NCBI RefSeq assembly: GCF_014642835.1
Contig: NZ_BMJA01000001.1
Span: 124,001 to 188,000 of the forward strand
Source: Dyella nitratireducens
Lineage (GTDB): Bacteria > Pseudomonadota > Gammaproteobacteria > Xanthomonadales > Rhodanobacteraceae
DNA length: 64,000 nucleotides
Reading direction: 5' to 3'
Position 1 is the first letter of the stretch. Each line of letters starts with the position of its first letter. The translations under genes were made by a program, and so were the position numbers. Positions 1 to 64,000 of the stretch are shown one piece after another. The notes under the pieces are model-generated. The model made no database searches and was not told the origin of the DNA. It was given only the letters and a program-made list of their open reading frames with translations.

Positions 1-33
1 ACTTGCTGCTACGGCCGCGAGCCAGGATAGCCT

Positions 34-108
34 CGTAGCTTGGGGTGCAACCCCCAACATCCGGCGCCAGCGTGCATGGCAATGTTGGGGTTTGCACCCC
101 AACCTACG
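34..108. repeat. Inverted pair of GTAG-type REP palindromes (copy A1)
   Basis: Two REP-like palindromes face each other: the left arm reads CGTAGCTTGGGGTGCAA on the plus strand and the right arm reads CGTAGGTTGGGGTGCAAAC on the minus strand. Each arm folds as GTTGGGGT/ACCCCAAC with a GTAG tetranucleotide at its outer end, the signature of REPs mobilised by RAYT transposases. The right end stops 3 nt from the stop codon of the HD-GYP gene. Related copies are at 1161, 10668 and 12998. Confidence 0.85.
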
Positions 109-111
109 GTG

Positions 112-921
112 TCAGGCGTTCAGAGCGAGCGCCTTCAACTCGCTGTAGTTGTTGAGAAACAACGCAACCAGATGCGGATCGAGCTGCCCGCCCGCCGCAT
201 CGCGCAGGTACTGCAACACCTCCGCCTCTGGCCACGCCGGTTTGTAGACGCGCGGAAAACTCAATGCATCCCACACGTCCACTACGCTGAAAATGCGTGC
301 TGCCAGCGGGATCTGTTCGCCTTTCAAGCCTTGCGGATAGCCGGTGCCGTCCCAGCGTTCGTGGTGGCTGTACGGGATGACGCTGGCACCATGCAGAAAA
401 TCGATTCGCTGCAGCATGTCGTAACCCATGCGCGGATGCGTGCGCATCACTTGCGTTTCCTCGTCGTCCAGCTTGCCGGGCTTGATCAGGATGGCATCCG
501 GCAAAGCCAGCTTGCCGATGTCATGCAGCAGCGCACCGAATTTGATGTCGCGCAACGCATCGCCATGCAGACCCACCCGTTTCGCCAGCCCAAGCGCCAT
601 GCGTACCACGCGTTCGGAATGGTCGCTGGTTTCCTTGTGCCGCACGTCCATCGCCTCCACCAGCACCCGCAAAGCTTGCTCGTGACTGTCGAGCAATTGC
701 TGGTTGGCTTTGGCCAGGCGGCGAACGGTGCGACCGATCAACCAGTACAACAAGAGTCCAGTGCCCAGAACGAACAGCCAGCCCTTCAAGATCTGATAGA
801 AAACGATACGGTGCGGATCGTGCACCAGACTGCCGAGCACGTGCCCGGATATCCATATATAGATCGCCGAAAGCAGCACATAGGTGCCGGCGGTACGTAG
901 TTGAGGACTGAGTCTTTTCAC
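112..921 (-). CDS. Membrane-anchored HD-GYP domain protein (probable c-di-GMP phosphodiesterase)
   Basis: Predicted to hydrolyse cyclic di-GMP. With the GTG start at 921 the protein is 269 aa: two hydrophobic segments near residues 10-30 and 43-63 anchor it in the inner membrane, followed by a short coiled linker and a full HD-GYP domain. HDIGK lies near residue 132, and HHERWDGTGYP near 184 is the diagnostic GYP motif. A TTG start at 1017 would add 32 residues with no recognisable feature; neither start has a good ribosome-binding site, so the N-terminus is uncertain. No receiver domain is visible, so input probably comes through the membrane part or a partner. The 3' end abuts REP copy A1. 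Confidence 0.88.
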   Translation of the reverse strand: MKRLSPQLRTAGTYVLLSAIYIWISGHVLGSLVHDPHRIVFYQILKGWLFVLGTGLLLYWLIGRTVRRLAKANQQLLDSHEQALRVLVEAMDVRHKETSDHSERVVRMALGLAKRVGLHGDALRDIKFGALLHDIGKLALPDAILIKPGKLDDEETQVMRTHPRMGYDMLQRIDFLHGASVIPYSHHERWDGTGYPQGLKGEQIPLAARIFSVVDVWDALSFPRVYKPAWPEAEVLQYLRDAAGGQLDPHLVALFLNNYSELKALALNA

Positions 922-1160
922 AGTTAACGCACGCGCAGCACGCAACCCTCGCAAGCGAAGATCGGTGGGTGCGTCCCTGCAAACTGCAGATGGTGTGCTG
1001 TCATCACATGGGCGCAAACGCTGTCACGAACTGATGCCAAAGCCACGACCTTGCTTCCCCCTGTGGCGTCATCGAATAGGCATTCTGCCATCCGTGGAGT
1101 GAAACACGGTGTGCGGTTTTGCGCAATTCATTGCGTGTACCTTGATTTGCGATATTCGCA

Positions 1161-1186
1161 GGCCGGGGTACAAACCCCAGCCTACG
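1161..1186 (-). repeat. Single GTAG-type REP (copy A4) overlapping a stop codon
   Basis: On the minus strand the unit begins CGTAGGCTGGGGTTTGTACC and folds by pairing GGCTGGGGT with the ACCCCGGCC-like second half. Bases 1182-1184 are both the TAG stop of the CoA-transferase gene and the TAG of the REP's GTAG head. It is a solitary, slightly decayed member of the family at 34, 10668 and 12998. Confidence 0.75.
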
Positions 1187-3122
1187 ATCGCCGCAAGGCG
1201 GTTTGCAGCAAGCGACGCTGCAGGCGATCGCTCAGCCTGGTCGCTCCTGACAACTGCATGCGTTCCAGTACAGCAGCCTCTTCCGCCTTGATGGCGCCTG
1301 GCTTCCATAGCGCCTTCAGCAGCTGCCACCTGCCCTTCCATGTGGCACTTGACGATTGCAGCCACGCCAAAGCGGGTAACAGGCGTTGCTCGACGTCGGT
1401 GAAATCACTGCCGAACGGAAACGCGGGTAGCAGTCCTTTGCGCATCGGTTTGGCCAAGGCTTCATGCAGTGCCTCAGGGCGATGCTTGCGCCAGGCTTCC
1501 GGAATCTTGAAATCCGCAGCGAGCTTGCCGTGCGATTTGGCTTCCGCCGCCAGGGCATCGACGAATCGCGCATCGCTGACCGCCAGCATGGCCTCGATGC
1601 ATTCGCTATCGCTCTTGCCACGCAAATCGGCGACGCCATACTCGGTGACCACGATGTCGCGCAGATGCCTTGGAATGGTGGTTTGGCCGTAGTGCCAGCG
1701 GATATTGGTTTCCACACCGTTGCGTCCGCACCGGGTTGCACGTTGCAGCAATACCGAGCGGCCATCGGGCAACTCGTGCGCCATGGCGACGAAGTTGTAC
1801 TGGCCGCCGACACCGCTCACCACGTGGCCATCTTCCAGCGTTTCGGAAATCGCCGCGCCAAGCAGGGTCGACATCATGCAGGTATTGAAGAAACGCGCGC
1901 CGCGACGTTGCAACATAGCCAACGCCTGGTGGTCGCCATAGAGCTGGTTGACGTTGGACACCGGACACATGTCGATGGCATCGGCGTCGCTGCCCGTGGT
2001 GGTTTCCAACCACTCGTAAAGTTCGCGTGAGCCGAGGAAGAACGCACCGCGCAAGTAGTGCCCGCCGGGCACGTCATCCGGCAAGCGGCCGCCGGCAGCC
2101 GCGCGCTCGAGCGCAAGGTTGTCCCAGCTGCGCCGCTTGAGCACGCCGGCCTTGGCCAAGTGCATGAAACCATCCAGCACCATTTCACTGCAGCCGTACA
2201 AACCGGTCTTGAACATTGCAAGGCCACCGATACGTTCGGCCAATCGATGCGTGGCGCCACGCGGGTCAAGCGCAACCAGTACTTTTCGCCATGCGGTGTT
2301 GTCCTGCTGCCGCAGCAACAAGCCTTTGACCAGGGCATCGGATAAGGCACCAATACCAATCTGCAAGCAACCGCCATCTTTCACCAGTGCACTGGCGTGC
2401 AGGCCGAGCGCGTATTCGGCCGCATCGACCGGCATTCTGGGTAGTGCGAACAACGGTGGCGATGACGTGGGCGCCAGTTCGATGTCGAAGAAATTCTGTG
2501 TGACTTCCGCAGCACCACCAATGTACGGCAAGGACGGATGCACCACGGCCACACACAAGGGGCGCGACTTGCCCGCTGCCTTGACGCGATCGAGAAAATC
2601 CAGGGTAAGGTCGGGATTGCACGACAAGCTGTAACGCACCCCGGAGGGTGTTTCGTGGCGTGCAACGAGCTGCACCAGCAGGTTGATGTCCTGCACGACC
2701 AGATCGCGCGCCACGTGCGTGTAGTTCTGGCTGATGTAGTTGCGCTGCGCACTGGGCGAATGCAGCAAGGCCCCCGATTGCATGTAGAACTCATGCACCG
2801 CCACGTTGGGCGGCAGCTTGCCTTGCATCTGGTCGACGGCGTATTGCGGATCGACGTAGCCAGCGCCGAAGTGGCGCTCCACGAATGGATCCAGGAAACG
2901 CGCTTCCAATTCGCTTTTCGCCCGCGGCCGTGTCAGTGACAAGGCGGTGTACAAGGTCATCGATCGCCACGTATCGGCGAGCATCAGGCCATACAGCGCG
3001 TTGAGCAATCCGTGCGGCTTGCCGAGGCCCAACGGCGCCGCTACACGCAAGTCCGCTCCCAGCCGCTCGACGATGAGCTGCGCGCAGGCATCGGTGTCCG
3101 TAAAGCGCTGCTCTGGCAACAT
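1182..3122 (-). CDS. Acetyl-CoA hydrolase/transferase family protein
   Basis: A 646-aa member of the acetyl-CoA hydrolase/transferase (class I CoA-transferase) family, which moves CoA between short acyl groups through a glutamyl-CoA intermediate. The C-terminal half carries the conserved stretch SETLEDGHVVSGVGGQYNFV around residues 425-440, the usual place of the catalytic Glu and the glycine loop, and VVTEYGVADLRGKS further on. The N-terminal domain (about 1-250) is the less conserved CoA-transferase fold. It is monocistronic with an ATG start. Substrate cannot be told from sequence; acetate or succinate exchange is typical. Its stop codon lies inside REP copy A4, so the last residues may have been altered by REP insertion. 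Confidence 0.85.
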   Translation of the reverse strand: MLPEQRFTDTDACAQLIVERLGADLRVAAPLGLGKPHGLLNALYGLMLADTWRSMTLYTALSLTRPRAKSELEARFLDPFVERHFGAGYVDPQYAVDQMQGKLPPNVAVHEFYMQSGALLHSPSAQRNYISQNYTHVARDLVVQDINLLVQLVARHETPSGVRYSLSCNPDLTLDFLDRVKAAGKSRPLCVAVVHPSLPYIGGAAEVTQNFFDIELAPTSSPPLFALPRMPVDAAEYALGLHASALVKDGGCLQIGIGALSDALVKGLLLRQQDNTAWRKVLVALDPRGATHRLAERIGGLAMFKTGLYGCSEMVLDGFMHLAKAGVLKRRSWDNLALERAAAGGRLPDDVPGGHYLRGAFFLGSRELYEWLETTTGSDADAIDMCPVSNVNQLYGDHQALAMLQRRGARFFNTCMMSTLLGAAISETLEDGHVVSGVGGQYNFVAMAHELPDGRSVLLQRATRCGRNGVETNIRWHYGQTTIPRHLRDIVVTEYGVADLRGKSDSECIEAMLAVSDARFVDALAAEAKSHGKLAADFKIPEAWRKHRPEALHEALAKPMRKGLLPAFPFGSDFTDVEQRLLPALAWLQSSSATWKGRWQLLKALWKPGAIKAEEAAVLERMQLSGATRLSDRLQRRLLQTALRRS

Positions 3123-3277
3123 GGGGGAATCATAAGCGGAGAACTAAGGAACGGGGAACAGCCAACGTGAAGTTCGCCGTGACGAACGGTGTGCCATCGG
3201 CTCAATAGCAATGACTGTCACTCCCGCATCCTGCGCTTCTCTGTTTCCTGCTTCCCCATACCATGTCCACTGCCTAG

Positions 3278-4471
3278 TCACAGCGCGTCGGGCTCACCGG
3301 CGAACATATTGAATCCTTCAGCATCATCGGGATTTGCCATGACATATTCTGCAAGATGGTGAAAGAAGAGAATCCCCGCCTTATCCAGTGACTGTACGGC
3401 GTTCTCCACCTCCTTCTCGGCTCGAACCACGGCCTTCCTATCATCCGGAATCTTTTGATTCAAACCCTCAATGTCGCTATTGAGCTTGTTCAGGGTGTCT
3501 CTTTTAGACGAGAGTTCGTCCTGGATCCTGGTCCGCTCTTGCTGGATACGCTCGCGTTTCACCGGATCTTGTTCACGTTGATAAGCGCCCTCAAGTCCAC
3601 CGTCTTGGGCGCGCAATATCTCAATATCTTCGACAAGGGATCTCGCCTGTGCCTGGTGGTCTTCGAGTTGCCGTGTCGATTCATCGAACGCGTGCCTGGC
3701 CTGCTCCGCCTCATCGCGGGCTAGGTCGAGCCTGTTGTATGCTTGGACGGCGGCTTCCCGGGATTCCAGTACTTGCTGCCTGAGCGGAGGGGCTGCAGGT
3801 TCTCCCCCTTTAAGCCCTGCCTTGGCCAGCGGCTCGGCACCACCTTTGCCATCCAGCTTCACATATACGCTTCCCGCAACCGTATGCGCCTTGTTCGGGT
3901 CGACAATGGCCCAGCCATTTGCGCCTTGCTTTACCTGATAGTAGCTATCGCCCACGCGTACGTAACTGCGATCATCCCCGCCTAGCGTTCTGGCGTTGCT
4001 GGGCTGATAGACACCCGATTCTTTATTGAGCGTCAGCGTTCGGGGATCGACTTTGGCCGCAGGTGGCAGGGCAGCACTGCTCGCCGGTTTGGCGGCATCC
4101 GTGCCATCCACCCGCTTGAAGTTTCCATGTTCATCTTGTTTCGCACGCTCATTCGTGGGCATGCGCGTGCCCACATCGTCAAGTTTATAGACCGGGCGGC
4201 TTCCATTCGCGTCAGGGGCATCTTTGGTATTTACGACGTAATCACCCTCTTGATTCGGCCATGTGACCTTTTTCAGCGTGGACTTTTTCGGAGTGCTGTT
4301 GGTTGGAAGTCCGGAGGAGGACTGCGTAAACGGGTTAGTCCCTGGTTTGAGAATGGACGAACCAGGTTTATCGGTCTCTTTGACAGAAGACTTCGACTCG
4401 GTTGGATGAGTCGTTTCGACAGGATGAGGTTCCGTGTGGTGAAAGCTCGAATGAATACCAAAACTCGGCAT
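3278..4471 (-). CDS. Orphan soluble coiled-coil protein, effector-like architecture
   Basis: I do not recognise a named family. The 397-aa product has no signal peptide or membrane segment. Residues 1-60 are rich in Ser, Thr, Pro and Lys, as in many type III secretion signals. Around residues 145-205 is a segment with spacing like Y-x-V-x-x-G-D-x-Y-Y-x-V and WAIVDPNK, resembling short beta modules seen in large Pseudomonas and Xanthomonas toxins. Residues 235-355 are a strongly charged coiled coil, and a short globular tail follows. Base composition is visibly more AT-rich than the neighbouring housekeeping genes, suggesting transfer. No chaperone or secretion gene is adjacent, so effector function is only inference. 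Confidence 0.6.
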   Translation of the reverse strand: MPSFGIHSSFHHTEPHPVETTHPTESKSSVKETDKPGSSILKPGTNPFTQSSSGLPTNSTPKKSTLKKVTWPNQEGDYVVNTKDAPDANGSRPVYKLDDVGTRMPTNERAKQDEHGNFKRVDGTDAAKPASSAALPPAAKVDPRTLTLNKESGVYQPSNARTLGGDDRSYVRVGDSYYQVKQGANGWAIVDPNKAHTVAGSVYVKLDGKGGAEPLAKAGLKGGEPAAPPLRQQVLESREAAVQAYNRLDLARDEAEQARHAFDESTRQLEDHQAQARSLVEDIEILRAQDGGLEGAYQREQDPVKRERIQQERTRIQDELSSKRDTLNKLNSDIEGLNQKIPDDRKAVVRAEKEVENAVQSLDKAGILFFHHLAEYVMANPDDAEGFNMFAGEPDAL

Positions 4472-4562
4472 AATCGAAATCCAGGTTGAATAATTTATAT
4501 GTCCACCGATCCGTGCTCATGGCCAAGCTCTTCATGGGGGGCAATTTTTTATACCCCTCAAA

Positions 4563-4673
4563 ATGAGCTTCATGTGCGGTAACTATGGCGTGCTAATGCT
4601 GGAAGTGTTTGATCGCGTGGCTCGGCATGCACAACGTTTGCGTGAAATGCGCGAATTCGACGACCAGAGGTGA
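4563..4673 (+). CDS. Possible 36-aa small protein
   Basis: An ATG-started frame encodes a short Cys-containing peptide whose C-terminal half is a charged helix (VFDRVARHAQRLREMREFDD). No good ribosome-binding site is seen and nothing identifies a family. It could be chance, or a remnant of a longer gene given the accessory character of the region. Confidence 0.2.
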   Translation: MSFMCGNYGVLMLEVFDRVARHAQRLREMREFDDQR

Positions 4674-4764
4674 CGATCATCACCGTGCAAAACGGGGACA
4701 GGTTGCGTCCTGATCTCCGTTGCAGCATCTATACGGAACCTTTAGTTAGTCCTCGCTACATTCC

Positions 4765-4821
4765 AGTCGAGCAGACAGAGCACCCTCTTCGCTTTATGCA
4801 GCCCACCAAGTCTGCTCGACT
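4765..4821. repeat. 12-bp perfect inverted repeat upstream of secreted orphan
   Basis: AGTCGAGCAGAC at 4765-4776 is exactly matched by its reverse complement at 4810-4821, with a 33-base spacer. It lies about 100 bases before the start codon at 4919. It could be a leader hairpin or a regulator site; there is no T-run, so it is not a classical terminator. Confidence 0.6.
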
Positions 4822-4918
4822 CGCCCGGGGATAGTCAGGCGACCTTACGAAGCGTGTTGCACCCGCCGATTATGCTCGGCCATCCAGCGCTGTCTTTAAA
4901 TCCATCGAGGAGGCACCT

Positions 4919-5650
4919 ATGAAGCTGCACTCCATCTTCAAGTTGAACACGGCCAGGGCACTCAGTGTGCTGGCTATCGCAGCTTTGACTGCATCAGCTG
5001 CACTTCTGAGCTTTATCCCTGTCCGCGCTGCAGCGGCACCTACCATGGCGCTGCAGTGCCAGGTGAGTCCCGACCAGAACGGCGTGGGCGTCACCCTAAG
5101 CTGCAACGGCGAACTTCCCGATGGCAGCAACATCAACCTGGTTTGCAACGCTGGGGTAATTACCGAGGACAATGGCGAATATAAAGCCGGAGGAGGAACT
5201 TGTAACATCGGCGCCGGGCTCGCAGGGATCACCTTGTCAGCAGATCCGGACGGCTTCGTTCTTGTCACTCCGAGCACAGGAACGATAATCGTGACTAATG
5301 GAGGGGAAACAGTTACCGTCAATGGTCTCCTGGCAAGCGCAACCGTATCCGCCTACGGCCAGGGCATCACGGTGACCTTGTCGCCGCTTTCAGTCAGCGT
5401 CCTGAATACCCAGATCACCACCTCCGTCAAACTGCTAAACACGATCAGCGTTGCGAGTATTGCCGTTCAAGGTAATGCGGCGTCGGTCGGTATAAGCGGC
5501 TCTACTCTCACAATCAGCGGCCCTAATCTCAGCTACAACGGCGATGTGGCTGGCCTCATTTCGTTCACTGGTGCTTGTAACAACACCGTTATGGCCAATC
5601 TCGGCCTGCTCATTCCAATCGTCGCTCCGACGCTTTCTTGCGGCATATAA
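4919..5650 (+). CDS. Secreted Cys-rich beta-type protein of unknown function
   Basis: The 243-aa product begins with a clear Sec signal peptide: basic MKLHSIFKLNTAR, a hydrophobic core, then VRAAAAP with likely cleavage near residue 40. The mature part is rich in Gly, Ser, Thr, Val and Asn in alternating patterns, as expected for a beta-solenoid or beta-sandwich. Six cysteines in short N/G-rich contexts (LQCQ, LSCN, LVCN, GTCN, GACN, LSCG) could form three disulfides in the periplasm or outside the cell. A strong GAGGAGG lies just upstream of the ATG. No family is recognised, and no partner gene is adjacent. Confidence 0.7.
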   Translation: MKLHSIFKLNTARALSVLAIAALTASAALLSFIPVRAAAAPTMALQCQVSPDQNGVGVTLSCNGELPDGSNINLVCNAGVITEDNGEYKAGGGTCNIGAGLAGITLSADPDGFVLVTPSTGTIIVTNGGETVTVNGLLASATVSAYGQGITVTLSPLSVSVLNTQITTSVKLLNTISVASIAVQGNAASVGISGSTLTISGPNLSYNGDVAGLISFTGACNNTVMANLGLLIPIVAPTLSCGI

Positions 5651-5721
5651 GACACAAAATTGGACTATTGAGCCTTCACGACCTGCAAACCACGCAAGCT
5701 AGCCAAAGTCGGGAATACATT

Positions 5722-5756
5722 GCACTGACCGGTGTTGGTTGTAGCCCGGTCAGTGC
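5722..5756. repeat. 11-bp perfect hairpin between secreted orphan and xseA
   Basis: GCACTGACCGG (5722-5732) pairs perfectly with CCGGTCAGTGC (5746-5756) across a 13-base loop. It follows the orphan gene by about 70 bases and no T-tract follows, so it is either a weak terminator-like stem or a protein-binding palindrome ahead of xseA. Confidence 0.55.
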
Positions 5757-5924
5757 GATCTCTGCGCAAACGGCATTTGAAGCAGTTGCACGATCCCAGC
5801 GAAAGTCGACGCAGGTTGGGGGGCAAATATCGATTCTATACAAGTGGCAATAATCTACATTTTTGATGAATATCGAGCGCCAAGACGATGTTCCCAAAGC
5901 CATTCGTGCTAGTCTCCCGCCTCC

Positions 5925-7292
5925 ATGCAAGCGCCCGACGACTTCCCCGAAGGTGCCGGCGGCAAGCCGACCCGTCACGTTCTCACGCCCAGCACGCTCA
6001 ACCGGCTGGTGCGCGGGCTGCTGGAAGATGCCTTGCCGCTGGTGTGGATCGAAGGTGAACTGTCCAACGTGGCGCGCCCGGCGTCCGGCCATCTCTACTT
6101 CACCTTGAAAGACAGCCTGGCGCAGGTGCGTTGCGCCATGTTCAAGACCAAGAGCATGGGGTTGCGTTTCCGGCCGGCGGATGGCGTGCACGTGCTATGC
6201 CGTGCGCGGGTTGGTCTGTACGAGCCGCGCGGCGAATTCCAGCTGGTGGTCGAGCATATGGAGCCGGCTGGCGAAGGCGCGTTGCAACGCGAATTTGAAC
6301 GGCTGAAGGCACAACTGGATGCGGAGGGTTTGTTTGCGCAGGAACGCAAGCGCCCCCTGCCCCGCTTTGCGCGACGCATCGGCGTGATCACATCCGCTAC
6401 CGGTGCTGCCATTCGGGATGTGCTGAGCGTGTTGTCGCGACGCTGGCCGCTGGTGGAAGTGGACGTGCTACCGGTGCCGGTACAAGGGCGTGAAGCGCCG
6501 CCCGCGATTGTCTCGATGTTGCGCAAAGCGTCTGCCTGCGGACGCTACGACGTGCTGCTGCTTACGCGCGGCGGCGGTTCGCTGGAAGATCTCTGGGCCT
6601 TCAACGACGAGCAGGTAGCGCGCGCCGTTCACGCCAGTGCAGTGCCGGTGGTCAGCGCGGTGGGGCACGAGATCGACTTCAGCATTTCTGATTTCGTCGC
6701 CGATTTGCGTGCGCCTACGCCCTCTGCGGCGGCTGAGCTGCTGGTGCCTGACGTTCTGGCACTGCGCCGGCATGTCGAGCAGTTGCACCAGCGTAACGCG
6801 GCCATCCACGAACGGCGTTTGCATACCCGTATTCAACGGCTTGACCATCTGCTGGCGCGCTTGCAGGCGCAACGCCCGCAAGCGCGGTTGTCCCGCGATC
6901 GCCAACGGCTGCTGCAATTACATCGCCGTTTGCTTGCCTGCCGGCAGGCGCAGTTGACGCGTAAAACGATACGCCTGGAACGTGTATACACGCGGTTGCT
7001 GGCACAGCATCCGCGGCAACGTGTCGAGTTGTTGCGACAGCAGCTGGAACAGCATGCTTTGCAGCTGCGACATATGATCCAGCACAAGCTGCAGCACGAA
7101 CGCCTGAATTTGCAACAGACGGCTCGCGCGATGCATGCGGTGAGTCCGCTGGCTACGCTGGAGCGTGGCTATGCGATCTTGTTTGATGAGAAAGGCAAGG
7201 TGTTGCGGTCGGCGCAGGATGTGGCGGTGGATGCACCGTTGCGGGCGAAGTTGGTGGATGGCGAATTGGCGTTGCGAGTTAGTAAAAAGTAG
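5925..7292 (+). CDS. xseA: Exodeoxyribonuclease VII large subunit
   Basis: Catalytic large subunit of exonuclease VII, which degrades single-stranded DNA to oligonucleotides in repair and recombination with small subunit XseB (not in this window). The 455-aa length is normal. An N-terminal OB-fold (about 20-115) is followed by the catalytic core with LTRGGGSLEDLWAFND near residue 212 and VSAVGHEIDFSISDFVADLR near 243; a long Gln/Arg-rich coiled coil (about 285-400) and the TLERGYAI strand close the protein. The start MQAPDDFPEG is chosen because homology-like sequence begins right after it. The gene stands alone on the plus strand and a REP pair follows. Confidence 0.96.
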   Translation: MQAPDDFPEGAGGKPTRHVLTPSTLNRLVRGLLEDALPLVWIEGELSNVARPASGHLYFTLKDSLAQVRCAMFKTKSMGLRFRPADGVHVLCRARVGLYEPRGEFQLVVEHMEPAGEGALQREFERLKAQLDAEGLFAQERKRPLPRFARRIGVITSATGAAIRDVLSVLSRRWPLVEVDVLPVPVQGREAPPAIVSMLRKASACGRYDVLLLTRGGGSLEDLWAFNDEQVARAVHASAVPVVSAVGHEIDFSISDFVADLRAPTPSAAAELLVPDVLALRRHVEQLHQRNAAIHERRLHTRIQRLDHLLARLQAQRPQARLSRDRQRLLQLHRRLLACRQAQLTRKTIRLERVYTRLLAQHPRQRVELLRQQLEQHALQLRHMIQHKLQHERLNLQQTARAMHAVSPLATLERGYAILFDEKGKVLRSAQDVAVDAPLRAKLVDGELALRVSKK

Positions 7293-7341
7293 TCGCCGCA
7301 AGTCGGCGCGGAAACCTCAACATCACATGTGTCCCTCACGT

Positions 7342-7422
7342 CCGTCATTCCCGCGAAAGCGGGAATCCATGTTGCTCTGATGTATCCCTGAAAATGGATT
7401 CCCGCTTTCGCGGGAATGACGG
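7342..7422. repeat. 27-bp perfect inverted pair of ATTCCCGC-type REPs
   Basis: Bases 7342-7368 and 7396-7422 are exact reverse complements. Each arm is itself a hairpin, ATTCCCGC-GAAA-GCGGGAAT, so the region folds either as two small hairpins or one long one. This palindrome type (GTCATTCCCGCGAAAGCGGG) is widespread intergenically in proteobacteria. A decayed copy with the same spacer words lies at 18541. Confidence 0.88.
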
Positions 7423-7574
7423 CCTCTGGGCAATTTTCGCCACTTTGGGAACCCTGCCGCCGTAGTGACAAAAGTGTTGCAAACGCATCCATTCTTCACA
7501 CGAATCAAACGCATTCCCGCGCGAATCGAATATTGGAGTACATATAGCGTCGTTATCTTTCCAGGAGACGATGC

Positions 7575-9224
7575 ATGAAGGCCGCGGCCTTGTTTGTGAA
7601 AGCATTGGAAGCCGAAGGCGTAACCCGCATTTTCGGCGTGCCGGGCGAGGAAAACCTCGACCTGGTGGAGGCATTGCGAGAATCGCCGATCAAGCTGATC
7701 GTGACCCGTCACGAACAGGCGGCCGGATTTATGGCGGCGACGTGGGGCCGGTTGACCGGCGAGGCGGGCGTCGCGCTGTCCACCCTGGGGCCCGGCGCCA
7801 CCAATCTGGTGACGGCCGCCGCCTATGCCCAGCTTGGCGCCATGCCGATGATGATGATTACCGGGCAAAAGCCCATCCGCACCCACAAGCAGGGCTTGTT
7901 CCAGCTGGTGGACGTGGTGGACATGATGCAGCCGCTTACCAAGTACACGCGCCAGCTGGTGTCCGCGGCAACCATTCCTGCGCGCATTCGTGAAGCGTTC
8001 CGCCGTGCGGAGGAAGAGCGTCCCGGCGCGGTGCATCTGGAGCTGCCCGAAGATATCGCCCGCGATGAAGTGGACGAATACATCCTGCTGCCCACCGAGT
8101 ATGCACGCCGGCCTTCGCCCGACGATGCCGCGCTGGTGCAAGCCGCCGAAGCGATCACCAGTGCCAAGCATCCGATCCTGATGATCGGCGCCGGCGCCAA
8201 TCGCCAACGCACGGCCGTCGCCTTGCGTGCCTTTATCGACAAGCTTGGGATGCCCTTCTTCACGACGCAGATGGGCAAGGGCGTGGTCGATGAGGATCAT
8301 CCCTTATGGCTGGGCAATGCCGCGCTGTCGGATGGCGACTTCGTGCACCGCGCGATCGATGCGGCGGACGTGATCATCAATGTCGGCCATGACGTAGTGG
8401 AAAAACCGCCGTTCTTCATGCAGCGTGGACGGCGCACGGTGATTCACATCAATTTCTCGTCGGCTGAAGTGGACACGGTGTATTTCCCGCAGATCGAAGT
8501 GGTGGGCGATATTGCGCATACGGTGGAACGGTTGACCGATGCATTGAGCGCGCAGGAGCACTGGGATTTCCGCTACTTCAACAAGGTGCGCGAAGCGTTT
8601 CAGGTGCAGCTTGGCCAGTATGCCGATGACGCCCGTTTTCCGATGCACCCGGTACGCATCGTTGCAGACACGCGCCGCTATATGCCGGACGACGGCATCC
8701 TCTGCCTGGACAACGGCATGTACAAGCTGTGGTATGCGCGTTACTACAAGGCGCGTCAGCCCAATACCGTACTGCTCGACAATGCGCTCGCCACCATGGG
8801 TGCGGGCCTGCCGTCGGCCATGGCAGCCAAGATGGTATATCCGGAACGCAAGGTGCTGGCGATCTGCGGTGACGGCGGTTTCATGATGAATGCGCAGGAG
8901 CTGGAAACCGCGGTGCGTCTGAAGCAGGATTTGGTGATTCTGTTATTGCGCGATGATGCGTACGGCATGATCCGCTGGAAGCAGGCGGAGATGGGCTATA
9001 CGGATTTCGGCATGCAATTCAGCAATCCCGACTTCGTGCGTTTTGCCGAAGCGCATGGTGCGCACGGCCATCGCCCGCAAAGTGCGGATGAATTCCTCCC
9101 TACCCTGCAACGCGCTTTCGACGAAGGTGGCGTGCATCTGATCGACCTTGCTATCGACTATTCCGACAACCACCGTGTGCTCGACGAAGAAATCCGCAGC
9201 CTGAGCGCCGCGGTGAAGGAGTGA
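7575..9224 (+). CDS. Acetolactate synthase-type ThDP enzyme (catabolic AlsS-like)
   Basis: A 549-aa thiamine-diphosphate enzyme of the acetolactate synthase large-subunit family, which condenses two pyruvates to 2-acetolactate and CO2. The N-terminal Pyr domain has GVPGEENLDLVEAL and RHEQAAGFMA with the catalytic Glu near residue 47; the C-terminal PP domain has GDGGFMMNAQELETAV near 432 and RDDAYGMIRWKQ for ThDP/Mg binding. No regulatory small-subunit gene is nearby, which fits the catabolic type rather than IlvB/IlvI. AGGAGA sits 7 bases before the ATG. It is translationally coupled to an aldehyde dehydrogenase, an association suggesting that another 2-oxoacid or an aldehyde product could be the real substrate. 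Confidence 0.88.
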   Translation: MKAAALFVKALEAEGVTRIFGVPGEENLDLVEALRESPIKLIVTRHEQAAGFMAATWGRLTGEAGVALSTLGPGATNLVTAAAYAQLGAMPMMMITGQKPIRTHKQGLFQLVDVVDMMQPLTKYTRQLVSAATIPARIREAFRRAEEERPGAVHLELPEDIARDEVDEYILLPTEYARRPSPDDAALVQAAEAITSAKHPILMIGAGANRQRTAVALRAFIDKLGMPFFTTQMGKGVVDEDHPLWLGNAALSDGDFVHRAIDAADVIINVGHDVVEKPPFFMQRGRRTVIHINFSSAEVDTVYFPQIEVVGDIAHTVERLTDALSAQEHWDFRYFNKVREAFQVQLGQYADDARFPMHPVRIVADTRRYMPDDGILCLDNGMYKLWYARYYKARQPNTVLLDNALATMGAGLPSAMAAKMVYPERKVLAICGDGGFMMNAQELETAVRLKQDLVILLLRDDAYGMIRWKQAEMGYTDFGMQFSNPDFVRFAEAHGAHGHRPQSADEFLPTLQRAFDEGGVHLIDLAIDYSDNHRVLDEEIRSLSAAVKE

Positions 9225-9226
9225 TC

Positions 9227-10657
9227 ATGCTCGAGAAAACCTATCCCTATTACCTGGCGAACGAGGCGCGCACGTCCTCCGAGATGATGGATGTGTACGA
9301 CAAGTTTAGCGGTGAGATCGCCACCCGCGTAGCCGTGCCGGATGCGCAAGCCACGGAAGAAGCCATTCGCGCCGCCGTGCAGGCGGCCGGGCCGATGAAA
9401 CGCTTCAAGCCCTGGGCGCGGCAAGCAGTGCTGCAGCATTGCGTGAAGCGTTTCCAGGAGCGTTACGACGAACTCGCGATGGCGCTGTGCATCGAAGCCG
9501 GCAAGCCGATCAAGGATGCCGCCGGTGAAGTAACACGCCTGATCGAAACCTTCCGCATTGCTGCCGACGAAGCAGTGCGCGTGAATGGTGAAACCTTGAA
9601 CCTGGAGTTGGCAGCGCGCCTGGATGGCTACCATGGCTTTACGCGCCGCGTACCGTTGGGGCCGGTGTCGTTCATCACACCGTTCAACTTTCCGTTGAAC
9701 CTGGTGGCACACAAGGTGGCGCCGGCGATTGCTGCGGGTTGTCCGTTCGTGCTGAAGCCTTCGGAAAAAACGCCGATTGGTGCGTTGATCATCGGCCAGG
9801 TGCTGGCGGAGACCGATCTGCCCAAGGGCGCGTTTTCCGTGCTGACGCTCGATGGCAAGCACGCCACGCCGCTGGTGGAAGACGAGCGGCTGAAGCTGCT
9901 TTCCTTCACCGGCGGACAGATCGGCTGGGATCTGAAGGCGCGTGCTGGCCACAAGAAAGTGACCTTGGAACTGGGTGGCAATGCGTCTTGCATCGTGGAT
10001 GCCGACCAGCATGCGAACTTGGACAAAGTGATCGAGCGGTTGATCTTTGGTGCCTTTTATCAATCCGGCCAGAGCTGCATCAGCGTGCAGCGCATTTACG
10101 CGCACGCCTCGCTTTACGAGGAATTGAAGCAACGTTTGGTTGCCGCAGTGAAACAGCTCAAAGCCGGTGACCCGAAGGACAAGAGCGTATTTCTTGGACC
10201 CATGATCGATGAGGCGGCCGCGACACGCCTGGAAGGCTGGATCAACGAAGCGCAGCAGGCTGGCGGCAAGATCCTGTGCGGTGGCAAGCGCAAGGGCAAC
10301 ATGCTCGAAGCCACGGTGATGGAGCAGGTGCCGAAGGATGCGAAGGTCAATCGCATGGAAGTGTTCGGCCCGTTCGTGCTGCTGGTGCCGTTCGAAAACA
10401 TTGACGATGCGTTTGCGATGGTCAATGACTCGGATTACGGCTTGCAGGCCGGCATCTTCACCAACAGCCTTGCCCATGGGATGCGCGCGTGGGATGAGCT
10501 GGAGCAAGGCGGCGTGATCGTCAACGACGTGCCGAGCTTCCGCGTGGACAACATGCCGTATGGCGGTGTGAAGCTATCCGGCGTGGGGCGCGAAGGTGTG
10601 CGCTATGCGATCGAAGATATGTCGGAGATTCGGTTGATGGTGATGCGGGAGACATAA
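9227..10657 (+). CDS. NAD(P)-dependent aldehyde dehydrogenase
   Basis: Oxidises an aldehyde to the acid (or acyl product) with NAD(P). The ATG at 9227 is chosen over the GTG at 9221 because AAGGAG ends at 9220, leaving a 6-base spacer. The 476-aa protein has the family glutamate in TLELGGNAS near residue 248, the catalytic Cys in QSGQSCISVQR near 284, and the cofactor loop FITPFNFPLN near 148. It starts 2 bases after the stop of the ThDP enzyme, so both are one operon. The pair probably handles a decarboxylation-derived aldehyde. REP copy A2 follows directly. Confidence 0.88.
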   Translation: MLEKTYPYYLANEARTSSEMMDVYDKFSGEIATRVAVPDAQATEEAIRAAVQAAGPMKRFKPWARQAVLQHCVKRFQERYDELAMALCIEAGKPIKDAAGEVTRLIETFRIAADEAVRVNGETLNLELAARLDGYHGFTRRVPLGPVSFITPFNFPLNLVAHKVAPAIAAGCPFVLKPSEKTPIGALIIGQVLAETDLPKGAFSVLTLDGKHATPLVEDERLKLLSFTGGQIGWDLKARAGHKKVTLELGGNASCIVDADQHANLDKVIERLIFGAFYQSGQSCISVQRIYAHASLYEELKQRLVAAVKQLKAGDPKDKSVFLGPMIDEAAATRLEGWINEAQQAGGKILCGGKRKGNMLEATVMEQVPKDAKVNRMEVFGPFVLLVPFENIDDAFAMVNDSDYGLQAGIFTNSLAHGMRAWDELEQGGVIVNDVPSFRVDNMPYGGVKLSGVGREGVRYAIEDMSEIRLMVMRET

Positions 10658-10667
10658 TCCCGCGCCT

Positions 10668-10743
10668 CGTAGGTTGGGGTGCAAACCCCAACGTTGCCAT
10701 GTCTGCAGGTATGGGGATGTTGGGGTTTGCACCCCAACCTACG
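10668..10743. repeat. Inverted pair of GTAG-type REPs (copy A2)
   Basis: The left arm CGTAGGTTGGGGTGCAAAC and the mirror right arm GTTTGCACCCCAACCTACG enclose a short spacer. It sits between convergent genes (aldehyde dehydrogenase and AraC regulator). Bases 10739-10741 form the TAG stop of the AraC-type gene, taken from the GTAG head of the right arm. Confidence 0.88.
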
Positions 10744-11695
10744 CCGTAGCCTCAAGCTCCACGCAAGGCGCCGTTCCCATCGCCCGCAAGCGCATCACAT
10801 CGCGCAACGGCGGCGCGCCATGTTGCCGGCTGTATTCGCGGCTGAATTGCGAAGGGCTTTCGTAACCGACACGATGCGCCGCCGTGGCCACGTCGCAGCC
10901 TTCGGTCAGCAGCAGACGACGGGCCTCATGCAAACGCAGCACTTTCTGGTACTGCAATGGACTCATCGCGGTGATCTGGCGGAAATGGTGGTGCAGCGAC
11001 GACGGGCTCATGTTCACCATGCTGGCCAGTTCGGCGATGCGCAGCGGCTTGTTGTAGTGCACGCGTAGCCACTGGATAGCGCGGGCGATCTGCTGGCCCT
11101 GCCCGCCTGCCGAGGCGATCTGCGCCAGGCGCGTGCCTTGCTCGCCGGTGAGCAGCCGGTACAGCAGCTCGCGTTCGATCAGCGGCGCCAACAGCGCAAG
11201 ATCCTGAGGCGAGTCGAGCAGGCGCACCAGACGCAGCAGGGGATCGAGTACGTCCCCGCTGACCGGGCTCAAGGCGATGCCGCGGGCGGTGGCGGTGGAA
11301 GGCTTGGGTAGCTTCACTTCGGACAGCCATTCGCCAATGCGTACAGGGTCAAGGCGCAAGGTGATGCACAGGCACGGCTGCTGCGGCGAGGCGCGCACTA
11401 CCTGGGCAGTGACGGGCACATCGATGGAGTTGATCAGGTAGTAGCCATATTCCTGCTCCAGGCGTTCCTCACCCACCAGAATGTGTTTGTTGCCCTGGAG
11501 CAGCAGGCCCAGGCAGGGCTCGTACATGGCGCAGCTGCGGTCACTCGGGGAGTCGGCGCGGAAGAACGACAAGGCTGGCCAGGCTGTCTGGGTGACGCCC
11601 TCCGCCTGGGCGTATCGTTCAACGATGGCTGTCAATTCGTCGCGATCCTGCTCGAGGCGGGAAAATATCTCGATCGATCTAAGTTGTGTGTTCAT
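10739..11695 (-). CDS. AraC family transcriptional regulator (AraC_N type)
   Basis: A 318-aa regulator with an N-terminal AraC_N cupin-like sensor (about 20-185, including MYEPCLGLLLQGNKHILVG) and a C-terminal double helix-turn-helix (about 215-305: LRIAELASMVNMSPSSLHHH and VATAAHRVGYESPSQFSREY). It is divergent from the adjacent alcohol dehydrogenase with a shared 186-base promoter region. Regulators of this subtype usually sense small aldehydes or alcohols and activate the divergent oxidoreductase, so it likely controls the dehydrogenase at 11882 in response to an aldehyde. The TAG stop codon lies inside REP copy A2. Confidence 0.9.
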   Translation of the reverse strand: MNTQLRSIEIFSRLEQDRDELTAIVERYAQAEGVTQTAWPALSFFRADSPSDRSCAMYEPCLGLLLQGNKHILVGEERLEQEYGYYLINSIDVPVTAQVVRASPQQPCLCITLRLDPVRIGEWLSEVKLPKPSTATARGIALSPVSGDVLDPLLRLVRLLDSPQDLALLAPLIERELLYRLLTGEQGTRLAQIASAGGQGQQIARAIQWLRVHYNKPLRIAELASMVNMSPSSLHHHFRQITAMSPLQYQKVLRLHEARRLLLTEGCDVATAAHRVGYESPSQFSREYSRQHGAPPLRDVMRLRAMGTAPCVELEATA

Positions 11696-11881
11696 GCGGA
11701 TTGCTGCTTGCCTGGAACGCGTGAAGATTGCCTGTTACTGCAGACCAAAGCGAGCCTTACAGAGGCTATTTGCAGGATCAAGCAAGCATTTAGCAGGATT
11801 CGGCTACCGGGCTTTTGCTGCACTGCGCATACTTTGCGGCCTCGACGCCCCTCCCTTGGCTTTACCTCTCTGGAGAACCGC

Positions 11882-12940
11882 ATGGCCCTCAACATCCGCG
11901 GCTACGCCGCGCAATCCGCCACCACCCCGATGGCCCCCCATCAGTTCGAACGGCGCGATCCGCGCGCGGACGACGTGGTGATCGACATCCTGTATTGCGG
12001 CGTCTGCCATTCCGACCTTCATCAAGCCCGCAATGAATGGGGCAATTCGCTGTATCCGCTGGTGCCCGGTCACGAAATCGTCGGCCGGGTGGCGTCGGTG
12101 GGCGCCCAGGTGACCGGTTTCAAGCCGGGCGACCTGGTGGGCGTGGGCTGCATGGTGGATTCCTGCCAGCACTGCGCCGCCTGCGAACAGGGCCTGGAGC
12201 AGTACTGCAAGGAAATGCCCACCTTCACGTACAACAGCCGCGACCGCCGCGACGGGATGATGACCTACGGCGGCTACTCCGAGCGCATCGTGGTGAACGA
12301 CAAGTTCGTGCTGCGCATTCCCGACGGGGTGGACCCGAAAGCCGCTGCGCCGCTCCTGTGCGCCGGCATCACCACCTGGTCGCCGCTGCGCCACTGGAAG
12401 ATCGGCAAGGATCACAAGGTCGCCATCATCGGCCTGGGCGGCCTAGGCCATATGGGCTTGAAGTTTGCCAAGGCGCTGGGTGCGGACGTCACGCTGTTCA
12501 CGCGCTCGCCGGGCAAGGAAGCGGAAGCGCGCCGGCTGGGTGCCGACCACGTGGTGCTGTCCACCGATGAGAAACAGATGGCGGCCGTCGCCGGCCACTT
12601 CGATTTCATTCTCGACACGGTGCCGCACCAGCACGATCTCAACCCGTACCTCGCCACGCTGAAGATCGATGGCGTGCACGTGCTGGTGGGTCTGGTGGAA
12701 CCGGTCAACCCGCCGGTGCACGCCGGCAGCCTGATCTTCGGCCGCCACTCGCTGGCAGGCTCGCTCATCGGCGGCATTCCGGAAACGCAGGAGATGCTGG
12801 ATTTCTGCGCCAAGCACGGCATTGGTGCCGATGTGGAGATGATCGACATCCAGGACATCAACACGGCTTACGGTCGCATGCTCAATAGCGATGTGCGCTA
12901 TCGGTTCGTGATTGATATGGCGTCGTTGAAGAAGGCGTGA
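11882..12940 (+). CDS. Zinc-dependent alcohol dehydrogenase, CAD/YahK type
   Basis: NADP(H)-dependent aldehyde reductase/alcohol dehydrogenase of the cinnamyl-alcohol dehydrogenase group. The open frame extends 133 codons upstream, but MALNIRGYAAQS at 11882, preceded by GGAGA, is the family N-terminus and gives 352 aa. Catalytic zinc ligands are in YCGVCHSD (Cys near 39) and PGHEIVG; the four structural-zinc cysteines lie in the CMVDSCQHCAACEQGLEQYC stretch near 95-115; GLGGLGHMG near 184 binds the cofactor. Its partner is the divergent AraC regulator. Likely role: detoxification or reduction of aromatic or aliphatic aldehydes. Confidence 0.92.
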   Translation: MALNIRGYAAQSATTPMAPHQFERRDPRADDVVIDILYCGVCHSDLHQARNEWGNSLYPLVPGHEIVGRVASVGAQVTGFKPGDLVGVGCMVDSCQHCAACEQGLEQYCKEMPTFTYNSRDRRDGMMTYGGYSERIVVNDKFVLRIPDGVDPKAAAPLLCAGITTWSPLRHWKIGKDHKVAIIGLGGLGHMGLKFAKALGADVTLFTRSPGKEAEARRLGADHVVLSTDEKQMAAVAGHFDFILDTVPHQHDLNPYLATLKIDGVHVLVGLVEPVNPPVHAGSLIFGRHSLAGSLIGGIPETQEMLDFCAKHGIGADVEMIDIQDINTAYGRMLNSDVRYRFVIDMASLKKA

Positions 12941-12951
12941 TGGTGTTGCTC

Positions 12952-12977
12952 CTCCCCTGCATGCACATGCAGGGGAG
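12952..12977 (+). terminator. Strong hairpin downstream of alcohol dehydrogenase
   Basis: CTCCCCTGCATG and its exact complement CATGCAGGGGAG enclose a 2-base loop 11 bases after the stop codon. The T-tract is missing, so it may act as an RNA 3' stabiliser or a weak terminator. Confidence 0.55.
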
Positions 12978-12997
12978 GAATGGTTATGAGTGCCCAT

Positions 12998-13072
12998 CGT
13001 AGGTTGGGGTGCGAACCCCAACATCACCATCGGTGCAGAATCCCAACGTTGGGGTTTGCACCCCAACCTACG
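12998..13072. repeat. Inverted pair of GTAG-type REPs (copy A3)
   Basis: CGTAGGTTGGGGTGCGAACC on the left and its near mirror on the right, ending CCAACCTACG. It lies between convergent genes, with the right GTAG end 2 nt from the stop codon of the YdcF-family gene. Confidence 0.88.
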
Positions 13073-13074
13073 CA

Positions 13075-13836
13075 TCATGGTGCGCCGTATCTGCTCGGCG
13101 GCGCATTCCATCCCAATGCGTTGTAGATGTGATACGTCAGCACGCCGACGTATTCATGCAAAGCCATTTCGGTCAACGCCATGTTCCAGCCGTTGGGGAG
13201 CCATGTGGGCCGCGCATTCACGTAATCGGCGCGCACGAGCAAGGCATCCATGCCGAAGTGCTCAAAGAATGTCTGCGCGCGGCGCATATGCACGGCCGAC
13301 GTCACCAGCACTGTGTGCTGCGGTGCATAGGCCTTGATCATGGGCTGCACGAACTGCGCGTTCTGCCAGGTGTTCAAGCTGTGCGTTTCGAGCATCAGGT
13401 CGGCGCGATCCACGCCCATGCTGGTCAGGACATCACCATAAACCTTGGCCTCCGCCTCACCATAGCGGAGCGGATCGCCACCGCTGACGATCAGTTTGCA
13501 ATCGCTGCCGGTCTGCTTGCACGCGTGGTATAGCCGATAGCCCTCGATCAGCCGATTGCCCGCGAACATCATCGGCCCCACCTGCCCGGTAGCAGGAACG
13601 CGTGATGTGCCAATACCCAGCACCACGATGGCGTTGCGCGGTGCCCAGGTCACTGTCGGCCGGGTTGCATAAGGTGCTTGCAGGTGCGTGAGCAGCCAGT
13701 CGGGCAAGAGGCCGCAACCACTAGCGGCGAACAGCACGAAGGCCAATCCGTAGCACACCCATCCGCCGCGACCACGGCGAAAACGGACCAGCACGTAGCC
13801 CAGGACGCAAAGCAGGAACAACAACAGCAGCAGCAT
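13075..13836 (-). CDS. YdcF/SanA-family (DUF218) membrane protein, copy 1
   Basis: A 253-aa protein with two hydrophobic segments at the N-terminus (about 1-20 and 27-48) and a DUF218 domain (about 68-225) on the periplasmic side. NAIVVLG, IVSGGD, THSLNTWQNA and VLVTSAVHMRRA are the family's conserved strands. Related proteins ElyC and SanA affect envelope integrity and lipid-carrier handling. The ATG at 13836 has AAGGA 8 bases upstream, better than the ATG at 13845. It is a tandem paralog of the next gene, with most motifs identical, and directly abuts REP copy A3. Substrate unknown. Confidence 0.82.
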   Translation of the reverse strand: MLLLLLFLLCVLGYVLVRFRRGRGGWVCYGLAFVLFAASGCGLLPDWLLTHLQAPYATRPTVTWAPRNAIVVLGIGTSRVPATGQVGPMMFAGNRLIEGYRLYHACKQTGSDCKLIVSGGDPLRYGEAEAKVYGDVLTSMGVDRADLMLETHSLNTWQNAQFVQPMIKAYAPQHTVLVTSAVHMRRAQTFFEHFGMDALLVRADYVNARPTWLPNGWNMALTEMALHEYVGVLTYHIYNALGWNAPPSRYGAP

Positions 13837-13902
13837 GCAAGTCATCCTTGTCGATAAAAGTTAGCGCCATTCGGATCTGCACCCAAACGACGCGCCGAGT
13901 CG

Positions 13903-14667
13903 TCACAATGCTTGGTGTCTCCGCGGCAGCGCCGGCGGATTCCAACCCATCGCATTGTAGAGGTGATACACCAGCACGCCGGCGTATTCATGCAGCGCCG
14001 CGTCGGTCAGCATCAAGCTCTGGCTGTTGGGAAGCCAGGTGAACCGCGAACCCACATAATCGGCGCGCACCAGCAAGGCATCGATGCCGAAGTGCTCGAA
14101 GAATGTCTGCGCGCGGCGCATGTGCATCGCCGATGTCACCAGCACCACGCGCTGCGGTGCATAGGCATTGAGCATGGGCTGCACGAATTGTGCGTTCTGC
14201 CACGTGTTCATGCTGTGCGCTTCGCGCATGAGGTCATCGCGGTCCACGCCCATGTGCAGCAAGATATCCCCATAGACCGCGGCCTCGGTCTTGCCGACGT
14301 TGGATGGATCGCCGCCGCTTACGATCAGCTTGCAGTCGTTGCCGGTCTGCTTGCACTCGCGATACAACGTATAGCTCTCGACCAACCTGTTGCCTGCATA
14401 CACGGTAGGCGTCACTTCCCCGGTGGCGACGATCAGCGAGTCGCCGACGCCCAGCACCACGATGGCATTGCGCGGCGCCCAGGTTATGTTCGGCCGGGTC
14501 GCATAAGGCGCTTGCAAGTGAGTGATCAACCACACAGGCAAGGGTCCGCCGGCGCTGGCCACCAACAATACGAACGCCGCCCCGTAGAACATCCATCCGC
14601 CGCGACCGCGGCGAAAGCGGCTTACGACGTAACCCAGCGCGCAAAGCAGGAGCAACAGTAGCAACAT
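13903..14667 (-). CDS. YdcF/SanA-family (DUF218) membrane protein, copy 2
   Basis: A 254-aa paralog of the preceding gene, aligned end to end: MLLLLLLLCALGYVVSRFRR, ITWAPRNAIVVLG, GNDCKLIVSGGD and VLVTSAMHMRRAQTFFEHFG all have near-identical counterparts. The ATG at 14667 is chosen because it matches copy 1; the frame could open 25 codons earlier. The two copies are 66 bases apart in the same direction, which indicates tandem duplication followed by divergence, mostly in the variable surface of the domain. Probably an inner-membrane protein in envelope maintenance. Confidence 0.82.
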   Translation of the reverse strand: MLLLLLLLCALGYVVSRFRRGRGGWMFYGAAFVLLVASAGGPLPVWLITHLQAPYATRPNITWAPRNAIVVLGVGDSLIVATGEVTPTVYAGNRLVESYTLYRECKQTGNDCKLIVSGGDPSNVGKTEAAVYGDILLHMGVDRDDLMREAHSMNTWQNAQFVQPMLNAYAPQRVVLVTSAMHMRRAQTFFEHFGIDALLVRADYVGSRFTWLPNSQSLMLTDAALHEYAGVLVYHLYNAMGWNPPALPRRHQAL

Positions 14668-14782
14668 GCAGGCCTGATCCCAGTCGAAAAACACGGAGCC
14701 TAACGCAGATTGCCTGCATGAAGCCTCTTTCCTCAGGAGCAACGGCTTAAGTTAAGTGAGGTTCTCCCCTACCCTGTCCTAC

Positions 14783-15379
14783 ATGACACCGATGTTGCAT
14801 ACCCTCGCCACCCCGTTTCAGCACAGCGAAGAGATTCGCAAAAGCCGCTTTCTCGCCCAGGCGGCGCCGGCGGAAACTCCACAGCAGGCATTGGCCTATG
14901 TGCAGCGCGTGAGCGACGCTTCCGCCACGCACAATTGCTGGGCGTATCGCATCGGCCAGGATTACCGCTTCAATGACGATGGCGAACCGGGTGGTACGGC
15001 CGGGCGCCCCATCCTGCAGGCCATCGAGGGCCAGGGCATCGACCGCGCCGTCGTGGTGGTGACGCGCTGGTACGGCGGCATCAAGCTGGGCGCCGGCGGC
15101 CTGGTGCGCGCTTATGGCGGCACGGCTGCAGAATGCCTGCGGTTGGCCGAGCGTAAGCCCATCGTGGCGATGGCACGGCTGGGCCTGCACTGCGATTTTG
15201 CCGACCTGGCCTTGATGAAGGCGCGGCTGAAGGAGCTTGGGGTGGAGATCGAGCAGGAAAGCTTTCAGGCCGAAGGGGTGACGCTGCGGATGCGCCTTCC
15301 TGCTGCGCGGGTGGACGAGGCCAGGCTACGTATTGTCGATATCAGCCGTGGGCGGAGCGAAGCGTATGAGCTGGAATGA
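14783..15379 (+). CDS. YigZ/IMPACT family protein
   Basis: A 198-aa member of the UPF0029/IMPACT family. The N-terminal domain has IRKSRFLAQA near residue 20 and the hallmark VVVVTRWYGGIKLGAGGLVR near 90-110; a small ferredoxin-like C-terminal domain follows. Family members are thought to act on translation or stress regulation, and YigZ of E. coli has no firmly assigned reaction. The start MTPMLHTL at 14783 is chosen by family length; a GTG at 14756 is possible. The gene is divergent from the YdcF pair and 63 bases ahead of the ABC exporter. Confidence 0.88.
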   Translation: MTPMLHTLATPFQHSEEIRKSRFLAQAAPAETPQQALAYVQRVSDASATHNCWAYRIGQDYRFNDDGEPGGTAGRPILQAIEGQGIDRAVVVVTRWYGGIKLGAGGLVRAYGGTAAECLRLAERKPIVAMARLGLHCDFADLALMKARLKELGVEIEQESFQAEGVTLRMRLPAARVDEARLRIVDISRGRSEAYELE

Positions 15380-15442
15380 GTCCGCATTGAATCATCGCAG
15401 GCCATCCCTATCTGACTTTCCATATCCCTCACGACGAACCCC

Positions 15443-17215
15443 ATGAGCACGACGCCCGCGAACGATCCCAAGCCCCGTCGCCGTATTGGTTCCCTGAAGC
15501 TGCTCTGGCCATTCGTTAAACCGCACCGGATGCTGGCGGTGGGCTGGCTGGTATTCCTGGCCATTTCCTCCGGCTCCACGCTGGTGCTGCCGATGGCCGT
15601 GCGGCACATGATCGACCACGGCTTTCGCAACTCCAGCCTGGCGGCGATCAATGCCAGTTTCCTGGGCTTGTTCGTGGTTGCCTTGGTAATGGCTTTTGCG
15701 ACAGCCGCGCGCTTCTATTGCATATCGCTATTGGGCGAACGCACGCTGGCAGCCTTGCGCTCGAAGTTGTATGCGCACGTGATTCGCCTGGATGTGAGTT
15801 TCTTCGAACGCAATCGCGTGGGCGAACTGATTTCGCGCCTGGGTACCGATACCGAAGTGGTGCAGGCGCTGGTGGGCTCCGGCATTTCGGTGGCATTGCG
15901 CAGCGCCGTGATGCTGATTGGCGCAACGGTGGCGATGATCTGGACCAGTCCGCATCTGGCCGGCCTTACGGCGCTGGTGATTCCGGCCGTGGTGCTGCCG
16001 ATCCTGATCTTCGGGCGCCGCGTGCAGAAGCTTTCGCGCGCCAGCCAGGATCGTCTCGCCGATGCGGCGGCGATCGCCAATGAAACGCTCAATGCCGCAC
16101 CAGCAGTTAAAGCGTATGCGCGCGAAAACATCGAGACCGAACGCTACGGCAATGCCATCGCACGCGCCCTGTCGACCGCACGGCAGCGCATCGGCATGCG
16201 CACGATGCTTACCGCAGCAGTGATCGTGCTGTTCTTCGGCGCGATCACGCTGGTGCTGTGGGTGGGTGCGCGCGATGTGCTGGAGGGCAGTCTGGATGCC
16301 GGTGTGCTGGCGCAGTTCGTGGTGTACGCGATGCTTTCCGGCGGATCGATGATGGGCCTTTCCGACGTATGGGGCGATGTGCTTCGCGCAGCCGGCGCCA
16401 TGGAGCGCATCAGCGAACTGTTCAACGAAGACGCCACGATTGCCGATCCGCTCCATCCGCTCGCCTTGCCGCATCCGGTACGCGGTGCCTTGCGTTTTGA
16501 AGACGTGGAATTCCATTACCCCACCCGCCCGGATGCTCCCGCTCTGCACCAGTTCAATCTGGATATCCGCCCTGGCGAAACGGTAGCGTTGGTCGGCCCA
16601 TCGGGTGCGGGCAAGAGTACGGTGTTTGCATTGCTGTTGCGCTTCTACGATCCACAGCGCGGACGCATTTGTTTCGATGGTATCGATCTTCGGGCCATGA
16701 GCTTGCCAGGATTGCGTGGTGCCATTGCCCTCGTACCGCAAGAAACGGTGATTTTCGGCGGCACCACGGCCAACAACATCCGTTTTGGCCGCCAGGACGC
16801 AAGCGATGAGGAAGTGCGCGCCGCGGCACGAGCTGCCGAAGCACACGATTTCATCCAGATGCTGCCGGACACTTATGAGGCGGAATTGGGCGAGCGCGGC
16901 GTGCGCCTGTCCGGCGGCCAGCGCCAGCGCATTGCCATTGCACGCGCGATTCTGCGCAACGCACCGCTGCTGCTGCTGGACGAGGCAACCTCTGCCCTGG
17001 ACGCACAATCGGAGGCGGCGATCCAGCAGGCTCTGGAGAGGCTGGAAAAGGGGCGCACCACCCTGGTGATCGCCCACCGGCTGGCGACCGTGCAACGCGC
17101 GGATCGCATCGTCGTGATGGATGGCGGACGCATCGTGGCGCAAGGTACCCACGAGAGCCTGTTGGCGGAAGGCGGGCTTTATGCGGAGCTGGCGCGATTG
17201 CAGTTTGTGGCTTGA
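15443..17215 (+). CDS. ABC exporter half-transporter (MsbA/LmrA-like)
   Basis: A 590-aa fusion of a six-helix type I exporter domain (about 25-310) and an ATPase domain (about 345-590), working as a homodimer in the inner membrane. GPSGAGKST near residue 387 is Walker A, LSGGQ near 489 the signature, LLLDEATSALD near 513 Walker B, and the H-loop follows in VIAHRLATV. Sequence type matches the bacterial multidrug/lipid exporter subfamily; MsbA itself is normally next to lpxK, which is not here, so a drug or lipid exporter of unknown substrate is the safer call. A clear terminator lies downstream. Confidence 0.88.
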   Translation: MSTTPANDPKPRRRIGSLKLLWPFVKPHRMLAVGWLVFLAISSGSTLVLPMAVRHMIDHGFRNSSLAAINASFLGLFVVALVMAFATAARFYCISLLGERTLAALRSKLYAHVIRLDVSFFERNRVGELISRLGTDTEVVQALVGSGISVALRSAVMLIGATVAMIWTSPHLAGLTALVIPAVVLPILIFGRRVQKLSRASQDRLADAAAIANETLNAAPAVKAYARENIETERYGNAIARALSTARQRIGMRTMLTAAVIVLFFGAITLVLWVGARDVLEGSLDAGVLAQFVVYAMLSGGSMMGLSDVWGDVLRAAGAMERISELFNEDATIADPLHPLALPHPVRGALRFEDVEFHYPTRPDAPALHQFNLDIRPGETVALVGPSGAGKSTVFALLLRFYDPQRGRICFDGIDLRAMSLPGLRGAIALVPQETVIFGGTTANNIRFGRQDASDEEVRAAARAAEAHDFIQMLPDTYEAELGERGVRLSGGQRQRIAIARAILRNAPLLLLDEATSALDAQSEAAIQQALERLEKGRTTLVIAHRLATVQRADRIVVMDGGRIVAQGTHESLLAEGGLYAELARLQFVA

Positions 17216-17328
17216 TGGACGGTGTCGGGACCGGCCTCAAAATAGCCGGCACGTTTTTCGAATATCGTATTTTCGATTTCCAATGACCGATTTTCGATAA
17301 CCGTTTTTGCTCGATCTAAAAAATCACC

Positions 17329-17361
17329 CAAAAAGAAAGCCCTGCATAAGCAGGGCTTTCT
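17329..17361 (-). terminator. Intrinsic terminator for cold-shock gene, partly bidirectional
   Basis: A 12-bp perfect stem AGAAAGCCCTGC/GCAGGGCTTTCT with an ATAA loop. On the minus strand it is followed by a T-run, terminating the cold-shock transcript; the convergent ABC gene can use the same stem. Confidence 0.85.
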
Positions 17362-17391
17362 CGTTGAAGCATGGTAACAACGACGGTTTGA

Positions 17392-17598
17392 TTAACCCGC
17401 GAGTTCGACGCCTGACGCCTGGGCACCCTTCGGGCCCTGAGTCACTTCGAACTTCACGCGCTGACCTTCTTGCAGGCTGCGGAAGCCCTTGGCGTTAATC
17501 GCTGAGAAGTGGACAAACACGTCCTCCCCACCGTCCTCGGGTGCGATGAAGCCGAAACCCTTGGCATCGTTGAACCACTTGACCGTACCGAAACGCAT
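17392..17598 (-). CDS. CspA-family cold-shock protein
   Basis: A 68-aa single cold-shock domain that binds single-stranded nucleic acid as an RNA chaperone. RNP1 KGFGFI (residues 13-18) and RNP2 VFVHF (27-31) are intact, and [11 protein letters not shown] is the family start. About 160 bases without a gene lie upstream, enough for the long structured leader typical of csp genes; AGAGG lies before the ATG. Whether it is cold-induced or constitutive cannot be told. Confidence 0.95.
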
Positions 17599-17760
17599 TT
17601 GCGTGAACCTCTGAATCTAAGGACTGGATGCACCAAGTCTCCGCGAGAACCACCTCTACCCCTAGGTCCGCCGCCCCTGGCACAGGCGAAGTATCCTCAT
17701 GTTTTCAGGCAAAGCGCAATATGCACCCGCGCAAGCTGTGGTTTAGGCCGGGTAGCATGG

Positions 17761-18513
17761 TTAGCTTTTGAGCACTTCAGCAAGGATGGGGGGCACTGCC
17801 GCGGTCGCCGCCGCCAGGTGCGCGAAGATTTCCTCGATGCTGATTTCAGCCTCGTCGCCGCAACCGGCGGCAAAGTTGGCAACCAGCGCCAGGCAGGCGT
17901 AATCCAGTTCCAGTTCGCGTGCCAAGGCTGCTTCCGGCATGCCAGTCATGCCGACCAGATCACAGCCGTCGCGCTTCATGCGCGCGATCTCCGCACGGGT
18001 TTCCAGGCGCGGCCCCTGAGTGGCGCCATAACAGCCACCATCGATCACCGCGATACCAGCCCGCTTTGACGCTTCAACCAGGGCGGCGCGCAGGGAAGCG
18101 GTATACGGTTCGCTGAAATCGATGTGCTTGACCTCGGCGCCTTCCACATCGCAGAAACTTGTGTAGCGGCCATGGGTGTAGTCGATGATCTGATCCGGCA
18201 CGACGATGGCGCGCGGCCCCATGTCATGGCGAATGCCGCCCACCGCGTTCACACCCACGACCCGACGTGCGCCCAGATGGTGCAAGGCCCACATATTGGC
18301 GCGGTAATTCACCCGATGCGGCGGCAAGGTGTGGCTTTCGCCGTGGCGGGCAAGAAAGGCAATGCGGCGGCTGACAAAATCACCCACCACTACATCACCA
18401 GAGGCCGGGCCATAGGGTGTGTCGATGCTTTGCCGCGTGGCGTTTTCCAGGCCCGGGAATTGATACAGGCCGCTGCCGCCAATGACGGCGAGGTCGATGG
18501 GGTGTGACATCAT
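17761..18513 (-). CDS. S-methyl-5'-thioinosine phosphorylase (MTAP/PNP family)
   Basis: Cleaves 5'-methylthioinosine with phosphate to hypoxanthine and methylthioribose-1-phosphate in polyamine by-product salvage. The 250-aa protein has GGSGLY near residue 13 (phosphate site), RHGESHTLPPHRVNYRANMW near 55-75, NAVGGIRHDMGP near 90 and the purine-site MTGMPEAALARELEL near 190. Where methylthioadenosine phosphorylases carry an Asp pair for 6-aminopurines, this protein has VANFAAG with Asn, as in the 6-oxopurine-specific Pseudomonas enzyme. The neighbouring hypoxanthine phosphoribosyltransferase supports that specificity. AGGA precedes two adjacent ATG codons; either may be used. Confidence 0.88.
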   Translation of the reverse strand: MMSHPIDLAVIGGSGLYQFPGLENATRQSIDTPYGPASGDVVVGDFVSRRIAFLARHGESHTLPPHRVNYRANMWALHHLGARRVVGVNAVGGIRHDMGPRAIVVPDQIIDYTHGRYTSFCDVEGAEVKHIDFSEPYTASLRAALVEASKRAGIAVIDGGCYGATQGPRLETRAEIARMKRDGCDLVGMTGMPEAALARELELDYACLALVANFAAGCGDEAEISIEEIFAHLAAATAAVPPILAEVLKS

Positions 18514-18540
18514 GCTTTCCTGTCGCTAACACCTTAGAGC

Positions 18541-18603
18541 TGTCATTTCCGCGAAAGCGGGAACTCATATTGCTCTTTAGTGGAAATCGAAAAATGGATT
18601 GAT
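18541..18603. repeat. Decayed copy of the ATTCCCGC-type REP pair
   Basis: TGTCATTTCCGCGAAAGCGG followed by words close to the spacer of the 7342 element (CATATTGCTCT, then AAAATGGATT) and a decayed second arm. The left hairpin still forms; the right arm has lost it. It lies between the phosphorylase and hpt genes. Confidence 0.65.
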
Positions 18604-18613
18604 GGTTCCGTGA

Positions 18614-19171
18614 TTATTCTTTCAACGCGTATATGGCAGGCAGATTACGGCCCTGCTCGTAATAATCCATGCCATAACCGAACACATAGCGATCGGGCAG
18701 ATTCACGCCGTTGAAATCGCTTTGAATGCCTTCCACACAACGGTCGTGCAATTTGCAGCATAGCGTCGCGACCAGCACGCGTTTGGCACCACGACGCAGG
18801 CAGTCGTCACGCACGGCCTTGAGGGTGTGTCCTTCGTCGAGAATGTCATCCACCAGCAACACGGTGCGGTCTTGCAGTGCCGCGACAGGCTCGCGCAGCC
18901 AATGCAGCTCGTTGCCGGAGGTGGCGCCGCGGTAGCGCGTGGCGTGGACGTAGTCGAATTCCAGGTCGGTGCGGATCGACAGCGCGAGTTGGGCGCCGAA
19001 CATCAGCGCGCCATTCATCACGGTGAGGAATACGGCACGTTCGCCGTCGAGCGCCGCGTCGATGGCGCGCCCCAAATGGGCGATGACGCCTTCCAATTCT
19101 TCCCGCTTGAACAACAGATCGGAGCGGGTCAAAGCTTCGGCCAGCGAAGGAACCGACGTGGTTGTGCTCAT
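18614..19171 (-). CDS. hpt: Hypoxanthine-guanine phosphoribosyltransferase
   Basis: Transfers phosphoribosyl from PRPP to hypoxanthine or guanine, giving IMP or GMP. The 185-aa protein has the PRPP loop VLLVDDILDEGHTLKAV near residues 99-115 and the flexible-loop stretch YVHATRYRGATSGNE near 75. It differs from the compact E. coli Hpt but matches the Xanthomonas/Pseudomonas type. It precedes the methylthioinosine phosphorylase by 100 bases on the same strand and follows nagZ by 11 bases, so the three are probably co-transcribed. Confidence 0.92.
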   Translation of the reverse strand: MSTTTSVPSLAEALTRSDLLFKREELEGVIAHLGRAIDAALDGERAVFLTVMNGALMFGAQLALSIRTDLEFDYVHATRYRGATSGNELHWLREPVAALQDRTVLLVDDILDEGHTLKAVRDDCLRRGAKRVLVATLCCKLHDRCVEGIQSDFNGVNLPDRYVFGYGMDYYEQGRNLPAIYALKE

Positions 19172-19182
19172 AGCAAAGCCCT

Positions 19183-20184
19183 TTAGCTATTCAATGCGGT
19201 AACGCGCGCGACGAAATGATCGCGCTGCGGATTATCGAGCAGACTGGCCCATGTCGAACCGACGGCGCCGCGCAAGGCGGCGACGCGCTGCATGCTCGCT
19301 TCGGAAGACGCGGGCATCGCGGCAATGGCTTGCTCGACCACGTCGGGGAAACAGGCGAGCACCAGATCGCAGCCTGCTTGCAGGTGCGCATGCACGCGCT
19401 CTGCCACGCCACCTGCAGCGCCGGCCGCGGCCATGCTGATGTCATCGCTGATGACGGCGCCATGGAAGCCTAGCTCTCCGCGCAGGATGTCCAGAATCCA
19501 GCGGCGCGAGTAGCCGGCCGGCTGGTCGTCCACCTCGGGGTAGACCACGTGCGCCATCATCACGGCTTCGGCATGCGCCGAGAAACCTTCCAGGAATGGA
19601 CGCAGATCGTTCTGGCGAATTGCATCCAGCGGGCGCGGATCGATCGCCTGCGCCTTGTGCGTGTCGACGGCGACCGAGCCATGGCCGGGAAAATGCTTGA
19701 GTACGGCCGCCATGCCACCCAGGTGGATACCACGCACGTACGCATGGGTCAGCTCGCCGGCAATATCGGGATCGGCATGAAAAGCGCGCGTGCCGATGGC
19801 GGCATTGCCGCGCGCGAGATCGGCAACCGGCGCGAAGCTGAAATCAATACCGCTGGCGCGCAATTCGCTGGCCATCAGCCAGGCGTGTTCTTGTGCTAAC
19901 TCGATGGCTTCGTTGGGATTGCGGTCGTATACCTCGCCGATTTTCATCAGGGGTGGCAAGCGAGTGAAGTCGGTGCGGAAACGCTGCACCGGGCCGCCTT
20001 CCTGATCGACTGCGAGAAGGAAATCTTCGCCGGCCACATCGCGAATGGATTCCACCAGTGCCAGCAATTGCTCGCGATGGCTGTAGTTGCGCGAAAACAG
20101 GATCACGCCAGCCACACCCGGCGCCGTAAGCCATGCATGCTCATGCCGGAGCAGTTCGGTGCCCGCAATACCGATCAGCAGCAT
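19183..20184 (-). CDS. nagZ: Beta-N-acetylhexosaminidase (peptidoglycan recycling)
   Basis: Cytoplasmic GH3 enzyme removing GlcNAc from anhydro-muropeptides during cell-wall recycling. The ATG at 20184 gives 333 aa and overlaps the CYTH stop codon by one base (TGATG). VDQEGGPVQRF near residue 62 is the GH3 signature, KHFPGHGSVAVDTHK near 165 carries the catalytic Asp/His loop specific to NagZ, and VISDDISM near 246 contains the Asp nucleophile. Length and motif order are normal. Confidence 0.95.
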   Translation of the reverse strand: MLLIGIAGTELLRHEHAWLTAPGVAGVILFSRNYSHREQLLALVESIRDVAGEDFLLAVDQEGGPVQRFRTDFTRLPPLMKIGEVYDRNPNEAIELAQEHAWLMASELRASGIDFSFAPVADLARGNAAIGTRAFHADPDIAGELTHAYVRGIHLGGMAAVLKHFPGHGSVAVDTHKAQAIDPRPLDAIRQNDLRPFLEGFSAHAEAVMMAHVVYPEVDDQPAGYSRRWILDILRGELGFHGAVISDDISMAAAGAAGGVAERVHAHLQAGCDLVLACFPDVVEQAIAAMPASSEASMQRVAALRGAVGSTWASLLDNPQRDHFVARVTALNS

Positions 20185-20717
20185 CAGGCGCCCTCCCCGG
20201 CCTGCACATCGGTGGCGTTGCGCTCGTCCTCGTTCCACTCGGCATACGGATGCTCAAGCAGGTTGACGTTGTAGTAGCGCGCCAGGCTGCTTACCTCGCG
20301 GCCCAGCCAACCGGGACGCGGATAGGCAGCATGCGTCTCGGGCAATTCCAATTCCGCCACGACCAGACCGTTGTTGGTGCCGAGGAATTCGTCGACTTCG
20401 AACGTCCAGCCTTCGACTTCCACGTGATGGCGAACCTTTTCGAGCACACCGTTGCACATGGTATCCAGCATGGCTTGTGCATCGGCGAGTGCCAGCGGCA
20501 ATTCGTATTCCGCGCGCGCGATGCCAAGCTCTACCGATTTGATGTTGAGCCAAGCTTGCTCGCCGCTGATGCGCACGCGCACGGAAGCACGCGCAGTACC
20601 TTCGCGCAGTGCACGCACGTCAACCAGATAGCCTTGCGCAATGTGCTTGCTGGAAGCGATTGCCTTGCGCCAATCGTCGTTGGCGAGCAGGAATTTGCGT
20701 TCGATTTCGATGCCCAT
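20184..20717 (-). CDS. CYTH domain protein (triphosphate tunnel metalloenzyme)
   Basis: A 177-aa single-domain CYTH protein. MGIEIERKFLL is the ExExK metal/triphosphate motif that defines the family; alternating Arg/Lys and Glu strands (VRVRISG, AWLNIKS, EYELPL, VEVEGWTFEVDEF) form the tunnel. Bacterial single-domain members are usually inorganic triphosphatases, sometimes class IV adenylate cyclases; sequence alone does not decide. Translationally coupled to nagZ. Its start lies 11 bases from the long inverted repeat at 20729-20891. Confidence 0.9.
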   Translation of the reverse strand: MGIEIERKFLLANDDWRKAIASSKHIAQGYLVDVRALREGTARASVRVRISGEQAWLNIKSVELGIARAEYELPLALADAQAMLDTMCNGVLEKVRHHVEVEGWTFEVDEFLGTNNGLVVAELELPETHAAYPRPGWLGREVSSLARYYNVNLLEHPYAEWNEDERNATDVQAGEGA

Positions 20718-20728
20718 TTACAGATATT

Positions 20729-20891
20729 AGAGCCTGTTTGCGATTTCGGCGTAGTTTGTGTTGAGTTTGAGCAGTCGTCAGGGGGGCGTACGTGGCGCAG
20801 CGCCAGACTGGCCGTCTGGTCAAGCCTCGTGCGGCCGCATGACGGCTGCTCAGACTCAACACGGGCTGCGGGGAGATCGTAAGCAGGCTCT
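20729..20891. repeat. 163-base inverted-repeat element B1 with core CAGACTGGCCGTCTG
   Basis: Bases 20729-20796 pair with 20824-20891 without gaps: of 68 columns, 52 are Watson-Crick, 10 are G.T and 6 are mismatches, with no A.C. A central hairpin CCAGAC-TGGCC-GTCTGG (20803-20819) caps it. It fills the gap between the rlmD stop codon and the CYTH start; the last stem base is part of the rlmD stop. No coding capacity is evident. The same core occurs twice in the element at 51541-51831. Strand asymmetry suggests the plus-strand RNA is the folded form. Confidence 0.85.
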
Positions 20892-22204
20892 CATCTGCGT
20901 TCGAACAGCGCAATGGATTCCACGTGCGCCGTATGCGGGAACATGTCCATGACACCCGCTGACTTCAAGCGGAAACCGTGTTGATTCACCAGAATGCCGG
21001 CGTCGCGCGCCAGCGATGCAGGGTGACATGAGACGTACACAATACGTGCCGTCTCTTTGTGCGGCAGATATTCCAGCACCTTGTCCGCACCGGCACGGGG
21101 TGGATCGAGCAGCAGTTTGTCCCAGGGCTTGCGCGCCCAATCGGTGCCGCGCTGATCCTCGAACAGATTGGCCACGTGGAAACGCGCATTGTTCAACCCA
21201 TTGCGCGCGGCGTTATCCGCGGCACGTGCCACCAGACCATGCTCGCCTTCCACGCCGGTGACTTCAGCGACGCGGCGTGCCAGCGGCAAGGTGAAATTGC
21301 CCAGGCCACAGAACAGATCCAGCACGTGATCCTGTGGCTGCGGATCGAGCAGCTCGAGTGTTCGCTGCATCATGCGGCGATTCATGCCTGCATTGACCTG
21401 CACGAAATCGAGCGGCTGGAACTCCAGTTCCACATCTTGCACGCCTTCGCCGGCAGGAATGCGAAAGGCCAGGCGCGGATGTTCGGGCCATAGCGGATGT
21501 ACGCTGCTGACGCCGCCGGGTTGCAAATAGATGGCGAAACCGTGCTCCTGTGCAAACGCTACCAACTTCGCACGATCGCTCTCGCTCAGCGGCTTCAAAT
21601 GGCGAAACACCAATGCAATGGTGTCGTCACCGGCGGCGAATTCGATTTGTGCAATATCGGCTGCCGCATCCATGCTGCCGACCAGTTCACCGAGCAGACC
21701 GATCTTGGGACCAAGCGCGGGATGCACGACGTCGCAATGCACAATGTCAGCCACGAAACGCGGATTGCTTTCCTCGCGAAAACCCACCAGCACGCGCCCT
21801 TTCTTTGCCACTGCGCGTACGGACAGGCGACCCTTGCGGCGATAGCCCCAGGCTTCGTCGGTAAGCGGCGGCAGCCAGGTTTCCGGTTCCACTTTGCCGA
21901 TGCGCGCGAAGTTGTCGACCAGCACGCGCTGCTTGGCTTCGATCTGCGTGACGGCGTCCAAGTGCTGCAGTGAGCATCCACCGCATTGGCCGAAATGGCT
22001 GCAACGTGGTTCGATGCGATGCGGTGAGCGGGTGAGGATCTCCAGCGTTTCCGCCTCGTCGAAATGGCGATGGCGCTTGCGGATGCGCAGGCGCACTTGC
22101 TCACCGAGCAGGGCACCGCTGACGAAGACGGTTTTGCCGTCAATGCGGGCCACACCCCGGCCGTCGTGACTCAGATCGGTAATGGAGGCTTCGAACTCGT
22201 TCAT
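20891..22204 (-). CDS. rlmD: 23S rRNA (uracil-1939-C5)-methyltransferase
   Basis: SAM-dependent enzyme making m5U1939 in 23S rRNA. The 437-aa protein has an N-terminal TRAM domain (1-60), a 4Fe-4S cluster site CSHFGQCGGC near 67-76 with a fourth Cys near 156 (HCDVVHP), and a C-terminal Rossmann domain with LDLFCGLGNFTLPLA near 295, DPPRAG near 360 and the catalytic VSCHPASLARD near 388. It is monocistronic, just downstream of a terminator, and its stop codon touches inverted-repeat element B1. Confidence 0.95.
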   Translation of the reverse strand: MNEFEASITDLSHDGRGVARIDGKTVFVSGALLGEQVRLRIRKRHRHFDEAETLEILTRSPHRIEPRCSHFGQCGGCSLQHLDAVTQIEAKQRVLVDNFARIGKVEPETWLPPLTDEAWGYRRKGRLSVRAVAKKGRVLVGFREESNPRFVADIVHCDVVHPALGPKIGLLGELVGSMDAAADIAQIEFAAGDDTIALVFRHLKPLSESDRAKLVAFAQEHGFAIYLQPGGVSSVHPLWPEHPRLAFRIPAGEGVQDVELEFQPLDFVQVNAGMNRRMMQRTLELLDPQPQDHVLDLFCGLGNFTLPLARRVAEVTGVEGEHGLVARAADNAARNGLNNARFHVANLFEDQRGTDWARKPWDKLLLDPPRAGADKVLEYLPHKETARIVYVSCHPASLARDAGILVNQHGFRLKSAGVMDMFPHTAHVESIALFERR

Positions 22205-22265
22205 CGGCTCTCTTGGGAAAACTTAGGGTGCCGGATCGCGTACGACCCGGGCGAGGATAAGGAAG

Positions 22266-22294
22266 AGAAAAAGGCAGGCCTCACCGGCCTGGCC
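22266..22294 (-). terminator. Intrinsic terminator after the AsmA-like gene
   Basis: On the minus strand CAGGCC-GGTGA-GGCCTG is followed by CCTTTTT. It separates the AsmA-like gene from rlmD. Confidence 0.7.
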
Positions 22295-22323
22295 AGTCGT
22301 TCATGATACCGCGGCGGGCGGGC

Positions 22324-24336
22324 TTAACGGTCGGCAACCGTGCCCTGTGTAGCCGTCTTCAGGCGCCTTATCAGCAGCGGCCATTCGATGCGGTTTTGCG
22401 TACCGGTCACGTGCAGATACGGCAGACCGCTGCCTTCGACGATGGAGTAACCGCTGGCTTCGCCATCCAGTCCGCTGAGCGTGCATATGCCGCTCTGCAA
22501 GGCGACATTAATGCCCATGCGCTTGTAGCTGGCTGTCTTGAACAGCCTCATCATTGCGCTCTGCAAGCCGCTGGCCGGCGAACCGCCGGTGACGACAGAG
22601 AGGTTGTTGGCCGCACGCAGGCTGATGCGCCCGCCGCTTTGCGCCAGCAGCGACGCCTTGAACGCCACTGGGCTGCCGCCGACCAGTTGCAGGCCGGCGA
22701 TGGTGCCATCCAGCTTGCCGGTCATGGCACCGAAGTTGAAGGTGTCCGCCAAAGGGGCAAGGTCGATCTGATGCAACGTGACATCCCCGCTCAGCGCGGG
22801 GCTGTTACCCAGCGGCTGCTGCACAGCGAGATGATCGACCTGTGCCGCTCCGCCAAATGCTTTAATGCTCAATTGGCCATCCAGCGCATAGCGGTCGCCG
22901 GTCCAGTGCGCGGAAGAAATATCGCCATCCAGCGTGCCAGCGAACGGAGTCCACCCAAACGCCTGGCTGACTGCAGCCATGTCTGCGCCCGTGATGCTGG
23001 CTGCAAGGTCGATGCGCTCCGTTTTCGCGGTAGGCCGCCAGTCGAAGCGAGTCAGACGGGTATGTCCCTTCCATGTCGCCAGTTCAAGCGGCGCTTGCAG
23101 GCTCAGGAGGCCATCTCGGCTGCGCCAACGCGATTGCACCGCGCCAGTGGTGAACTGGCGCAGCACCAGTTGGTTCCATGCCAGCGTGGTGGTTGATTTT
23201 TCGCCTTGCTCAGACCAGTCGAGATCACCCTGCAAACCGCTTGCCTGCCACTGGCCCGTACTATCGGCGACATCCAATGCTTCCGTGTGGAAACCAAAAT
23301 CGCGCAAGGTTTCACTGGCATAGTCGATATGTCCGTCGACCTGCCCGGCGATCCGCAAATTGGGTGCCACCAGATTGTCCAACCATGGTTCGCCATAGCG
23401 TTCGTAGGCCGCAGGGAAGCGCGCCTGGAAGTGCTCCAGCTTGAGCTTCTGCAGATTGCCCCTGGCATCGATGGTTAGCGCACCGTCCAGCTGCAGTGCA
23501 TCCGCGTCGTCCATGCGCAAATGGCTGATCGCCAAGCCGCCGTGCTCTGGGCTGGCCTGAAGATCCAGCACCACGTCATGGGCAGGCAACTTGGCCAACA
23601 CCGGACCGAACTGCAGCTCACCGCCATGGACGCTACCGTTCATGGTCAGCTGAACCGGCCGCGCGGTGGTATCCAGTTCAAAACGCGCGTGTCCGTCCAA
23701 GCCCTGGCCTGCGGTATTGCCTGCGGGCGTAGCGTATTTGAGATCGGCGAAGGTGACGTCGCCGGAGGATTGAAAGCCTTCATCGCGCAGGTCGAGCGCG
23801 AGGTCCGCATCAAGCTTGCCGGCCGTAACGCGCGCCGGCCAGACGGTGGCAAGCAAACCCTGCACCCAACCGGCAGGCAGATTCCGCAGGCTGATCTGCG
23901 CGTGCGTGGGCTGGTCCAGCGGGAATGCCGTACTAACCTGCACAGCGCCCTGGCTGGCATTGACGGCAAGGGTATTGGCGGAAGCATCCACGGCCATACT
24001 GACCGTGGCATTGCCCAGCGCCCCGCCGGGTGCACCGCTGAGCTGCATCGTGCCGTCGAACATCCAACGCATTTGCGTGTCGCGGTGCAGGTTGCCGTCC
24101 ATCACGATACCGACCTTCCGCCAGCCGAACCCGGGGATGTCGGCCTTGCCGACACGCAGACTGACCTGTACGGTATCAGGCGTTGCGCCGGGGGTAAGTT
24201 GCGCATGCACATCTTGCAAACTCACACCGGGCATGTCGATGCGCTTGGCGACCACGACGGTGCCGGCCCAGGTGGGTGCAGCCCACAGCAGGGTCCAGAG
24301 AGCACAGATGGCAAGCGGGCGGCGGAGTGAAAACAT
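22324..24336 (-). CDS. AsmA/YdbH-like periplasmic protein
   Basis: A 670-aa exported protein built of repeated beta segments (L-x-G-x-L-x-I-D, V-x-G-x-I-x pattern) as in AsmA/TamB/YdbH proteins that bridge the periplasm and may carry phospholipids to the outer membrane. MFSLRRPL then a hydrophobic stretch to AAPTWAG is a signal peptide with cleavage near residue 24; the start at 24336 is preferred over one 6 codons earlier. The C-terminal part (LDGTIAGLQLVGGSPVAFKA, GGRISLRAANNLSVV) resembles the end of YdbH-like proteins. Family assignment is by pattern and only moderately certain. Divergent from the REC-Hpt gene. Confidence 0.65.
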   Translation of the reverse strand: MFSLRRPLAICALWTLLWAAPTWAGTVVVAKRIDMPGVSLQDVHAQLTPGATPDTVQVSLRVGKADIPGFGWRKVGIVMDGNLHRDTQMRWMFDGTMQLSGAPGGALGNATVSMAVDASANTLAVNASQGAVQVSTAFPLDQPTHAQISLRNLPAGWVQGLLATVWPARVTAGKLDADLALDLRDEGFQSSGDVTFADLKYATPAGNTAGQGLDGHARFELDTTARPVQLTMNGSVHGGELQFGPVLAKLPAHDVVLDLQASPEHGGLAISHLRMDDADALQLDGALTIDARGNLQKLKLEHFQARFPAAYERYGEPWLDNLVAPNLRIAGQVDGHIDYASETLRDFGFHTEALDVADSTGQWQASGLQGDLDWSEQGEKSTTTLAWNQLVLRQFTTGAVQSRWRSRDGLLSLQAPLELATWKGHTRLTRFDWRPTAKTERIDLAASITGADMAAVSQAFGWTPFAGTLDGDISSAHWTGDRYALDGQLSIKAFGGAAQVDHLAVQQPLGNSPALSGDVTLHQIDLAPLADTFNFGAMTGKLDGTIAGLQLVGGSPVAFKASLLAQSGGRISLRAANNLSVVTGGSPASGLQSAMMRLFKTASYKRMGINVALQSGICTLSGLDGEASGYSIVEGSGLPYLHVTGTQNRIEWPLLIRRLKTATQGTVADR

Positions 24337-24383
24337 GAGAGGGCATTCTGCCAAATTAAGCTGAACGATACGGACACAGGACT

Positions 24384-25121
24384 ATGCCGTACCTGCTCGA
24401 CGATGCCATGGCGGCTTCTACCGCCGAACCCTATCTGCTAGTGGCCGATGACGATGAGCCCACTCGCTGCTTTCTGGGAGATGCCTTTCGCCAGTTCGGC
24501 GCACGCGTCGTTTTTGCTGCCTCCGGCAGCGAAGCCATAGCACTGGCGCGCAATGAGACCTTCGATCTGCTGGTGCTGGACTGTCGGATGCCGGGCGGCG
24601 GCGCAGTCGATATCTTGAACCGGCTGCGCAACGATCCGGAGGCGAACTCAGGATGCCGCCCTGCCGTTGCCAGCAGTGCTGAGCTGGACATCCAGGCACA
24701 GCAGGCGCTACTCGCGACAGGCTTTCATGCCGTGCTGCTCAAGCCATGCACCATGGCGGATTTGCGCGGCATCTTGACGCTGGCTGCGGTTGGGCTGCGC
24801 AACGTGCCGGTGCTGGATGACGGCCAAGCGCTTCATACCAGCGGCACGCCGGCGGTGGTCCAGGCGCTGCGTGGACTGCTGCGGCAAGAGCTGCTGGGGA
24901 TCAATCAAGATCTGGATGAGTTGTCTCTGGATCCGAAAACACTCGAAGCGCGCCTGCACAAATTGCGCTCATCGTGTGGATTCTGTGGTGCGACGTCGCT
25001 GTCCGAACATATCGTGTCGTTGCAACAGCACCTGAAACTGGACCATCGGGGAGCGATGCTGCCGCTGATGGATTTTCGGCGCTCGATGCAGGAAACGATT
25101 GAAGCTCTGCCAGTCGCCTGA
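24384..25121 (+). CDS. Stand-alone REC-Hpt phosphorelay protein
   Basis: A 245-aa protein with an N-terminal receiver domain (about 17-130) and a C-terminal Hpt-like four-helix bundle (about 160-245). In the receiver, VADDDEP supplies the acidic pair, LLVLDCRMPG the phospho-acceptor Asp near residue 66, and LLKPCTMAD the Lys. In the Hpt part, LHKLRSSCGFCGATSLS matches the H-x-L-x-x-S-x-x-x-G-A pattern, with the phospho-His in LHKL near residue 190. It lacks an output domain, so it is an intermediate or phosphate sink. No histidine kinase is adjacent. Confidence 0.82.
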   Translation: MPYLLDDAMAASTAEPYLLVADDDEPTRCFLGDAFRQFGARVVFAASGSEAIALARNETFDLLVLDCRMPGGGAVDILNRLRNDPEANSGCRPAVASSAELDIQAQQALLATGFHAVLLKPCTMADLRGILTLAAVGLRNVPVLDDGQALHTSGTPAVVQALRGLLRQELLGINQDLDELSLDPKTLEARLHKLRSSCGFCGATSLSEHIVSLQQHLKLDHRGAMLPLMDFRRSMQETIEALPVA

Positions 25122-25133
25122 GCCGTCAGCTTG

Positions 25134-25844
25134 TCATCGGCGAGTGAGCGCGCCGCGCAATACACGCCAGGCACGCAGCTCGACACCGCCTAAATGAAAG
25201 CGGATCAGCTCGCGCATCATGCCACGCAGCGCATGCAAGCCTTGCGTATCGGGCATGCGATCTTCATGCAAGGCCAGCAGATCGCCACCGCGCACAGCGT
25301 GAGGTTCGTTGGGGCGACAGCGCATGGCGCCGTGCTCAGCGCGGTACGTATACAGCGCGTCGGGCTGCAAAGGCTCTCCGGTATCCGCTTCGACATTCAG
25401 CTGCATCGCATAGCCGAGTACGGCAAGCAGATCGCGTTCGAAGCGTCGCAGATGCCACGCCAGCGATCCGCCTTCAGCGAGGCGCATGAGTGTCTGCGCG
25501 TAGGCGTGAAAGAGGTGCGGGTGCGGATCCTGTCGTTCGGTCAGCCGCACCATCAGTTCGTTGAGATATAACCCGGCAAGATTTGCATCACCGGTGAGGC
25601 GAAATGGCGCAGTAGTGGATTCGGCGCTGCGCAAGGTGGCGAGTTCACCGCGCAGATGCAGATCAAGAATCAGCGGCTGGAAAGGTTCGAGTTGTGAACG
25701 CTGCAGGCGGCCACGCTGGCTACGCACCCCACGCGCTACCACGCCGAGACGGCCGTGATCACGCGTCAGGCATTCGATCAGCAGCGAAGTTTCTCGGTAC
25801 GGGCGCGAGTGCAAGACATAGGCAGGCTGTTGCTCGATGAGCAT
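25134..25844 (-). CDS. recO: DNA repair protein RecO
   Basis: Mediator that loads RecA onto SSB-coated gaps with RecR and RecF. The 236-aa protein has the N-terminal OB-fold (LIEQQPAYVLHSRPYRETS, LGVVARGVRSQRGRL) and the helical C-terminal domain (LAGLYLNELMVRL, LRRFERDLLAVLGY). It lacks the zinc-finger cysteines of some RecO proteins, as is common in Gammaproteobacteria. It lies 11 bases after era, last in the lepA-lepB-DUF4845-rnc-era-recO row. Confidence 0.95.
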   Translation of the reverse strand: MLIEQQPAYVLHSRPYRETSLLIECLTRDHGRLGVVARGVRSQRGRLQRSQLEPFQPLILDLHLRGELATLRSAESTTAPFRLTGDANLAGLYLNELMVRLTERQDPHPHLFHAYAQTLMRLAEGGSLAWHLRRFERDLLAVLGYAMQLNVEADTGEPLQPDALYTYRAEHGAMRCRPNEPHAVRGGDLLALHEDRMPDTQGLHALRGMMRELIRFHLGGVELRAWRVLRGALTRR

Positions 25845-25855
25845 GGCCGATGCAG

Positions 25856-26791
25856 CTAGTCGGTGTAACCGAACTGCTTCAACATCGATTCGTCATCCGC
25901 CCAGCCTTCGCGCACCTTCACCCATAGCTTCAGGAACACCTTGCGGTCGAACATGCGCTCCATATGGCGACGCGCCGCGCTGCCGATGGCCTTGAGCTGT
26001 TCCCCACCCTGCCCGATGACGATGGCTTTCTGGCCGTCTCGCTCCACCCAGATTACCGCATGAATTTCCGCAACACCATCGGGGCGATCCTTGAACTGCT
26101 CGATCTCGACGGTGGTGGCGTACGGCAATTCCTCGCTGAGGCGCAGCATCAATTGCTCACGAATCATTTCTGCTGCCAGGAAGCGTTCGCTGCGATCGGT
26201 GATTTCGTCTTCGCCAAACACCGGGGCGCGTACCGGCAGGCGCGTGAGAATGTCCTGGGTGAGTACTTCCAGGCCCTTGCGCTTGAGAGCGCTGACGTAA
26301 TGCACCGCCTCGAAGCTGTGCTTTTCGGTGAGCTCGGCCACGAAGGGCAGCAGCGTTGCCTTGTCCTTGCTGAGATCGACTTTGTTGATGGCTAGCAGAC
26401 GCGGAATGCTTTGTTCGCCAAGCACCTCGTAGAGTGCTTCGTCCTCGTCCGTCCAGCGGCCGGCTTCGATCACTTGTACGGCCAGTTCCACCTCGCTCAG
26501 CGCGGAATGCACGGCGCGGTTGAGGCTGCGGTTCATGGCCCGCTTGGCGCCGCGATGCAGACCTGGCGTGTCGACGTAAAGAATCTGCCCGGCATCGCTG
26601 GTGGCGATTCCGAGGATGCGATGGCGGGTGGTCTGCGGGCGCGGACTGACGATGGATAAGCGAAAGCCGATCAAGGCATTGAGCAGGGTCGACTTGCCGA
26701 CATTGGGCCGGCCGGCCAGCGCCACGAAGCCGCAGCGAAAGTCGGGGTGCGGCAGCTCGTTTTCTGCGGTGTCGTCGCGTTCGTCGGTCAT
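25856..26791 (-). CDS. era: GTPase Era
   Basis: GTPase that binds the 3' end of 16S rRNA and assists 30S assembly. The 311-aa protein has G1 GRPNVGKST near residue 27, G3 DTPGLHRG near 73, G4 NKVD near 137, and a C-terminal KH domain (about 215-300, [20 protein letters not shown]). A short acidic N-terminal extension precedes the G domain. It follows rnc by 124 bases. Confidence 0.97.
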
Positions 26792-26915
26792 GATACGGGG
26801 TTACTCGGGTAGACGGATATAAGCATGGCGCTACGCGCGTGCGAACGCCACCGGCATGGTGTTAGGTCCATGCGAAAAACCTAAAGTTTGATGCACAGCG
26901 ACGTTCGAGCGGGGA

Positions 26916-27575
26916 TTATTGCCCTTCCTGTACGCCTGCCAGACGGCTCAGCACCATTTCTGCGGCGTCCTGCTCCGCGAGTCGACGGCTGCTGCCGCGC
27001 CCCGATTCCGTGACCGTCATCGGCTGGGAGACCATGCAGTGGACTTCAAAGATGCGTGCGTGCTCTTCGCCTTCGGTCGCCACCAGCTCATACTGCGGCA
27101 GCGGTAAGCCTTGCCCCTGCAGCCATTCCTGCAACCGGGTTTTGGCATCTTTAGAGGCATGCGGCAAGGCGGCGAGACGCTCAGCGAACAGGGTGCGCAC
27201 AGTGGTTCGGCAGGCATCGAAACCGCCGTCCAGATAAATCGCGGCAATCAATGCCTCAAAGGCGTCGGCGAGAATGGAATCACGCCGGAAGCCACCGCTC
27301 TTCAGCTCGCCCGAGCCGAGCTTAAGCTGGTCGCCCAATTCGAGTTCACGCGCCACTACCGCCAGTGCCTGACCATTAACCAACTGCGCACGCAGGCGCG
27401 ACATGTCGCCTTCGGCTGCCTTGGGGTGGGTTTCATAGAGCATCTCGGCGATGATCGCCCCGAGCAGAGCGTCGCCGAGAAACTCCATGCGCTCGTTATT
27501 GGGCTTGCCGGCGCTGCGGTGTGTCAGGGCGAGTTCGGCAAGCGAAGGATCGCGAAAATGATAGGGGAATTGCAC
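26916..27575 (-). CDS. rnc: Ribonuclease III
   Basis: Double-stranded-RNA endonuclease for rRNA and mRNA processing. The 219-aa protein has the catalytic signature [15 protein letters not shown] near residue 27-41 (usual ERLEFLGD, here Met for Leu), the second acidic site [15 protein letters not shown] near 108-122, and a C-terminal dsRNA-binding domain (about 150-215). Start is 2 bases after the DUF4845 stop, indicating coupling. Confidence 0.96.
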
Positions 27576-27577
27576 TG

Positions 27578-27964
27578 TTATTGAGGTGGAGCGACATTGC
27601 CCTGCACAGGCACGCTCTTGCTGAAATGGATCAGGAAATCGATGTTGTACATGAAGGGGACTTGTTTGTCGTAGCTGATGCGCAGTTCATTGCCGCTCGC
27701 ACCTTGGCCAAAGGTGATGTCGCTGGGGTGGATCGTCGAGTCGTCGACGTACTGGAAGCCAAGTTTGAACGCCAGGTCGCGCCGGACCTGATCCAGCGTC
27801 TTGCCATCCACACCTTCGCTGGCAATCTGGTTCATGGCCTTCACCACGCCCGCGTATTCGGTATAGGCCGGCACCAGTTTCATGGCCATGTAGGCGAAAA
27901 AGCCGGCCACAGCCAATACCACGATAAAACCGATGAGCGTGATGCCCGTCTGTTTCGATTTCAT
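27578..27964 (-). CDS. DUF4845 membrane protein
   Basis: A 128-aa protein with one N-terminal transmembrane helix ([19 protein letters not shown], about 9-28) and a periplasmic DUF4845 domain. The family is regularly found between lepB and rnc in Beta- and Gammaproteobacteria, exactly as here, but has no known function. The pilin-like N-terminus ([10 protein letters not shown]) has been noted in the family. Confidence 0.9.
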
Positions 27965-28089
27965 AGTCCCCTCGCTATGCCGCAGGTGCGGCCCCTGTTC
28001 CGAACAAATAACCCATGAACGTTACTTTGCCCCGTCCGCACAAGTATCGCCAGCGACATGTTCACGGTTCCGCGAGCGGACGGTCGATA

Positions 28090-28989
28090 TCAGTGAATGA
28101 TCGTGCCGATGCGGTGGAAATCCACGCCACCGGTGCCCCAGCCCTTCCAGCTGAACCAGATCATGAAAGCCTTGCCGACCAGATTCTCTTCCGGCATGCA
28201 GCCCCACCAGCGGCTGTCTTCGCTGTTCTCACGATCGTCACCCATCACGATATAGCAGTTCTGCGGCACTACGGACGGTACGCGCGCGTTGGGGATAGGG
28301 GGCGTGGGGCCGCGCGCGGGCATGCGCGCGATGAGGTGATTAACCGGCCCCAACTGCTCGCTCCAGACTGTGGCGTTGTAATACAGCAGCTCATTATCTT
28401 CGGGGCGCGCCGGATTGCCCTTGAACGGACCGATTTGGGTATCTACCACCGGCTTGCCATTGATCACGATCTGGCTGTCATGCACTTCGATGGTGTCGCC
28501 CGGCAGACCGATCACGCGCTTGATCCAGTTCTGACTGGCCACCGGCGCATGCGGGTCGGCACAGGTTATGTCGCCGCTGCGCACCGTCTTGCCGTTGTCG
28601 TCCTGGCAGATATAACCGGGAAAGCGGAACACCACGACGTCGCCGCGCTTAGGTTCGCCAAGGCTGATTACCTTGTTGTTGAAGGCCGGCAGGCGCAAAC
28701 CAAAGGCGAACTTGTTCACCAGGATGAAATCGCCCACGTCCAGCGTGGGCATCATCGAGCCGGACGGAATGCGGAACGGTTCGGCCACAAAGGAGCGCAG
28801 CAGCAGCACCACGAAGATCACCGGAAATAGCGAGCGAGCCCAATCCACCGCCGCTGGATCGCGATATTCTTCACCTGCCGCGATGAAACGTGCTTTGCGC
28901 TTGCGATAAAAGAGCAAGCGATCAAGGCCCCAAACCACACCGAACAAGACGGTGAGGGCGAGCAAAATGGCCGAAAAGTCAAAATCCAT
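28090..28989 (-). CDS. lepB: Signal peptidase I
   Basis: Inner-membrane protease that cleaves Sec signal peptides. The 299-aa protein has two N-terminal membrane segments (about 4-22 and 52-70) and boxes B to E: IPSGSMMPTLDVGD with the Ser near residue 78, RGDVVVFRFP, KRVIGLPGDTIE with the general-base Lys, and MGDDRENSEDSR (usual GDNRDNSxDSR). Downstream of lepA by 12 bases and upstream of DUF4845-rnc-era. A smaller paralog occurs at 49043. Confidence 0.95.
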   Translation of the reverse strand: MDFDFSAILLALTVLFGVVWGLDRLLFYRKRKARFIAAGEEYRDPAAVDWARSLFPVIFVVLLLRSFVAEPFRIPSGSMMPTLDVGDFILVNKFAFGLRLPAFNNKVISLGEPKRGDVVVFRFPGYICQDDNGKTVRSGDITCADPHAPVASQNWIKRVIGLPGDTIEVHDSQIVINGKPVVDTQIGPFKGNPARPEDNELLYYNATVWSEQLGPVNHLIARMPARGPTPPIPNARVPSVVPQNCYIVMGDDRENSEDSRWWGCMPEENLVGKAFMIWFSWKGWGTGGVDFHRIGTIIH

Positions 28990-29001
28990 GCGTTGGCTCC
29001 G

Positions 29002-30792
<1,791 letters not shown>

Positions 30793-30930
30793 GGGCACGC
30801 TGTCAGCTTCACCGCCTCGCGCGATGCGTAGGCAGGCTATCACCGGAATGGCGATATTAGCCGCTCATTATCGCATGGATTGAGAACGCCAGCCCACGAT
30901 GCCCTGGGATAGCCACTACGCAAGCTCTGC

Positions 30931-30960
30931 ATAAGAAAGGCCCGCCTTGCGGCGGGCCTT
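30931..30960 (-). terminator. Intrinsic terminator of rpoE-rseA-degP
   Basis: A 10-bp perfect stem AAGGCCCGCC/GGCGGGCCTT with a 4-base loop, 11 bases after the degP stop, followed on the minus strand by TCTTAT. Confidence 0.8.
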
Positions 30961-30971
30961 CGTACAGCGGT

Positions 30972-32450
30972 TTATTCGTCCTTGGCACTGGGGACCGTCA
31001 GTGCGATGAAATTGCTCGAATCGCCACGTCGCACCAGCAACAAGACGGTGTCGCCCGGCTTCACGCCTGCCGTGGCAGCGCGGAACGCCTCCACGCTACC
31101 CACCTTCCTCTGGTTGACCATCAGGATCACGTCGCCTGGCTGCAAACCGGCTTGCGTGGCCACCGGGCCGGAGACATTCGCAATGGCCACACCCTCGCCC
31201 GTTTTCAGGCCGAGTTGGCTGCGTGCGGAAGCATCCACATTCTCCACAGTCAGGCCGAGGGCATCTGCGCCGCTGCTCGGCGCCGCCTTGCCCATGGGTG
31301 AAAGGGCGTTTTGATCACGCGGCATGGTGCCAATGGTGGCATCGATCGTCTTTTCCTTGCCGTCATGCAGGACGGTGATCGGCACGGTAGTACCCGGTTT
31401 GGTCATCGCAACCATGGGCGGCAAGTCCGCACCCTGCACGATGTCGTGGCCGTTGTACGCAAGGATAATGTCACCCGACTGCAGGCCAGCTTTCTGGGCC
31501 GCACTATCCGGCGACACACTGACTACGATCGCCCCTTTCGAGGTGTCGAGCTTCAACGCCTTGACCATATCTTCGTCGACCGGCTTGATTTCGACGCCAA
31601 GCATGCCGCGCGTGACGTAGCCCTTGGCCTTGAGCTGGTCGACCGCGTTCATCGCCAGATCGATCGGAATCGAGAACGCAATGCCTTGGTAACCGCCGGT
31701 GTCCGAATAGATCTGCGAGTTGATGCCCACGACCTGGCCCTGCAAGTTGAACAACGGGCCACCGGAATTGCCGCGGTTGATGGGCACGTCAGTCTGGATA
31801 AAGGAGGTACTGGGCTGATCGCGCGCACCAAGGTTGCGCCCCACGGCACTCACGATGCCCTGCGTCACGGTGTAGTCAAAGCCGAACGGCGAGCCGATCG
31901 CCAGCACCCATTGGCCGGGCTTGAGCAAGCGCGAATCGCCGATGGTCACCGCAGGCAACGGACCACTGGCGCTGACCTTCAGCAACGCGATGTCGTAGGT
32001 GGGATCGGTGCCAATCACTTTGGCAGTGAGCGTGCGGCGATCCTGCAAGCGGACAGTCACTATGTCGGCATGATCGACGACGTGGTTATTGGTAAGGATG
32101 TAGCCGTCGCTGGAAATGATGAAACCCGAACCCAGCGAGGTGTGCGCTTGCTCCTCCGGGGAGGGCATCATGGGCATGCCGAAGAAACGGCGAAAGATTT
32201 CCGCTTGGCCCGGATCGACACCCTGCAACGGCATACCACCGGCACTCTTTGGGCGACGTGCAGAATACTTGGCTTCCACGTGCACCACCGCGGGGGCGTT
32301 CTTTTGCACGATGCCAGTGAAATCGGGTAATGCGGCAGTCGGGGCGGACTGTGCCCGTGCGACGGGACCGGGCGTGACGATGCCCACACTCAGGGCACAA
32401 CCCAACAGTCCATAGAGAAGACGGTTACTGACGAGACGGGGTTGACTCAT
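30972..32450 (-). CDS. mucD: Periplasmic Do-family serine protease (DegP/MucD)
   Basis: Periplasmic protease-chaperone degrading misfolded envelope proteins. The 492-aa protein has a signal peptide (residues 1-33, cleavage after VARAQS), a trypsin-like domain with catalytic His in LTNNHVVDHAD near 121, Asp in YDIALLKV near 151 and Ser in RGNSGGPLF near 226, and two PDZ domains (about 265-355 and 390-485). The ATG has a strong GAGGAGG. Last gene of the rpoE-rseA-mucD operon, consistent with sigma-E control. Confidence 0.95.
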   Translation of the reverse strand: MSQPRLVSNRLLYGLLGCALSVGIVTPGPVARAQSAPTAALPDFTGIVQKNAPAVVHVEAKYSARRPKSAGGMPLQGVDPGQAEIFRRFFGMPMMPSPEEQAHTSLGSGFIISSDGYILTNNHVVDHADIVTVRLQDRRTLTAKVIGTDPTYDIALLKVSASGPLPAVTIGDSRLLKPGQWVLAIGSPFGFDYTVTQGIVSAVGRNLGARDQPSTSFIQTDVPINRGNSGGPLFNLQGQVVGINSQIYSDTGGYQGIAFSIPIDLAMNAVDQLKAKGYVTRGMLGVEIKPVDEDMVKALKLDTSKGAIVVSVSPDSAAQKAGLQSGDIILAYNGHDIVQGADLPPMVAMTKPGTTVPITVLHDGKEKTIDATIGTMPRDQNALSPMGKAAPSSGADALGLTVENVDASARSQLGLKTGEGVAIANVSGPVATQAGLQPGDVILMVNQRKVGSVEAFRAATAGVKPGDTVLLLVRRGDSSNFIALTVPSAKDE

Positions 32451-32600
32451 GACTCCTCCTCAAGTTTCAGACACCCCACCTCACGCTCCAGGGCCGGCCA
32501 GGCAGAACGAGAGGGGGGGAACAATTGAAGAAAGGGGAAACCGCGCGGCTGACCAGCCGGAAAGCGGGGAGAGAACCCTCCGCCACTTTCGAGGTGCGGC

Positions 32601-33281
32601 TTAGCGGGCGCCTTGCGCCGTCGCAGGCCGCGGTTGCGGCGTATCAATCAGCAACAGGTAGCTGCCATCCTGATTGTTCAGCGCCTTATAGCCTTGCATG
32701 GAATCTTGCATGGGATAGGCCTGGCTGCGATAGCGCTGGAACAGCGGATTATCCGACGGATCACCCAGCGTCACGGAAGCGCGCTGGCTCAGCGTTGAAG
32801 CGGAATACGGGCTCAAGGATGGCGGCACAGCAGCTAAAACGTCGTTGCTGGCGTGCGTTACAGCAGTGACATTGGCCGCGGCGAGCGAGGCACCAGTCCG
32901 AGCGCTCTGCGACATCACACCATTGGCGGCGAGACGACTGGGACGTTCGGAATCAGGCGCGGTAGGCTGCGACACCATCAGTGCTGCCACTGCGACGCTG
33001 GCTGCGATCGCACCACCCAGCGACAACCGCAGCCAATCCCGCTTGGAAGACTTGGTGGCTGCCTGCTCGCCTTCGATGGCTACCATCACGCGGGCGGCAA
33101 AACCCGCACTGGTCACAGTTGGCAACTGGCGACGCAGACTTTCACCGGCAACGTGATAACGCGTCCACGCTTGAACCAACGAAGCGTCGTGATCGAGCCG
33201 ACGCAAGAAGAAGCGCAGCTCTTCCTTGGACAGCTCACCGTCCATCGCTGCAGAGAGGTTTTCCATATTGGCTTCACTCAT
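32601..33281 (-). CDS. rseA: Anti-sigma-E factor
   Basis: Single-pass membrane protein that holds RpoE inactive until envelope stress triggers its proteolysis. The N-terminal cytoplasmic domain (about 1-95: MENLSAAMDGELSKEELRFF) is the RseA/MucA sigma-binding fold; a transmembrane helix WLRLSLGGAIAASVAVAALM lies near residues 84-107; the periplasmic tail is low-complexity. Its ATG overlaps the rpoE stop by 4 bases. No RseB/MucB gene follows: degP comes next, as known in xanthomonads. Confidence 0.9.
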   Translation of the reverse strand: MSEANMENLSAAMDGELSKEELRFFLRRLDHDASLVQAWTRYHVAGESLRRQLPTVTSAGFAARVMVAIEGEQAATKSSKRDWLRLSLGGAIAASVAVAALMVSQPTAPDSERPSRLAANGVMSQSARTGASLAAANVTAVTHASNDVLAAVPPSLSPYSASTLSQRASVTLGDPSDNPLFQRYRSQAYPMQDSMQGYKALNNQDGSYLLLIDTPQPRPATAQGAR

Positions 33282-33874
33282 GACATCCGATCCTCGCGGT
33301 CTGAAAGTAATGGCCGCAACTTTTCATCGATCGCCTCGCGTGCCCGAAAGATGCGCGAACGCACCGTACCGATCGGGCAGCCCATGGCTTCGGCAATCTC
33401 TTCGTAGCTGAGGCCTTCCACTTCACGCAGGGTGATGGCCGTCCGCAGCTCCTCGGGCAACGCTTGGACAGTGGCAAACACCGTTTGTTCAATTTCCTGG
33501 CGCATTAATTCGCGTTCGGGGGTGGCACTTTCCTGCATACGGTCGGCACCGGGCACGTATACGGCGTCTTCGATGGCAATATCGTCCGTCGGCGGCCGGC
33601 GTCCCATCGCCACCAAGTGGTTCTTGGCCGTGTTCACGGCAATCTTGTACATCCAAGTATAGAAAGCACTCTCGCCACGGAACGAACCGATCGCCCGCCA
33701 AGCCCGGACGAAGGCTTCCTGGGCCACATCCTCGCACTCGGCCGCGTTGTGCACGTAGCGGGAGATCAGGCCGATGACCTTGTTCTGATATTTGCGCACC
33801 AGCAGGTCGAAGGCGCGTTTGTCTCCGTTTTGTACACGCTCTACCAGCGCACTATCGAGTTCGTTGTCGCCCAT
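33278..33874 (-). CDS. rpoE: RNA polymerase sigma factor RpoE (AlgU type)
   Basis: ECF sigma factor for envelope stress. The ATG at 33874 (MGDNELDSALVERVQNGDKR) gives 198 aa, matching the family; the frame opens 7 codons earlier. Region 2 includes YVHNAAECEDVAQEAFVRAW near 45-65 and region 4 has REVEGLSYEEIAEAMGCPIG near 150-170. It is led by a recognisable sigma-E promoter at 33937-33963, indicating self-activation, and overlaps rseA by 4 bases. Confidence 0.97.
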   Translation of the reverse strand: MGDNELDSALVERVQNGDKRAFDLLVRKYQNKVIGLISRYVHNAAECEDVAQEAFVRAWRAIGSFRGESAFYTWMYKIAVNTAKNHLVAMGRRPPTDDIAIEDAVYVPGADRMQESATPERELMRQEIEQTVFATVQALPEELRTAITLREVEGLSYEEIAEAMGCPIGTVRSRIFRAREAIDEKLRPLLSDREDRMS

Positions 33875-33936
33875 CCGGGCCGTCTCCTTCGTCACTGGAC
33901 CATGCGGGCAATGTTCCCGTTGGATGGGTGAGCTGC

Positions 33937-33963
33937 TCTGACCTGTTTCGCGCTCGCAAGTTC
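33937..33963 (-). promoter_or_regulatory. Sigma-E type promoter of rpoE
   Basis: On the minus strand GAACTT (-35) is followed, after a 16-base spacer, by TCAGA (-10), close to the sigma-E consensus GAACTT-N16-TCTGA. It lies about 60 bases upstream of the rpoE start. Confidence 0.65.
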
Positions 33964-34039
33964 AGCAAGGCGAAGGCCGGTCCCCTCAACATTCTAAGAT
34001 AGGGACGAGCTGGTGTGGCTCAAGCAGGAACTTAGGGTT

Positions 34040-36646
34040 TCAGGCGGGGATAGCCGAAAGGCTCTGTCCGGACAACAAGCGTTCGCGCTCGCCCAGCAGG
34101 CGTTCGAAGCTGGTCTGCGGTAGAGGCCGGCAGAACAGGTACCCTTGCAGTTCATCACAGTGGTTGGCGCGCAGAAACTGCAGGTGCTGCTCGATTTCCA
34201 CGCCCTCAGCCACCACGCCGCGCTTCAAGCGATGGGCCATTTCGATGGTGGCGCGCACAATCGCCTCATCGTCCGGATCGACACCGATGTTGCGCACGAA
34301 GCTCTGGTCGATCTTGATGCGGTCGGCAGGAAGCTTGCGCAGATAATCCAGCGAGGCAGCGCCGGTACCGAAATCATCGATGGCGATATGGCAGCCGAGC
34401 TTGTGCAGCTTCTGCATGTTCTCCATCAGGTTGGGTGCGGCCTTGATGCTGATGCTCTCAGTGACTTCCAGTTCGAGCAGTCCCGGATCGAGACCGCTCT
34501 CCTCCAGTACTGACGCCACCACCTCCGATAGATCTGGCTGCATAAGCTGGACGGCGGAGAGATTCACACCCAGCCGCAAGCGCAGACCAAAGCGGTCCTC
34601 CCAGGCCTTGGCCTGCTTGCAAGCGGTACGCAGCACCCATTCGCCGATCGAGACGATCAGCCCGGTTTCTTCCGCCAGTGGAATGAAGAAACCCGGGCCG
34701 ATATTGCCCAGCTCTGGATGCTCCCAGCGCAGCAGCGCTTCCATGCCGACGATGTCTTCTGTTTCCGCGCTGATCTGCGGCTGATAGAACACGCGCAATT
34801 CGCCATTGCCCTCGGCATGGCGCAGCCGCGCTTTCAGGGCGGCGTTCTGCTGCTCTTGTGCAGGGCTTACATCGTAGACACGGTAGTTGTTGCGGCCAAG
34901 GCTCTTGGCGGCATACATCGCCTCGTCCGCATGTTTGAGCAGTGTCTCGGCATCGAGCGCGTCTTCCGGGAAATAGCTGATGCCGATAGATGCAGTGACC
35001 TGCAGCTCCGGACCATCTTCCAGATTCAGCGGCGCTTCCATCAACTGTACGATTTTGTCGGCCACACGCAGCACGTCGTCTGTCTTGACGATATGTCGCA
35101 ATACGATGATGAATTCGTCGCCTGCATAGCGCGCAACGGTGTCGGATGCACGCACACTACTGCGCAGCCGCTGTGTCACCGCAACCAGCACTTGGTCGCC
35201 TACTGCATGGCCAAGCGTGTCGTTGATGAACTTGAAGCGATCCAGGTCCACGAACAGCACTGCAAAGGTTTCACCGGTGCGGTTTGCTTCGCGAATGATG
35301 GTATCGAGGCGATCGTTGAACAGCAGGCGATTGGGCAAGCCTGTGAGCGCATCCAGCAAACCTTCCGCACGCCCCTGTTCGCGCGTGCGGCGCAATTCGA
35401 GTATGTGGGCAAAATGCGCAGCGGTGCAATGCAACACCGGCTCCAGGATGCCGGGTTCGCTGAAGGGGTAGCGACTACCTGCCAACAAAGCGCCCAGCAC
35501 GCTGCTTCGTTCGTCGAGCAAGGGCAAACCGACGAATCCGCGCAAGCCCAGCAGACTGATCAGGGGATCGACCTCGGCCAGCCGCCTTGCATCCTGTGGA
35601 TGCATCAACGCGCGACCGCCAAGCACAAGGCGCAGTGAGCTTTGCAACTGCGGTCCCGGCCAGACCTGTTCTTCGCCGCGCCAACGCTGCACGATCTGCA
35701 CCGGGACGCTGCTTTCTTCCGGACGAGCTGACCAAACGGCCAGATAGTCCAGATCCATTTCCTCCAACAGTAGCCGCGCTGTCTCCGGCAGGCTTGCGTC
35801 GTCATGGCCGCCAGAGAACAAACGCCCTAGCACGGTCAAAGCCGCAGCCGGACGCACACTGGCACTCGCGCTACGAAAAACCAGCGCGACCATCTCCCTA
35901 CCATCGTGTCTTATGCGGCGTACGCTAGCTTCACCGACGTCATGACCGCGGATCGACTTGCGCCTGCACGCCAGCCAGCGCCGGTCTGCATCAAACAACG
36001 CTTTGTCCAGGCTTACCGTTTCAAAAATCAGCACTTCCGATAACGGCGTGCCAGTCAGCAGGCTGTTAGCCAAGCCACTGTGCCTGACGTAAGCAGGATT
36101 GGCCTCCACTACGCGCTCGGCGGCAGGGTCGACGATCAACCAATCGCCCTCGCCATCTTCGAAAACAAAGCGGTAGTCACTGCTGGCGGAAGGCAGTGCA
36201 AAGGGAGGTGCAGCAGGTGTATGGGCGGCAGGTTCTGCAACAGGCGCGAGCTTGCCGCTGAGCAACTGCTGCCAGCGTGCGACGAGCTCGGTGCCAATCT
36301 GCGATGCGTACAACCATCCACCGATCACAGGTGGCAATTGCGTGGGCTTGACCGTTGCATCATCGAGCAACACGGCAATGATTGGCGCATTCGTACACGG
36401 AGGCAGCAGACGCAACTGCTCGCAAAGCGTGGCGCTGGCGCGTCCGTCACTGTCGAACACCACCACGATCAACGCCAGCGGTTCGCGCCCTTCCAGCAGA
36501 ATGGCAGCATGCGTAGTGTCGCGGGCGGAATGGATGGTGGGATGCCCCTCGCGATCGAGCACGTCGAACAGCTCGCGACGAAGCTCGCGCTGAGAGGCCA
36601 CCAGCAGGATGCCAGTTTTAAAGGCTGGCACGTTCACAGCAGCCAC
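34040..36646 (-). CDS. GGDEF-EAL protein with receiver-like, PAS and GAF domains
   Basis: An 868-aa cytoplasmic c-di-GMP enzyme. Domains in order: a degenerate receiver-like domain (about 10-130), PAS (about 160-270), GAF (about 285-430), GGDEF (about 440-600) and EAL (about 615-860). The cyclase signature is RYAGDEF near 510, an A for the first G, with the I-site RASD five residues before. The EAL side looks complete: MEALLRW, VNLSA, ELEVTES, IDDFGTG, KIDQSF, EGVE. Phosphodiesterase activity is therefore likely; cyclase activity is possible because AGDEF can be active. Its start overlaps the upstream small gene by 13 bases, so the two are translated together. Confidence 0.92.
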   Translation of the reverse strand: MAAVNVPAFKTGILLVASQRELRRELFDVLDREGHPTIHSARDTTHAAILLEGREPLALIVVVFDSDGRASATLCEQLRLLPPCTNAPIIAVLLDDATVKPTQLPPVIGGWLYASQIGTELVARWQQLLSGKLAPVAEPAAHTPAAPPFALPSASSDYRFVFEDGEGDWLIVDPAAERVVEANPAYVRHSGLANSLLTGTPLSEVLIFETVSLDKALFDADRRWLACRRKSIRGHDVGEASVRRIRHDGREMVALVFRSASASVRPAAALTVLGRLFSGGHDDASLPETARLLLEEMDLDYLAVWSARPEESSVPVQIVQRWRGEEQVWPGPQLQSSLRLVLGGRALMHPQDARRLAEVDPLISLLGLRGFVGLPLLDERSSVLGALLAGSRYPFSEPGILEPVLHCTAAHFAHILELRRTREQGRAEGLLDALTGLPNRLLFNDRLDTIIREANRTGETFAVLFVDLDRFKFINDTLGHAVGDQVLVAVTQRLRSSVRASDTVARYAGDEFIIVLRHIVKTDDVLRVADKIVQLMEAPLNLEDGPELQVTASIGISYFPEDALDAETLLKHADEAMYAAKSLGRNNYRVYDVSPAQEQQNAALKARLRHAEGNGELRVFYQPQISAETEDIVGMEALLRWEHPELGNIGPGFFIPLAEETGLIVSIGEWVLRTACKQAKAWEDRFGLRLRLGVNLSAVQLMQPDLSEVVASVLEESGLDPGLLELEVTESISIKAAPNLMENMQKLHKLGCHIAIDDFGTGAASLDYLRKLPADRIKIDQSFVRNIGVDPDDEAIVRATIEMAHRLKRGVVAEGVEIEQHLQFLRANHCDELQGYLFCRPLPQTSFERLLGERERLLSGQSLSAIPA

Positions 36647-37125
36647 CGCCCATCACGTAGCCTTGGGCGTTGGACCACGTCAGCGGCACTGCCCAAGCGC
36701 ACGGCAACGTCGTCAATGCTGGATACCAGCGTGTTTGGCGCATCGAGCAATACCACCCGGCGCACATGCCCAGCCGGCGCGCGGGCCAGTTGCCGCAGCA
36801 AGCTGCTGTCAGTCGGGACCAACGGCAAGGGAAAGGGGGAAATCAGGTAAACACCGAAATGAATGCTTTGCTGGATATAGCGCAAGGCATTGCCGATACG
36901 CTGCGAGCCAGGGATAACCGCATGCGCCTCGCGCAAGTTTTCCATGCCGGTTTCCGCCCGCCACAGGTAGACCGACTGCCCGTTCAAGCGGGCCAGGGCA
37001 CGAAATTGCTCGATCACGGCCTTACTCTCGACATGCTCAAGCACGACCAGCCCGCCAGGCGCCGTCAGGATGCGCTCATAGATATCGCTGCCGGCGAGCG
37101 GCGCGGGGGCCATCAGAGAAGTCAT
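36634..37125 (-). CDS. Unknown 163-aa protein coupled to the GGDEF-EAL gene
   Basis: Family not recognised. The ATG at 37125 is chosen; an in-frame TTG lies 3 codons earlier. The product is soluble with alternating strands and helices (LVVLEHVES, QSVYLWRAETG, GVYLISPFPLPL, RRVVLLDAP) that look like a RecA- or ATPase-like alpha/beta core without a Walker A motif. It overlaps the GGDEF-EAL gene by 13 bases, so it probably modulates or scaffolds that enzyme. Divergent from fadJ. Confidence 0.6.
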   Translation of the reverse strand: MTSLMAPAPLAGSDIYERILTAPGGLVVLEHVESKAVIEQFRALARLNGQSVYLWRAETGMENLREAHAVIPGSQRIGNALRYIQQSIHFGVYLISPFPLPLVPTDSSLLRQLARAPAGHVRRVVLLDAPNTLVSSIDDVAVRLGSAADVVQRPRLRDGRWLL

Positions 37126-37318
37126 ACCGCCCAAAGGGAAGTTGTCGCATCTCGTACGTTACGCAGTCGTACGCGAAGCGCAATACCCGGAGCGCAGAGG
37201 CGTGATCCAAGCGGCATACCCACTGCGATGCCCGCCAATACTCACCCGAATGGTATATCTCGCATTCATGTCTGCAGGACGGTATGGTGAAGGTCTCCCG
37301 ACCATCTCTCCATGCCCC

Positions 37319-39400
37319 ATGTTCGAAGGATTGCGCTTCAATCACTGGAAAACGAGCCTGGACGACAGCGGCATCGTTACCCTTGCCCTGGACCGCGCCC
37401 ACAGCAGCGTCAACGCAATTTCCCGCGAAGTCCTGGACGAGCTGGGACAGATCGTGGAGCGGTTGGCGATCGAGAAGCCCGTTGGGGTGCTCCTCCATTC
37501 GGCCAAGGCGAACGGGTTCGCGGTAGGCGCCGATATCAAGGAATTTGTCGAATACGCCCGGCAAGGCTCTGTGCTGGAGAACATCCAGAACGGCCAACGG
37601 GTGTTTGAAGCGTTGGCGCGCTTGCCCTGCCCCACGGTGGCCGTCGTGCACGGCGCCTGCATGGGTGGCGGAACCGAACTGATTCTGGCCTGCCGTCAAC
37701 GCATCGCCGCAGATGATGAGAAAACGCGAATAGGGCTGCCCGAAGTCATGCTCGGCATCCATCCCGGCTGGGGTGGCTCTGCCCGCCTGCCGCGCCTGAT
37801 CGGCGCGCCGGAAGCGTTGCCGGTGATGCTGACCGGCAAGGCCCTGTCTGCCCGCAAAGCCAAGAGCCTGGGCGTCGTCGACAGGCTAGCCCGCCCTGAC
37901 GAGCTGATGGCCGAAGCACGTGCCCTGCTCCGCCACCCCTATGCTCGCCCGTTTGCCCAGCGCACCACGGCATGGATCACCAATACCTGGCTGGCGCGCC
38001 AGATCCTTGCCCCCATGGTGATCAAGCAGGCAGCAGCGAAAGTCCGCAAGGAACACTACCCGGCACCGTTCGCATTGATTGAGGTGTGGAAGCGTGGCGG
38101 CAGTAATATCCAACAACGCCTGAAACTCGAAGCACGCTCCGTCGCCAAGTTGGCGGAAACCTCTACTGCACGCAATCTGATTCGCATCTTCTTCCTGCAG
38201 GAACGGTTGAAAGGCCAAGGCAGCGGCATCGATGCCGGCATTCATCACGTGCACGTAGTAGGTGCAGGCGTGATGGGCGGCGATATTGCAGCATGGGCGG
38301 CGTTCAAGGGCTTTGACGTGACGCTGCAAGATCGCGAGATGACATTCATCCAGCCAGCATTGGATCGCGCGCGTGCGTTGTATGAGAAAAAGCTGAAAAC
38401 ACCGGAAAAAGTAGAAGAAACACGCAAGCGTCTGCGTGCGGACGTGGAAGGTGCTGGCGTTGCACAGGCAGATCTCGCCATCGAAGCCATCTTTGAAAAC
38501 CCCGCGGCGAAGGAAGCACTCTACGCGGCCATCGAACCGCAGCTAAGCAACAGCAACGGCATTCTTGCCACCAATACGTCGTCGATTCCGTTGGATGAGT
38601 TACGTAAGAGTCTGCACGCGCCACAGCGTTTCCTGGGTCTGCATTTCTTCAACCCCGTAGCGCAGATGCCGCTGGTGGAAGTGGTGCGTCATGACCGCCT
38701 CGATCCTTCCATCGAAAAGCGCGCAATGGCGTTCTGCAAAGCCCTTGGCAAATTGCCGGTGGCGGTGAAGGGCACACCGGGCTTTTTGGTGAATCGCATC
38801 CTGATGCCCTACCTGCTGGAAGCGCTACGCCTGTACAACGAAGGTATACCGGGACCGGTGCTCGACAAGGAAGCCAAAGCTTTCGGCATGCCCATGGGTC
38901 CCATCGAGTTGGCTGATACCGTAGGCCTGGATGTATGCGCTTCGGTCGGCAAGGAACTGGCACCGTTCCTGGGCTTGGAACTGCCACCGGGGTTGGAAGA
39001 AAAACTCGAAGCCGGCAAACGTGGCAAGAAGGATGGCCAGGGTTTGTATACCTGGCAGGAAGGCAAGCCACAGAAGCCGCAAGTAGACCCGGACTACACG
39101 CCACCGCCAGATCTGCGCGACCGCATGATCCTGTCCATGGTGAACGAAGCGGTTGCCTGCCTGGGCGATGGTGTGGTGGACGATGCTGACTTGCTCGACG
39201 CCGGCGTGATTTTCGGCACAGGTTTCGCACCATTCCGTGGCGGCCCCATCCAATTCGTACGCGATGAAGGTACCGAGAAGATTCACCAGAAACTCGAAGC
39301 GCTGGCGAAGCGTTATGGTGAACGCTTCACGCCAAAGAACGGGTGGGATCACCCAGCACTGAAGTCGCAAGCAGAGTTTGAGATGGCTGTTGCCGGTTGA
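37319..39400 (+). CDS. fadJ: Bifunctional enoyl-CoA hydratase/3-hydroxyacyl-CoA dehydrogenase
   Basis: Fatty-acid beta-oxidation multifunctional enzyme. The ATG at 37319 (MFEGLRFNHWKTSL) gives 693 aa; the open frame reaches 59 codons further up without family sequence. Crotonase domain (1-190) with GADIKEFVE and oxyanion loop ACMGGGTELILACRQRIA; dehydrogenase domain with NAD loop VVGAGVMGGDIAAW near 311, NTSSIPLDELR, LHFFNPVAQMPLVEV, and C-terminal 3HCDH halves. A partner thiolase is not in the window. FadB-type alpha subunits are close relatives; the 693-aa length and lack of adjacent fadA favour the FadJ-like name. Confidence 0.88.
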   Translation: MFEGLRFNHWKTSLDDSGIVTLALDRAHSSVNAISREVLDELGQIVERLAIEKPVGVLLHSAKANGFAVGADIKEFVEYARQGSVLENIQNGQRVFEALARLPCPTVAVVHGACMGGGTELILACRQRIAADDEKTRIGLPEVMLGIHPGWGGSARLPRLIGAPEALPVMLTGKALSARKAKSLGVVDRLARPDELMAEARALLRHPYARPFAQRTTAWITNTWLARQILAPMVIKQAAAKVRKEHYPAPFALIEVWKRGGSNIQQRLKLEARSVAKLAETSTARNLIRIFFLQERLKGQGSGIDAGIHHVHVVGAGVMGGDIAAWAAFKGFDVTLQDREMTFIQPALDRARALYEKKLKTPEKVEETRKRLRADVEGAGVAQADLAIEAIFENPAAKEALYAAIEPQLSNSNGILATNTSSIPLDELRKSLHAPQRFLGLHFFNPVAQMPLVEVVRHDRLDPSIEKRAMAFCKALGKLPVAVKGTPGFLVNRILMPYLLEALRLYNEGIPGPVLDKEAKAFGMPMGPIELADTVGLDVCASVGKELAPFLGLELPPGLEEKLEAGKRGKKDGQGLYTWQEGKPQKPQVDPDYTPPPDLRDRMILSMVNEAVACLGDGVVDDADLLDAGVIFGTGFAPFRGGPIQFVRDEGTEKIHQKLEALAKRYGERFTPKNGWDHPALKSQAEFEMAVAG

Positions 39401-39410
39401 TGGCATAAAT

Positions 39411-39427
39411 TGGGGTTTACGCCCCAA
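39411..39427. repeat. Decayed single REP arm
   Basis: TTGGGGTTTACGCCCCAA keeps the GGGG/CCCC stem of the GTAG family but has lost the GTAG head. It sits in the 37-base gap between convergent fadJ and the DUF2058 gene and may serve as their shared terminator stem. Confidence 0.45.
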
Positions 39428-39437
39428 CGTGCACCAC

Positions 39438-40010
39438 TCACCACATCAAATCATCGGGAATGCCTTCTTCATCCACACCGACAGCGGCCGGATCCACCAA
39501 CAGAGCCACCAGGTGCGAATCGATCTCACGCACCTGCTCGGCCACGGTCTGCGTCACCACCAGATAACGGCCAGCGTTCTGCACAATGCCCAGCTTGCCG
39601 GCGTTGAGGTCGGCAAGCTGGTTGGCGTCCACGTAGACGCGGCGAATCTTTCCGCCATATTCGAAATGGCGTACCTGATCGCCATCGGCCTTGTTCAATA
39701 TCTGGCCTTCAAGCAGTTTCTGCACTTTCGCCTTGCGCTCACGCTTTAAGCGCGCCTGCTCGGCGGCCTCCTGTTCGGCGCGCTTGCGCTCTTCGGCCTC
39801 GGTATGGGCGCGAATGGCGTAAGCCTTGGCCAGATCGATCTCGCCCTCTTTCCGTGCTGGCTTGGGCTGATGCGGTGGCTTGTGATGCGGCGGCTTGCCT
39901 TTCGCAGAGGGAGCGTGCGGCCTTGGTGCCGGCTGCTGCTGGCGCTTCTCGTCCTTGAGTTGCTTGACGATGCCGCTCTTCAGAAGCTGATCTCGCAATG
40001 AATCGACCAT
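39438..40010 (-). CDS. DUF2058 protein (YaiL-like)
   Basis: A 190-aa soluble protein: MVDSLRDQLLKSGIVKQLK helix, a Pro/Lys/His-rich linker (about 25-60), a charged coiled coil of Glu/Arg/Lys/Ala (about 60-110), and a compact C-terminal domain (HFEYGGKIRRVYVDANQ, GRYLVVTQTVAEQV). The family is labelled nucleoprotein/polynucleotide-associated; no enzyme activity is established. Confidence 0.88.
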   Translation of the reverse strand: MVDSLRDQLLKSGIVKQLKDEKRQQQPAPRPHAPSAKGKPPHHKPPHQPKPARKEGEIDLAKAYAIRAHTEAEERKRAEQEAAEQARLKRERKAKVQKLLEGQILNKADGDQVRHFEYGGKIRRVYVDANQLADLNAGKLGIVQNAGRYLVVTQTVAEQVREIDSHLVALLVDPAAVGVDEEGIPDDLMW

Positions 40011-40042
40011 GATTGAAATCCGGTGTTACGTTTTACGTTCTA

Positions 40043-40251
40043 TCAGTAGTGTGGCGGCGGCGGTTCGCTGTGCGGATCAGGTGACTGCCCGAGGCGCACC
40101 GTTTCCAGTTCATTGCGTAGATCACGTACCAGGCGCTCCAAGGTCGCAATGCGCAGGGATTGGTCGGCGTCCGCGGCCACCAGTGCCTGGACGGCATCAT
40201 CGATAAAAGCGAGCCGGACTTCCAGTTCCGTGAGGCGCTGTTCGGTTTGGC

Positions 40252-40255
<4 letters not shown>
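40043..40255 (-). CDS. slyX: SlyX family protein
   Basis: A 70-aa short coiled-coil protein: [18 protein letters not shown] followed by heptads and a Pro/His-rich tail ending PPPPHY, the hallmark of SlyX. Function unknown. Its start overlaps the ugd stop by 4 bases. Confidence 0.88.
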
Positions 40256-41601
<1,346 letters not shown>

Positions 41602-41757
41602 CGTGTCGGGTCAATGCCTTGTTGAAAGCGAGGATTTTAGCAGCGCCAAAAGAAACGGCCATGTCAACGACACAGGCGCCTGCTTGAACCAATGCAAAAC
41701 AAACGGGGCGCGAATGATCGCGCCCCGTCGCCATGCATCGCGTTGTAACCGAAACGA

Positions 41758-42537
41758 TTACTGGCCGCCGCCACTTTCGCCGCCGCCCTGCGGAGCAGCG
41801 CCAGCCGGTGTCGGGCCAGTGCTCACCAGGGTCACGTCGAAAATCAGCGTTTCGTTCGGCGGGAACGGACGGTTCGGCTCCGCGCCGTAAGCAAGATTCG
41901 GCGGAATGAAGAACTTGTAATGACCACCCACCTGCATCAGCTGCAGACCTTCGCGGAAGCCCGGAATCACGCGGGCCAACGGAATCGCAGTCGGTCCCGG
42001 CGGATTGTTCTTCTCAGAGCTGTCGAACACTTCGCCATTCACGAAGGTGCCCTTGTAGTTCACCTTCACGGTGTCGTTCGGACCCGGACGGGAGCCGGTG
42101 CCCTGAGTGACCACCTGGTACTGCAGACCGGACGCCGTGGTCTTCACGCCAGAAGCACTCTTGTTCTTGGCGAGGAAGGCATCGCCTTCAGCCTTGTTCT
42201 TGGCCGACAGCGTGTCAAATTCTTGCTTGCCCTTGGCTTCTGCCTGCGCGACGAAGCCCTTCCACACAGTGGACGCTTCGGCTTCGGACATGCTGGGCTT
42301 CTGGCCGCTCAGCGCGGCAGTCACTGCACGACCCACAGCTGCCGGGTCTACCAGTTCGCGCATCGGCCCAGGAATCTGGCCGGCCAACTGATAGCCCATG
42401 ATTTCGCTGGCCTTGGTCTTGTCGACGGTACCGGTTGCTGCGGTGCTGGACGTCTGGGCCTGCGCGCCAGCGGCGGTCATGCCCAGCGCAACGGCCAGCG
42501 CGGCCGCCGTCAGCGTGGGTCGCAGAAAATGCTTCAT
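41758..42537 (-). CDS. FKBP-type peptidyl-prolyl isomerase (FkpA/Mip-like)
   Basis: Periplasmic proline isomerase and chaperone. The ATG at 42537 opens with a signal peptide MKHFLRPTLTAAALAVALGM cleaved near AQAQ (residue 27), giving 259 aa; earlier in-frame starts are ignored. Residues 35-135 form the helical dimerisation domain of FkpA/Mip, and 145-245 the FKBP domain (VKVNYKGTFVNGEVFDSS, VIPGFREGLQLMQVGG, PNLAYG). A Gly/Gln-rich tail follows. Confidence 0.92.
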   Translation of the reverse strand: MKHFLRPTLTAAALAVALGMTAAGAQAQTSSTAATGTVDKTKASEIMGYQLAGQIPGPMRELVDPAAVGRAVTAALSGQKPSMSEAEASTVWKGFVAQAEAKGKQEFDTLSAKNKAEGDAFLAKNKSASGVKTTASGLQYQVVTQGTGSRPGPNDTVKVNYKGTFVNGEVFDSSEKNNPPGPTAIPLARVIPGFREGLQLMQVGGHYKFFIPPNLAYGAEPNRPFPPNETLIFDVTLVSTGPTPAGAAPQGGGESGGGQ

Positions 42538-42705
42538 TTGGAACTCCCTAGTCATGGATATGCCGGCGTGCCGAGCCGGACCTCCCCCCAAATGGAGGCT
42601 GGCCACGCATTGTGCTGTGTCCAGTCCGGTCTTGGCAACGACGATCCGAACTTGACCACCCTTCCCCTCAAAAGTTCAGGCCTGCAACTGTGCGCAGTGC
42701 CTCAT

Positions 42706-44472
42706 TCAGCTCGTTTCGTTAGGAGGAGATGAAGGCTTTTCCAGCGTTTCCCGCAATGCCGCCTGCAATCTCGCGTGCATCTTGACCAGACCGCGCCAAA
42801 GAATAACGGCGAAAATCACGCACACAGCGACCAGAGAAAGCGCTACGCCACGCGGCGGCAAAATCGTCGAACCCAATACGCCAACTAGCAGGGCCAGTAC
42901 CAGCAACGTTGCCAATGGAATCAGTTTCGCAAGAACCTGCCGGATGGCTTGTGTATATGCGCCGGCAAAACGCTCACGTATGCCTAATTCCGCCAGCAAC
43001 ATCCCCAAGGCTTCGGCTTTGCGATACACCGCAATCAGCAGCGGCAGCGATAGAAATAGCGCGCATGCCCAGATCAACGAGTGACGCATGTCACGACCAA
43101 GCCCCCATCGTTCAAACCAGGCTGCGTTATGCGCATTGACATAAGCGCCAATCACGAACAGCGTGACCACAAGCGCGATGTTCACCGCAATGTGCCAAAG
43201 CAATCGGCGAAACATATGCGCCACGACAGCGTTCTCGTTGACGGGCCGCAAATTTTCCAGCCAACCGCTGTAGCTGGTAATGACGAGCCGCAACGGCCGC
43301 GGCACCACATGCTTGCCTGCTTTGACGAGCAAATCAGCAGAGCGCAGCAGATACGGTGAAATCACCATGCAAATCAGCGCTGCCGCCACCGCCGTCGGAT
43401 AGATGAAATTGTCCACGGCATGCAACGTGAGCCCAAGCGTAGCGATCACGAACGAGAACTCACCGATTTGCGCCATGCAAAGCCCAGCACGCAGCGATGT
43501 GCGCAGATCGTGGCCAATGAAGAACATGCCGACGCTGCACACCACGCTTTTGCCGATCATCACCGTCAAAGCAATGAACACGGCAGGCAATGCGTAATGC
43601 ATAAGCAAGGATGGATCAATCTTCAAGCCGATCGCCACGAAAAACAGCGCAGCGAACATGTCGCGCAATGGTTCAACCAGATGAACAACGCGCGCAGCAC
43701 TACGTGCTTCGGCCACCACCGCGCCAGCCAAAAACGCACCCAGTGCGACGCTGAAACCCAGCCATGCGGCCAGCAAGCTAGTACCGAAGCAGATGCCAAG
43801 CACGCTGACCAGCAAGGTTTCATCGCGATCGAAATGCGCTACGTAATCCACCAGCCGCGGCACCAGCAAAAGCCCGACGATTATGCCTGCAACGACGAAC
43901 AAACCGAGGTGCCCGACGACTGTGAAAGCCGTTCCCGTCTCAACCGTACCGCTGATGGCGATCGCGGTAAGCAAGGTGAGTAGCACGATGGTGAGCATGT
44001 CCTCCGCTACCAGCATACCGATCACCAGACGCGCGAACGGCCATTGACGGAACCCTGTTTCCTCCAGCGCGCGCATGGCCACCATGGTGGAGGACAGCGC
44101 CACGATGGCACCTAGAAACAGGGCGTTACGGTCGCCCCAACCGAACAGCTGACCAAGCTGATAGCCCAGCCACAGCATGAAGCCCACTTCGATCACGGTG
44201 ATCAGCAAGACAGTGCCACCCACCTGCCGCAGTTTGCGCACGCTGAACTCGAGACCTAGCGTGAACATCAGCAGCACGACACCAAGGTTCGAGATATCGG
44301 CAATGGCACGCGCATCAGCAACCAGCACACCTGGTGTATGCGGGCCAATCACGACACCTGCCAGTATGTAACCCGGAAGCACGGGCAGCCGCAGCCGCTG
44401 GAACAAAATCGTCGTAGCGCCAGCCACGAGCATCACCAGAGCGAGGTCGCGAATGAAACCGATATCGTGCAT
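42706..44472 (-). CDS. CPA2-family cation:proton antiporter
   Basis: A Na+/H+ or K+/H+ exchanger of the KefB/YbaL group in the inner membrane. From the ATG at 44472 the protein has 588 aa with about 12 membrane segments in the N-terminal 400 residues (GYILAGVVIGPHTPG, ANLGVVLLMFTLGLEFSVRK, LGAFLAGAVVAEA) and two or three more hydrophobic segments in the C-terminal third. No TrkA-N nucleotide-binding domain is visible, unlike KefB/KefC. Ion specificity unknown. Confidence 0.88.
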   Translation of the reverse strand: MHDIGFIRDLALVMLVAGATTILFQRLRLPVLPGYILAGVVIGPHTPGVLVADARAIADISNLGVVLLMFTLGLEFSVRKLRQVGGTVLLITVIEVGFMLWLGYQLGQLFGWGDRNALFLGAIVALSSTMVAMRALEETGFRQWPFARLVIGMLVAEDMLTIVLLTLLTAIAISGTVETGTAFTVVGHLGLFVVAGIIVGLLLVPRLVDYVAHFDRDETLLVSVLGICFGTSLLAAWLGFSVALGAFLAGAVVAEARSAARVVHLVEPLRDMFAALFFVAIGLKIDPSLLMHYALPAVFIALTVMIGKSVVCSVGMFFIGHDLRTSLRAGLCMAQIGEFSFVIATLGLTLHAVDNFIYPTAVAAALICMVISPYLLRSADLLVKAGKHVVPRPLRLVITSYSGWLENLRPVNENAVVAHMFRRLLWHIAVNIALVVTLFVIGAYVNAHNAAWFERWGLGRDMRHSLIWACALFLSLPLLIAVYRKAEALGMLLAELGIRERFAGAYTQAIRQVLAKLIPLATLLVLALLVGVLGSTILPPRGVALSLVAVCVIFAVILWRGLVKMHARLQAALRETLEKPSSPPNETS

Positions 44473-44585
44473 GCAGTGCCCATGAATACGACTCAAGCAC
44501 AGCTTAACCCGATGCCACGATTTCGCTTGCGCCGTCATGCCTCTTTGAGTGATTCACGCGGCATGAACTTTTTTCTAAAAATTGC

Positions 44586-44614
44586 TTGACGGAATACAGA
44601 ACCCACCCTATTCT
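44586..44614 (+). promoter_or_regulatory. Sigma-70 promoter of the tRNA-Ala-Glu-Asp operon
   Basis: TTGACG and TATTCT separated by exactly 17 bases, ending 17 bases before tRNA-Ala. Confidence 0.75.
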
Positions 44615-44631
44615 TTCTGGCTTCCAGCGGC

Positions 44632-44707
<76 letters not shown>

Positions 44708-44715
44708 ACACATAC

Positions 44716-44791
44716 GTCCCCATCGTCTAGAGGCCTAGGACATCACCCTTTCACGGTGGCGACCGGGGTTCGAATCCCCGTGGGGACGCCA
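44716..44791 (+). tRNA. tRNA-Glu (TTC)
   Basis: A 76-base cloverleaf starting GTCCCCATCGTCTAGAGGCC, anticodon TTC in CCCTTTCACGG, T arm GGTTCGAATCC, encoded CCA. Eight bases after tRNA-Ala. Confidence 0.97.
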
Positions 44792-44860
44792 TTTCACCTA
44801 AGTATTGGGTGGGATGGAAAAGGACTTAGTAGGTTGGTTGCTGATAAGGCTGTAAAACGT

Positions 44861-44937
44861 GGAGCGGTAGTTCAGTCGGTTAGAATGCTGGCCTGTCACG
44901 CCGGAGGTCGCGGGTTCGAGTCCCGTCCGCTCCGCCA
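44861..44937 (+). tRNA. tRNA-Asp (GTC), copy 1
   Basis: A 77-base cloverleaf GGAGCGGTAGTTCAGTCGG, anticodon GTC in CCTGTCACG, encoded CCA. Identical in sequence to the copy at 57333-57409 on the other strand. Confidence 0.97.
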
Positions 44938-44944
44938 TTTCCAA

Positions 44945-44969
44945 GAAGCCCGCACGTTGCGGGTTTTTT
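44945..44969 (+). terminator. Terminator of tRNA operon
   Basis: CCCGCA-CGT-TGCGGG followed by six Ts, 11 bases after tRNA-Asp. Confidence 0.88.
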
Positions 44970-45014
44970 GTTGCCCACGAAAAACTTCCTCTTCTCCCTC
45001 CTGGAGAAACAGGT

Positions 45015-45491
45015 TCAGCCGCCCTTCTGTTTGAAGACGCGCTCCAGCGTCCCTGCCGAATGCCCCTGCTCCGCCAGGTATTCAAGCCAGCGCGTCAGGA
45101 AGGTGTTCATCTGCAAGCGGTGTTGGAATACCGAATGCGCTGCCGGAAACGGTCCAAGCACCTGCCACAGGTGGCGGCCGGGGTGGCAATGCAGGGCTTC
45201 GGCGACGTGCGCATCGCTATACATGCGCAGCTGCGCCGAAGGCGTGCGACGTCCGGTCTGCGCGTCGACGAAGCCATAGGTAAGTTCAAGTTCCAACGTA
45301 TATGGATGTCGCTCTTGCAGCACCAGATGAACCGGAAGACCGTCGTCGACATCCGAGACGTAATCACCCAGCTCCAACTGTTGCGGCGCGAACAGACGCG
45401 TCAGCCGATGGTAGTTCTCGGCATAGAGTCCCATCAGGAACTCGAAGCGTCCTGGTAGCAAGGCGGTGCGGCGGTCGAGTACGGCACTCAT
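45015..45491 (-). CDS. DUF1249 protein
   Basis: A 158-aa soluble protein of the DUF1249 family (function unknown; E. coli YqiB is a member). The ATG at 45491 is preferred because MSAVLDRRTALLPGRFEFLM is the family-like start and lies 16 bases after the ppsR stop. NYHRLTRLFAP, LELELTYGF and LRMYSDAHVAEAL are family strands. Probably co-transcribed with ppsR. Confidence 0.85.
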   Translation of the reverse strand: MSAVLDRRTALLPGRFEFLMGLYAENYHRLTRLFAPQQLELGDYVSDVDDGLPVHLVLQERHPYTLELELTYGFVDAQTGRRTPSAQLRMYSDAHVAEALHCHPGRHLWQVLGPFPAAHSVFQHRLQMNTFLTRWLEYLAEQGHSAGTLERVFKQKGG

Positions 45492-45507
45492 GGGACAGGG
45501 GCGATCC

Positions 45508-46323
45508 TCAATACATAGTTTTTTCGATACCGAATTGATCGAGGATTTTGCTCGCAATCTCTTCGATCGAAACGTGCGTGGTGTTGAGATACGGGATACT
45601 GGCCTGGCGCATAAGCCGCTCGGCCTGCTCCAGCTCCCAGCGGCATTGCTTCAGCGTGGCATACCGGCTACCCGGGCGCCGCTCTTCGCGAATCTGCGCC
45701 AGACGCTGAGCTTCGATGGTGAGGCCAAACAGGCGGTGCTTGTTGGTACGCAGGCGGGCCGGGAGCTCGAGCTTATCCAGGTCTTCCTCGGTCAAAGGGT
45801 AGTTGGCGGCGCAAATGCCGTAATGCAAGGCCATGTACAGGCACGTCGGCGTTTTGCCCGAGCGCGACACACCCACCAGGATCAGATCGGCTTGGGCGTA
45901 GTCCACCGCCATGCCATCGTCATGGCTCAAGGCGTAATTGGTGGCGTTGATGCGCGCTTCGTATTTGGCGGAATCCACCAGACCGTGCGAACGGTTCACA
46001 GCGCCCGAATGCCGCGTACTCAGCTCATCCTCCAGCGGCCCAATAAACGGCGCGAACACGTCCAGCATCAGCGCGCCGCTGGTCGCCACGATCTCGCACA
46101 ATGCAGGATCGGCCATGGTGTTGACCACGATCGGCCGATGCCCGCTCTGCGCATACCGCGTCTTGATGCGCAGCGCGGCATTCTCCGCCTTCTGCGGGGT
46201 GTCGATGAACGGCAAGCGGTGCTTTTCGAATTGCACCCCCTCGAACTGGGCAAGAATGCTGTTTCCGATCGTCTCGGCCGTAATACCAGTGGAATCGGAG
46301 ATGAAAAAAACCGAGCGTTGCAT
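45508..46323 (-). CDS. ppsR: PEP synthase regulatory kinase/pyrophosphorylase
   Basis: DUF299 protein that inactivates PEP synthase by ADP-dependent phosphorylation and reactivates it by phosphate-dependent removal. The ATG at 46323 (MQRSVFFISDSTGITAETIG) gives 271 aa, the family length; the open frame runs further up. The P-loop is GVSRSGKTPT near residue 148. It is divergent from ppsA, its target, a conserved arrangement. Confidence 0.95.
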   Translation of the reverse strand: MQRSVFFISDSTGITAETIGNSILAQFEGVQFEKHRLPFIDTPQKAENAALRIKTRYAQSGHRPIVVNTMADPALCEIVATSGALMLDVFAPFIGPLEDELSTRHSGAVNRSHGLVDSAKYEARINATNYALSHDDGMAVDYAQADLILVGVSRSGKTPTCLYMALHYGICAANYPLTEEDLDKLELPARLRTNKHRLFGLTIEAQRLAQIREERRPGSRYATLKQCRWELEQAERLMRQASIPYLNTTHVSIEEIASKILDQFGIEKTMY

Positions 46324-46538
46324 GCGTTTTCCATGGGCGGAACGGATCCTTGCCAGGCACCTTAACCCAAGCATGAAGTCCTGTCTTTGCTTGACTTTTG
46401 TCTGACTGGTATGCAGGTGGCGTGTCACATGATGGCAATGGTCTTCTTGTGCCGTGCACCATCGGCAGCGGACAATACCAGTCTTATGCGACCGATTTCG
46501 TCCGGTATGGCAGCCCACTTTTTTCCATTGAAGCTCTT

Positions 46539-46544
46539 GAGGAG
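46539..46544 (+). promoter_or_regulatory. Ribosome-binding site deciding the TTG start of ppsA
   Basis: GAGGAG is 6 bases upstream of TTG at 46551; no in-frame ATG downstream fits the family N-terminus. Confidence 0.8.
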
Positions 46545-46550
46545 ACCCCC

Positions 46551-48926
46551 TTGAACGATCTGGTGCTTTGGCTCGACCAACTGCGCATGACCGACCTTGG
46601 CAAAGTAGGCGGCAAGAACGCGTCGCTCGGCGAGATGATCGGCAACCTGGCCCAGCTTGGGGTGTCAGTGCCTGGCGGATTCGCCACCACGGCCCAAGCT
46701 TTCCAGCAGTACCTGGAAAAGAGCGGCCTATCCAAGCGAATCGCCGAACGGCTGACCACGTTGGATGTCGACGACGTGGATGCACTGGTCGCCAGCGGCA
46801 AGGAAATCCGCGGCTGGATCGTCGATACAGCCCTACCCGCCGATCTCGAGCAAGCGATTCGCGATGCCTACGTCAAGCTGTGCAAGGACGCCGGCAGCGA
46901 CAATATCGCCGTGGCCGTACGCTCCTCTGCCACCGCGGAAGATTTACCGGACGCATCCTTCGCTGGCCAGCAGGAAACCTTCCTCAACGTGGTCGGCATC
47001 GACGATGTGCTGCACAAGGTGAAGGAAGTTTTCGCCTCGCTATACAACGATCGTGCAATCGCCTATCGCGTGCACCAAGGCTTCAAGCACGAAGATGTGT
47101 TCCTCTCCGCAGGCGTGCAGCTGATGGTGCATTCGGACGTGGGCGCCTCCGGCGTGCTATTCACGCTCGATACCGAATCCGGCTTCCGCGACGTAGTGTT
47201 CGTCACCGGCAGTTACGGCCTGGGCGAAATGGTCGTGCAAGGTGCGGTCAACCCGGATGAATTTTATGTTTTCAAACCCACGTTGAAAGCCGGCAAACCA
47301 GCCGTACTGCGTCGCAGCCTCGGCGCCAAGCAGCAACGCATGGTTTATTCGAACAAACCGGGCGAGCGCGTTCGCATCGAAGAAACGCCGGTCGCCGATC
47401 GCAACCGCTTCTGCATCACCGACGAAGACGTGCAGGAACTGGCCAAGCAATCGCTAGTCATCGAGCAGCACTACAAGCGCCCGATGGATATCGAATGGGC
47501 GAAGGACGGCAACACCGGCAAGCTGTACATCGTGCAGGCACGTCCGGAAACGGTGAAGTCGCGCTCTCACGCCACGCAGTTGGAACGTTTCCATCTGAAT
47601 GAAAAAGGCAAGGTGCTGGCTGAAGGCCGCGCCATTGGCCAGAAGATCGGCAGCGGCAAAGCACGCGTGATCCGCTCGCTTGCCGATATGAACAAAGTGC
47701 AGCAAGGCGACGTGCTGGTCGCTGACATGACCGACCCGGATTGGGAGCCGGTGATGAAGCGCGCCTCGGCCATCGTTACCAATCGCGGCGGCCGCACTTG
47801 CCACGCGGCGATCATTGCACGCGAACTGGGCGTACCTGCCGTGGTCGGCACTGGCCACGCGCTGGACACGATTCCCGACGGCCATGACGTCACCGTCTCG
47901 TGCGCCGAAGGCGACACCGGCATGATCTACGAAGGACAGCTGAAATTCGATCGCGTCACGGCGGATCTCGGTGCGATGCCGGAAGCGCCACTGAAGATCA
48001 TGATGAACGTTGCCAACCCGGAGCGTGCGTTCGACTTCGGCATGCTCCCTAATGCAGGCATCGGCTTGGCACGACTGGAGATGATCATCGCCAGCCATAT
48101 CGGCGTGCACCCGAAGGCGTTGCTCGAATACAACCGACAGGATGCAGAAACCAAGACGAAGATCGACGCACGCATTGCCGGCTACAAAGATCCGGTGAGC
48201 TTCTACATCGATCGCCTGGCCGAAGGCATCGCCACCATCGCCGCGTCGGTGTACCCCAAGCCAGTGATCGTGCGCCTGTCGGATTTCAAATCCAACGAAT
48301 ACGCCAACCTGCTTGGCGGCCAGCGCTACGAGCCGCACGAAGAAAACCCGATGATCGGCTACCGCGGCGCCAGCCGCTATGTCGACGCAGGTTTCGCCGA
48401 ATCGTTCGGGCTGGAATGCAAGGCGGTCAAGCACGTGCGCGAAGTGATGGGACTCACCAACGTATGGGTGATGATCCCGTTCGTACGCACGCTCGATGAA
48501 GGTCGCAAGGTGGTCGAGGTACTCGCCAAGAACGGACTCAAGCAAGGCGAGCATGAGCTCAAGGTCATTATGATGTGCGAGCTGCCGTCGAATGCGCTGC
48601 TCGCGGATGAATTCCTGGATATCTTCGATGGTTTCTCGATCGGCTCGAACGATCTCACCCAGCTCACGCTCGGCCTGGATCGCGACTCCAGCGTGGTCGC
48701 CCACCTGTTCGACGAACGCGATCCAGCCGTGAAGAAACTGCTGGCCATGGCGATCAAGACGGCGCGTGAGCGCGGCAAGTACGTGGGCATCTGCGGCCAG
48801 GGCCCGTCGGATCATCCGGATCTGGCCGAATGGCTGATGGACCAGGGCATCGAATCGGTGTCGCTCAATCCCGATACCGTCGTGGATACCTGGTTGCGGC
48901 TTGCGAAAAAGAAAGCCACGGCGTAA
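46551..48926 (+). CDS. ppsA: Phosphoenolpyruvate synthase
   Basis: Makes PEP from pyruvate with ATP (to AMP and Pi) for gluconeogenesis. A TTG start at 46551 is preferred: GAGGAG ends 6 bases before it, and it yields 791 aa beginning [20 protein letters not shown] as in known PpsA, while an upstream ATG at 46398 adds 51 unrelated residues. ATP-binding domain 1-350, phospho-His domain with [14 protein letters not shown] near 416, and PEP-binding barrel with MMCELPSN near 675 are all intact. The regulator ppsR is divergent. A hairpin terminator follows. Confidence 0.96.
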
Positions 48927-48936
48927 GCCAGGCGAC

Positions 48937-48967
48937 GGGGCGATGGCGACATCGCCCCATTTGCTTT
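48937..48967 (+). terminator. Terminator of ppsA
   Basis: A 9-bp perfect stem GGGGCGATG/CATCGCCCC with a GCGA loop, followed by ATTTGCTTT, 11 bases after the stop. Confidence 0.75.
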
Positions 48968-49042
48968 GGGGAGTCAGGAAACTTCAACGACAAGCCAGGT
49001 GTCCACTCTTGCTGGAACGCCACTCCAACCAAGGGGTATGCC

Positions 49043-49726
49043 ATGCGCCAGATGTTGTCCTTTCTTTCCCGCAACAAAGGCTTCTTCGTCTTCATGCTCG
49101 GTATGCTCATGTTCCGCAGCGCCCTCGCTGACTGGAACGTAGTACCTACCGGCTCGATGCAACCCACCATCCAGATCGGCGACCGCATCCTGGTCGACAA
49201 AGCGGCTTACGACATCCGCGTGCCGTTTACCCATGTGTCGCTCATCCATCTGGCCGATCCCCAACGCGGGGACATCGTCGTGCTCGACTCGCGTGCGGCC
49301 AACGAGAAGCTGGTGAAACGCGTGATTGGTATTCCTGGCGATGTCGTCGCGATGCGCAACAACGTGCTCTACATCAATGGCGTTGCTGCTCACTATGCGT
49401 CGGCGACCGTCACGGGCATCCATGACGATCTGCAGGATCCGGCCCTTTACCAAGTCGAGCGGGCGGGCGACATGCAACACCTCATCCGGCTTTCACTCTA
49501 TAGGCCCAGCGAAGCGCGAGACTTCGGTCCCGTCACCGTACTCGCCAGCCACTACCTGTTGCTGGGCGACAATCGCGACAACAGCATGGACTCGCGCTAC
49601 TTTGGGTTTTTCCCGCGCAACGAAATCGTCGGGCGCTCCCGCTACGTGGCGCTGTCGCTGGACCCGGACCATCATTACCTGCCCCGTGCGCAGCGGCTGG
49701 GAGCCCGGCTGGACAGCAATCGATAG
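49043..49726 (+). CDS. Second, short signal peptidase I paralog
   Basis: A 227-aa type I signal peptidase with one N-terminal membrane segment (about 11-29) instead of two. The ATG at 49043 has AAGGGG 6 bases upstream. Catalytic Ser38 is in VVPTGSMQPT, the general-base Lys near 91 in KRVIGIPGD, and box E reads LGDNRDNSMDSR, more canonical than in the lepB at 28090. It is encoded between ppsA and tRNA-Ser, away from any secretion operon. It may process a special substrate set or be a redundant enzyme. Confidence 0.92.
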   Translation: MRQMLSFLSRNKGFFVFMLGMLMFRSALADWNVVPTGSMQPTIQIGDRILVDKAAYDIRVPFTHVSLIHLADPQRGDIVVLDSRAANEKLVKRVIGIPGDVVAMRNNVLYINGVAAHYASATVTGIHDDLQDPALYQVERAGDMQHLIRLSLYRPSEARDFGPVTVLASHYLLLGDNRDNSMDSRYFGFFPRNEIVGRSRYVALSLDPDHHYLPRAQRLGARLDSNR

Positions 49727-49737
49727 CTCGGCGCCAG

Positions 49738-49766
49738 TTGTCACGGCTACGCCCAACACGTATCAT
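49738..49766 (+). promoter_or_regulatory. Sigma-70 promoter of tRNA-Ser
   Basis: TTGTCA and TATCAT with a 17-base spacer, 33 bases before the tRNA. Confidence 0.7.
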
Positions 49767-49799
49767 GTTCGGCTGGCGCGACCGGTAACGCACCCTTTC

Positions 49800-49889
<90 letters not shown>

Positions 49890-49898
49890 CTCTAAAAG

Positions 49899-49922
49899 AA
49901 CGCCCCTTGCGGGCGTTTTTTT
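49899..49922 (+). terminator. Terminator of tRNA-Ser
   Basis: AACGCCC-CTTGC-GGGCGTT followed by a T-run. Confidence 0.88.
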
Positions 49923-50055
49923 ATGAATGGCCAGGCAGACCCAGCGGCACAACTCAACCAGATTGCGATCATCTCGATATGTGAAAGCATTCGCAAAGCT
50001 TTTGCGCCGCTCACTCACATCCGGCATGCTGCCCCCATTCACACAGCTGAAAGCC

Positions 50056-50757
50056 ATGATCGAATTCGGACACGGAACCCATGTCGGTTTGCGCCGCACG
50101 CGTAACGAAGACACCTACTATGCCGACGCGGCGCTTGGCCTGTTTCTGGTCGCCGATGGCATGGGCGGGCATCAGCATGGCGAAGTGGCCTCGGCGATGG
50201 CGCGCGATGCGATCGTGGACTTGGTACGCAAGGGCAAATCATTAGCCGAAGCCGTGCATGGCGCGGCAGCAAAATTGCTGGGACATGCACAGCGCTATGA
50301 CGACGCACTGCCGATGGGCACCACGATAGCCGCCATCCGTTTTACGGAACAGGACTACGAAGTGGTCTGGGTGGGTGACAGCCGCATCTATCAATGGAAA
50401 AACGGCTTGCGCCAGATCAGTCACGATCACTCGCTGGTGCAACGGCTGGTGGAGGCTGGCGCGATCGATGAAACGCAAGCCAAACGCCATCCTCAACGCA
50501 ACATCCTCACGCAAGCCCTTGGCATCACGGCGCTCGACCAGTTGCACATCAGCATGGCAAAGGGCCGGCTCGAACCGGGTATGAGTTTCCTGGCATGCAG
50601 TGATGGATTGACCGAAGAAGTGAACGACGACCGCATCGAAGAGATCATGGGCCGGCGTGATCTGGCGGCGCAGGAATGCCTCGATCATTTGCTGCTCGCC
50701 GCGCTCGAAGGCGGCGGTAGCGATAACGTTACGGCGATTTTGGCGCGAATTCACTAG
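50056..50757 (+). CDS. PP2C-type serine/threonine phosphatase (Stp1-like)
   Basis: Metal-dependent protein phosphatase. The ATG at 50056 (MIEFGHGTHVGLRRTRNEDT) gives 233 aa and the standard bacterial PP2C start; the frame opens 43 codons earlier. Metal and phosphate residues are in VGLRRTRNEDTYY, VADGMGGHQHGEVAS near 32-46, VVWVGDSRIYQW, LACSDGLTEEV and GGSDNVTAIL. No partner kinase, FHA or type VI gene is adjacent, so the substrate is unknown. Confidence 0.92.
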   Translation: MIEFGHGTHVGLRRTRNEDTYYADAALGLFLVADGMGGHQHGEVASAMARDAIVDLVRKGKSLAEAVHGAAAKLLGHAQRYDDALPMGTTIAAIRFTEQDYEVVWVGDSRIYQWKNGLRQISHDHSLVQRLVEAGAIDETQAKRHPQRNILTQALGITALDQLHISMAKGRLEPGMSFLACSDGLTEEVNDDRIEEIMGRRDLAAQECLDHLLLAALEGGGSDNVTAILARIH

Positions 50758-50817
50758 GCTTCAAGGGGCTTGTAGCCCCAACGGCGATCATTGCCACGCA
50801 AGCAAGTACACGGGAAA

Positions 50818-51537
50818 TCAAGCTTCCATTTCTTGTTTGCGCCACACGGACTGACCGCCCGCACTCTTGTCCAACGCATCCAGGCGCTTCAAGTGCGCGT
50901 TGACTTCTTCTTCGCTCGCACGCAACACACGCGGCCGACGCGCCAATACCAAAGGCGCAATCACTGCACGCACACCGGTGGTTTCGGTTCCGCCTTCAAA
51001 GCCGAGATCCAGCACGACCTGGCCTGACGTCATCGCCAGATAGACGTCCGCCAGCAGCTGCGCGTCGATCAAGCCGCCATGCAGATCACGCGCCGAGTTG
51101 TCGACGCCGAGGCGTTTGCACAACGCGTCGAGGCTATTGCGCTGTCCCGGATAGCGCTCACGCGCCATCAGCAGCGTATCCAGCACGTTGCAGCGATCGG
51201 CAATGCTGCCGTAATGCGCGCCCGCGCGGGCGAGTTCGGCGTTTAAGAAGCCAACGTCGAAGGCCGCGTTGTGGATGATCAGCTCGGCGTCGCCAATGAA
51301 GGCCAGAAACTCATCCACAACCTCGTGAAAGCGCGGCTTGTCGAGCAGGAATTCGTCCTCGATGCCGGTAACTGCACGCGCGCCTTCATCGATGGCTCGT
51401 TCGGGATTGAGGTAGGTTTGGTAGTGCCGGCCAGTAAGCCTGCGCTCCACCATCTCCACGCAGGCGATTTCGATCAGACGATGACCCTGGCGGACTTCAA
51501 GGCCTGTGGTTTCGGTATCGAGAACTATCTGTCTCAT
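50818..51537 (-). CDS. dnaQ: DNA polymerase III epsilon subunit (3'-5' proofreading exonuclease)
   Basis: Proofreading subunit of the replicative polymerase. The 239-aa protein has ExoI DTETTGLE at residues 7-14, ExoII HNAAFDVGFLNAEL near 98-111, and ExoIII HGGLIDAQLLADVYL near 158-172; the C-terminal tail (about 185-239) binds PolC. Paired with rnhA as in many proteobacteria, but here the genes are separated by a 291-bp inverted-repeat element whose arm begins 3 bases upstream of the ATG. No Shine-Dalgarno sequence is visible there. Confidence 0.96.
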   Translation of the reverse strand: MRQIVLDTETTGLEVRQGHRLIEIACVEMVERRLTGRHYQTYLNPERAIDEGARAVTGIEDEFLLDKPRFHEVVDEFLAFIGDAELIIHNAAFDVGFLNAELARAGAHYGSIADRCNVLDTLLMARERYPGQRNSLDALCKRLGVDNSARDLHGGLIDAQLLADVYLAMTSGQVVLDLGFEGGTETTGVRAVIAPLVLARRPRVLRASEEEVNAHLKRLDALDKSAGGQSVWRKQEMEA

Positions 51538-51540
51538 GCA

Positions 51541-51831
51541 AGGGGTGCTCTGATCCGTTTTGCGTAGGCGTCACCGGCCCTGTCTGTTCGCAGGCCGCAG
51601 GGCCATCGGCGAGGGCAGACTGGCCGTCTGTCGAGGCGATGGACCGAAGGCATGCGGACAGACAGGGCCGGCCCCTGCGTATTGAATTTGAATGATGGGG
51701 TGATGTCCAGACGGCTCGCAGGCTGCGCCGCGCGGCTTGAACAGACGGCCAGTCTGCCCTGCGCCGCGCAACACACCCTGCAAGCCGTCTGGACATCATG
51801 CCGCCTACGCAAAACGGATCAGAGCACCCCT
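51541..51831. repeat. 291-bp nested inverted-repeat element B2 between rnhA and dnaQ
   Basis: Terminal repeats 51541-51570 and 51802-51831 are 30-bp perfect inverted copies (AGGGGTGCTCTGATCCG...). Inside are two hairpins. Hairpin I (51574-51671): of 41 paired columns 31 are Watson-Crick, capped by CAGAC-TGGCC-GTCTG. Hairpin II (51702-51797): of the first 35 columns 30 are Watson-Crick, capped by the reverse-orientation core CAGAC-GGCCA-GTCTG. The whole can fold as a three-way junction. Core and flanks match element B1 at 20729. No transposase frame is present, so it looks like a non-autonomous element or a structured RNA gene. Confidence 0.88.
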
Positions 51832-52268
51832 GCTTTCCTGAATTGCTCTGCTTGCTGGCGCGCTGCCTGATCGACACGCTCATTTTCATCGTGCCCGCTG
51901 TGGCCTCGCACCCACTCCCAGCGAATCTTGTGCGGTGCTGCAGCCGCTGCCAGCCGCTGCCACAGATCCTGATTCTTCACCGGCTTTTTGTCAGCCGTCC
52001 GCCAACCATTGCTGATCCAGCGCGGCACCCATTCCTCGATTCCTTGCATCACGTAGCGGGAATCCGTCGTAAGCACTACTTGGCATGGACGTTTGAGCGC
52101 CTCGAGGGCCTGAATGGCGGCCAGCAACTCCATGCGGTTGTTGGTGGTTTGAGCCTCGCCGCCACTCAGCAAGCGCTCGGTACCTTTCGCTCTCAACAAG
52201 GCCGCCCACCCTCCCGGGCCAGGATTGCCAAGGCACGCGCCATCGGTAAACGCTTCCACTTCCGCCAC
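51819..52268 (-). CDS. rnhA: Ribonuclease HI
   Basis: Cleaves RNA in RNA-DNA hybrids during replication. The 149-aa protein has the four acidic active-site residues in [11 protein letters not shown] (Asp9), [12 protein letters not shown] (Glu near 47), TTDSRYV (Asp near 69) and ENERVDQAA (Asp near 132). The last codons (Ala-Gly-Val-Leu-stop) lie inside the right terminal repeat of element B2, so the C-terminus was probably rewritten by insertion. Confidence 0.96.
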
Positions 52269-52307
52269 TCGTTCCGCTCCGTTGTTTCCGTGTTGATGGT
52301 CTTATTA

Positions 52308-52985
52308 TCAGCTTACCGAGCTACGTCGCGCGCCAGGCGCTAGGCCGGCTCGCACGGGTGCGGTTACGGGCTTTGGCCGCAGCCGGGTTGGTGCGCTGGC
52401 AGGACCACGCTTACGTGCCACCAGCACGTAGCCACCACCCAGCCAGCCGTGCGTCCCACTGGGAACGCCCGAGGCAAGCGGCAGCCATTGGCCCACGCGC
52501 TGCACACGTTCCACCTGCACTTCCGCTCGACGCAAGCGCGCAGCAAGCTGAATGGGCGACCGGGCGTGCGCAGTGCTGCCTCGCGTCCGCCACAGCCACC
52601 AGGGAGTCCACCCGCTCAACGGACTGACTCCCGTAAGCACCAGTAACCCACCAGGCGCCAGCACGCGCACGATCTCATCCAGGGACAGCGGCGCCAGTTC
52701 CAGCGCATGGCGCAGAAGGACCAGGTCGAAAACCCCGTCCATGAAAGGCAGGGGCTCATCCGCGCGCGCGCAAACATCGCCCTGAAAGTTGCCTTCGGCA
52801 AGACGCAGTGCGACCCACTGCCCCAAATAAGGTGGATTCGGCGGCGCATCGTCCGCCGCCGCAGAAAGCAGCAGCGCCCGGGTGCCGGCGCAGCGGCGAA
52901 CATCAGGCATGTAGGCCACCATCTCATCGGCCAGCAGACCACGCATGGGCGCACTTGCGTAGATATCGTGGGCGCGCTGGAGCAT
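52308..52985 (-). CDS. SAM-dependent methyltransferase-like protein (YafS position)
   Basis: A 225-aa class I methyltransferase fold with a degenerate glycine loop. FDLVLLRHALELAPLSLDEI near 115 and VRVLAPGGLLVLTGV near 137-151 are the usual motif IV and post-motif strands. The C-terminus is Arg/Pro-rich. Position next to rnhA-dnaQ and divergent from gloB matches yafS of E. coli. Substrate unknown. Confidence 0.82.
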   Translation of the reverse strand: MLQRAHDIYASAPMRGLLADEMVAYMPDVRRCAGTRALLLSAAADDAPPNPPYLGQWVALRLAEGNFQGDVCARADEPLPFMDGVFDLVLLRHALELAPLSLDEIVRVLAPGGLLVLTGVSPLSGWTPWWLWRTRGSTAHARSPIQLAARLRRAEVQVERVQRVGQWLPLASGVPSGTHGWLGGGYVLVARKRGPASAPTRLRPKPVTAPVRAGLAPGARRSSVS

Positions 52986-53243
52986 CTACCGGGGGCCTGT
53001 CGAAAGCATGTAGGCAGAGTTTAGCGGCTGGCTTTACAAAGACGAACCGTCGCACAACCGCATTCGAACAATATTTCGATTAACGCATATCTAACGATCC
53101 GGTGCGCCCCGGGCTATATAGTCGGCCGTCTCGCGCAAGCCAGGAAGCCTGCGTCAGTCGATACGAAGGATGTGCTGGCCGTTTTTGCATGGGCAACGTG
53201 GTGCCCATCCGTCGCGGACAGCGCAACAGAGCGGAGAACGCCC

Positions 53244-54008
53244 TTGCACGTCGTACCGTTACCGGCGCTTGCCGACAACTATATCTGGCTGCTGCACGAT
53301 GACAGCGGCCATGCCATCGTCGTGGACCCTGGTGAAGCGGGGCCGGTGGAAAAAGCCCTACGCGCACGCAAGCTGAAGCTGTGCGCAATTCTGTTGACTC
53401 ACCATCACAACGACCACATCGGTGGCGCCGATGCCCTGCGCACAACACACGACGTGCCGATTTACGCGCCGGATGATGAGCGCATCGCCATAGCAACACA
53501 GCGTGTGCGCGATGGCGACACGCTTACGCTCACGCAGCCAGCTATGCGTTTCCAGGTGATCGCGGTGCCGGGACATACGCTCAGCCACATTGTGTACGCC
53601 GGTGAAGGTGTGCTGTTGTGCGGCGATACGCTGTTCAGCCTCGGCTGCGGCCGTCTGTTTGAAGGCACGCCTGCGCAAATGCTTTCCTCGCTACAGCGCA
53701 TAGCATCACTGCCTGGCAACTTACTCGTGTGCTGTGGCCATGAATACACCGCTGCGAATGGACGCTTCGCGCAAACCGTGGAGCCCGAAAACGCAGCACT
53801 CAAGCAGCGATTGGACGAAGTGGCAAAGCTGCGTGCGAAGCATCAGCCCAGTGTTCCGGCAACACTCTCAAGTGAACTTGCTTGCAATCCTTTCCTGCGC
53901 GTGGACAGCGAGGACGTGATCGATTGGTGCCGCCGGCATGGCGCGGCCAATGATCCGGTCGCCCGCTTTGCTGTTTTGCGCTCTGCCAAGGATGTGTTTC
54001 AGGCATGA
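53244..54008 (+). CDS. gloB: Hydroxyacylglutathione hydrolase (glyoxalase II)
   Basis: Hydrolyses S-lactoylglutathione to lactate and glutathione, finishing methylglyoxal detoxification. A TTG start at 53244 is preferred: GGAGA lies 6 bases upstream and the product begins LHVVPLPALADNYIWLLHDD, the family N-terminus; an ATG-like start at 53172 adds 24 unrelated residues. The 254-aa protein has the dinuclear metal motif THHHNDHIGG near 53-62 and CGHEYTAANGRFA near 165. It is followed by mltD with a 4-base overlap. Confidence 0.95.
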   Translation: MHVVPLPALADNYIWLLHDDSGHAIVVDPGEAGPVEKALRARKLKLCAILLTHHHNDHIGGADALRTTHDVPIYAPDDERIAIATQRVRDGDTLTLTQPAMRFQVIAVPGHTLSHIVYAGEGVLLCGDTLFSLGCGRLFEGTPAQMLSSLQRIASLPGNLLVCCGHEYTAANGRFAQTVEPENAALKQRLDEVAKLRAKHQPSVPATLSSELACNPFLRVDSEDVIDWCRRHGAANDPVARFAVLRSAKDVFQA

Positions 54009-55234
54009 GCTACACACGGCGACTTCTCCCTGTTGCGCTGGCATCCTTGTTGGCAGGATGCGCGACGCCTCCCGCAAATAAACCTGCACCCATAGTGCCG
54101 ACGACGGTAAGCCCTGCACCAACTCCGCCACAGACTTCGCCCTCACCTGTACCGCAAGCGTCATCGTCTCAGGCTGTACCTCAGGAAACAGAGGCTAATG
54201 TATGGGACAAGCTGCGCGGCAGCTTTGAGATGTCCGATTGCGATGCAGACCCCCAGATCATGGTATGGGCGCATCGCTATACGCAAAACCCGCAGCGCTT
54301 CGAACAGCAAATGAATGACGCGCTGCCGCGCATCATTTACGTGCAGCAGGCAGCCGAGAAATACGACGTTGCCGGCGAGTTCGTGCTGTTGCCGTGGGTG
54401 GAAAGCCAGTATCGGCCGGTGCCTGGCCATCGCAATCTCCCGGCCGGCATGTGGCAGCTCGTACAAAGCACCGCGCACGTGATAGGCCTGCACGTGGAAC
54501 GTGGTTACGACGGACGTTTGGACACCTCCGCCGCGACGGATGGCGTGATGCACATGTTGCACGACTATCACGATCAACTGCACGACTGGCGTCTAGTCGA
54601 CTACGCGTTCAATCGCGGCGAAAACGGTGTGCAGCGAATGGTGCAGCAACATGGGATGCCACCGGACGAACCGGCTATTCCCAAATGGCCGGTGCCGAAA
54701 GTCACTCGCGAACATCTCACCAAACTGCTGGCGATTTCCTGCGTGGTACGCGACCCGTCGCGTTTCAATGTGGAGCTGCCCATACTACCGGCCGATCAGC
54801 ACCTGGAAACGGTGCAAATTCATCACGACATGACGCTCTCTGCTGCGGCCGGTCATGCCGGTATGGAAACCGATGATCTGAAGCGGCTGAACCCCGCGTT
54901 GCAAAGCAATTTTCTCAGCGCGGATACGCCCGGGCATTTGCTCATGCCGCATCGTAATGCCGAGTTGCTGCGCAATGCGATGCAGATCGCTAACGATCAA
55001 GACATGATGGCTAGCGCCTCACCCGATACAACCTTGCCAGCCATGTATGCCGACAAGTCGCAGGACACGACGCAAGCCGACGCACCACATCATGTCCGGA
55101 CGCATACCGTGAAACCTGGTGAAAGCCTTTGGCAGATCGCACACAACTATTCGGTCAGCGTAAAAACGCTGGAGCGGTTGAATCATCTGCATGGCAAACC
55201 GCTGAAACCAGGCCAGGTACTCAAGCTGGACTAG
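54005..55234 (+). CDS. mltD: Membrane-bound lytic transglycosylase D (lipoprotein)
   Basis: Outer-membrane lipoprotein that cleaves peptidoglycan to anhydro-muropeptides. The 409-aa protein has lipobox LAGC with Cys19, a Pro-rich linker (23-60), an SLT domain (about 95-235) with catalytic Glu near 133 in WVESQYRP, GMWQLVQSTA near 145-155 and YAFNRGENGV, then one LysM domain at the C-terminus (about 365-409, HTVKPGESLWQIAHNYSVSV). Typical MltD has two or more LysM; a second, weaker one may lie around 270-315. Overlaps gloB by 4 bases. Confidence 0.9.
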   Translation: MSYTRRLLPVALASLLAGCATPPANKPAPIVPTTVSPAPTPPQTSPSPVPQASSSQAVPQETEANVWDKLRGSFEMSDCDADPQIMVWAHRYTQNPQRFEQQMNDALPRIIYVQQAAEKYDVAGEFVLLPWVESQYRPVPGHRNLPAGMWQLVQSTAHVIGLHVERGYDGRLDTSAATDGVMHMLHDYHDQLHDWRLVDYAFNRGENGVQRMVQQHGMPPDEPAIPKWPVPKVTREHLTKLLAISCVVRDPSRFNVELPILPADQHLETVQIHHDMTLSAAAGHAGMETDDLKRLNPALQSNFLSADTPGHLLMPHRNAELLRNAMQIANDQDMMASASPDTTLPAMYADKSQDTTQADAPHHVRTHTVKPGESLWQIAHNYSVSVKTLERLNHLHGKPLKPGQVLKLD

Positions 55235-55280
55235 CCCGGCTACTGAACTGACGGCGATTGCTATTTCGTACGTGCCAAAT

Positions 55281-55310
55281 AAAAAAGCGGCTCTTTTGAG
55301 CCGCTTTTTT
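55281..55310. terminator. Bidirectional terminator between mltD and ppiD
   Basis: A perfect 13-bp stem AAAAAAGCGGCTC/GAGCCGCTTTTTT with a TTTT loop serves both convergent genes. Confidence 0.9.
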
Positions 55311-55333
55311 GCAATATCTCGTGTGCACTGCAG

Positions 55334-57250
55334 TTACATACGATCCCTGGCAATCTCAATCTTAGTCTTCGCCTTGAGCATATCGACGAATCCCTGCGTT
55401 TCCACGCCGCCGTAAGCCTGCACCATCTGACGATAAAGCTGCTGGCGCTCATCGGCGGTCAATTTGGATAGATCACCACCTTCGACCTTGTCGAGGGCCA
55501 GCACGGCGTACGTGCCGCGGTCCAGCGCAACACTGGCGTACTGCGGCTTGCCGTCAGCAGTAGGATGCGGCGTCTTGAATGCCTCTGTCAGCACCGGCTG
55601 CGGCACATTCTGGCCCGGCTGCGGCACGCGCTGCACCTGGTTGGCAGTCTGCAGATCGGCATGCTCGGCCTGGGCAATGGCAACGATATCCTCGCCCTTG
55701 CCCAGGCGCTGCACCAACACGTCAGCTTTCTGGTGTGCGGCCTCCGCAACACGCTGGTCGAGAATCTTCTTCGCGATCGTATCGTGCACTTCCGCGATCG
55801 GCTTGGCTGATGCCGGAACGTGCTTATCCACGCGGACCACGACGGAATCGTTCTTGCCAAGGTTGATCAACGTCGAATTGTTGCCCGACGCGAGTACGTC
55901 ATTGGAGAAGGCAGCAGCAATCACCTTGGGATTGGCGGCAATACCCTGGCCGCCTTCGCGACCGAACAATGGCGTTTGCTGGATCGCCAGATGCAGCGCC
56001 TGCGCAGCCGGTTCCAATGAACCAGGGTTCTGCGAGGTGAGGTCAGTCATCTTGCCGGCGGTGTCGTTGTAAACGCGGTCGCGTTCACCTGAGGTCGCTT
56101 CCTTCAGAAGTTCGTCGCGCACCTGCTCGAAGGGCTTGGTCTGGCCGCTACGCACATCGCGCAAGTAGATGATGTGGTAGCCCTCGTCGGACAGCACCGG
56201 CTTGGAGATCTGCCCCTTCTGCATGGAAAACATCGCTGCATCGAAGGCGGGATTAGTGACACCCTTCTGCAGCCAGCCTAGATCACCGCCCTGAAGCTTC
56301 GAACCCAGGTCATCCGAATCTTGCTGTGCCAACTTGGCAAAATCGGCAGGTGTAGCTTCCGATGCAATCTTATCCGCCTTCTCCAAGGCAGCTTTCTGCT
56401 GCGCAGGCGTCGCGTTCTTCGGCACGTTGACCAAGATGTGGGATACCTCGCGCTCTTCCGGCATACCGAAACGCGAAATCTCTGCCTGGTAACGCTTCTT
56501 CAGGTCTTCATCGGTGGGCTGCGTATCCGCTTTCAGATCTGCGCCATTCACTTCGACGTACTTCAGCGACACCTGCTCCGGATTCATGAAATCCGCCTGA
56601 TGCGCCTTGTAATAATCCTGTACCTGCGCATCCGTGACCTGACTATCTGCAGGCGCCGGAGGCGGCAATACGAAATAACGAATGTCGCGGCGCTGCAGCT
56701 TGATATCGAGGTAGCGATCGACGTCGGCTGGCGCAATGATGGCGCTGCTGCTGATGGCGTCAGGCAGCAAGCTGCCTTCCAACGAAGTGCGCACGTTTTC
56801 CTGGTACATGTCCGGCGTCATGCCGGCTCCGGCCAATTGGGCGCGATACATATCGCCATTGAATTTCCCATCGACCTGGAACGCAGGCATCGAGGCGATG
56901 GTGTCGCGAAGCGCCTGGTCGGATACGCGCATGCCCAGATCTTCATTGGCCTGCAGCAGCAATTGCTGGCCGACCAGCTCATCTACGATCTGTTGCTTGA
57001 ATTCGGGTTTGTCAAACACCGTTGGATCGAACTGATCGCCCAGCTGCGCGCGCTGCTGCTGGCGGAGGCGATTGATCGTGTCCTGGAACTGCTGCTGGCT
57101 GACCTCGCGCTTGCCGACTTTGGCCACGAAGGTTTCAACATGCGAGTTGAAGTAGCCTTCGATACCGAAAAACGACATGGCGAATACGGCAACACCCAGC
57201 ACAATGATGGCCGGCCATCCTTGCATCTTGTCGCGTAATGACTGCAGCAT
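55334..57250 (-). CDS. ppiD: SurA N-domain/parvulin membrane chaperone PpiD
   Basis: Inner-membrane periplasmic chaperone at the Sec exit. The 638-aa protein has an N-terminal anchor (MLQSLRDKMQGWPAIIVLG, about 13-33), a SurA-like chaperone domain (about 35-230), a parvulin domain (about 265-365: VSHILVNVPKNATPAQQKAA, GGDLGWLQKG, PVLSDEGYHIIYL) and a C-terminal helical arm. Position after hupB (with tRNAs between) matches lon-hupB-ppiD of Gammaproteobacteria. Confidence 0.93.
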   Translation of the reverse strand: MLQSLRDKMQGWPAIIVLGVAVFAMSFFGIEGYFNSHVETFVAKVGKREVSQQQFQDTINRLRQQQRAQLGDQFDPTVFDKPEFKQQIVDELVGQQLLLQANEDLGMRVSDQALRDTIASMPAFQVDGKFNGDMYRAQLAGAGMTPDMYQENVRTSLEGSLLPDAISSSAIIAPADVDRYLDIKLQRRDIRYFVLPPPAPADSQVTDAQVQDYYKAHQADFMNPEQVSLKYVEVNGADLKADTQPTDEDLKKRYQAEISRFGMPEEREVSHILVNVPKNATPAQQKAALEKADKIASEATPADFAKLAQQDSDDLGSKLQGGDLGWLQKGVTNPAFDAAMFSMQKGQISKPVLSDEGYHIIYLRDVRSGQTKPFEQVRDELLKEATSGERDRVYNDTAGKMTDLTSQNPGSLEPAAQALHLAIQQTPLFGREGGQGIAANPKVIAAAFSNDVLASGNNSTLINLGKNDSVVVRVDKHVPASAKPIAEVHDTIAKKILDQRVAEAAHQKADVLVQRLGKGEDIVAIAQAEHADLQTANQVQRVPQPGQNVPQPVLTEAFKTPHPTADGKPQYASVALDRGTYAVLALDKVEGGDLSKLTADERQQLYRQMVQAYGGVETQGFVDMLKAKTKIEIARDRM

Positions 57251-57298
57251 GGATTCTTCCCGCGATGATGTTTGCGCGTCCCCGCGCGTGACCTAAAC

Positions 57299-57327
57299 GA
57301 CAAGGGCGCCACGGGGGCGCCCTTGCA
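57299..57327 (-). terminator. Terminator after tRNA-Val-Asp
   Basis: CAAGGGCGCC-ACGG-GGGCGCCCTTG forms an 11-bp stem immediately after tRNA-Asp on the minus strand. Confidence 0.75.
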
Positions 57328-57332
57328 AACCG

Positions 57333-57409
57333 TGGCGGAGCGGACGGGACTCGAACCCGCGACCTCCGGCGTGACAGGCCAGCATTCTAACCGACTGAAC
57401 TACCGCTCC
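57333..57409 (-). tRNA. tRNA-Asp (GTC), copy 2
   Basis: A 77-base cloverleaf identical to the copy at 44861-44937, CCA encoded. Seven bases after tRNA-Val on the same strand. Confidence 0.97.
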
Positions 57410-57416
57410 ACGTTAC

Positions 57417-57491
57417 TGGTGGGTGCTGTAGGGATCGAACCTACGACCCTCGCCTTGTAAGGGCGACGCTCTACCGCTGAGCTAAGCACCC
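57417..57491 (-). tRNA. tRNA-Val (TAC)
   Basis: A 75-base cloverleaf starting GGGTGCTTAGCTCAGCGG, anticodon TAC in CCTTACAAGG, T arm GGTTCGATCC, encoded CCA. It begins 17 bases after the hupB stop and may be co-transcribed with hupB. Confidence 0.97.
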
Positions 57492-57508
57492 GGACCCTAG
57501 CGGGCCGC

Positions 57509-57781
57509 TTAGTTTAGGGCGTCCTTGAGCGTCTTGCCAGCCTTGAATGCCGGAACCTTGGACGCGGCGATCTTGATCTCTTCATTCGTGCGGGGATTGC
57601 GGCCGGTACGGGCAGCACGGCTGCGTACGGTGAAGGTACCAAAGCCGACGACCGAGACGTCGTCGCCATTTTGCAGTGCCTTCTGCACGGTCTCGAAGAA
57701 CGCTTCGAGTGCACGGCCCGCATCAGCCTTGGTCAGTTCGGCTTTTTCGGCGACGGCATTGATCAGATCGGTTTTATTCAT
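57509..57781 (-). CDS. hupB: DNA-binding protein HU
   Basis: A 90-aa histone-like nucleoid protein: [20 protein letters not shown] dimer helix, [20 protein letters not shown] beta-arm with the Pro that intercalates DNA, and [13 protein letters not shown] tail. Located between lon and two tRNAs. Confidence 0.97.
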
Positions 57782-58110
57782 TGAGTTACTCCCTTAAACA
57801 GGTATTCGGCCCGCGGAAAGGTTGGGACTTGAGGACTTGGCGGGAAAAAGTCGGATTCGTGCTGGGCGCTGCCAGGCAGAGCCACATCGCTGTGCATCGG
57901 GTAAGACGTCAGGATGAGGTGAGACTTTATACCAGCGCCCCCAAGGGTCCGCAATACAAGCAATACCAACGCATTGCGGATATTCAGCAGTGGCATTTAC
58001 CAATCCGGAAACCCTATGCAAAGGCGATTCGGCTGTGCTATGCCGCAATGCGAAATGGACGACACGTGGAACGTGTCGTCCTTCGCAAAACACCTTCGAA
58101 ACGGACAGTA
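57782..58110. other. 329-base stretch between lon and hupB
   Basis: This non-coding gap must hold the hupB promoter. I see one perfect hairpin (58057-58081) near the lon end and no gene with support on either strand. Confidence 0.6.
58057..58081 (-). terminator. Hairpin downstream of lon
   Basis: An 11-bp perfect stem GGACGACACGT/ACGTGTCGTCC with a 3-base loop, about 30 bases after the lon stop. The following T content is modest (ATTTCG), so termination strength is uncertain. Confidence 0.65.
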
Positions 58111-60612
58111 TCAGTGCGGTCGCGCGGGTGTTTCGGCACCATCCTCGTGCGACACAGCTTCCGTGGTGCTGGCCGCTGCACCAGCTTCGGCAGGCTCCTT
58201 GGCCGGCAGCGGTTGCAGCGGATGTTCCAGTGCAATGTCGAGCACTTCGTCGATCCAGCGCACCGGATGAATGTCTAGCGAGCCGGTGATGTTTTCCGGG
58301 ATATCCGCAAGATCCTTACGGTTCTCATCCGGAATGATTACGGTGGTGATGCCGCCACGATGCGCCGCCAGCAATTTTTCCTTCAAGCCACCGATCGGCA
58401 GCACACGGCCGCGCAGCGTGATTTCACCCGTCATGGCGACTTCGGAACGCACCGGCACCTTGGTCAGTGCCGACACCAGCGCCGTGCACATCGCAATGCC
58501 CGCGCTTGGACCATCCTTCGGCGTGGCACCTTCCGGCACATGGATGTGCAGGTCGAATTTCTCGTGGAAATCCGGATCGATGCCGAGCTGGTTGGCACGT
58601 GCGCGTACCACGGACAATGCGGCTTGGATCGACTCCTTCATAACATCGCCAAGCTGGCCAGTGTGAACCTGACGTCCCTTGCCCGGCACGATCGATGCTT
58701 CGATGCTGAGCAGATCGCCACCCACCTGTGTCCACGCAAGACCTGTGACGAGGCCAATTTCGTTTTGCTGCTCCTTACGGCCGAAGTCAAAGCGACGCAC
58801 GCCGAGATACTTCTCAAGATTGTCGGAATTCACCTTCACCTTACCGGTTGCCGCCTTGGCTGATTTCTTCGCCTTGGCAGGTTCCGCACCTTCCTTGAGT
58901 TCACCCAAGGTGATCTGCTTGACCACCTTGCGGCAGATCTTGGAGATCTCGCGCTCAAGATTGCGCACGCCCGATTCGCGCGTGTAGTAGCGCACGATAT
59001 CGCGCACGGCTTCTTCATCTACCGCGACTTCGTCCGGCTTCAGGCCATTGGCCTTGATCTGCTTGGGCAGCAAATACTTCTGCGCTATGGCGAGTTTTTC
59101 ATCCTCGGTGTAACCCGGAATGCGGATGACTTCCATACGGTCCAGCAAGGGACCTGGAATGTTCAACGAGTTCGCCGTGGCAATCCACATCACTTCGGAA
59201 AGATCGAGATCGACTTCCAAATAGTGATCGTTGAACGTGTGGTTCTGCTCTGGATCGAGCACTTCCAGTAGCGCTGACGACGGATCGCCGCGGAAGTCCA
59301 TCGACATCTTGTCGATTTCGTCCAGCACGAACAGTGGGTTCTTGCTGCCGACCTTGTTCATGTTCTGCACGATACGGCCTGGCATAGAACCGATGTAGGT
59401 ACGCCGATGACCGCGAATTTCAGCCTCGTCGCGCACACCGCCCAGGCTCATGCGAACGAACTTGCGATTGGTTGCCTTGGCGATGGATTGCCCAAGCGAC
59501 GTCTTACCCACGCCGGGTGGGCCGACGAGGCAGAGGATCGGGCCTTTCATGCTGCTGACGCGCTGCTGCACAGCAAGGTATTCGAGGATGCGCTCCTTCA
59601 CCTTCTCCAAACCGAAATGATCAGCATCCAATACCTGCTGAGCCAACGCGAGATCCTTGCGGACCTTGCTGCGTTTCTTCCACGGCACACCGATCAACCA
59701 GTCGAGGTAGTTGCGCACCACCGTGGCTTCGGCGGACATCGGCGACATCTGCCGAAGCTTGCCGAATTCCTGCCGTGCTTTGGCAAGCACTGGCTTGGGC
59801 ATGCCAGCGTCTTCGATTTTCTTCTGCAGTTCCTCGATTTCGTTCGGGCCTTCCTCGCCCTCACCCAGTTCCTTTTGAATCGCCTTCATCTGTTCGTTGA
59901 GGTAGTACTCGCGCTGACTCTTTTCCATCTGCGACTTCACGCGGCCGCGAATGCGCTTTTCCACCTGCTGCAGGTCGATTTCGCCATCGACGAGGCCGAT
60001 CAGCAATTCAAGACGCTGGGCGACATCAGCCGTTTCCAGCACCTTCTGCTTATCGGCCATACGCACGGACAGATGCGCGGCGATGGAGTCGGCCAGACGC
60101 GAAGGATCGTCAATGCCCGACAGCGTCGCCAGCACTTCCGGCGGCAACTTGCGGCTTTGCTTTACCAGTTGCTCGAACAAGGACACCAGCGTGCGCGACA
60201 CCACGTCCAGTTCGCGTTCCTTGATGCTGTACACAGGTTCGATGACGCGCGAGCGCGCCACCAGCATGCCGCTTTCGTCCTGGTACTCATCGATGGACAC
60301 GCGTGCCTGGCCCTCGACCAGCACCTTCACGGTACCGTCTGGAAGCTTCAGCAATTGCAACACACCGGCGAGCGTACCGATCTGATGCAGGTCTTTAATG
60401 GCTGGATCGTCGATGTCCGGGCTTTTCTGCGCAACCAGAAGGATCTGGCGTTCGCCTTCCATCGCGCGCTCTAGCGCACGCATGGATTTGTCGCGTCCCA
60501 CAAACAGCGGAATCACCATGTGCGGGTACACGACCACGTCACGCAGCGGAAGCACCGGCAGTACGTCCAGGGCGGCGCCAGTAGCGGTGGGGATTGCGGC
60601 ACTTTTTGCCAT
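58111..60612 (-). CDS. lon: ATP-dependent protease Lon
   Basis: Cytosolic AAA+ serine protease for misfolded and regulatory proteins. The 833-aa protein has the N-terminal LON substrate domain (about 18-210), coiled region, Walker [10 protein letters not shown] near 357, Walker B FVLDEIDK near 420, and a C-terminal protease domain with catalytic Ser in DGPSAGIAM near 701 and Lys in [11 protein letters not shown] near 743. A charged Lys/Ala insert (about 565-580) and acidic tail are extras. Preceded by the clpX terminator, so it has its own promoter. Confidence 0.97.
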
Positions 60613-60813
60613 CGCAGGGGCTCTCTCGCGAAAAAGGATGGAAACCTTGAACGGCCGTCCAGACCATTCTTACGGCATCAGCCAGTTCGGTACACCCGAA
60701 CTCATGCAGCACATCCTGCACCGCCATGGCTGACGACCCCGACACTGCGCCGAGGCCACTGACTCGTCAAGTGGAGGCGATACGCGGTTCACACAAGTGC
60801 AAGCTGTGTAACA

Positions 60814-60850
60814 GAAAAAAACGGCCCCGGCGGAAACCGCCAGGGCCGTT
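60814..60850 (-). terminator. Intrinsic terminator of clpX
   Basis: AACGGCCC plus GGCGG pair with CCGCC plus GGGCCGTT around an AAA loop (one bulge each side), followed on the minus strand by seven Ts. Confidence 0.9.
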
Positions 60851-60872
60851 ATTTAGTATCGAGTGGTTGCGA

Positions 60873-62177
60873 TCAGGCGGCTGCGTCGCCGCTTTTCTCG
60901 CTACCGATACGCGCTTGTTGTTGTAAGTTGCCGCGATAGATGAGGTAAGGCTCAGCCTGACCTTCGATGACAGCATCGTCCACCACAACCTTGCTGACAT
61001 GTTCCAGCGAAGGCAGTTCGTACATGGTATCCAGCAGCACCTGCTCAAGAATGGTACGCAGGCCACGAGCACCCGTTTTGCGCTTGAGCGCCTTACGGGC
61101 AATCGCCTGCAACGCTTCCGGCCGGAACTCCAGTTCCACGCCTTCCATTTCGAACAGCTTGCGGAACTGCTTGGTAACAGCGTTGCGCGGCTCGGTGAGA
61201 ATCTTCACCAGTGCGGCTTCGTCAAGCTCATCCAGAGTGGCGACGACCGGCAAGCGGCCGACGAATTCCGGAATCAGGCCAAAACGCACCAAGTCCGCCG
61301 GTTCCACTTCGGCCAATACCTTGCCAAGATTTTCCGTACGTTCTTTCGAGCGCACTTCCGCAGAGAAACCGATCCCAGTGGTTTCGGAACGCTGCTGGAT
61401 AACCTTCTCCAATCCAGCGAACGCGCCACCGCAAATGAACAGTATGTTCTTGGTGTCGACTTGCAGAAACTCCTGCTGAGGATGCTTGCGACCGCCCTGT
61501 GGAGGCACAGAAGCAAGCGTGCCTTCGATGAGCTTGAGCAGCGCCTGCTGCACGCCTTCGCCGGAGACGTCACGCGTAATGGACGGGTTTTCGCTCTTGC
61601 GCGAGATCTTGTCGATCTCATCGATGTAGACGATACCCGACTGCGCTTTCTCCACGTCGTAGTCGCACTTCTGCAACAGCTTTTGGATAATGTTTTCGAC
61701 GTCCTCACCCACATAGCCGGCCTCGGTCAGTGTGGTGGCGTCGGCGATGGTGAACGGTACGTTGAGCAGGCGCGCGAGCGTTTCCGCTAACAGCGTTTTG
61801 CCCGAGCCGGTCGGACCGATGAGAAGGATGTTGGACTTGCCCAGCTCGACATCATCGCTGCGTTGGCGCGATTCCATGCGCTTGTAGTGATTGTAGACCG
61901 CGACGGCCAGCGCCTTTTTGGCGCGCGTCTGCCCGACCACGTACTGGTCGAGGGTCTCCATGATCTCTTTGGGCTTGGGCAGCTGGCTGCGACCGGAAGC
62001 TGCTTTCTCTTCCAGCTCTTCACGGATGATGTCGTTGCACAGCTCTACGCACTCGTCGCAGATGAACACGGATGGACCCGCAATCAGCTTGCGCACTTCA
62101 TGCTGGCTCTTGCCACAGAAGGAGCAGTAAAGAATCTTGCCGCTGTCGTTGGAACGGCCCTGCCGCTCGTCAGTCAT
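60873..62177 (-). CDS. clpX: ClpXP ATPase subunit ClpX
   Basis: AAA+ unfoldase that feeds substrates to ClpP. The ATG at 62177 ([20 protein letters not shown]) gives the usual 434 aa; the frame opens further upstream in a non-conserved stretch. The zinc-binding domain has [11 protein letters not shown] and CDECVELC; Walker A GPTGSGKT near 122; Walker B VYIDEIDK near 183; the GYVGEDV loop and C-terminal sensor follow. It lies 106 bases after clpP. Confidence 0.97.
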
Positions 62178-62283
62178 TCGTTTGATCCTGCTAGAAAATC
62201 CCGGTGCGGGTCGAGAATAGCACAGGGTTTCGAGTCCGCACCCGGACCCGAAACCTGAGTTATGTGATGGAGATCGACCGAAA

Positions 62284-62913
62284 TCAGGCCGACTTGACCG
62301 TTTCGACCGCGCGGCGGTCCAGAACGGCATCGATCAACCCGTATTCCTTGGCCTGTTCGGCGCTCATGAAACGATCACGTTCCATATCACGTTCAATCCT
62401 ATCGAGCGACTGGCCAGTATGCTGAACATAGATGTCATTCAGCCGGCGACGCAGGTACAGGATTTCCTGGGCTTGGATCTCGATGTCGGTGGCCTGGCCG
62501 CGCGCCCCGCCCGAGGGTTGGTGGATCATCACGCGCGAGTTGGGCAGCGAATAGCGCTTGCCCTTGGCACCGGCCATCAACAACAGCGAGGCGGCACTGC
62601 AGGCCTGACCCACGCACATGGTACTCACGTCAGGCTTGACGAATTGCATGGTGTCGTAGATCGCCAGGCCAGCGGTGACGGCTCCGCCGGGGCTATTGAT
62701 GTACAGATGAATGTCCTTGTCGGGATTCTCCGATTCAAGGAACAACATCTGCGCCACCAGCAGGTTGGCTACCTGGTCGTTCACTTCGCCGACCAGGAAG
62801 ATCACGCGTTCCTTCAGCAGGCGCGAGTAGATGTCATACGAACGTTCGCCGCGAGCGGTTTGCTCGACGACGATCGGCACCAGGTTGAGGTTCTGGATCG
62901 GGTCCATGGCCAT
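62284..62913 (-). CDS. clpP: ClpP protease subunit
   Basis: Serine protease chambers for ClpX. The 209-aa protein has catalytic Ser106, His131 and Asp180, at the standard +9 offset from mature E. coli numbering. The Ser context is GQACSAAS where most ClpP read GQAASMGA; the triad itself is intact ([19 protein letters not shown]). Order tig-clpP-clpX-lon is normal. Confidence 0.96.
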
Positions 62914-63152
62914 GCGTGCGGCTCTCCGAAGGTGGGGACTGAATAACGATTCGTATGATCAAGCCAGACTAGCAGGTAGGTAATTCCATCCGCTAGTTAA
63001 GCCGACGAAAAACCAGCCGCGAATCCGGCACATCACGTATGTGCTCGATTCGCGGTATCGCGTTCGAATGTGTATCGAACCGAACACGCAGAAAAGTGCA
63101 AAAAGGCACCTTTACTGCGTACTGGTGACTCGCCAGGCCTGAACGAATCGTT

Positions 63153-64000
63153 TCAGGCGCCGACCGGGCGCATTACTTCGTCGAAGCTCAGGTTCTGCAC
63201 GGTGGTGTTGGCGTGTTCGGCCACCCACTCGGCCACCTGATCTTCCATAACGCGATTCTGCAGCCCAGACATCAACTGGGGATCGCCGTTGTAGAGTTCA
63301 ATGACCTTCTCCGGCTCCTCATAAGTCGAGGCGATGGCAGCAAGCTGCTCGGCCAGGCGCATACGATCAAGCTTGAGCTCGCTCTTGCGCGCAATCTCGC
63401 CCATCAGGAGACCGGCGATGACACGCAGACGCGCAGCCGGTACGGCAGCGTCGATCAACTGCTGCGGGGGTTGCTGACCGCGCGGCACACTGGCAGCCGC
63501 CAGGTTGCGTGCTTCGCCCTGCACCATCAAGTTGGGCACATCAAGATCGCTGTGCGACTGCGCCAGTTTCTCTGCCACCTGGGACTTCAAGCGGCCCATC
63601 AGGGCGGCCTTGAGTTCACGCTCCAGATTCGCCCGTACTTCCTTGCGGAAGTGCTCCATGTCGCCGTCGTTGATGCCAAACAACGTGATGAATTCGGCGT
63701 CAACTTCAGGCAGCTTGGGTTCCTGTACCTTCACGATATTGAAGTTCACCTTGGCCGTCTTGCCGGCAAGCTGCTCGTTGCGGAAGTCGGCCGGGAACTC
63801 GATATCGCTTTCGAACGTCTCGCCCGCCTTGCGACCCGTGAGTGCACCATCCAGCGCCTTGAACAAGGTGCCCGAGCCCAGCACGCTGCCGGCGCGCTCC
63901 TGACCTTCAACTGGGAAGCGGTAGTCGCCAGCCACGGCGTCGTATTCGAACATCACGAAATCGCCTTCCGCAGACGCGCGCTCGACTTCTTCGAAGCTGC
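63153..64000 (-). CDS. tig: Trigger factor, C-terminal part (runs off the window)
   Basis: Ribosome-bound chaperone and prolyl isomerase for nascent chains. The frame is open to base 64000, so the N-terminal ribosome-binding domain lies outside. Visible are the PPIase (FKBP-like) domain (SAEGDFVMFEYDAV, GSGTLFKALDGALTGRKAGE) and the helical C-terminal cradle (LNERELKAAL-type helices, PNLMVQGEARNLAAA, EWVAEHANTTVQNLSFDEVM). It is followed by clpP after 239 bases. Confidence 0.95.
   Translation of the reverse strand, partial: SFEEVERASAEGDFVMFEYDAVAGDYRFPVEGQERAGSVLGSGTLFKALDGALTGRKAGETFESDIEFPADFRNEQLAGKTAKVNFNIVKVQEPKLPEVDAEFITLFGINDGDMEHFRKEVRANLERELKAALMGRLKSQVAEKLAQSHSDLDVPNLMVQGEARNLAAASVPRGQQPPQQLIDAAVPAARLRVIAGLLMGEIARKSELKLDRMRLAEQLAAIASTYEEPEKVIELYNGDPQLMSGLQNRVMEDQVAEWVAEHANTTVQNLSFDEVMRPVGA

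Follow-up and report, generated by a model that had tools for sequence, protein, structure and literature searches.

Introduction

The target motif of IS5 is given as YTAR in PMC10359306. For small repeated elements of bacterial genomes, PMC2229807 states that the ends of RUP resemble IS ends and that NEMIS transcripts form stem-loops. In this work, we analyzed a nested inverted repeat between rnhA and dnaQ in a stretch of 64,000 nucleotides from Dyella nitratireducens (hereafter the window, to which all coordinates refer). The element is very probably a non-autonomous IS5-type MITE, mobilized in trans by IS5-family transposases, that landed in the overlap of rnhA and dnaQ. As such it would be of a known kind, and its novelty lies in the double-hairpin body.

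Architecture of the element

The repeat search confirmed a nested inverted repeat of 291 bp at 51541–51831 in which the outermost 30 nt of the arms are fully complementary, as the initial annotation had described, and recovered the two enclosed hairpins in opposite orientation, hairpin 1 (hp1) and hairpin 2 (hp2). The features of the locus are as follows.

50818–51537, minus strand: dnaQ, with its ATG 3 nt from the element; in relatives it overlaps the rnhA stop codon as ATGA (ORF layout, genus loci)
51539–51542, plus strand: left 4-bp flank, CAAG (flank analysis of anchored copies)
51541–51573, plus strand: left outer arm (terminal inverted repeat), type A1, beginning GGGTGCTCTGATCCG (repeat search; common to aligned copies)
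51574–51671, plus strand: hp1, with conserved internal mismatches (repeat search, copy alignment)
51612–51631, plus strand: hp1 tip, AGGGCAGACTGGCCGTCTGT (repeat search, tip survey of copies)
51672–51700, no strand: linker between the hairpins, AT-richer, closed by a short CCCC/GGGG stem, helix 5 (fold and covariation)
51701–51798, minus strand: hp2, with its tip inverted relative to hp1 (repeat search)
51741–51760, minus strand: hp2 tip, part of CAGACTGGCCGTCTGTTCAAGC on the minus strand (repeat search, tip survey of copies)
51799–51831, minus strand: right outer arm (terminal inverted repeat), containing the rnhA stop codon (repeat search; common to aligned copies)
51819–52268, minus strand: rnhA, with the C-terminus ...KAGVL* and its stop codon in the right arm of the element (ORF layout, comparison with genus loci)
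51830–51833, plus strand: right 4-bp flank, CTGC, different from the left flank (flank analysis of anchored copies)

The outer arms (51541–51573 and 51799–51831, 33 nt) are 97% identical in the repeat search, with the outer 30 nt perfect; the arms of hp1 (51574–51608 and 51637–51671) reach 83% and those of hp2 (51701–51736 and 51763–51798) 86%. Both inner hairpins are ~98 bp long. They resemble each other weakly except at the tips, where 51612–51631 and 51741–51760 are perfect reverse complements of one another. The conserved end in the copy alignment is GG[AG]TGC, which sets the element core at 51543–51829, and the base outside the GG is complementary between the two sides in 97 of the 98 anchored copies.

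Folded as RNA, the element has a minimum free energy of −211.3 kcal/mol, compared with −123.8 ± 5.2 in 200 shuffles (z = −16.7), none of which was equally stable. The initial description of a cruciform-capable element lacking a transposase is supported, since 291 bp is too short for such a gene; two reading frames, 92 and 130 aa long, cross the element. It contains no promoter-like site and one terminator-like site (0.3 in shuffles). Seven Rfam matches (MIR1151 and others) all score below the gathering score and were judged to be chance. The statement that the element belongs to no described family holds for Rfam at the gathering score and for the literature search, which returned no paper on this element; a named entry may exist in ISfinder.

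Insertion site at rnhA and dnaQ

The element was initially placed between rnhA and dnaQ. It does lie between both genes, but it also covers the final 13 bases of rnhA. We compared this single site with 16 rnhA–dnaQ loci from 15 other genomes of the genus, one of which has two, and all 16 show the ATGA overlap and no element. The proposed recent insertion is supported only insofar as these 15 genomes have no element at this site; the 4-bp flanks, CAAG and CTGC, differ. On the coding strand, the window reads AAA–GCAG–element–CTTG–CATGAG, and locus L062 has TTGG in that position. A 4-bp target would be expected to give this layout, although its two sides mismatch here.

At the rnhA–dnaQ junction of locus L066 (genome G079), ~12 additional nt with ACACCCCTTACATG resemble the dnaQ-side element end GCACCCCTTGCATG. 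They may be a remnant of the element or a coincidence.

Copies and their distribution

As the initial annotation had proposed, Rhodanobacteraceae genomes were searched for further copies. The genome that carries the window (5.68 Mb in 14 contigs; hereafter the host genome) has 40 matches at E 0.001, 14 of which align over at least 223 nt, that is, the window copy and 13 further long copies. Across the family, with three candidates scored per genome, matches were obtained in 91 of 233 genomes (the host genome included), representing 16 of 26 genera. In the genome collection, a 24-mer of the hp1 tip matches exactly at 105 places, which by record title belong to Dyella, Rhodanobacter, Frateuria, Mizugakiibacter or MAGs of Lysobacterales/Lysobacteraceae, apart from two contigs of one "Eremiobacteraeota" MAG, one of which apparently corresponds to a contig of a genome placed in the window's genus. 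Within the order, the hp2 tip (≤1 mismatch) was found in 18 of 398 genomes and 5 of 98 genera, all within the window's family. Plasmid and phage collections gave no match at E 1e-5.

Eighty of the 105 hp1-tip loci contributed 51 further elements, and the resulting 151 elements comprise 132 distinct copies. Their flanks form 128 clusters, which suggests that most of these copies are separate insertions. As expected of a MITE, the family consists of dispersed copies with terminal inverted repeats, and filled and empty sites are seen at rnhA–dnaQ. Three end types occur on one body: A1 in 80 of the 132 copies (including the window copy), A2 in 22, and B (GGCAACGCTGATCAAG and variants) in 30.

In six shorter copies of the host genome (L003–L008, ~270 bp), the AT-richer linker that separates the hairpins is missing. 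In two type-B copies (L148 and L165), the inverted repeat runs past the end (CGCCAYARTTAAGG), as if they lay within another palindromic repeat.

Terminal sequences shared with IS5-family elements

The ends of the element are shared with transposase-bearing elements of the PF01609/NF033581 type, over 12 of the first 13 nt for the window copy (type A1) and over 22–23 nt for A2. Locus L077 has a 307-aa IS5-family frame that scores 278.7 bits with NF033581 (cut-off 140); we take this transposase to resemble InsH of E. coli IS5. L077, L079, L087 and L094 each span ~0.92–1.2 kb between GGATGCTCTGA-like ends, next to which stands TTAG or CTAG. The end analysis covered 23 of 30 IS loci, the other seven having short flanks; GGATGCTCTGA stands beside the transposase in 10 of these 23 and, in five of the 10, on both sides at 1.15–1.2 kb. 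The IS5 end of L308 matches A1 copies such as L032 over 17 nt. At L305, the end that lies at IS length (1196 bp), GGATGCTCTGATCTATTCCTCGC, agrees with subtype A2 copies of the host genome at 22 of 23 nt, and a second IS5-type end 136 bp further on agrees with A2 at 23 of 23 nt. No IS5 element with a complete type-A1 end was found among the loci analyzed.

PF01609 transposases are present in 10 of 16 genus genomes, and relatives of the L077 transposase (E 1e-60) in 39 of 230 family genomes. The host genome is not among the latter; it has no PF01609, NF033581 or L077-like match at the limits used and probably harbors no resident partner transposase.

Genome G079 has 41 PF01609 matches, and several of the IS5-type ones (L079, L087, L094 and L099) contain an in-frame stop within the match; some partner copies in this genome are broken. 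The two ends of L305 (genome G173), at positions 2513 and 2649 of that locus, are each preceded by CTAA; this pair may reflect a nested element or a solo end.

Target sites

Flanks were analyzed in 103 copies. Three of them (L053, L147 and L151) had no usable outer repeat, and of the remaining 100 all but two (L148 and L165) could be anchored, which left 98. YTAR, the expected IS5 target, flanks at least one side of 66 of the 98 anchored copies and both sides of 30, though not the window copy. Identical 4-mers flank 26 of the 98 (9.0 in shuffles, maximum 17), and 52 agree at three or more of the four bases (31.8 in shuffles, maximum 44). Among the 26 copies with identical 4-mers, 25 have YTAR on both sides, mostly as the palindromes CTAG or TTAA. 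The 68 copies without YTAR on both sides include a single identical 4-mer (2.0 expected) and thus show no duplication signal, so that any such signal is limited to copies of the YTAR class, most of them with CTAG or TTAA. A duplication of 2 bp (TA only) may suit some asymmetric copies, such as TTAG/CTAC.

Pairing and covariation of the arms

Within a copy, the arms are 95.8% identical, compared with 76.2% between copies (71 type-A copies). Covariation was tested in 40 of the 132 copies (type A1, 280–292 bp), in which 97.3% of cells are paired and 64 of 98 pairs show double changes. The 366 double-change cells exceed the 81 in shuffles and the 18–50 with slid partners, the comparison with slid partners being favored by the derivation of the tested structure from the same alignment, whose copies are related by descent. 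All seven helices contribute double changes. The outer stem accounts for 51 transversion-type and 73 transition-type cells and has no wobble preference, either in these 40 copies (17 G.U and 20 A.C of 1160 cells) or in a second count (47 G.T and 60 A.C). Template copying from one arm to the other, acting on the DNA, would explain the matching arms better than stepwise RNA selection.

Several mismatches are nevertheless constant and count against pure arm-to-arm copying. In hp1, alignment columns 55 and 106 are unpaired in 35 of the 40 copies, 57 and 104 in 34, 56 and 105 in 32, and 51 and 110 in 31; at the element ends, a difference at position 6 is kept in 13 copies. The mismatches of hp2 are less constant (columns 183 and 239 unpaired in 27 of 40 copies, 186 and 236 in 26, 177 and 245 in 8). 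The inner stems had been thought to have drifted around a specially perfect outer stem. Since the hp1 mismatches are common to 31–35 of 40 copies, drift is the wrong term for hp1 and applies partially at most to hp2, and a specially perfect outer stem is not supported, as pairs co-vary in every helix. With hundreds of double changes alongside persistent mismatches, this family is well suited to testing arm-to-arm template copying against structural selection.

Orientation and a possible cis-acting RNA

The same pairing bears on a different reading, in which the double hairpin is a domesticated cis-acting RNA (or DNA) structure under selection, its transcript regulates the neighboring genes as proposed for ERIC and NEMIS, and mobility is secondary. 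Pairing kept in all helices and the conserved internal mismatches are consistent with this, as is the hp1 tip, which was found in 128 of the 132 copies (loop TGGCC in 71, TGGCT in 38) with its G.T pair in 121, in a survey whose seed allowed 5 substitutions in 13. The orientation of the copies points the same way. Based on 132 ends each of hp1 and hp2 and a crude direction call from codon usage, the adjacent gene turns its 5′ side to the hp1 end in 68 of 96 called cases and to the hp2 end in 39 of 86 (Fisher p = 0.0005). All six settings gave the same direction, five of them with p < 0.05, and tandem gene contexts split 28 to 11 (p = 0.009). Both neighbors of the window copy lie on the minus strand, and this copy follows the favored orientation.

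However, the orientation test is post hoc, and only subtype A1 falls below 0.05 by itself (17:6; A2 4:2, B 7:3). The outer stem shows no wobble preference, wobble in the two hairpins favors opposite strands (181:93 in hp1, 96:336 in hp2), the stabilities of the two transcripts are not clearly different (75 of 130, p = 0.057), and no promoter-like site was found. Nor is there an excess of ends near gene starts (59 of 264, compared with 1045 of 4956 control positions). Taken together, the orientation bias leaves a regulatory cis-RNA role possible, and we consider that such a role as the main explanation of the element is rather doubtful.

A narrower idea was dropped, namely that the elements prefer positions immediately 5′ of start codons, where folding would place a ribosome site next to the start. 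A first count had suggested an enrichment (36 of 200 ends against 144 of 1680 control positions), but the excess vanished in the recount given above, which used a codon-based caller with its own control and kept the unanchored L148 and L165 with inexact bounds; by eye, moreover, a Shine-Dalgarno-like AGGA precedes the element in a minority of the listed copies only.

Mosaic body and a shared hairpin tip

Ends and stems appear to have been exchanged around conserved hairpin tips, which is an unusual feature. We compared the window copy with the 106 of 131 other copies that are 275–300 bp long (60 A1, 19 A2 and 27 B). Median identities for A1 are 0.75–0.79 at the ends and 0.90 and 0.84 at the two tips; for A2, 0.68–0.71 at the ends, 0.64–0.65 in the hp1 stem, 0.87 at the hp1 tip and 0.97 at the hp2 tip; and for B, 0.54–0.57 at the ends, 0.84–0.94 in hp1 and 0.70–0.81 in hp2. 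The tips are thus better kept than the ends in all three types.

A tip search also returned a second kind of element in the window:

20726–20894, plus strand: single-hairpin element with ends GAGCCTGTTT and a tip as in the 51541–51831 element (tip search)

It measures 161 bp between GAGCCTG ends and is flanked by TTA and TCA. With the pattern used, GAGCCTG ends accompany the hp2-type tip at 10 of the 20 tip loci fetched, namely 7 of 12 in the host genome (L282, L284 and L286–L290), the window element at 20726–20894 among them, and 3 of 8 in relatives; the other 10 lack such ends. A tip common to elements with different ends raises the question of why part of a transposon body outlasts its ends in conservation. 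One speculative answer, which we hold to be unlikely, is that the hairpin with tip AAGGCAGACTGGCYGTCTGTCGAG / CAGACTGGCYGTCTGNTCAAGC is a functional cassette whose structure is recognized by a host factor or nuclease; carried by distinct transposon ends (GGATGCTCTGATC, GGCAACGCTGATCAAG and GAGCCTGTTT) in Rhodanobacteraceae, it would act in operons as an orientation-dependent regulatory module and would here uncouple dnaQ from rnhA.

REP-like sequences and local duplication

Since the element is palindromic and repeated, and the host genome has two Y1_Tnp matches above the cut-off and one below, a REP/BIME-type palindrome moved by a RAYT (Y1 transposase) was also considered. This origin is very improbable. 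The ends are IS5-type and the flanks YTAR, and the RAYT with the same ends that had been suggested did not appear: neither the tip nor a type-A end lies within ~1.5 kb of the three Y1_Tnp loci, and the sub-threshold one, the RAYT-like L334, instead carries GTAGGTTGGG motifs on both strands. These motifs are similar to the GTAGSTTGGGGTG hairpins at 34–108, 10668–10743 and 12998–13072 of the window, so the latter may be a REP-type family with an enzyme of its own. Another REP-like hairpin, CCGTCATTCCCGCGAAAGCGGGAATCC, with 32-nt arms, lies at 7342–7422.

That the perfect arms arose in place, when the 3′ end of rnhA was locally duplicated in inverted form, can practically be dismissed: an arm does take in the last codons of rnhA, but identical ends are present at many unrelated loci and rnhA ends in relatives without these sequences.

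Discussion

The dispersed copies, their end sequences and flank preference, the empty sites, the similar-ended IS5 relatives and the co-variation of the arms were observed directly, and actual mobilization of the element by IS5-family transposases is inferred from them. The lack of a full A1 end in the IS5 elements found, the lack of a partner in the host genome at the limits used, the broken partner copies in G079, the missing duplication signal outside the copies with YTAR on both sides and the unmatched flanks of the window copy speak against the assignment as an IS5-type MITE. In the mechanism we propose, IS5-family (DDE) transposases supplied in trans would recognize the ends and insert the element into YTAR-like tetranucleotides (CTAG/TTAA). 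In this lineage, one copy would have entered the ATGA overlap of rnhA and dnaQ, handing rnhA a new stop codon and placing an RNA hairpin cluster of ~290 nt ahead of dnaQ, and may thereby affect rnhA–dnaQ expression. The copy can be regarded as a natural experiment on translational coupling of the proofreading subunit. More broadly, Rhodanobacteraceae gain a widespread MITE family, absent from the literature searched, with candidate IS5 partners.

The closest known system is the IS5 family with its derived MITEs. The terminal repeats (GGATGCTCTGA), the YTAR flanks and the transposase-bearing relatives of ~1.15–1.2 kb are alike, whereas the body here consists of two nested hairpins instead of an evident internal deletion of an IS, and the hairpin tip (≤2 mismatches) is absent from all 34 IS loci scanned. 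RUP of pneumococcus and NEMIS/Correia are likewise small and present in many copies, but measure ~107–155 bp (PMC2229807), compared with ~290 bp and two inner arms here; RUP uses the TA targets of an IS630 element (PMC2229807), while no partner was found in the host genome of our element. ERIC/IRU (127 bp) and YPAL (168 bp) are also palindromic and co-transcribed with genes, though of other lengths than this element, and YPAL has variable duplications (3–26 bp) and internal inverted repeats (PMC2229807). The effect of ERIC depends on its orientation (PMC2229807), which recalls the orientation bias seen here. Caulobacter CIR comes near in architecture, with two long stem-loop arms, a linker and a conserved loop motif, but it is ~110 bp long, has a GANTC motif and leaves its ends unpaired (PMC2229807). 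In the element described here, by contrast, both arms sit inside an outer stem, and TGGCC and TGGCT are the most frequent loops.
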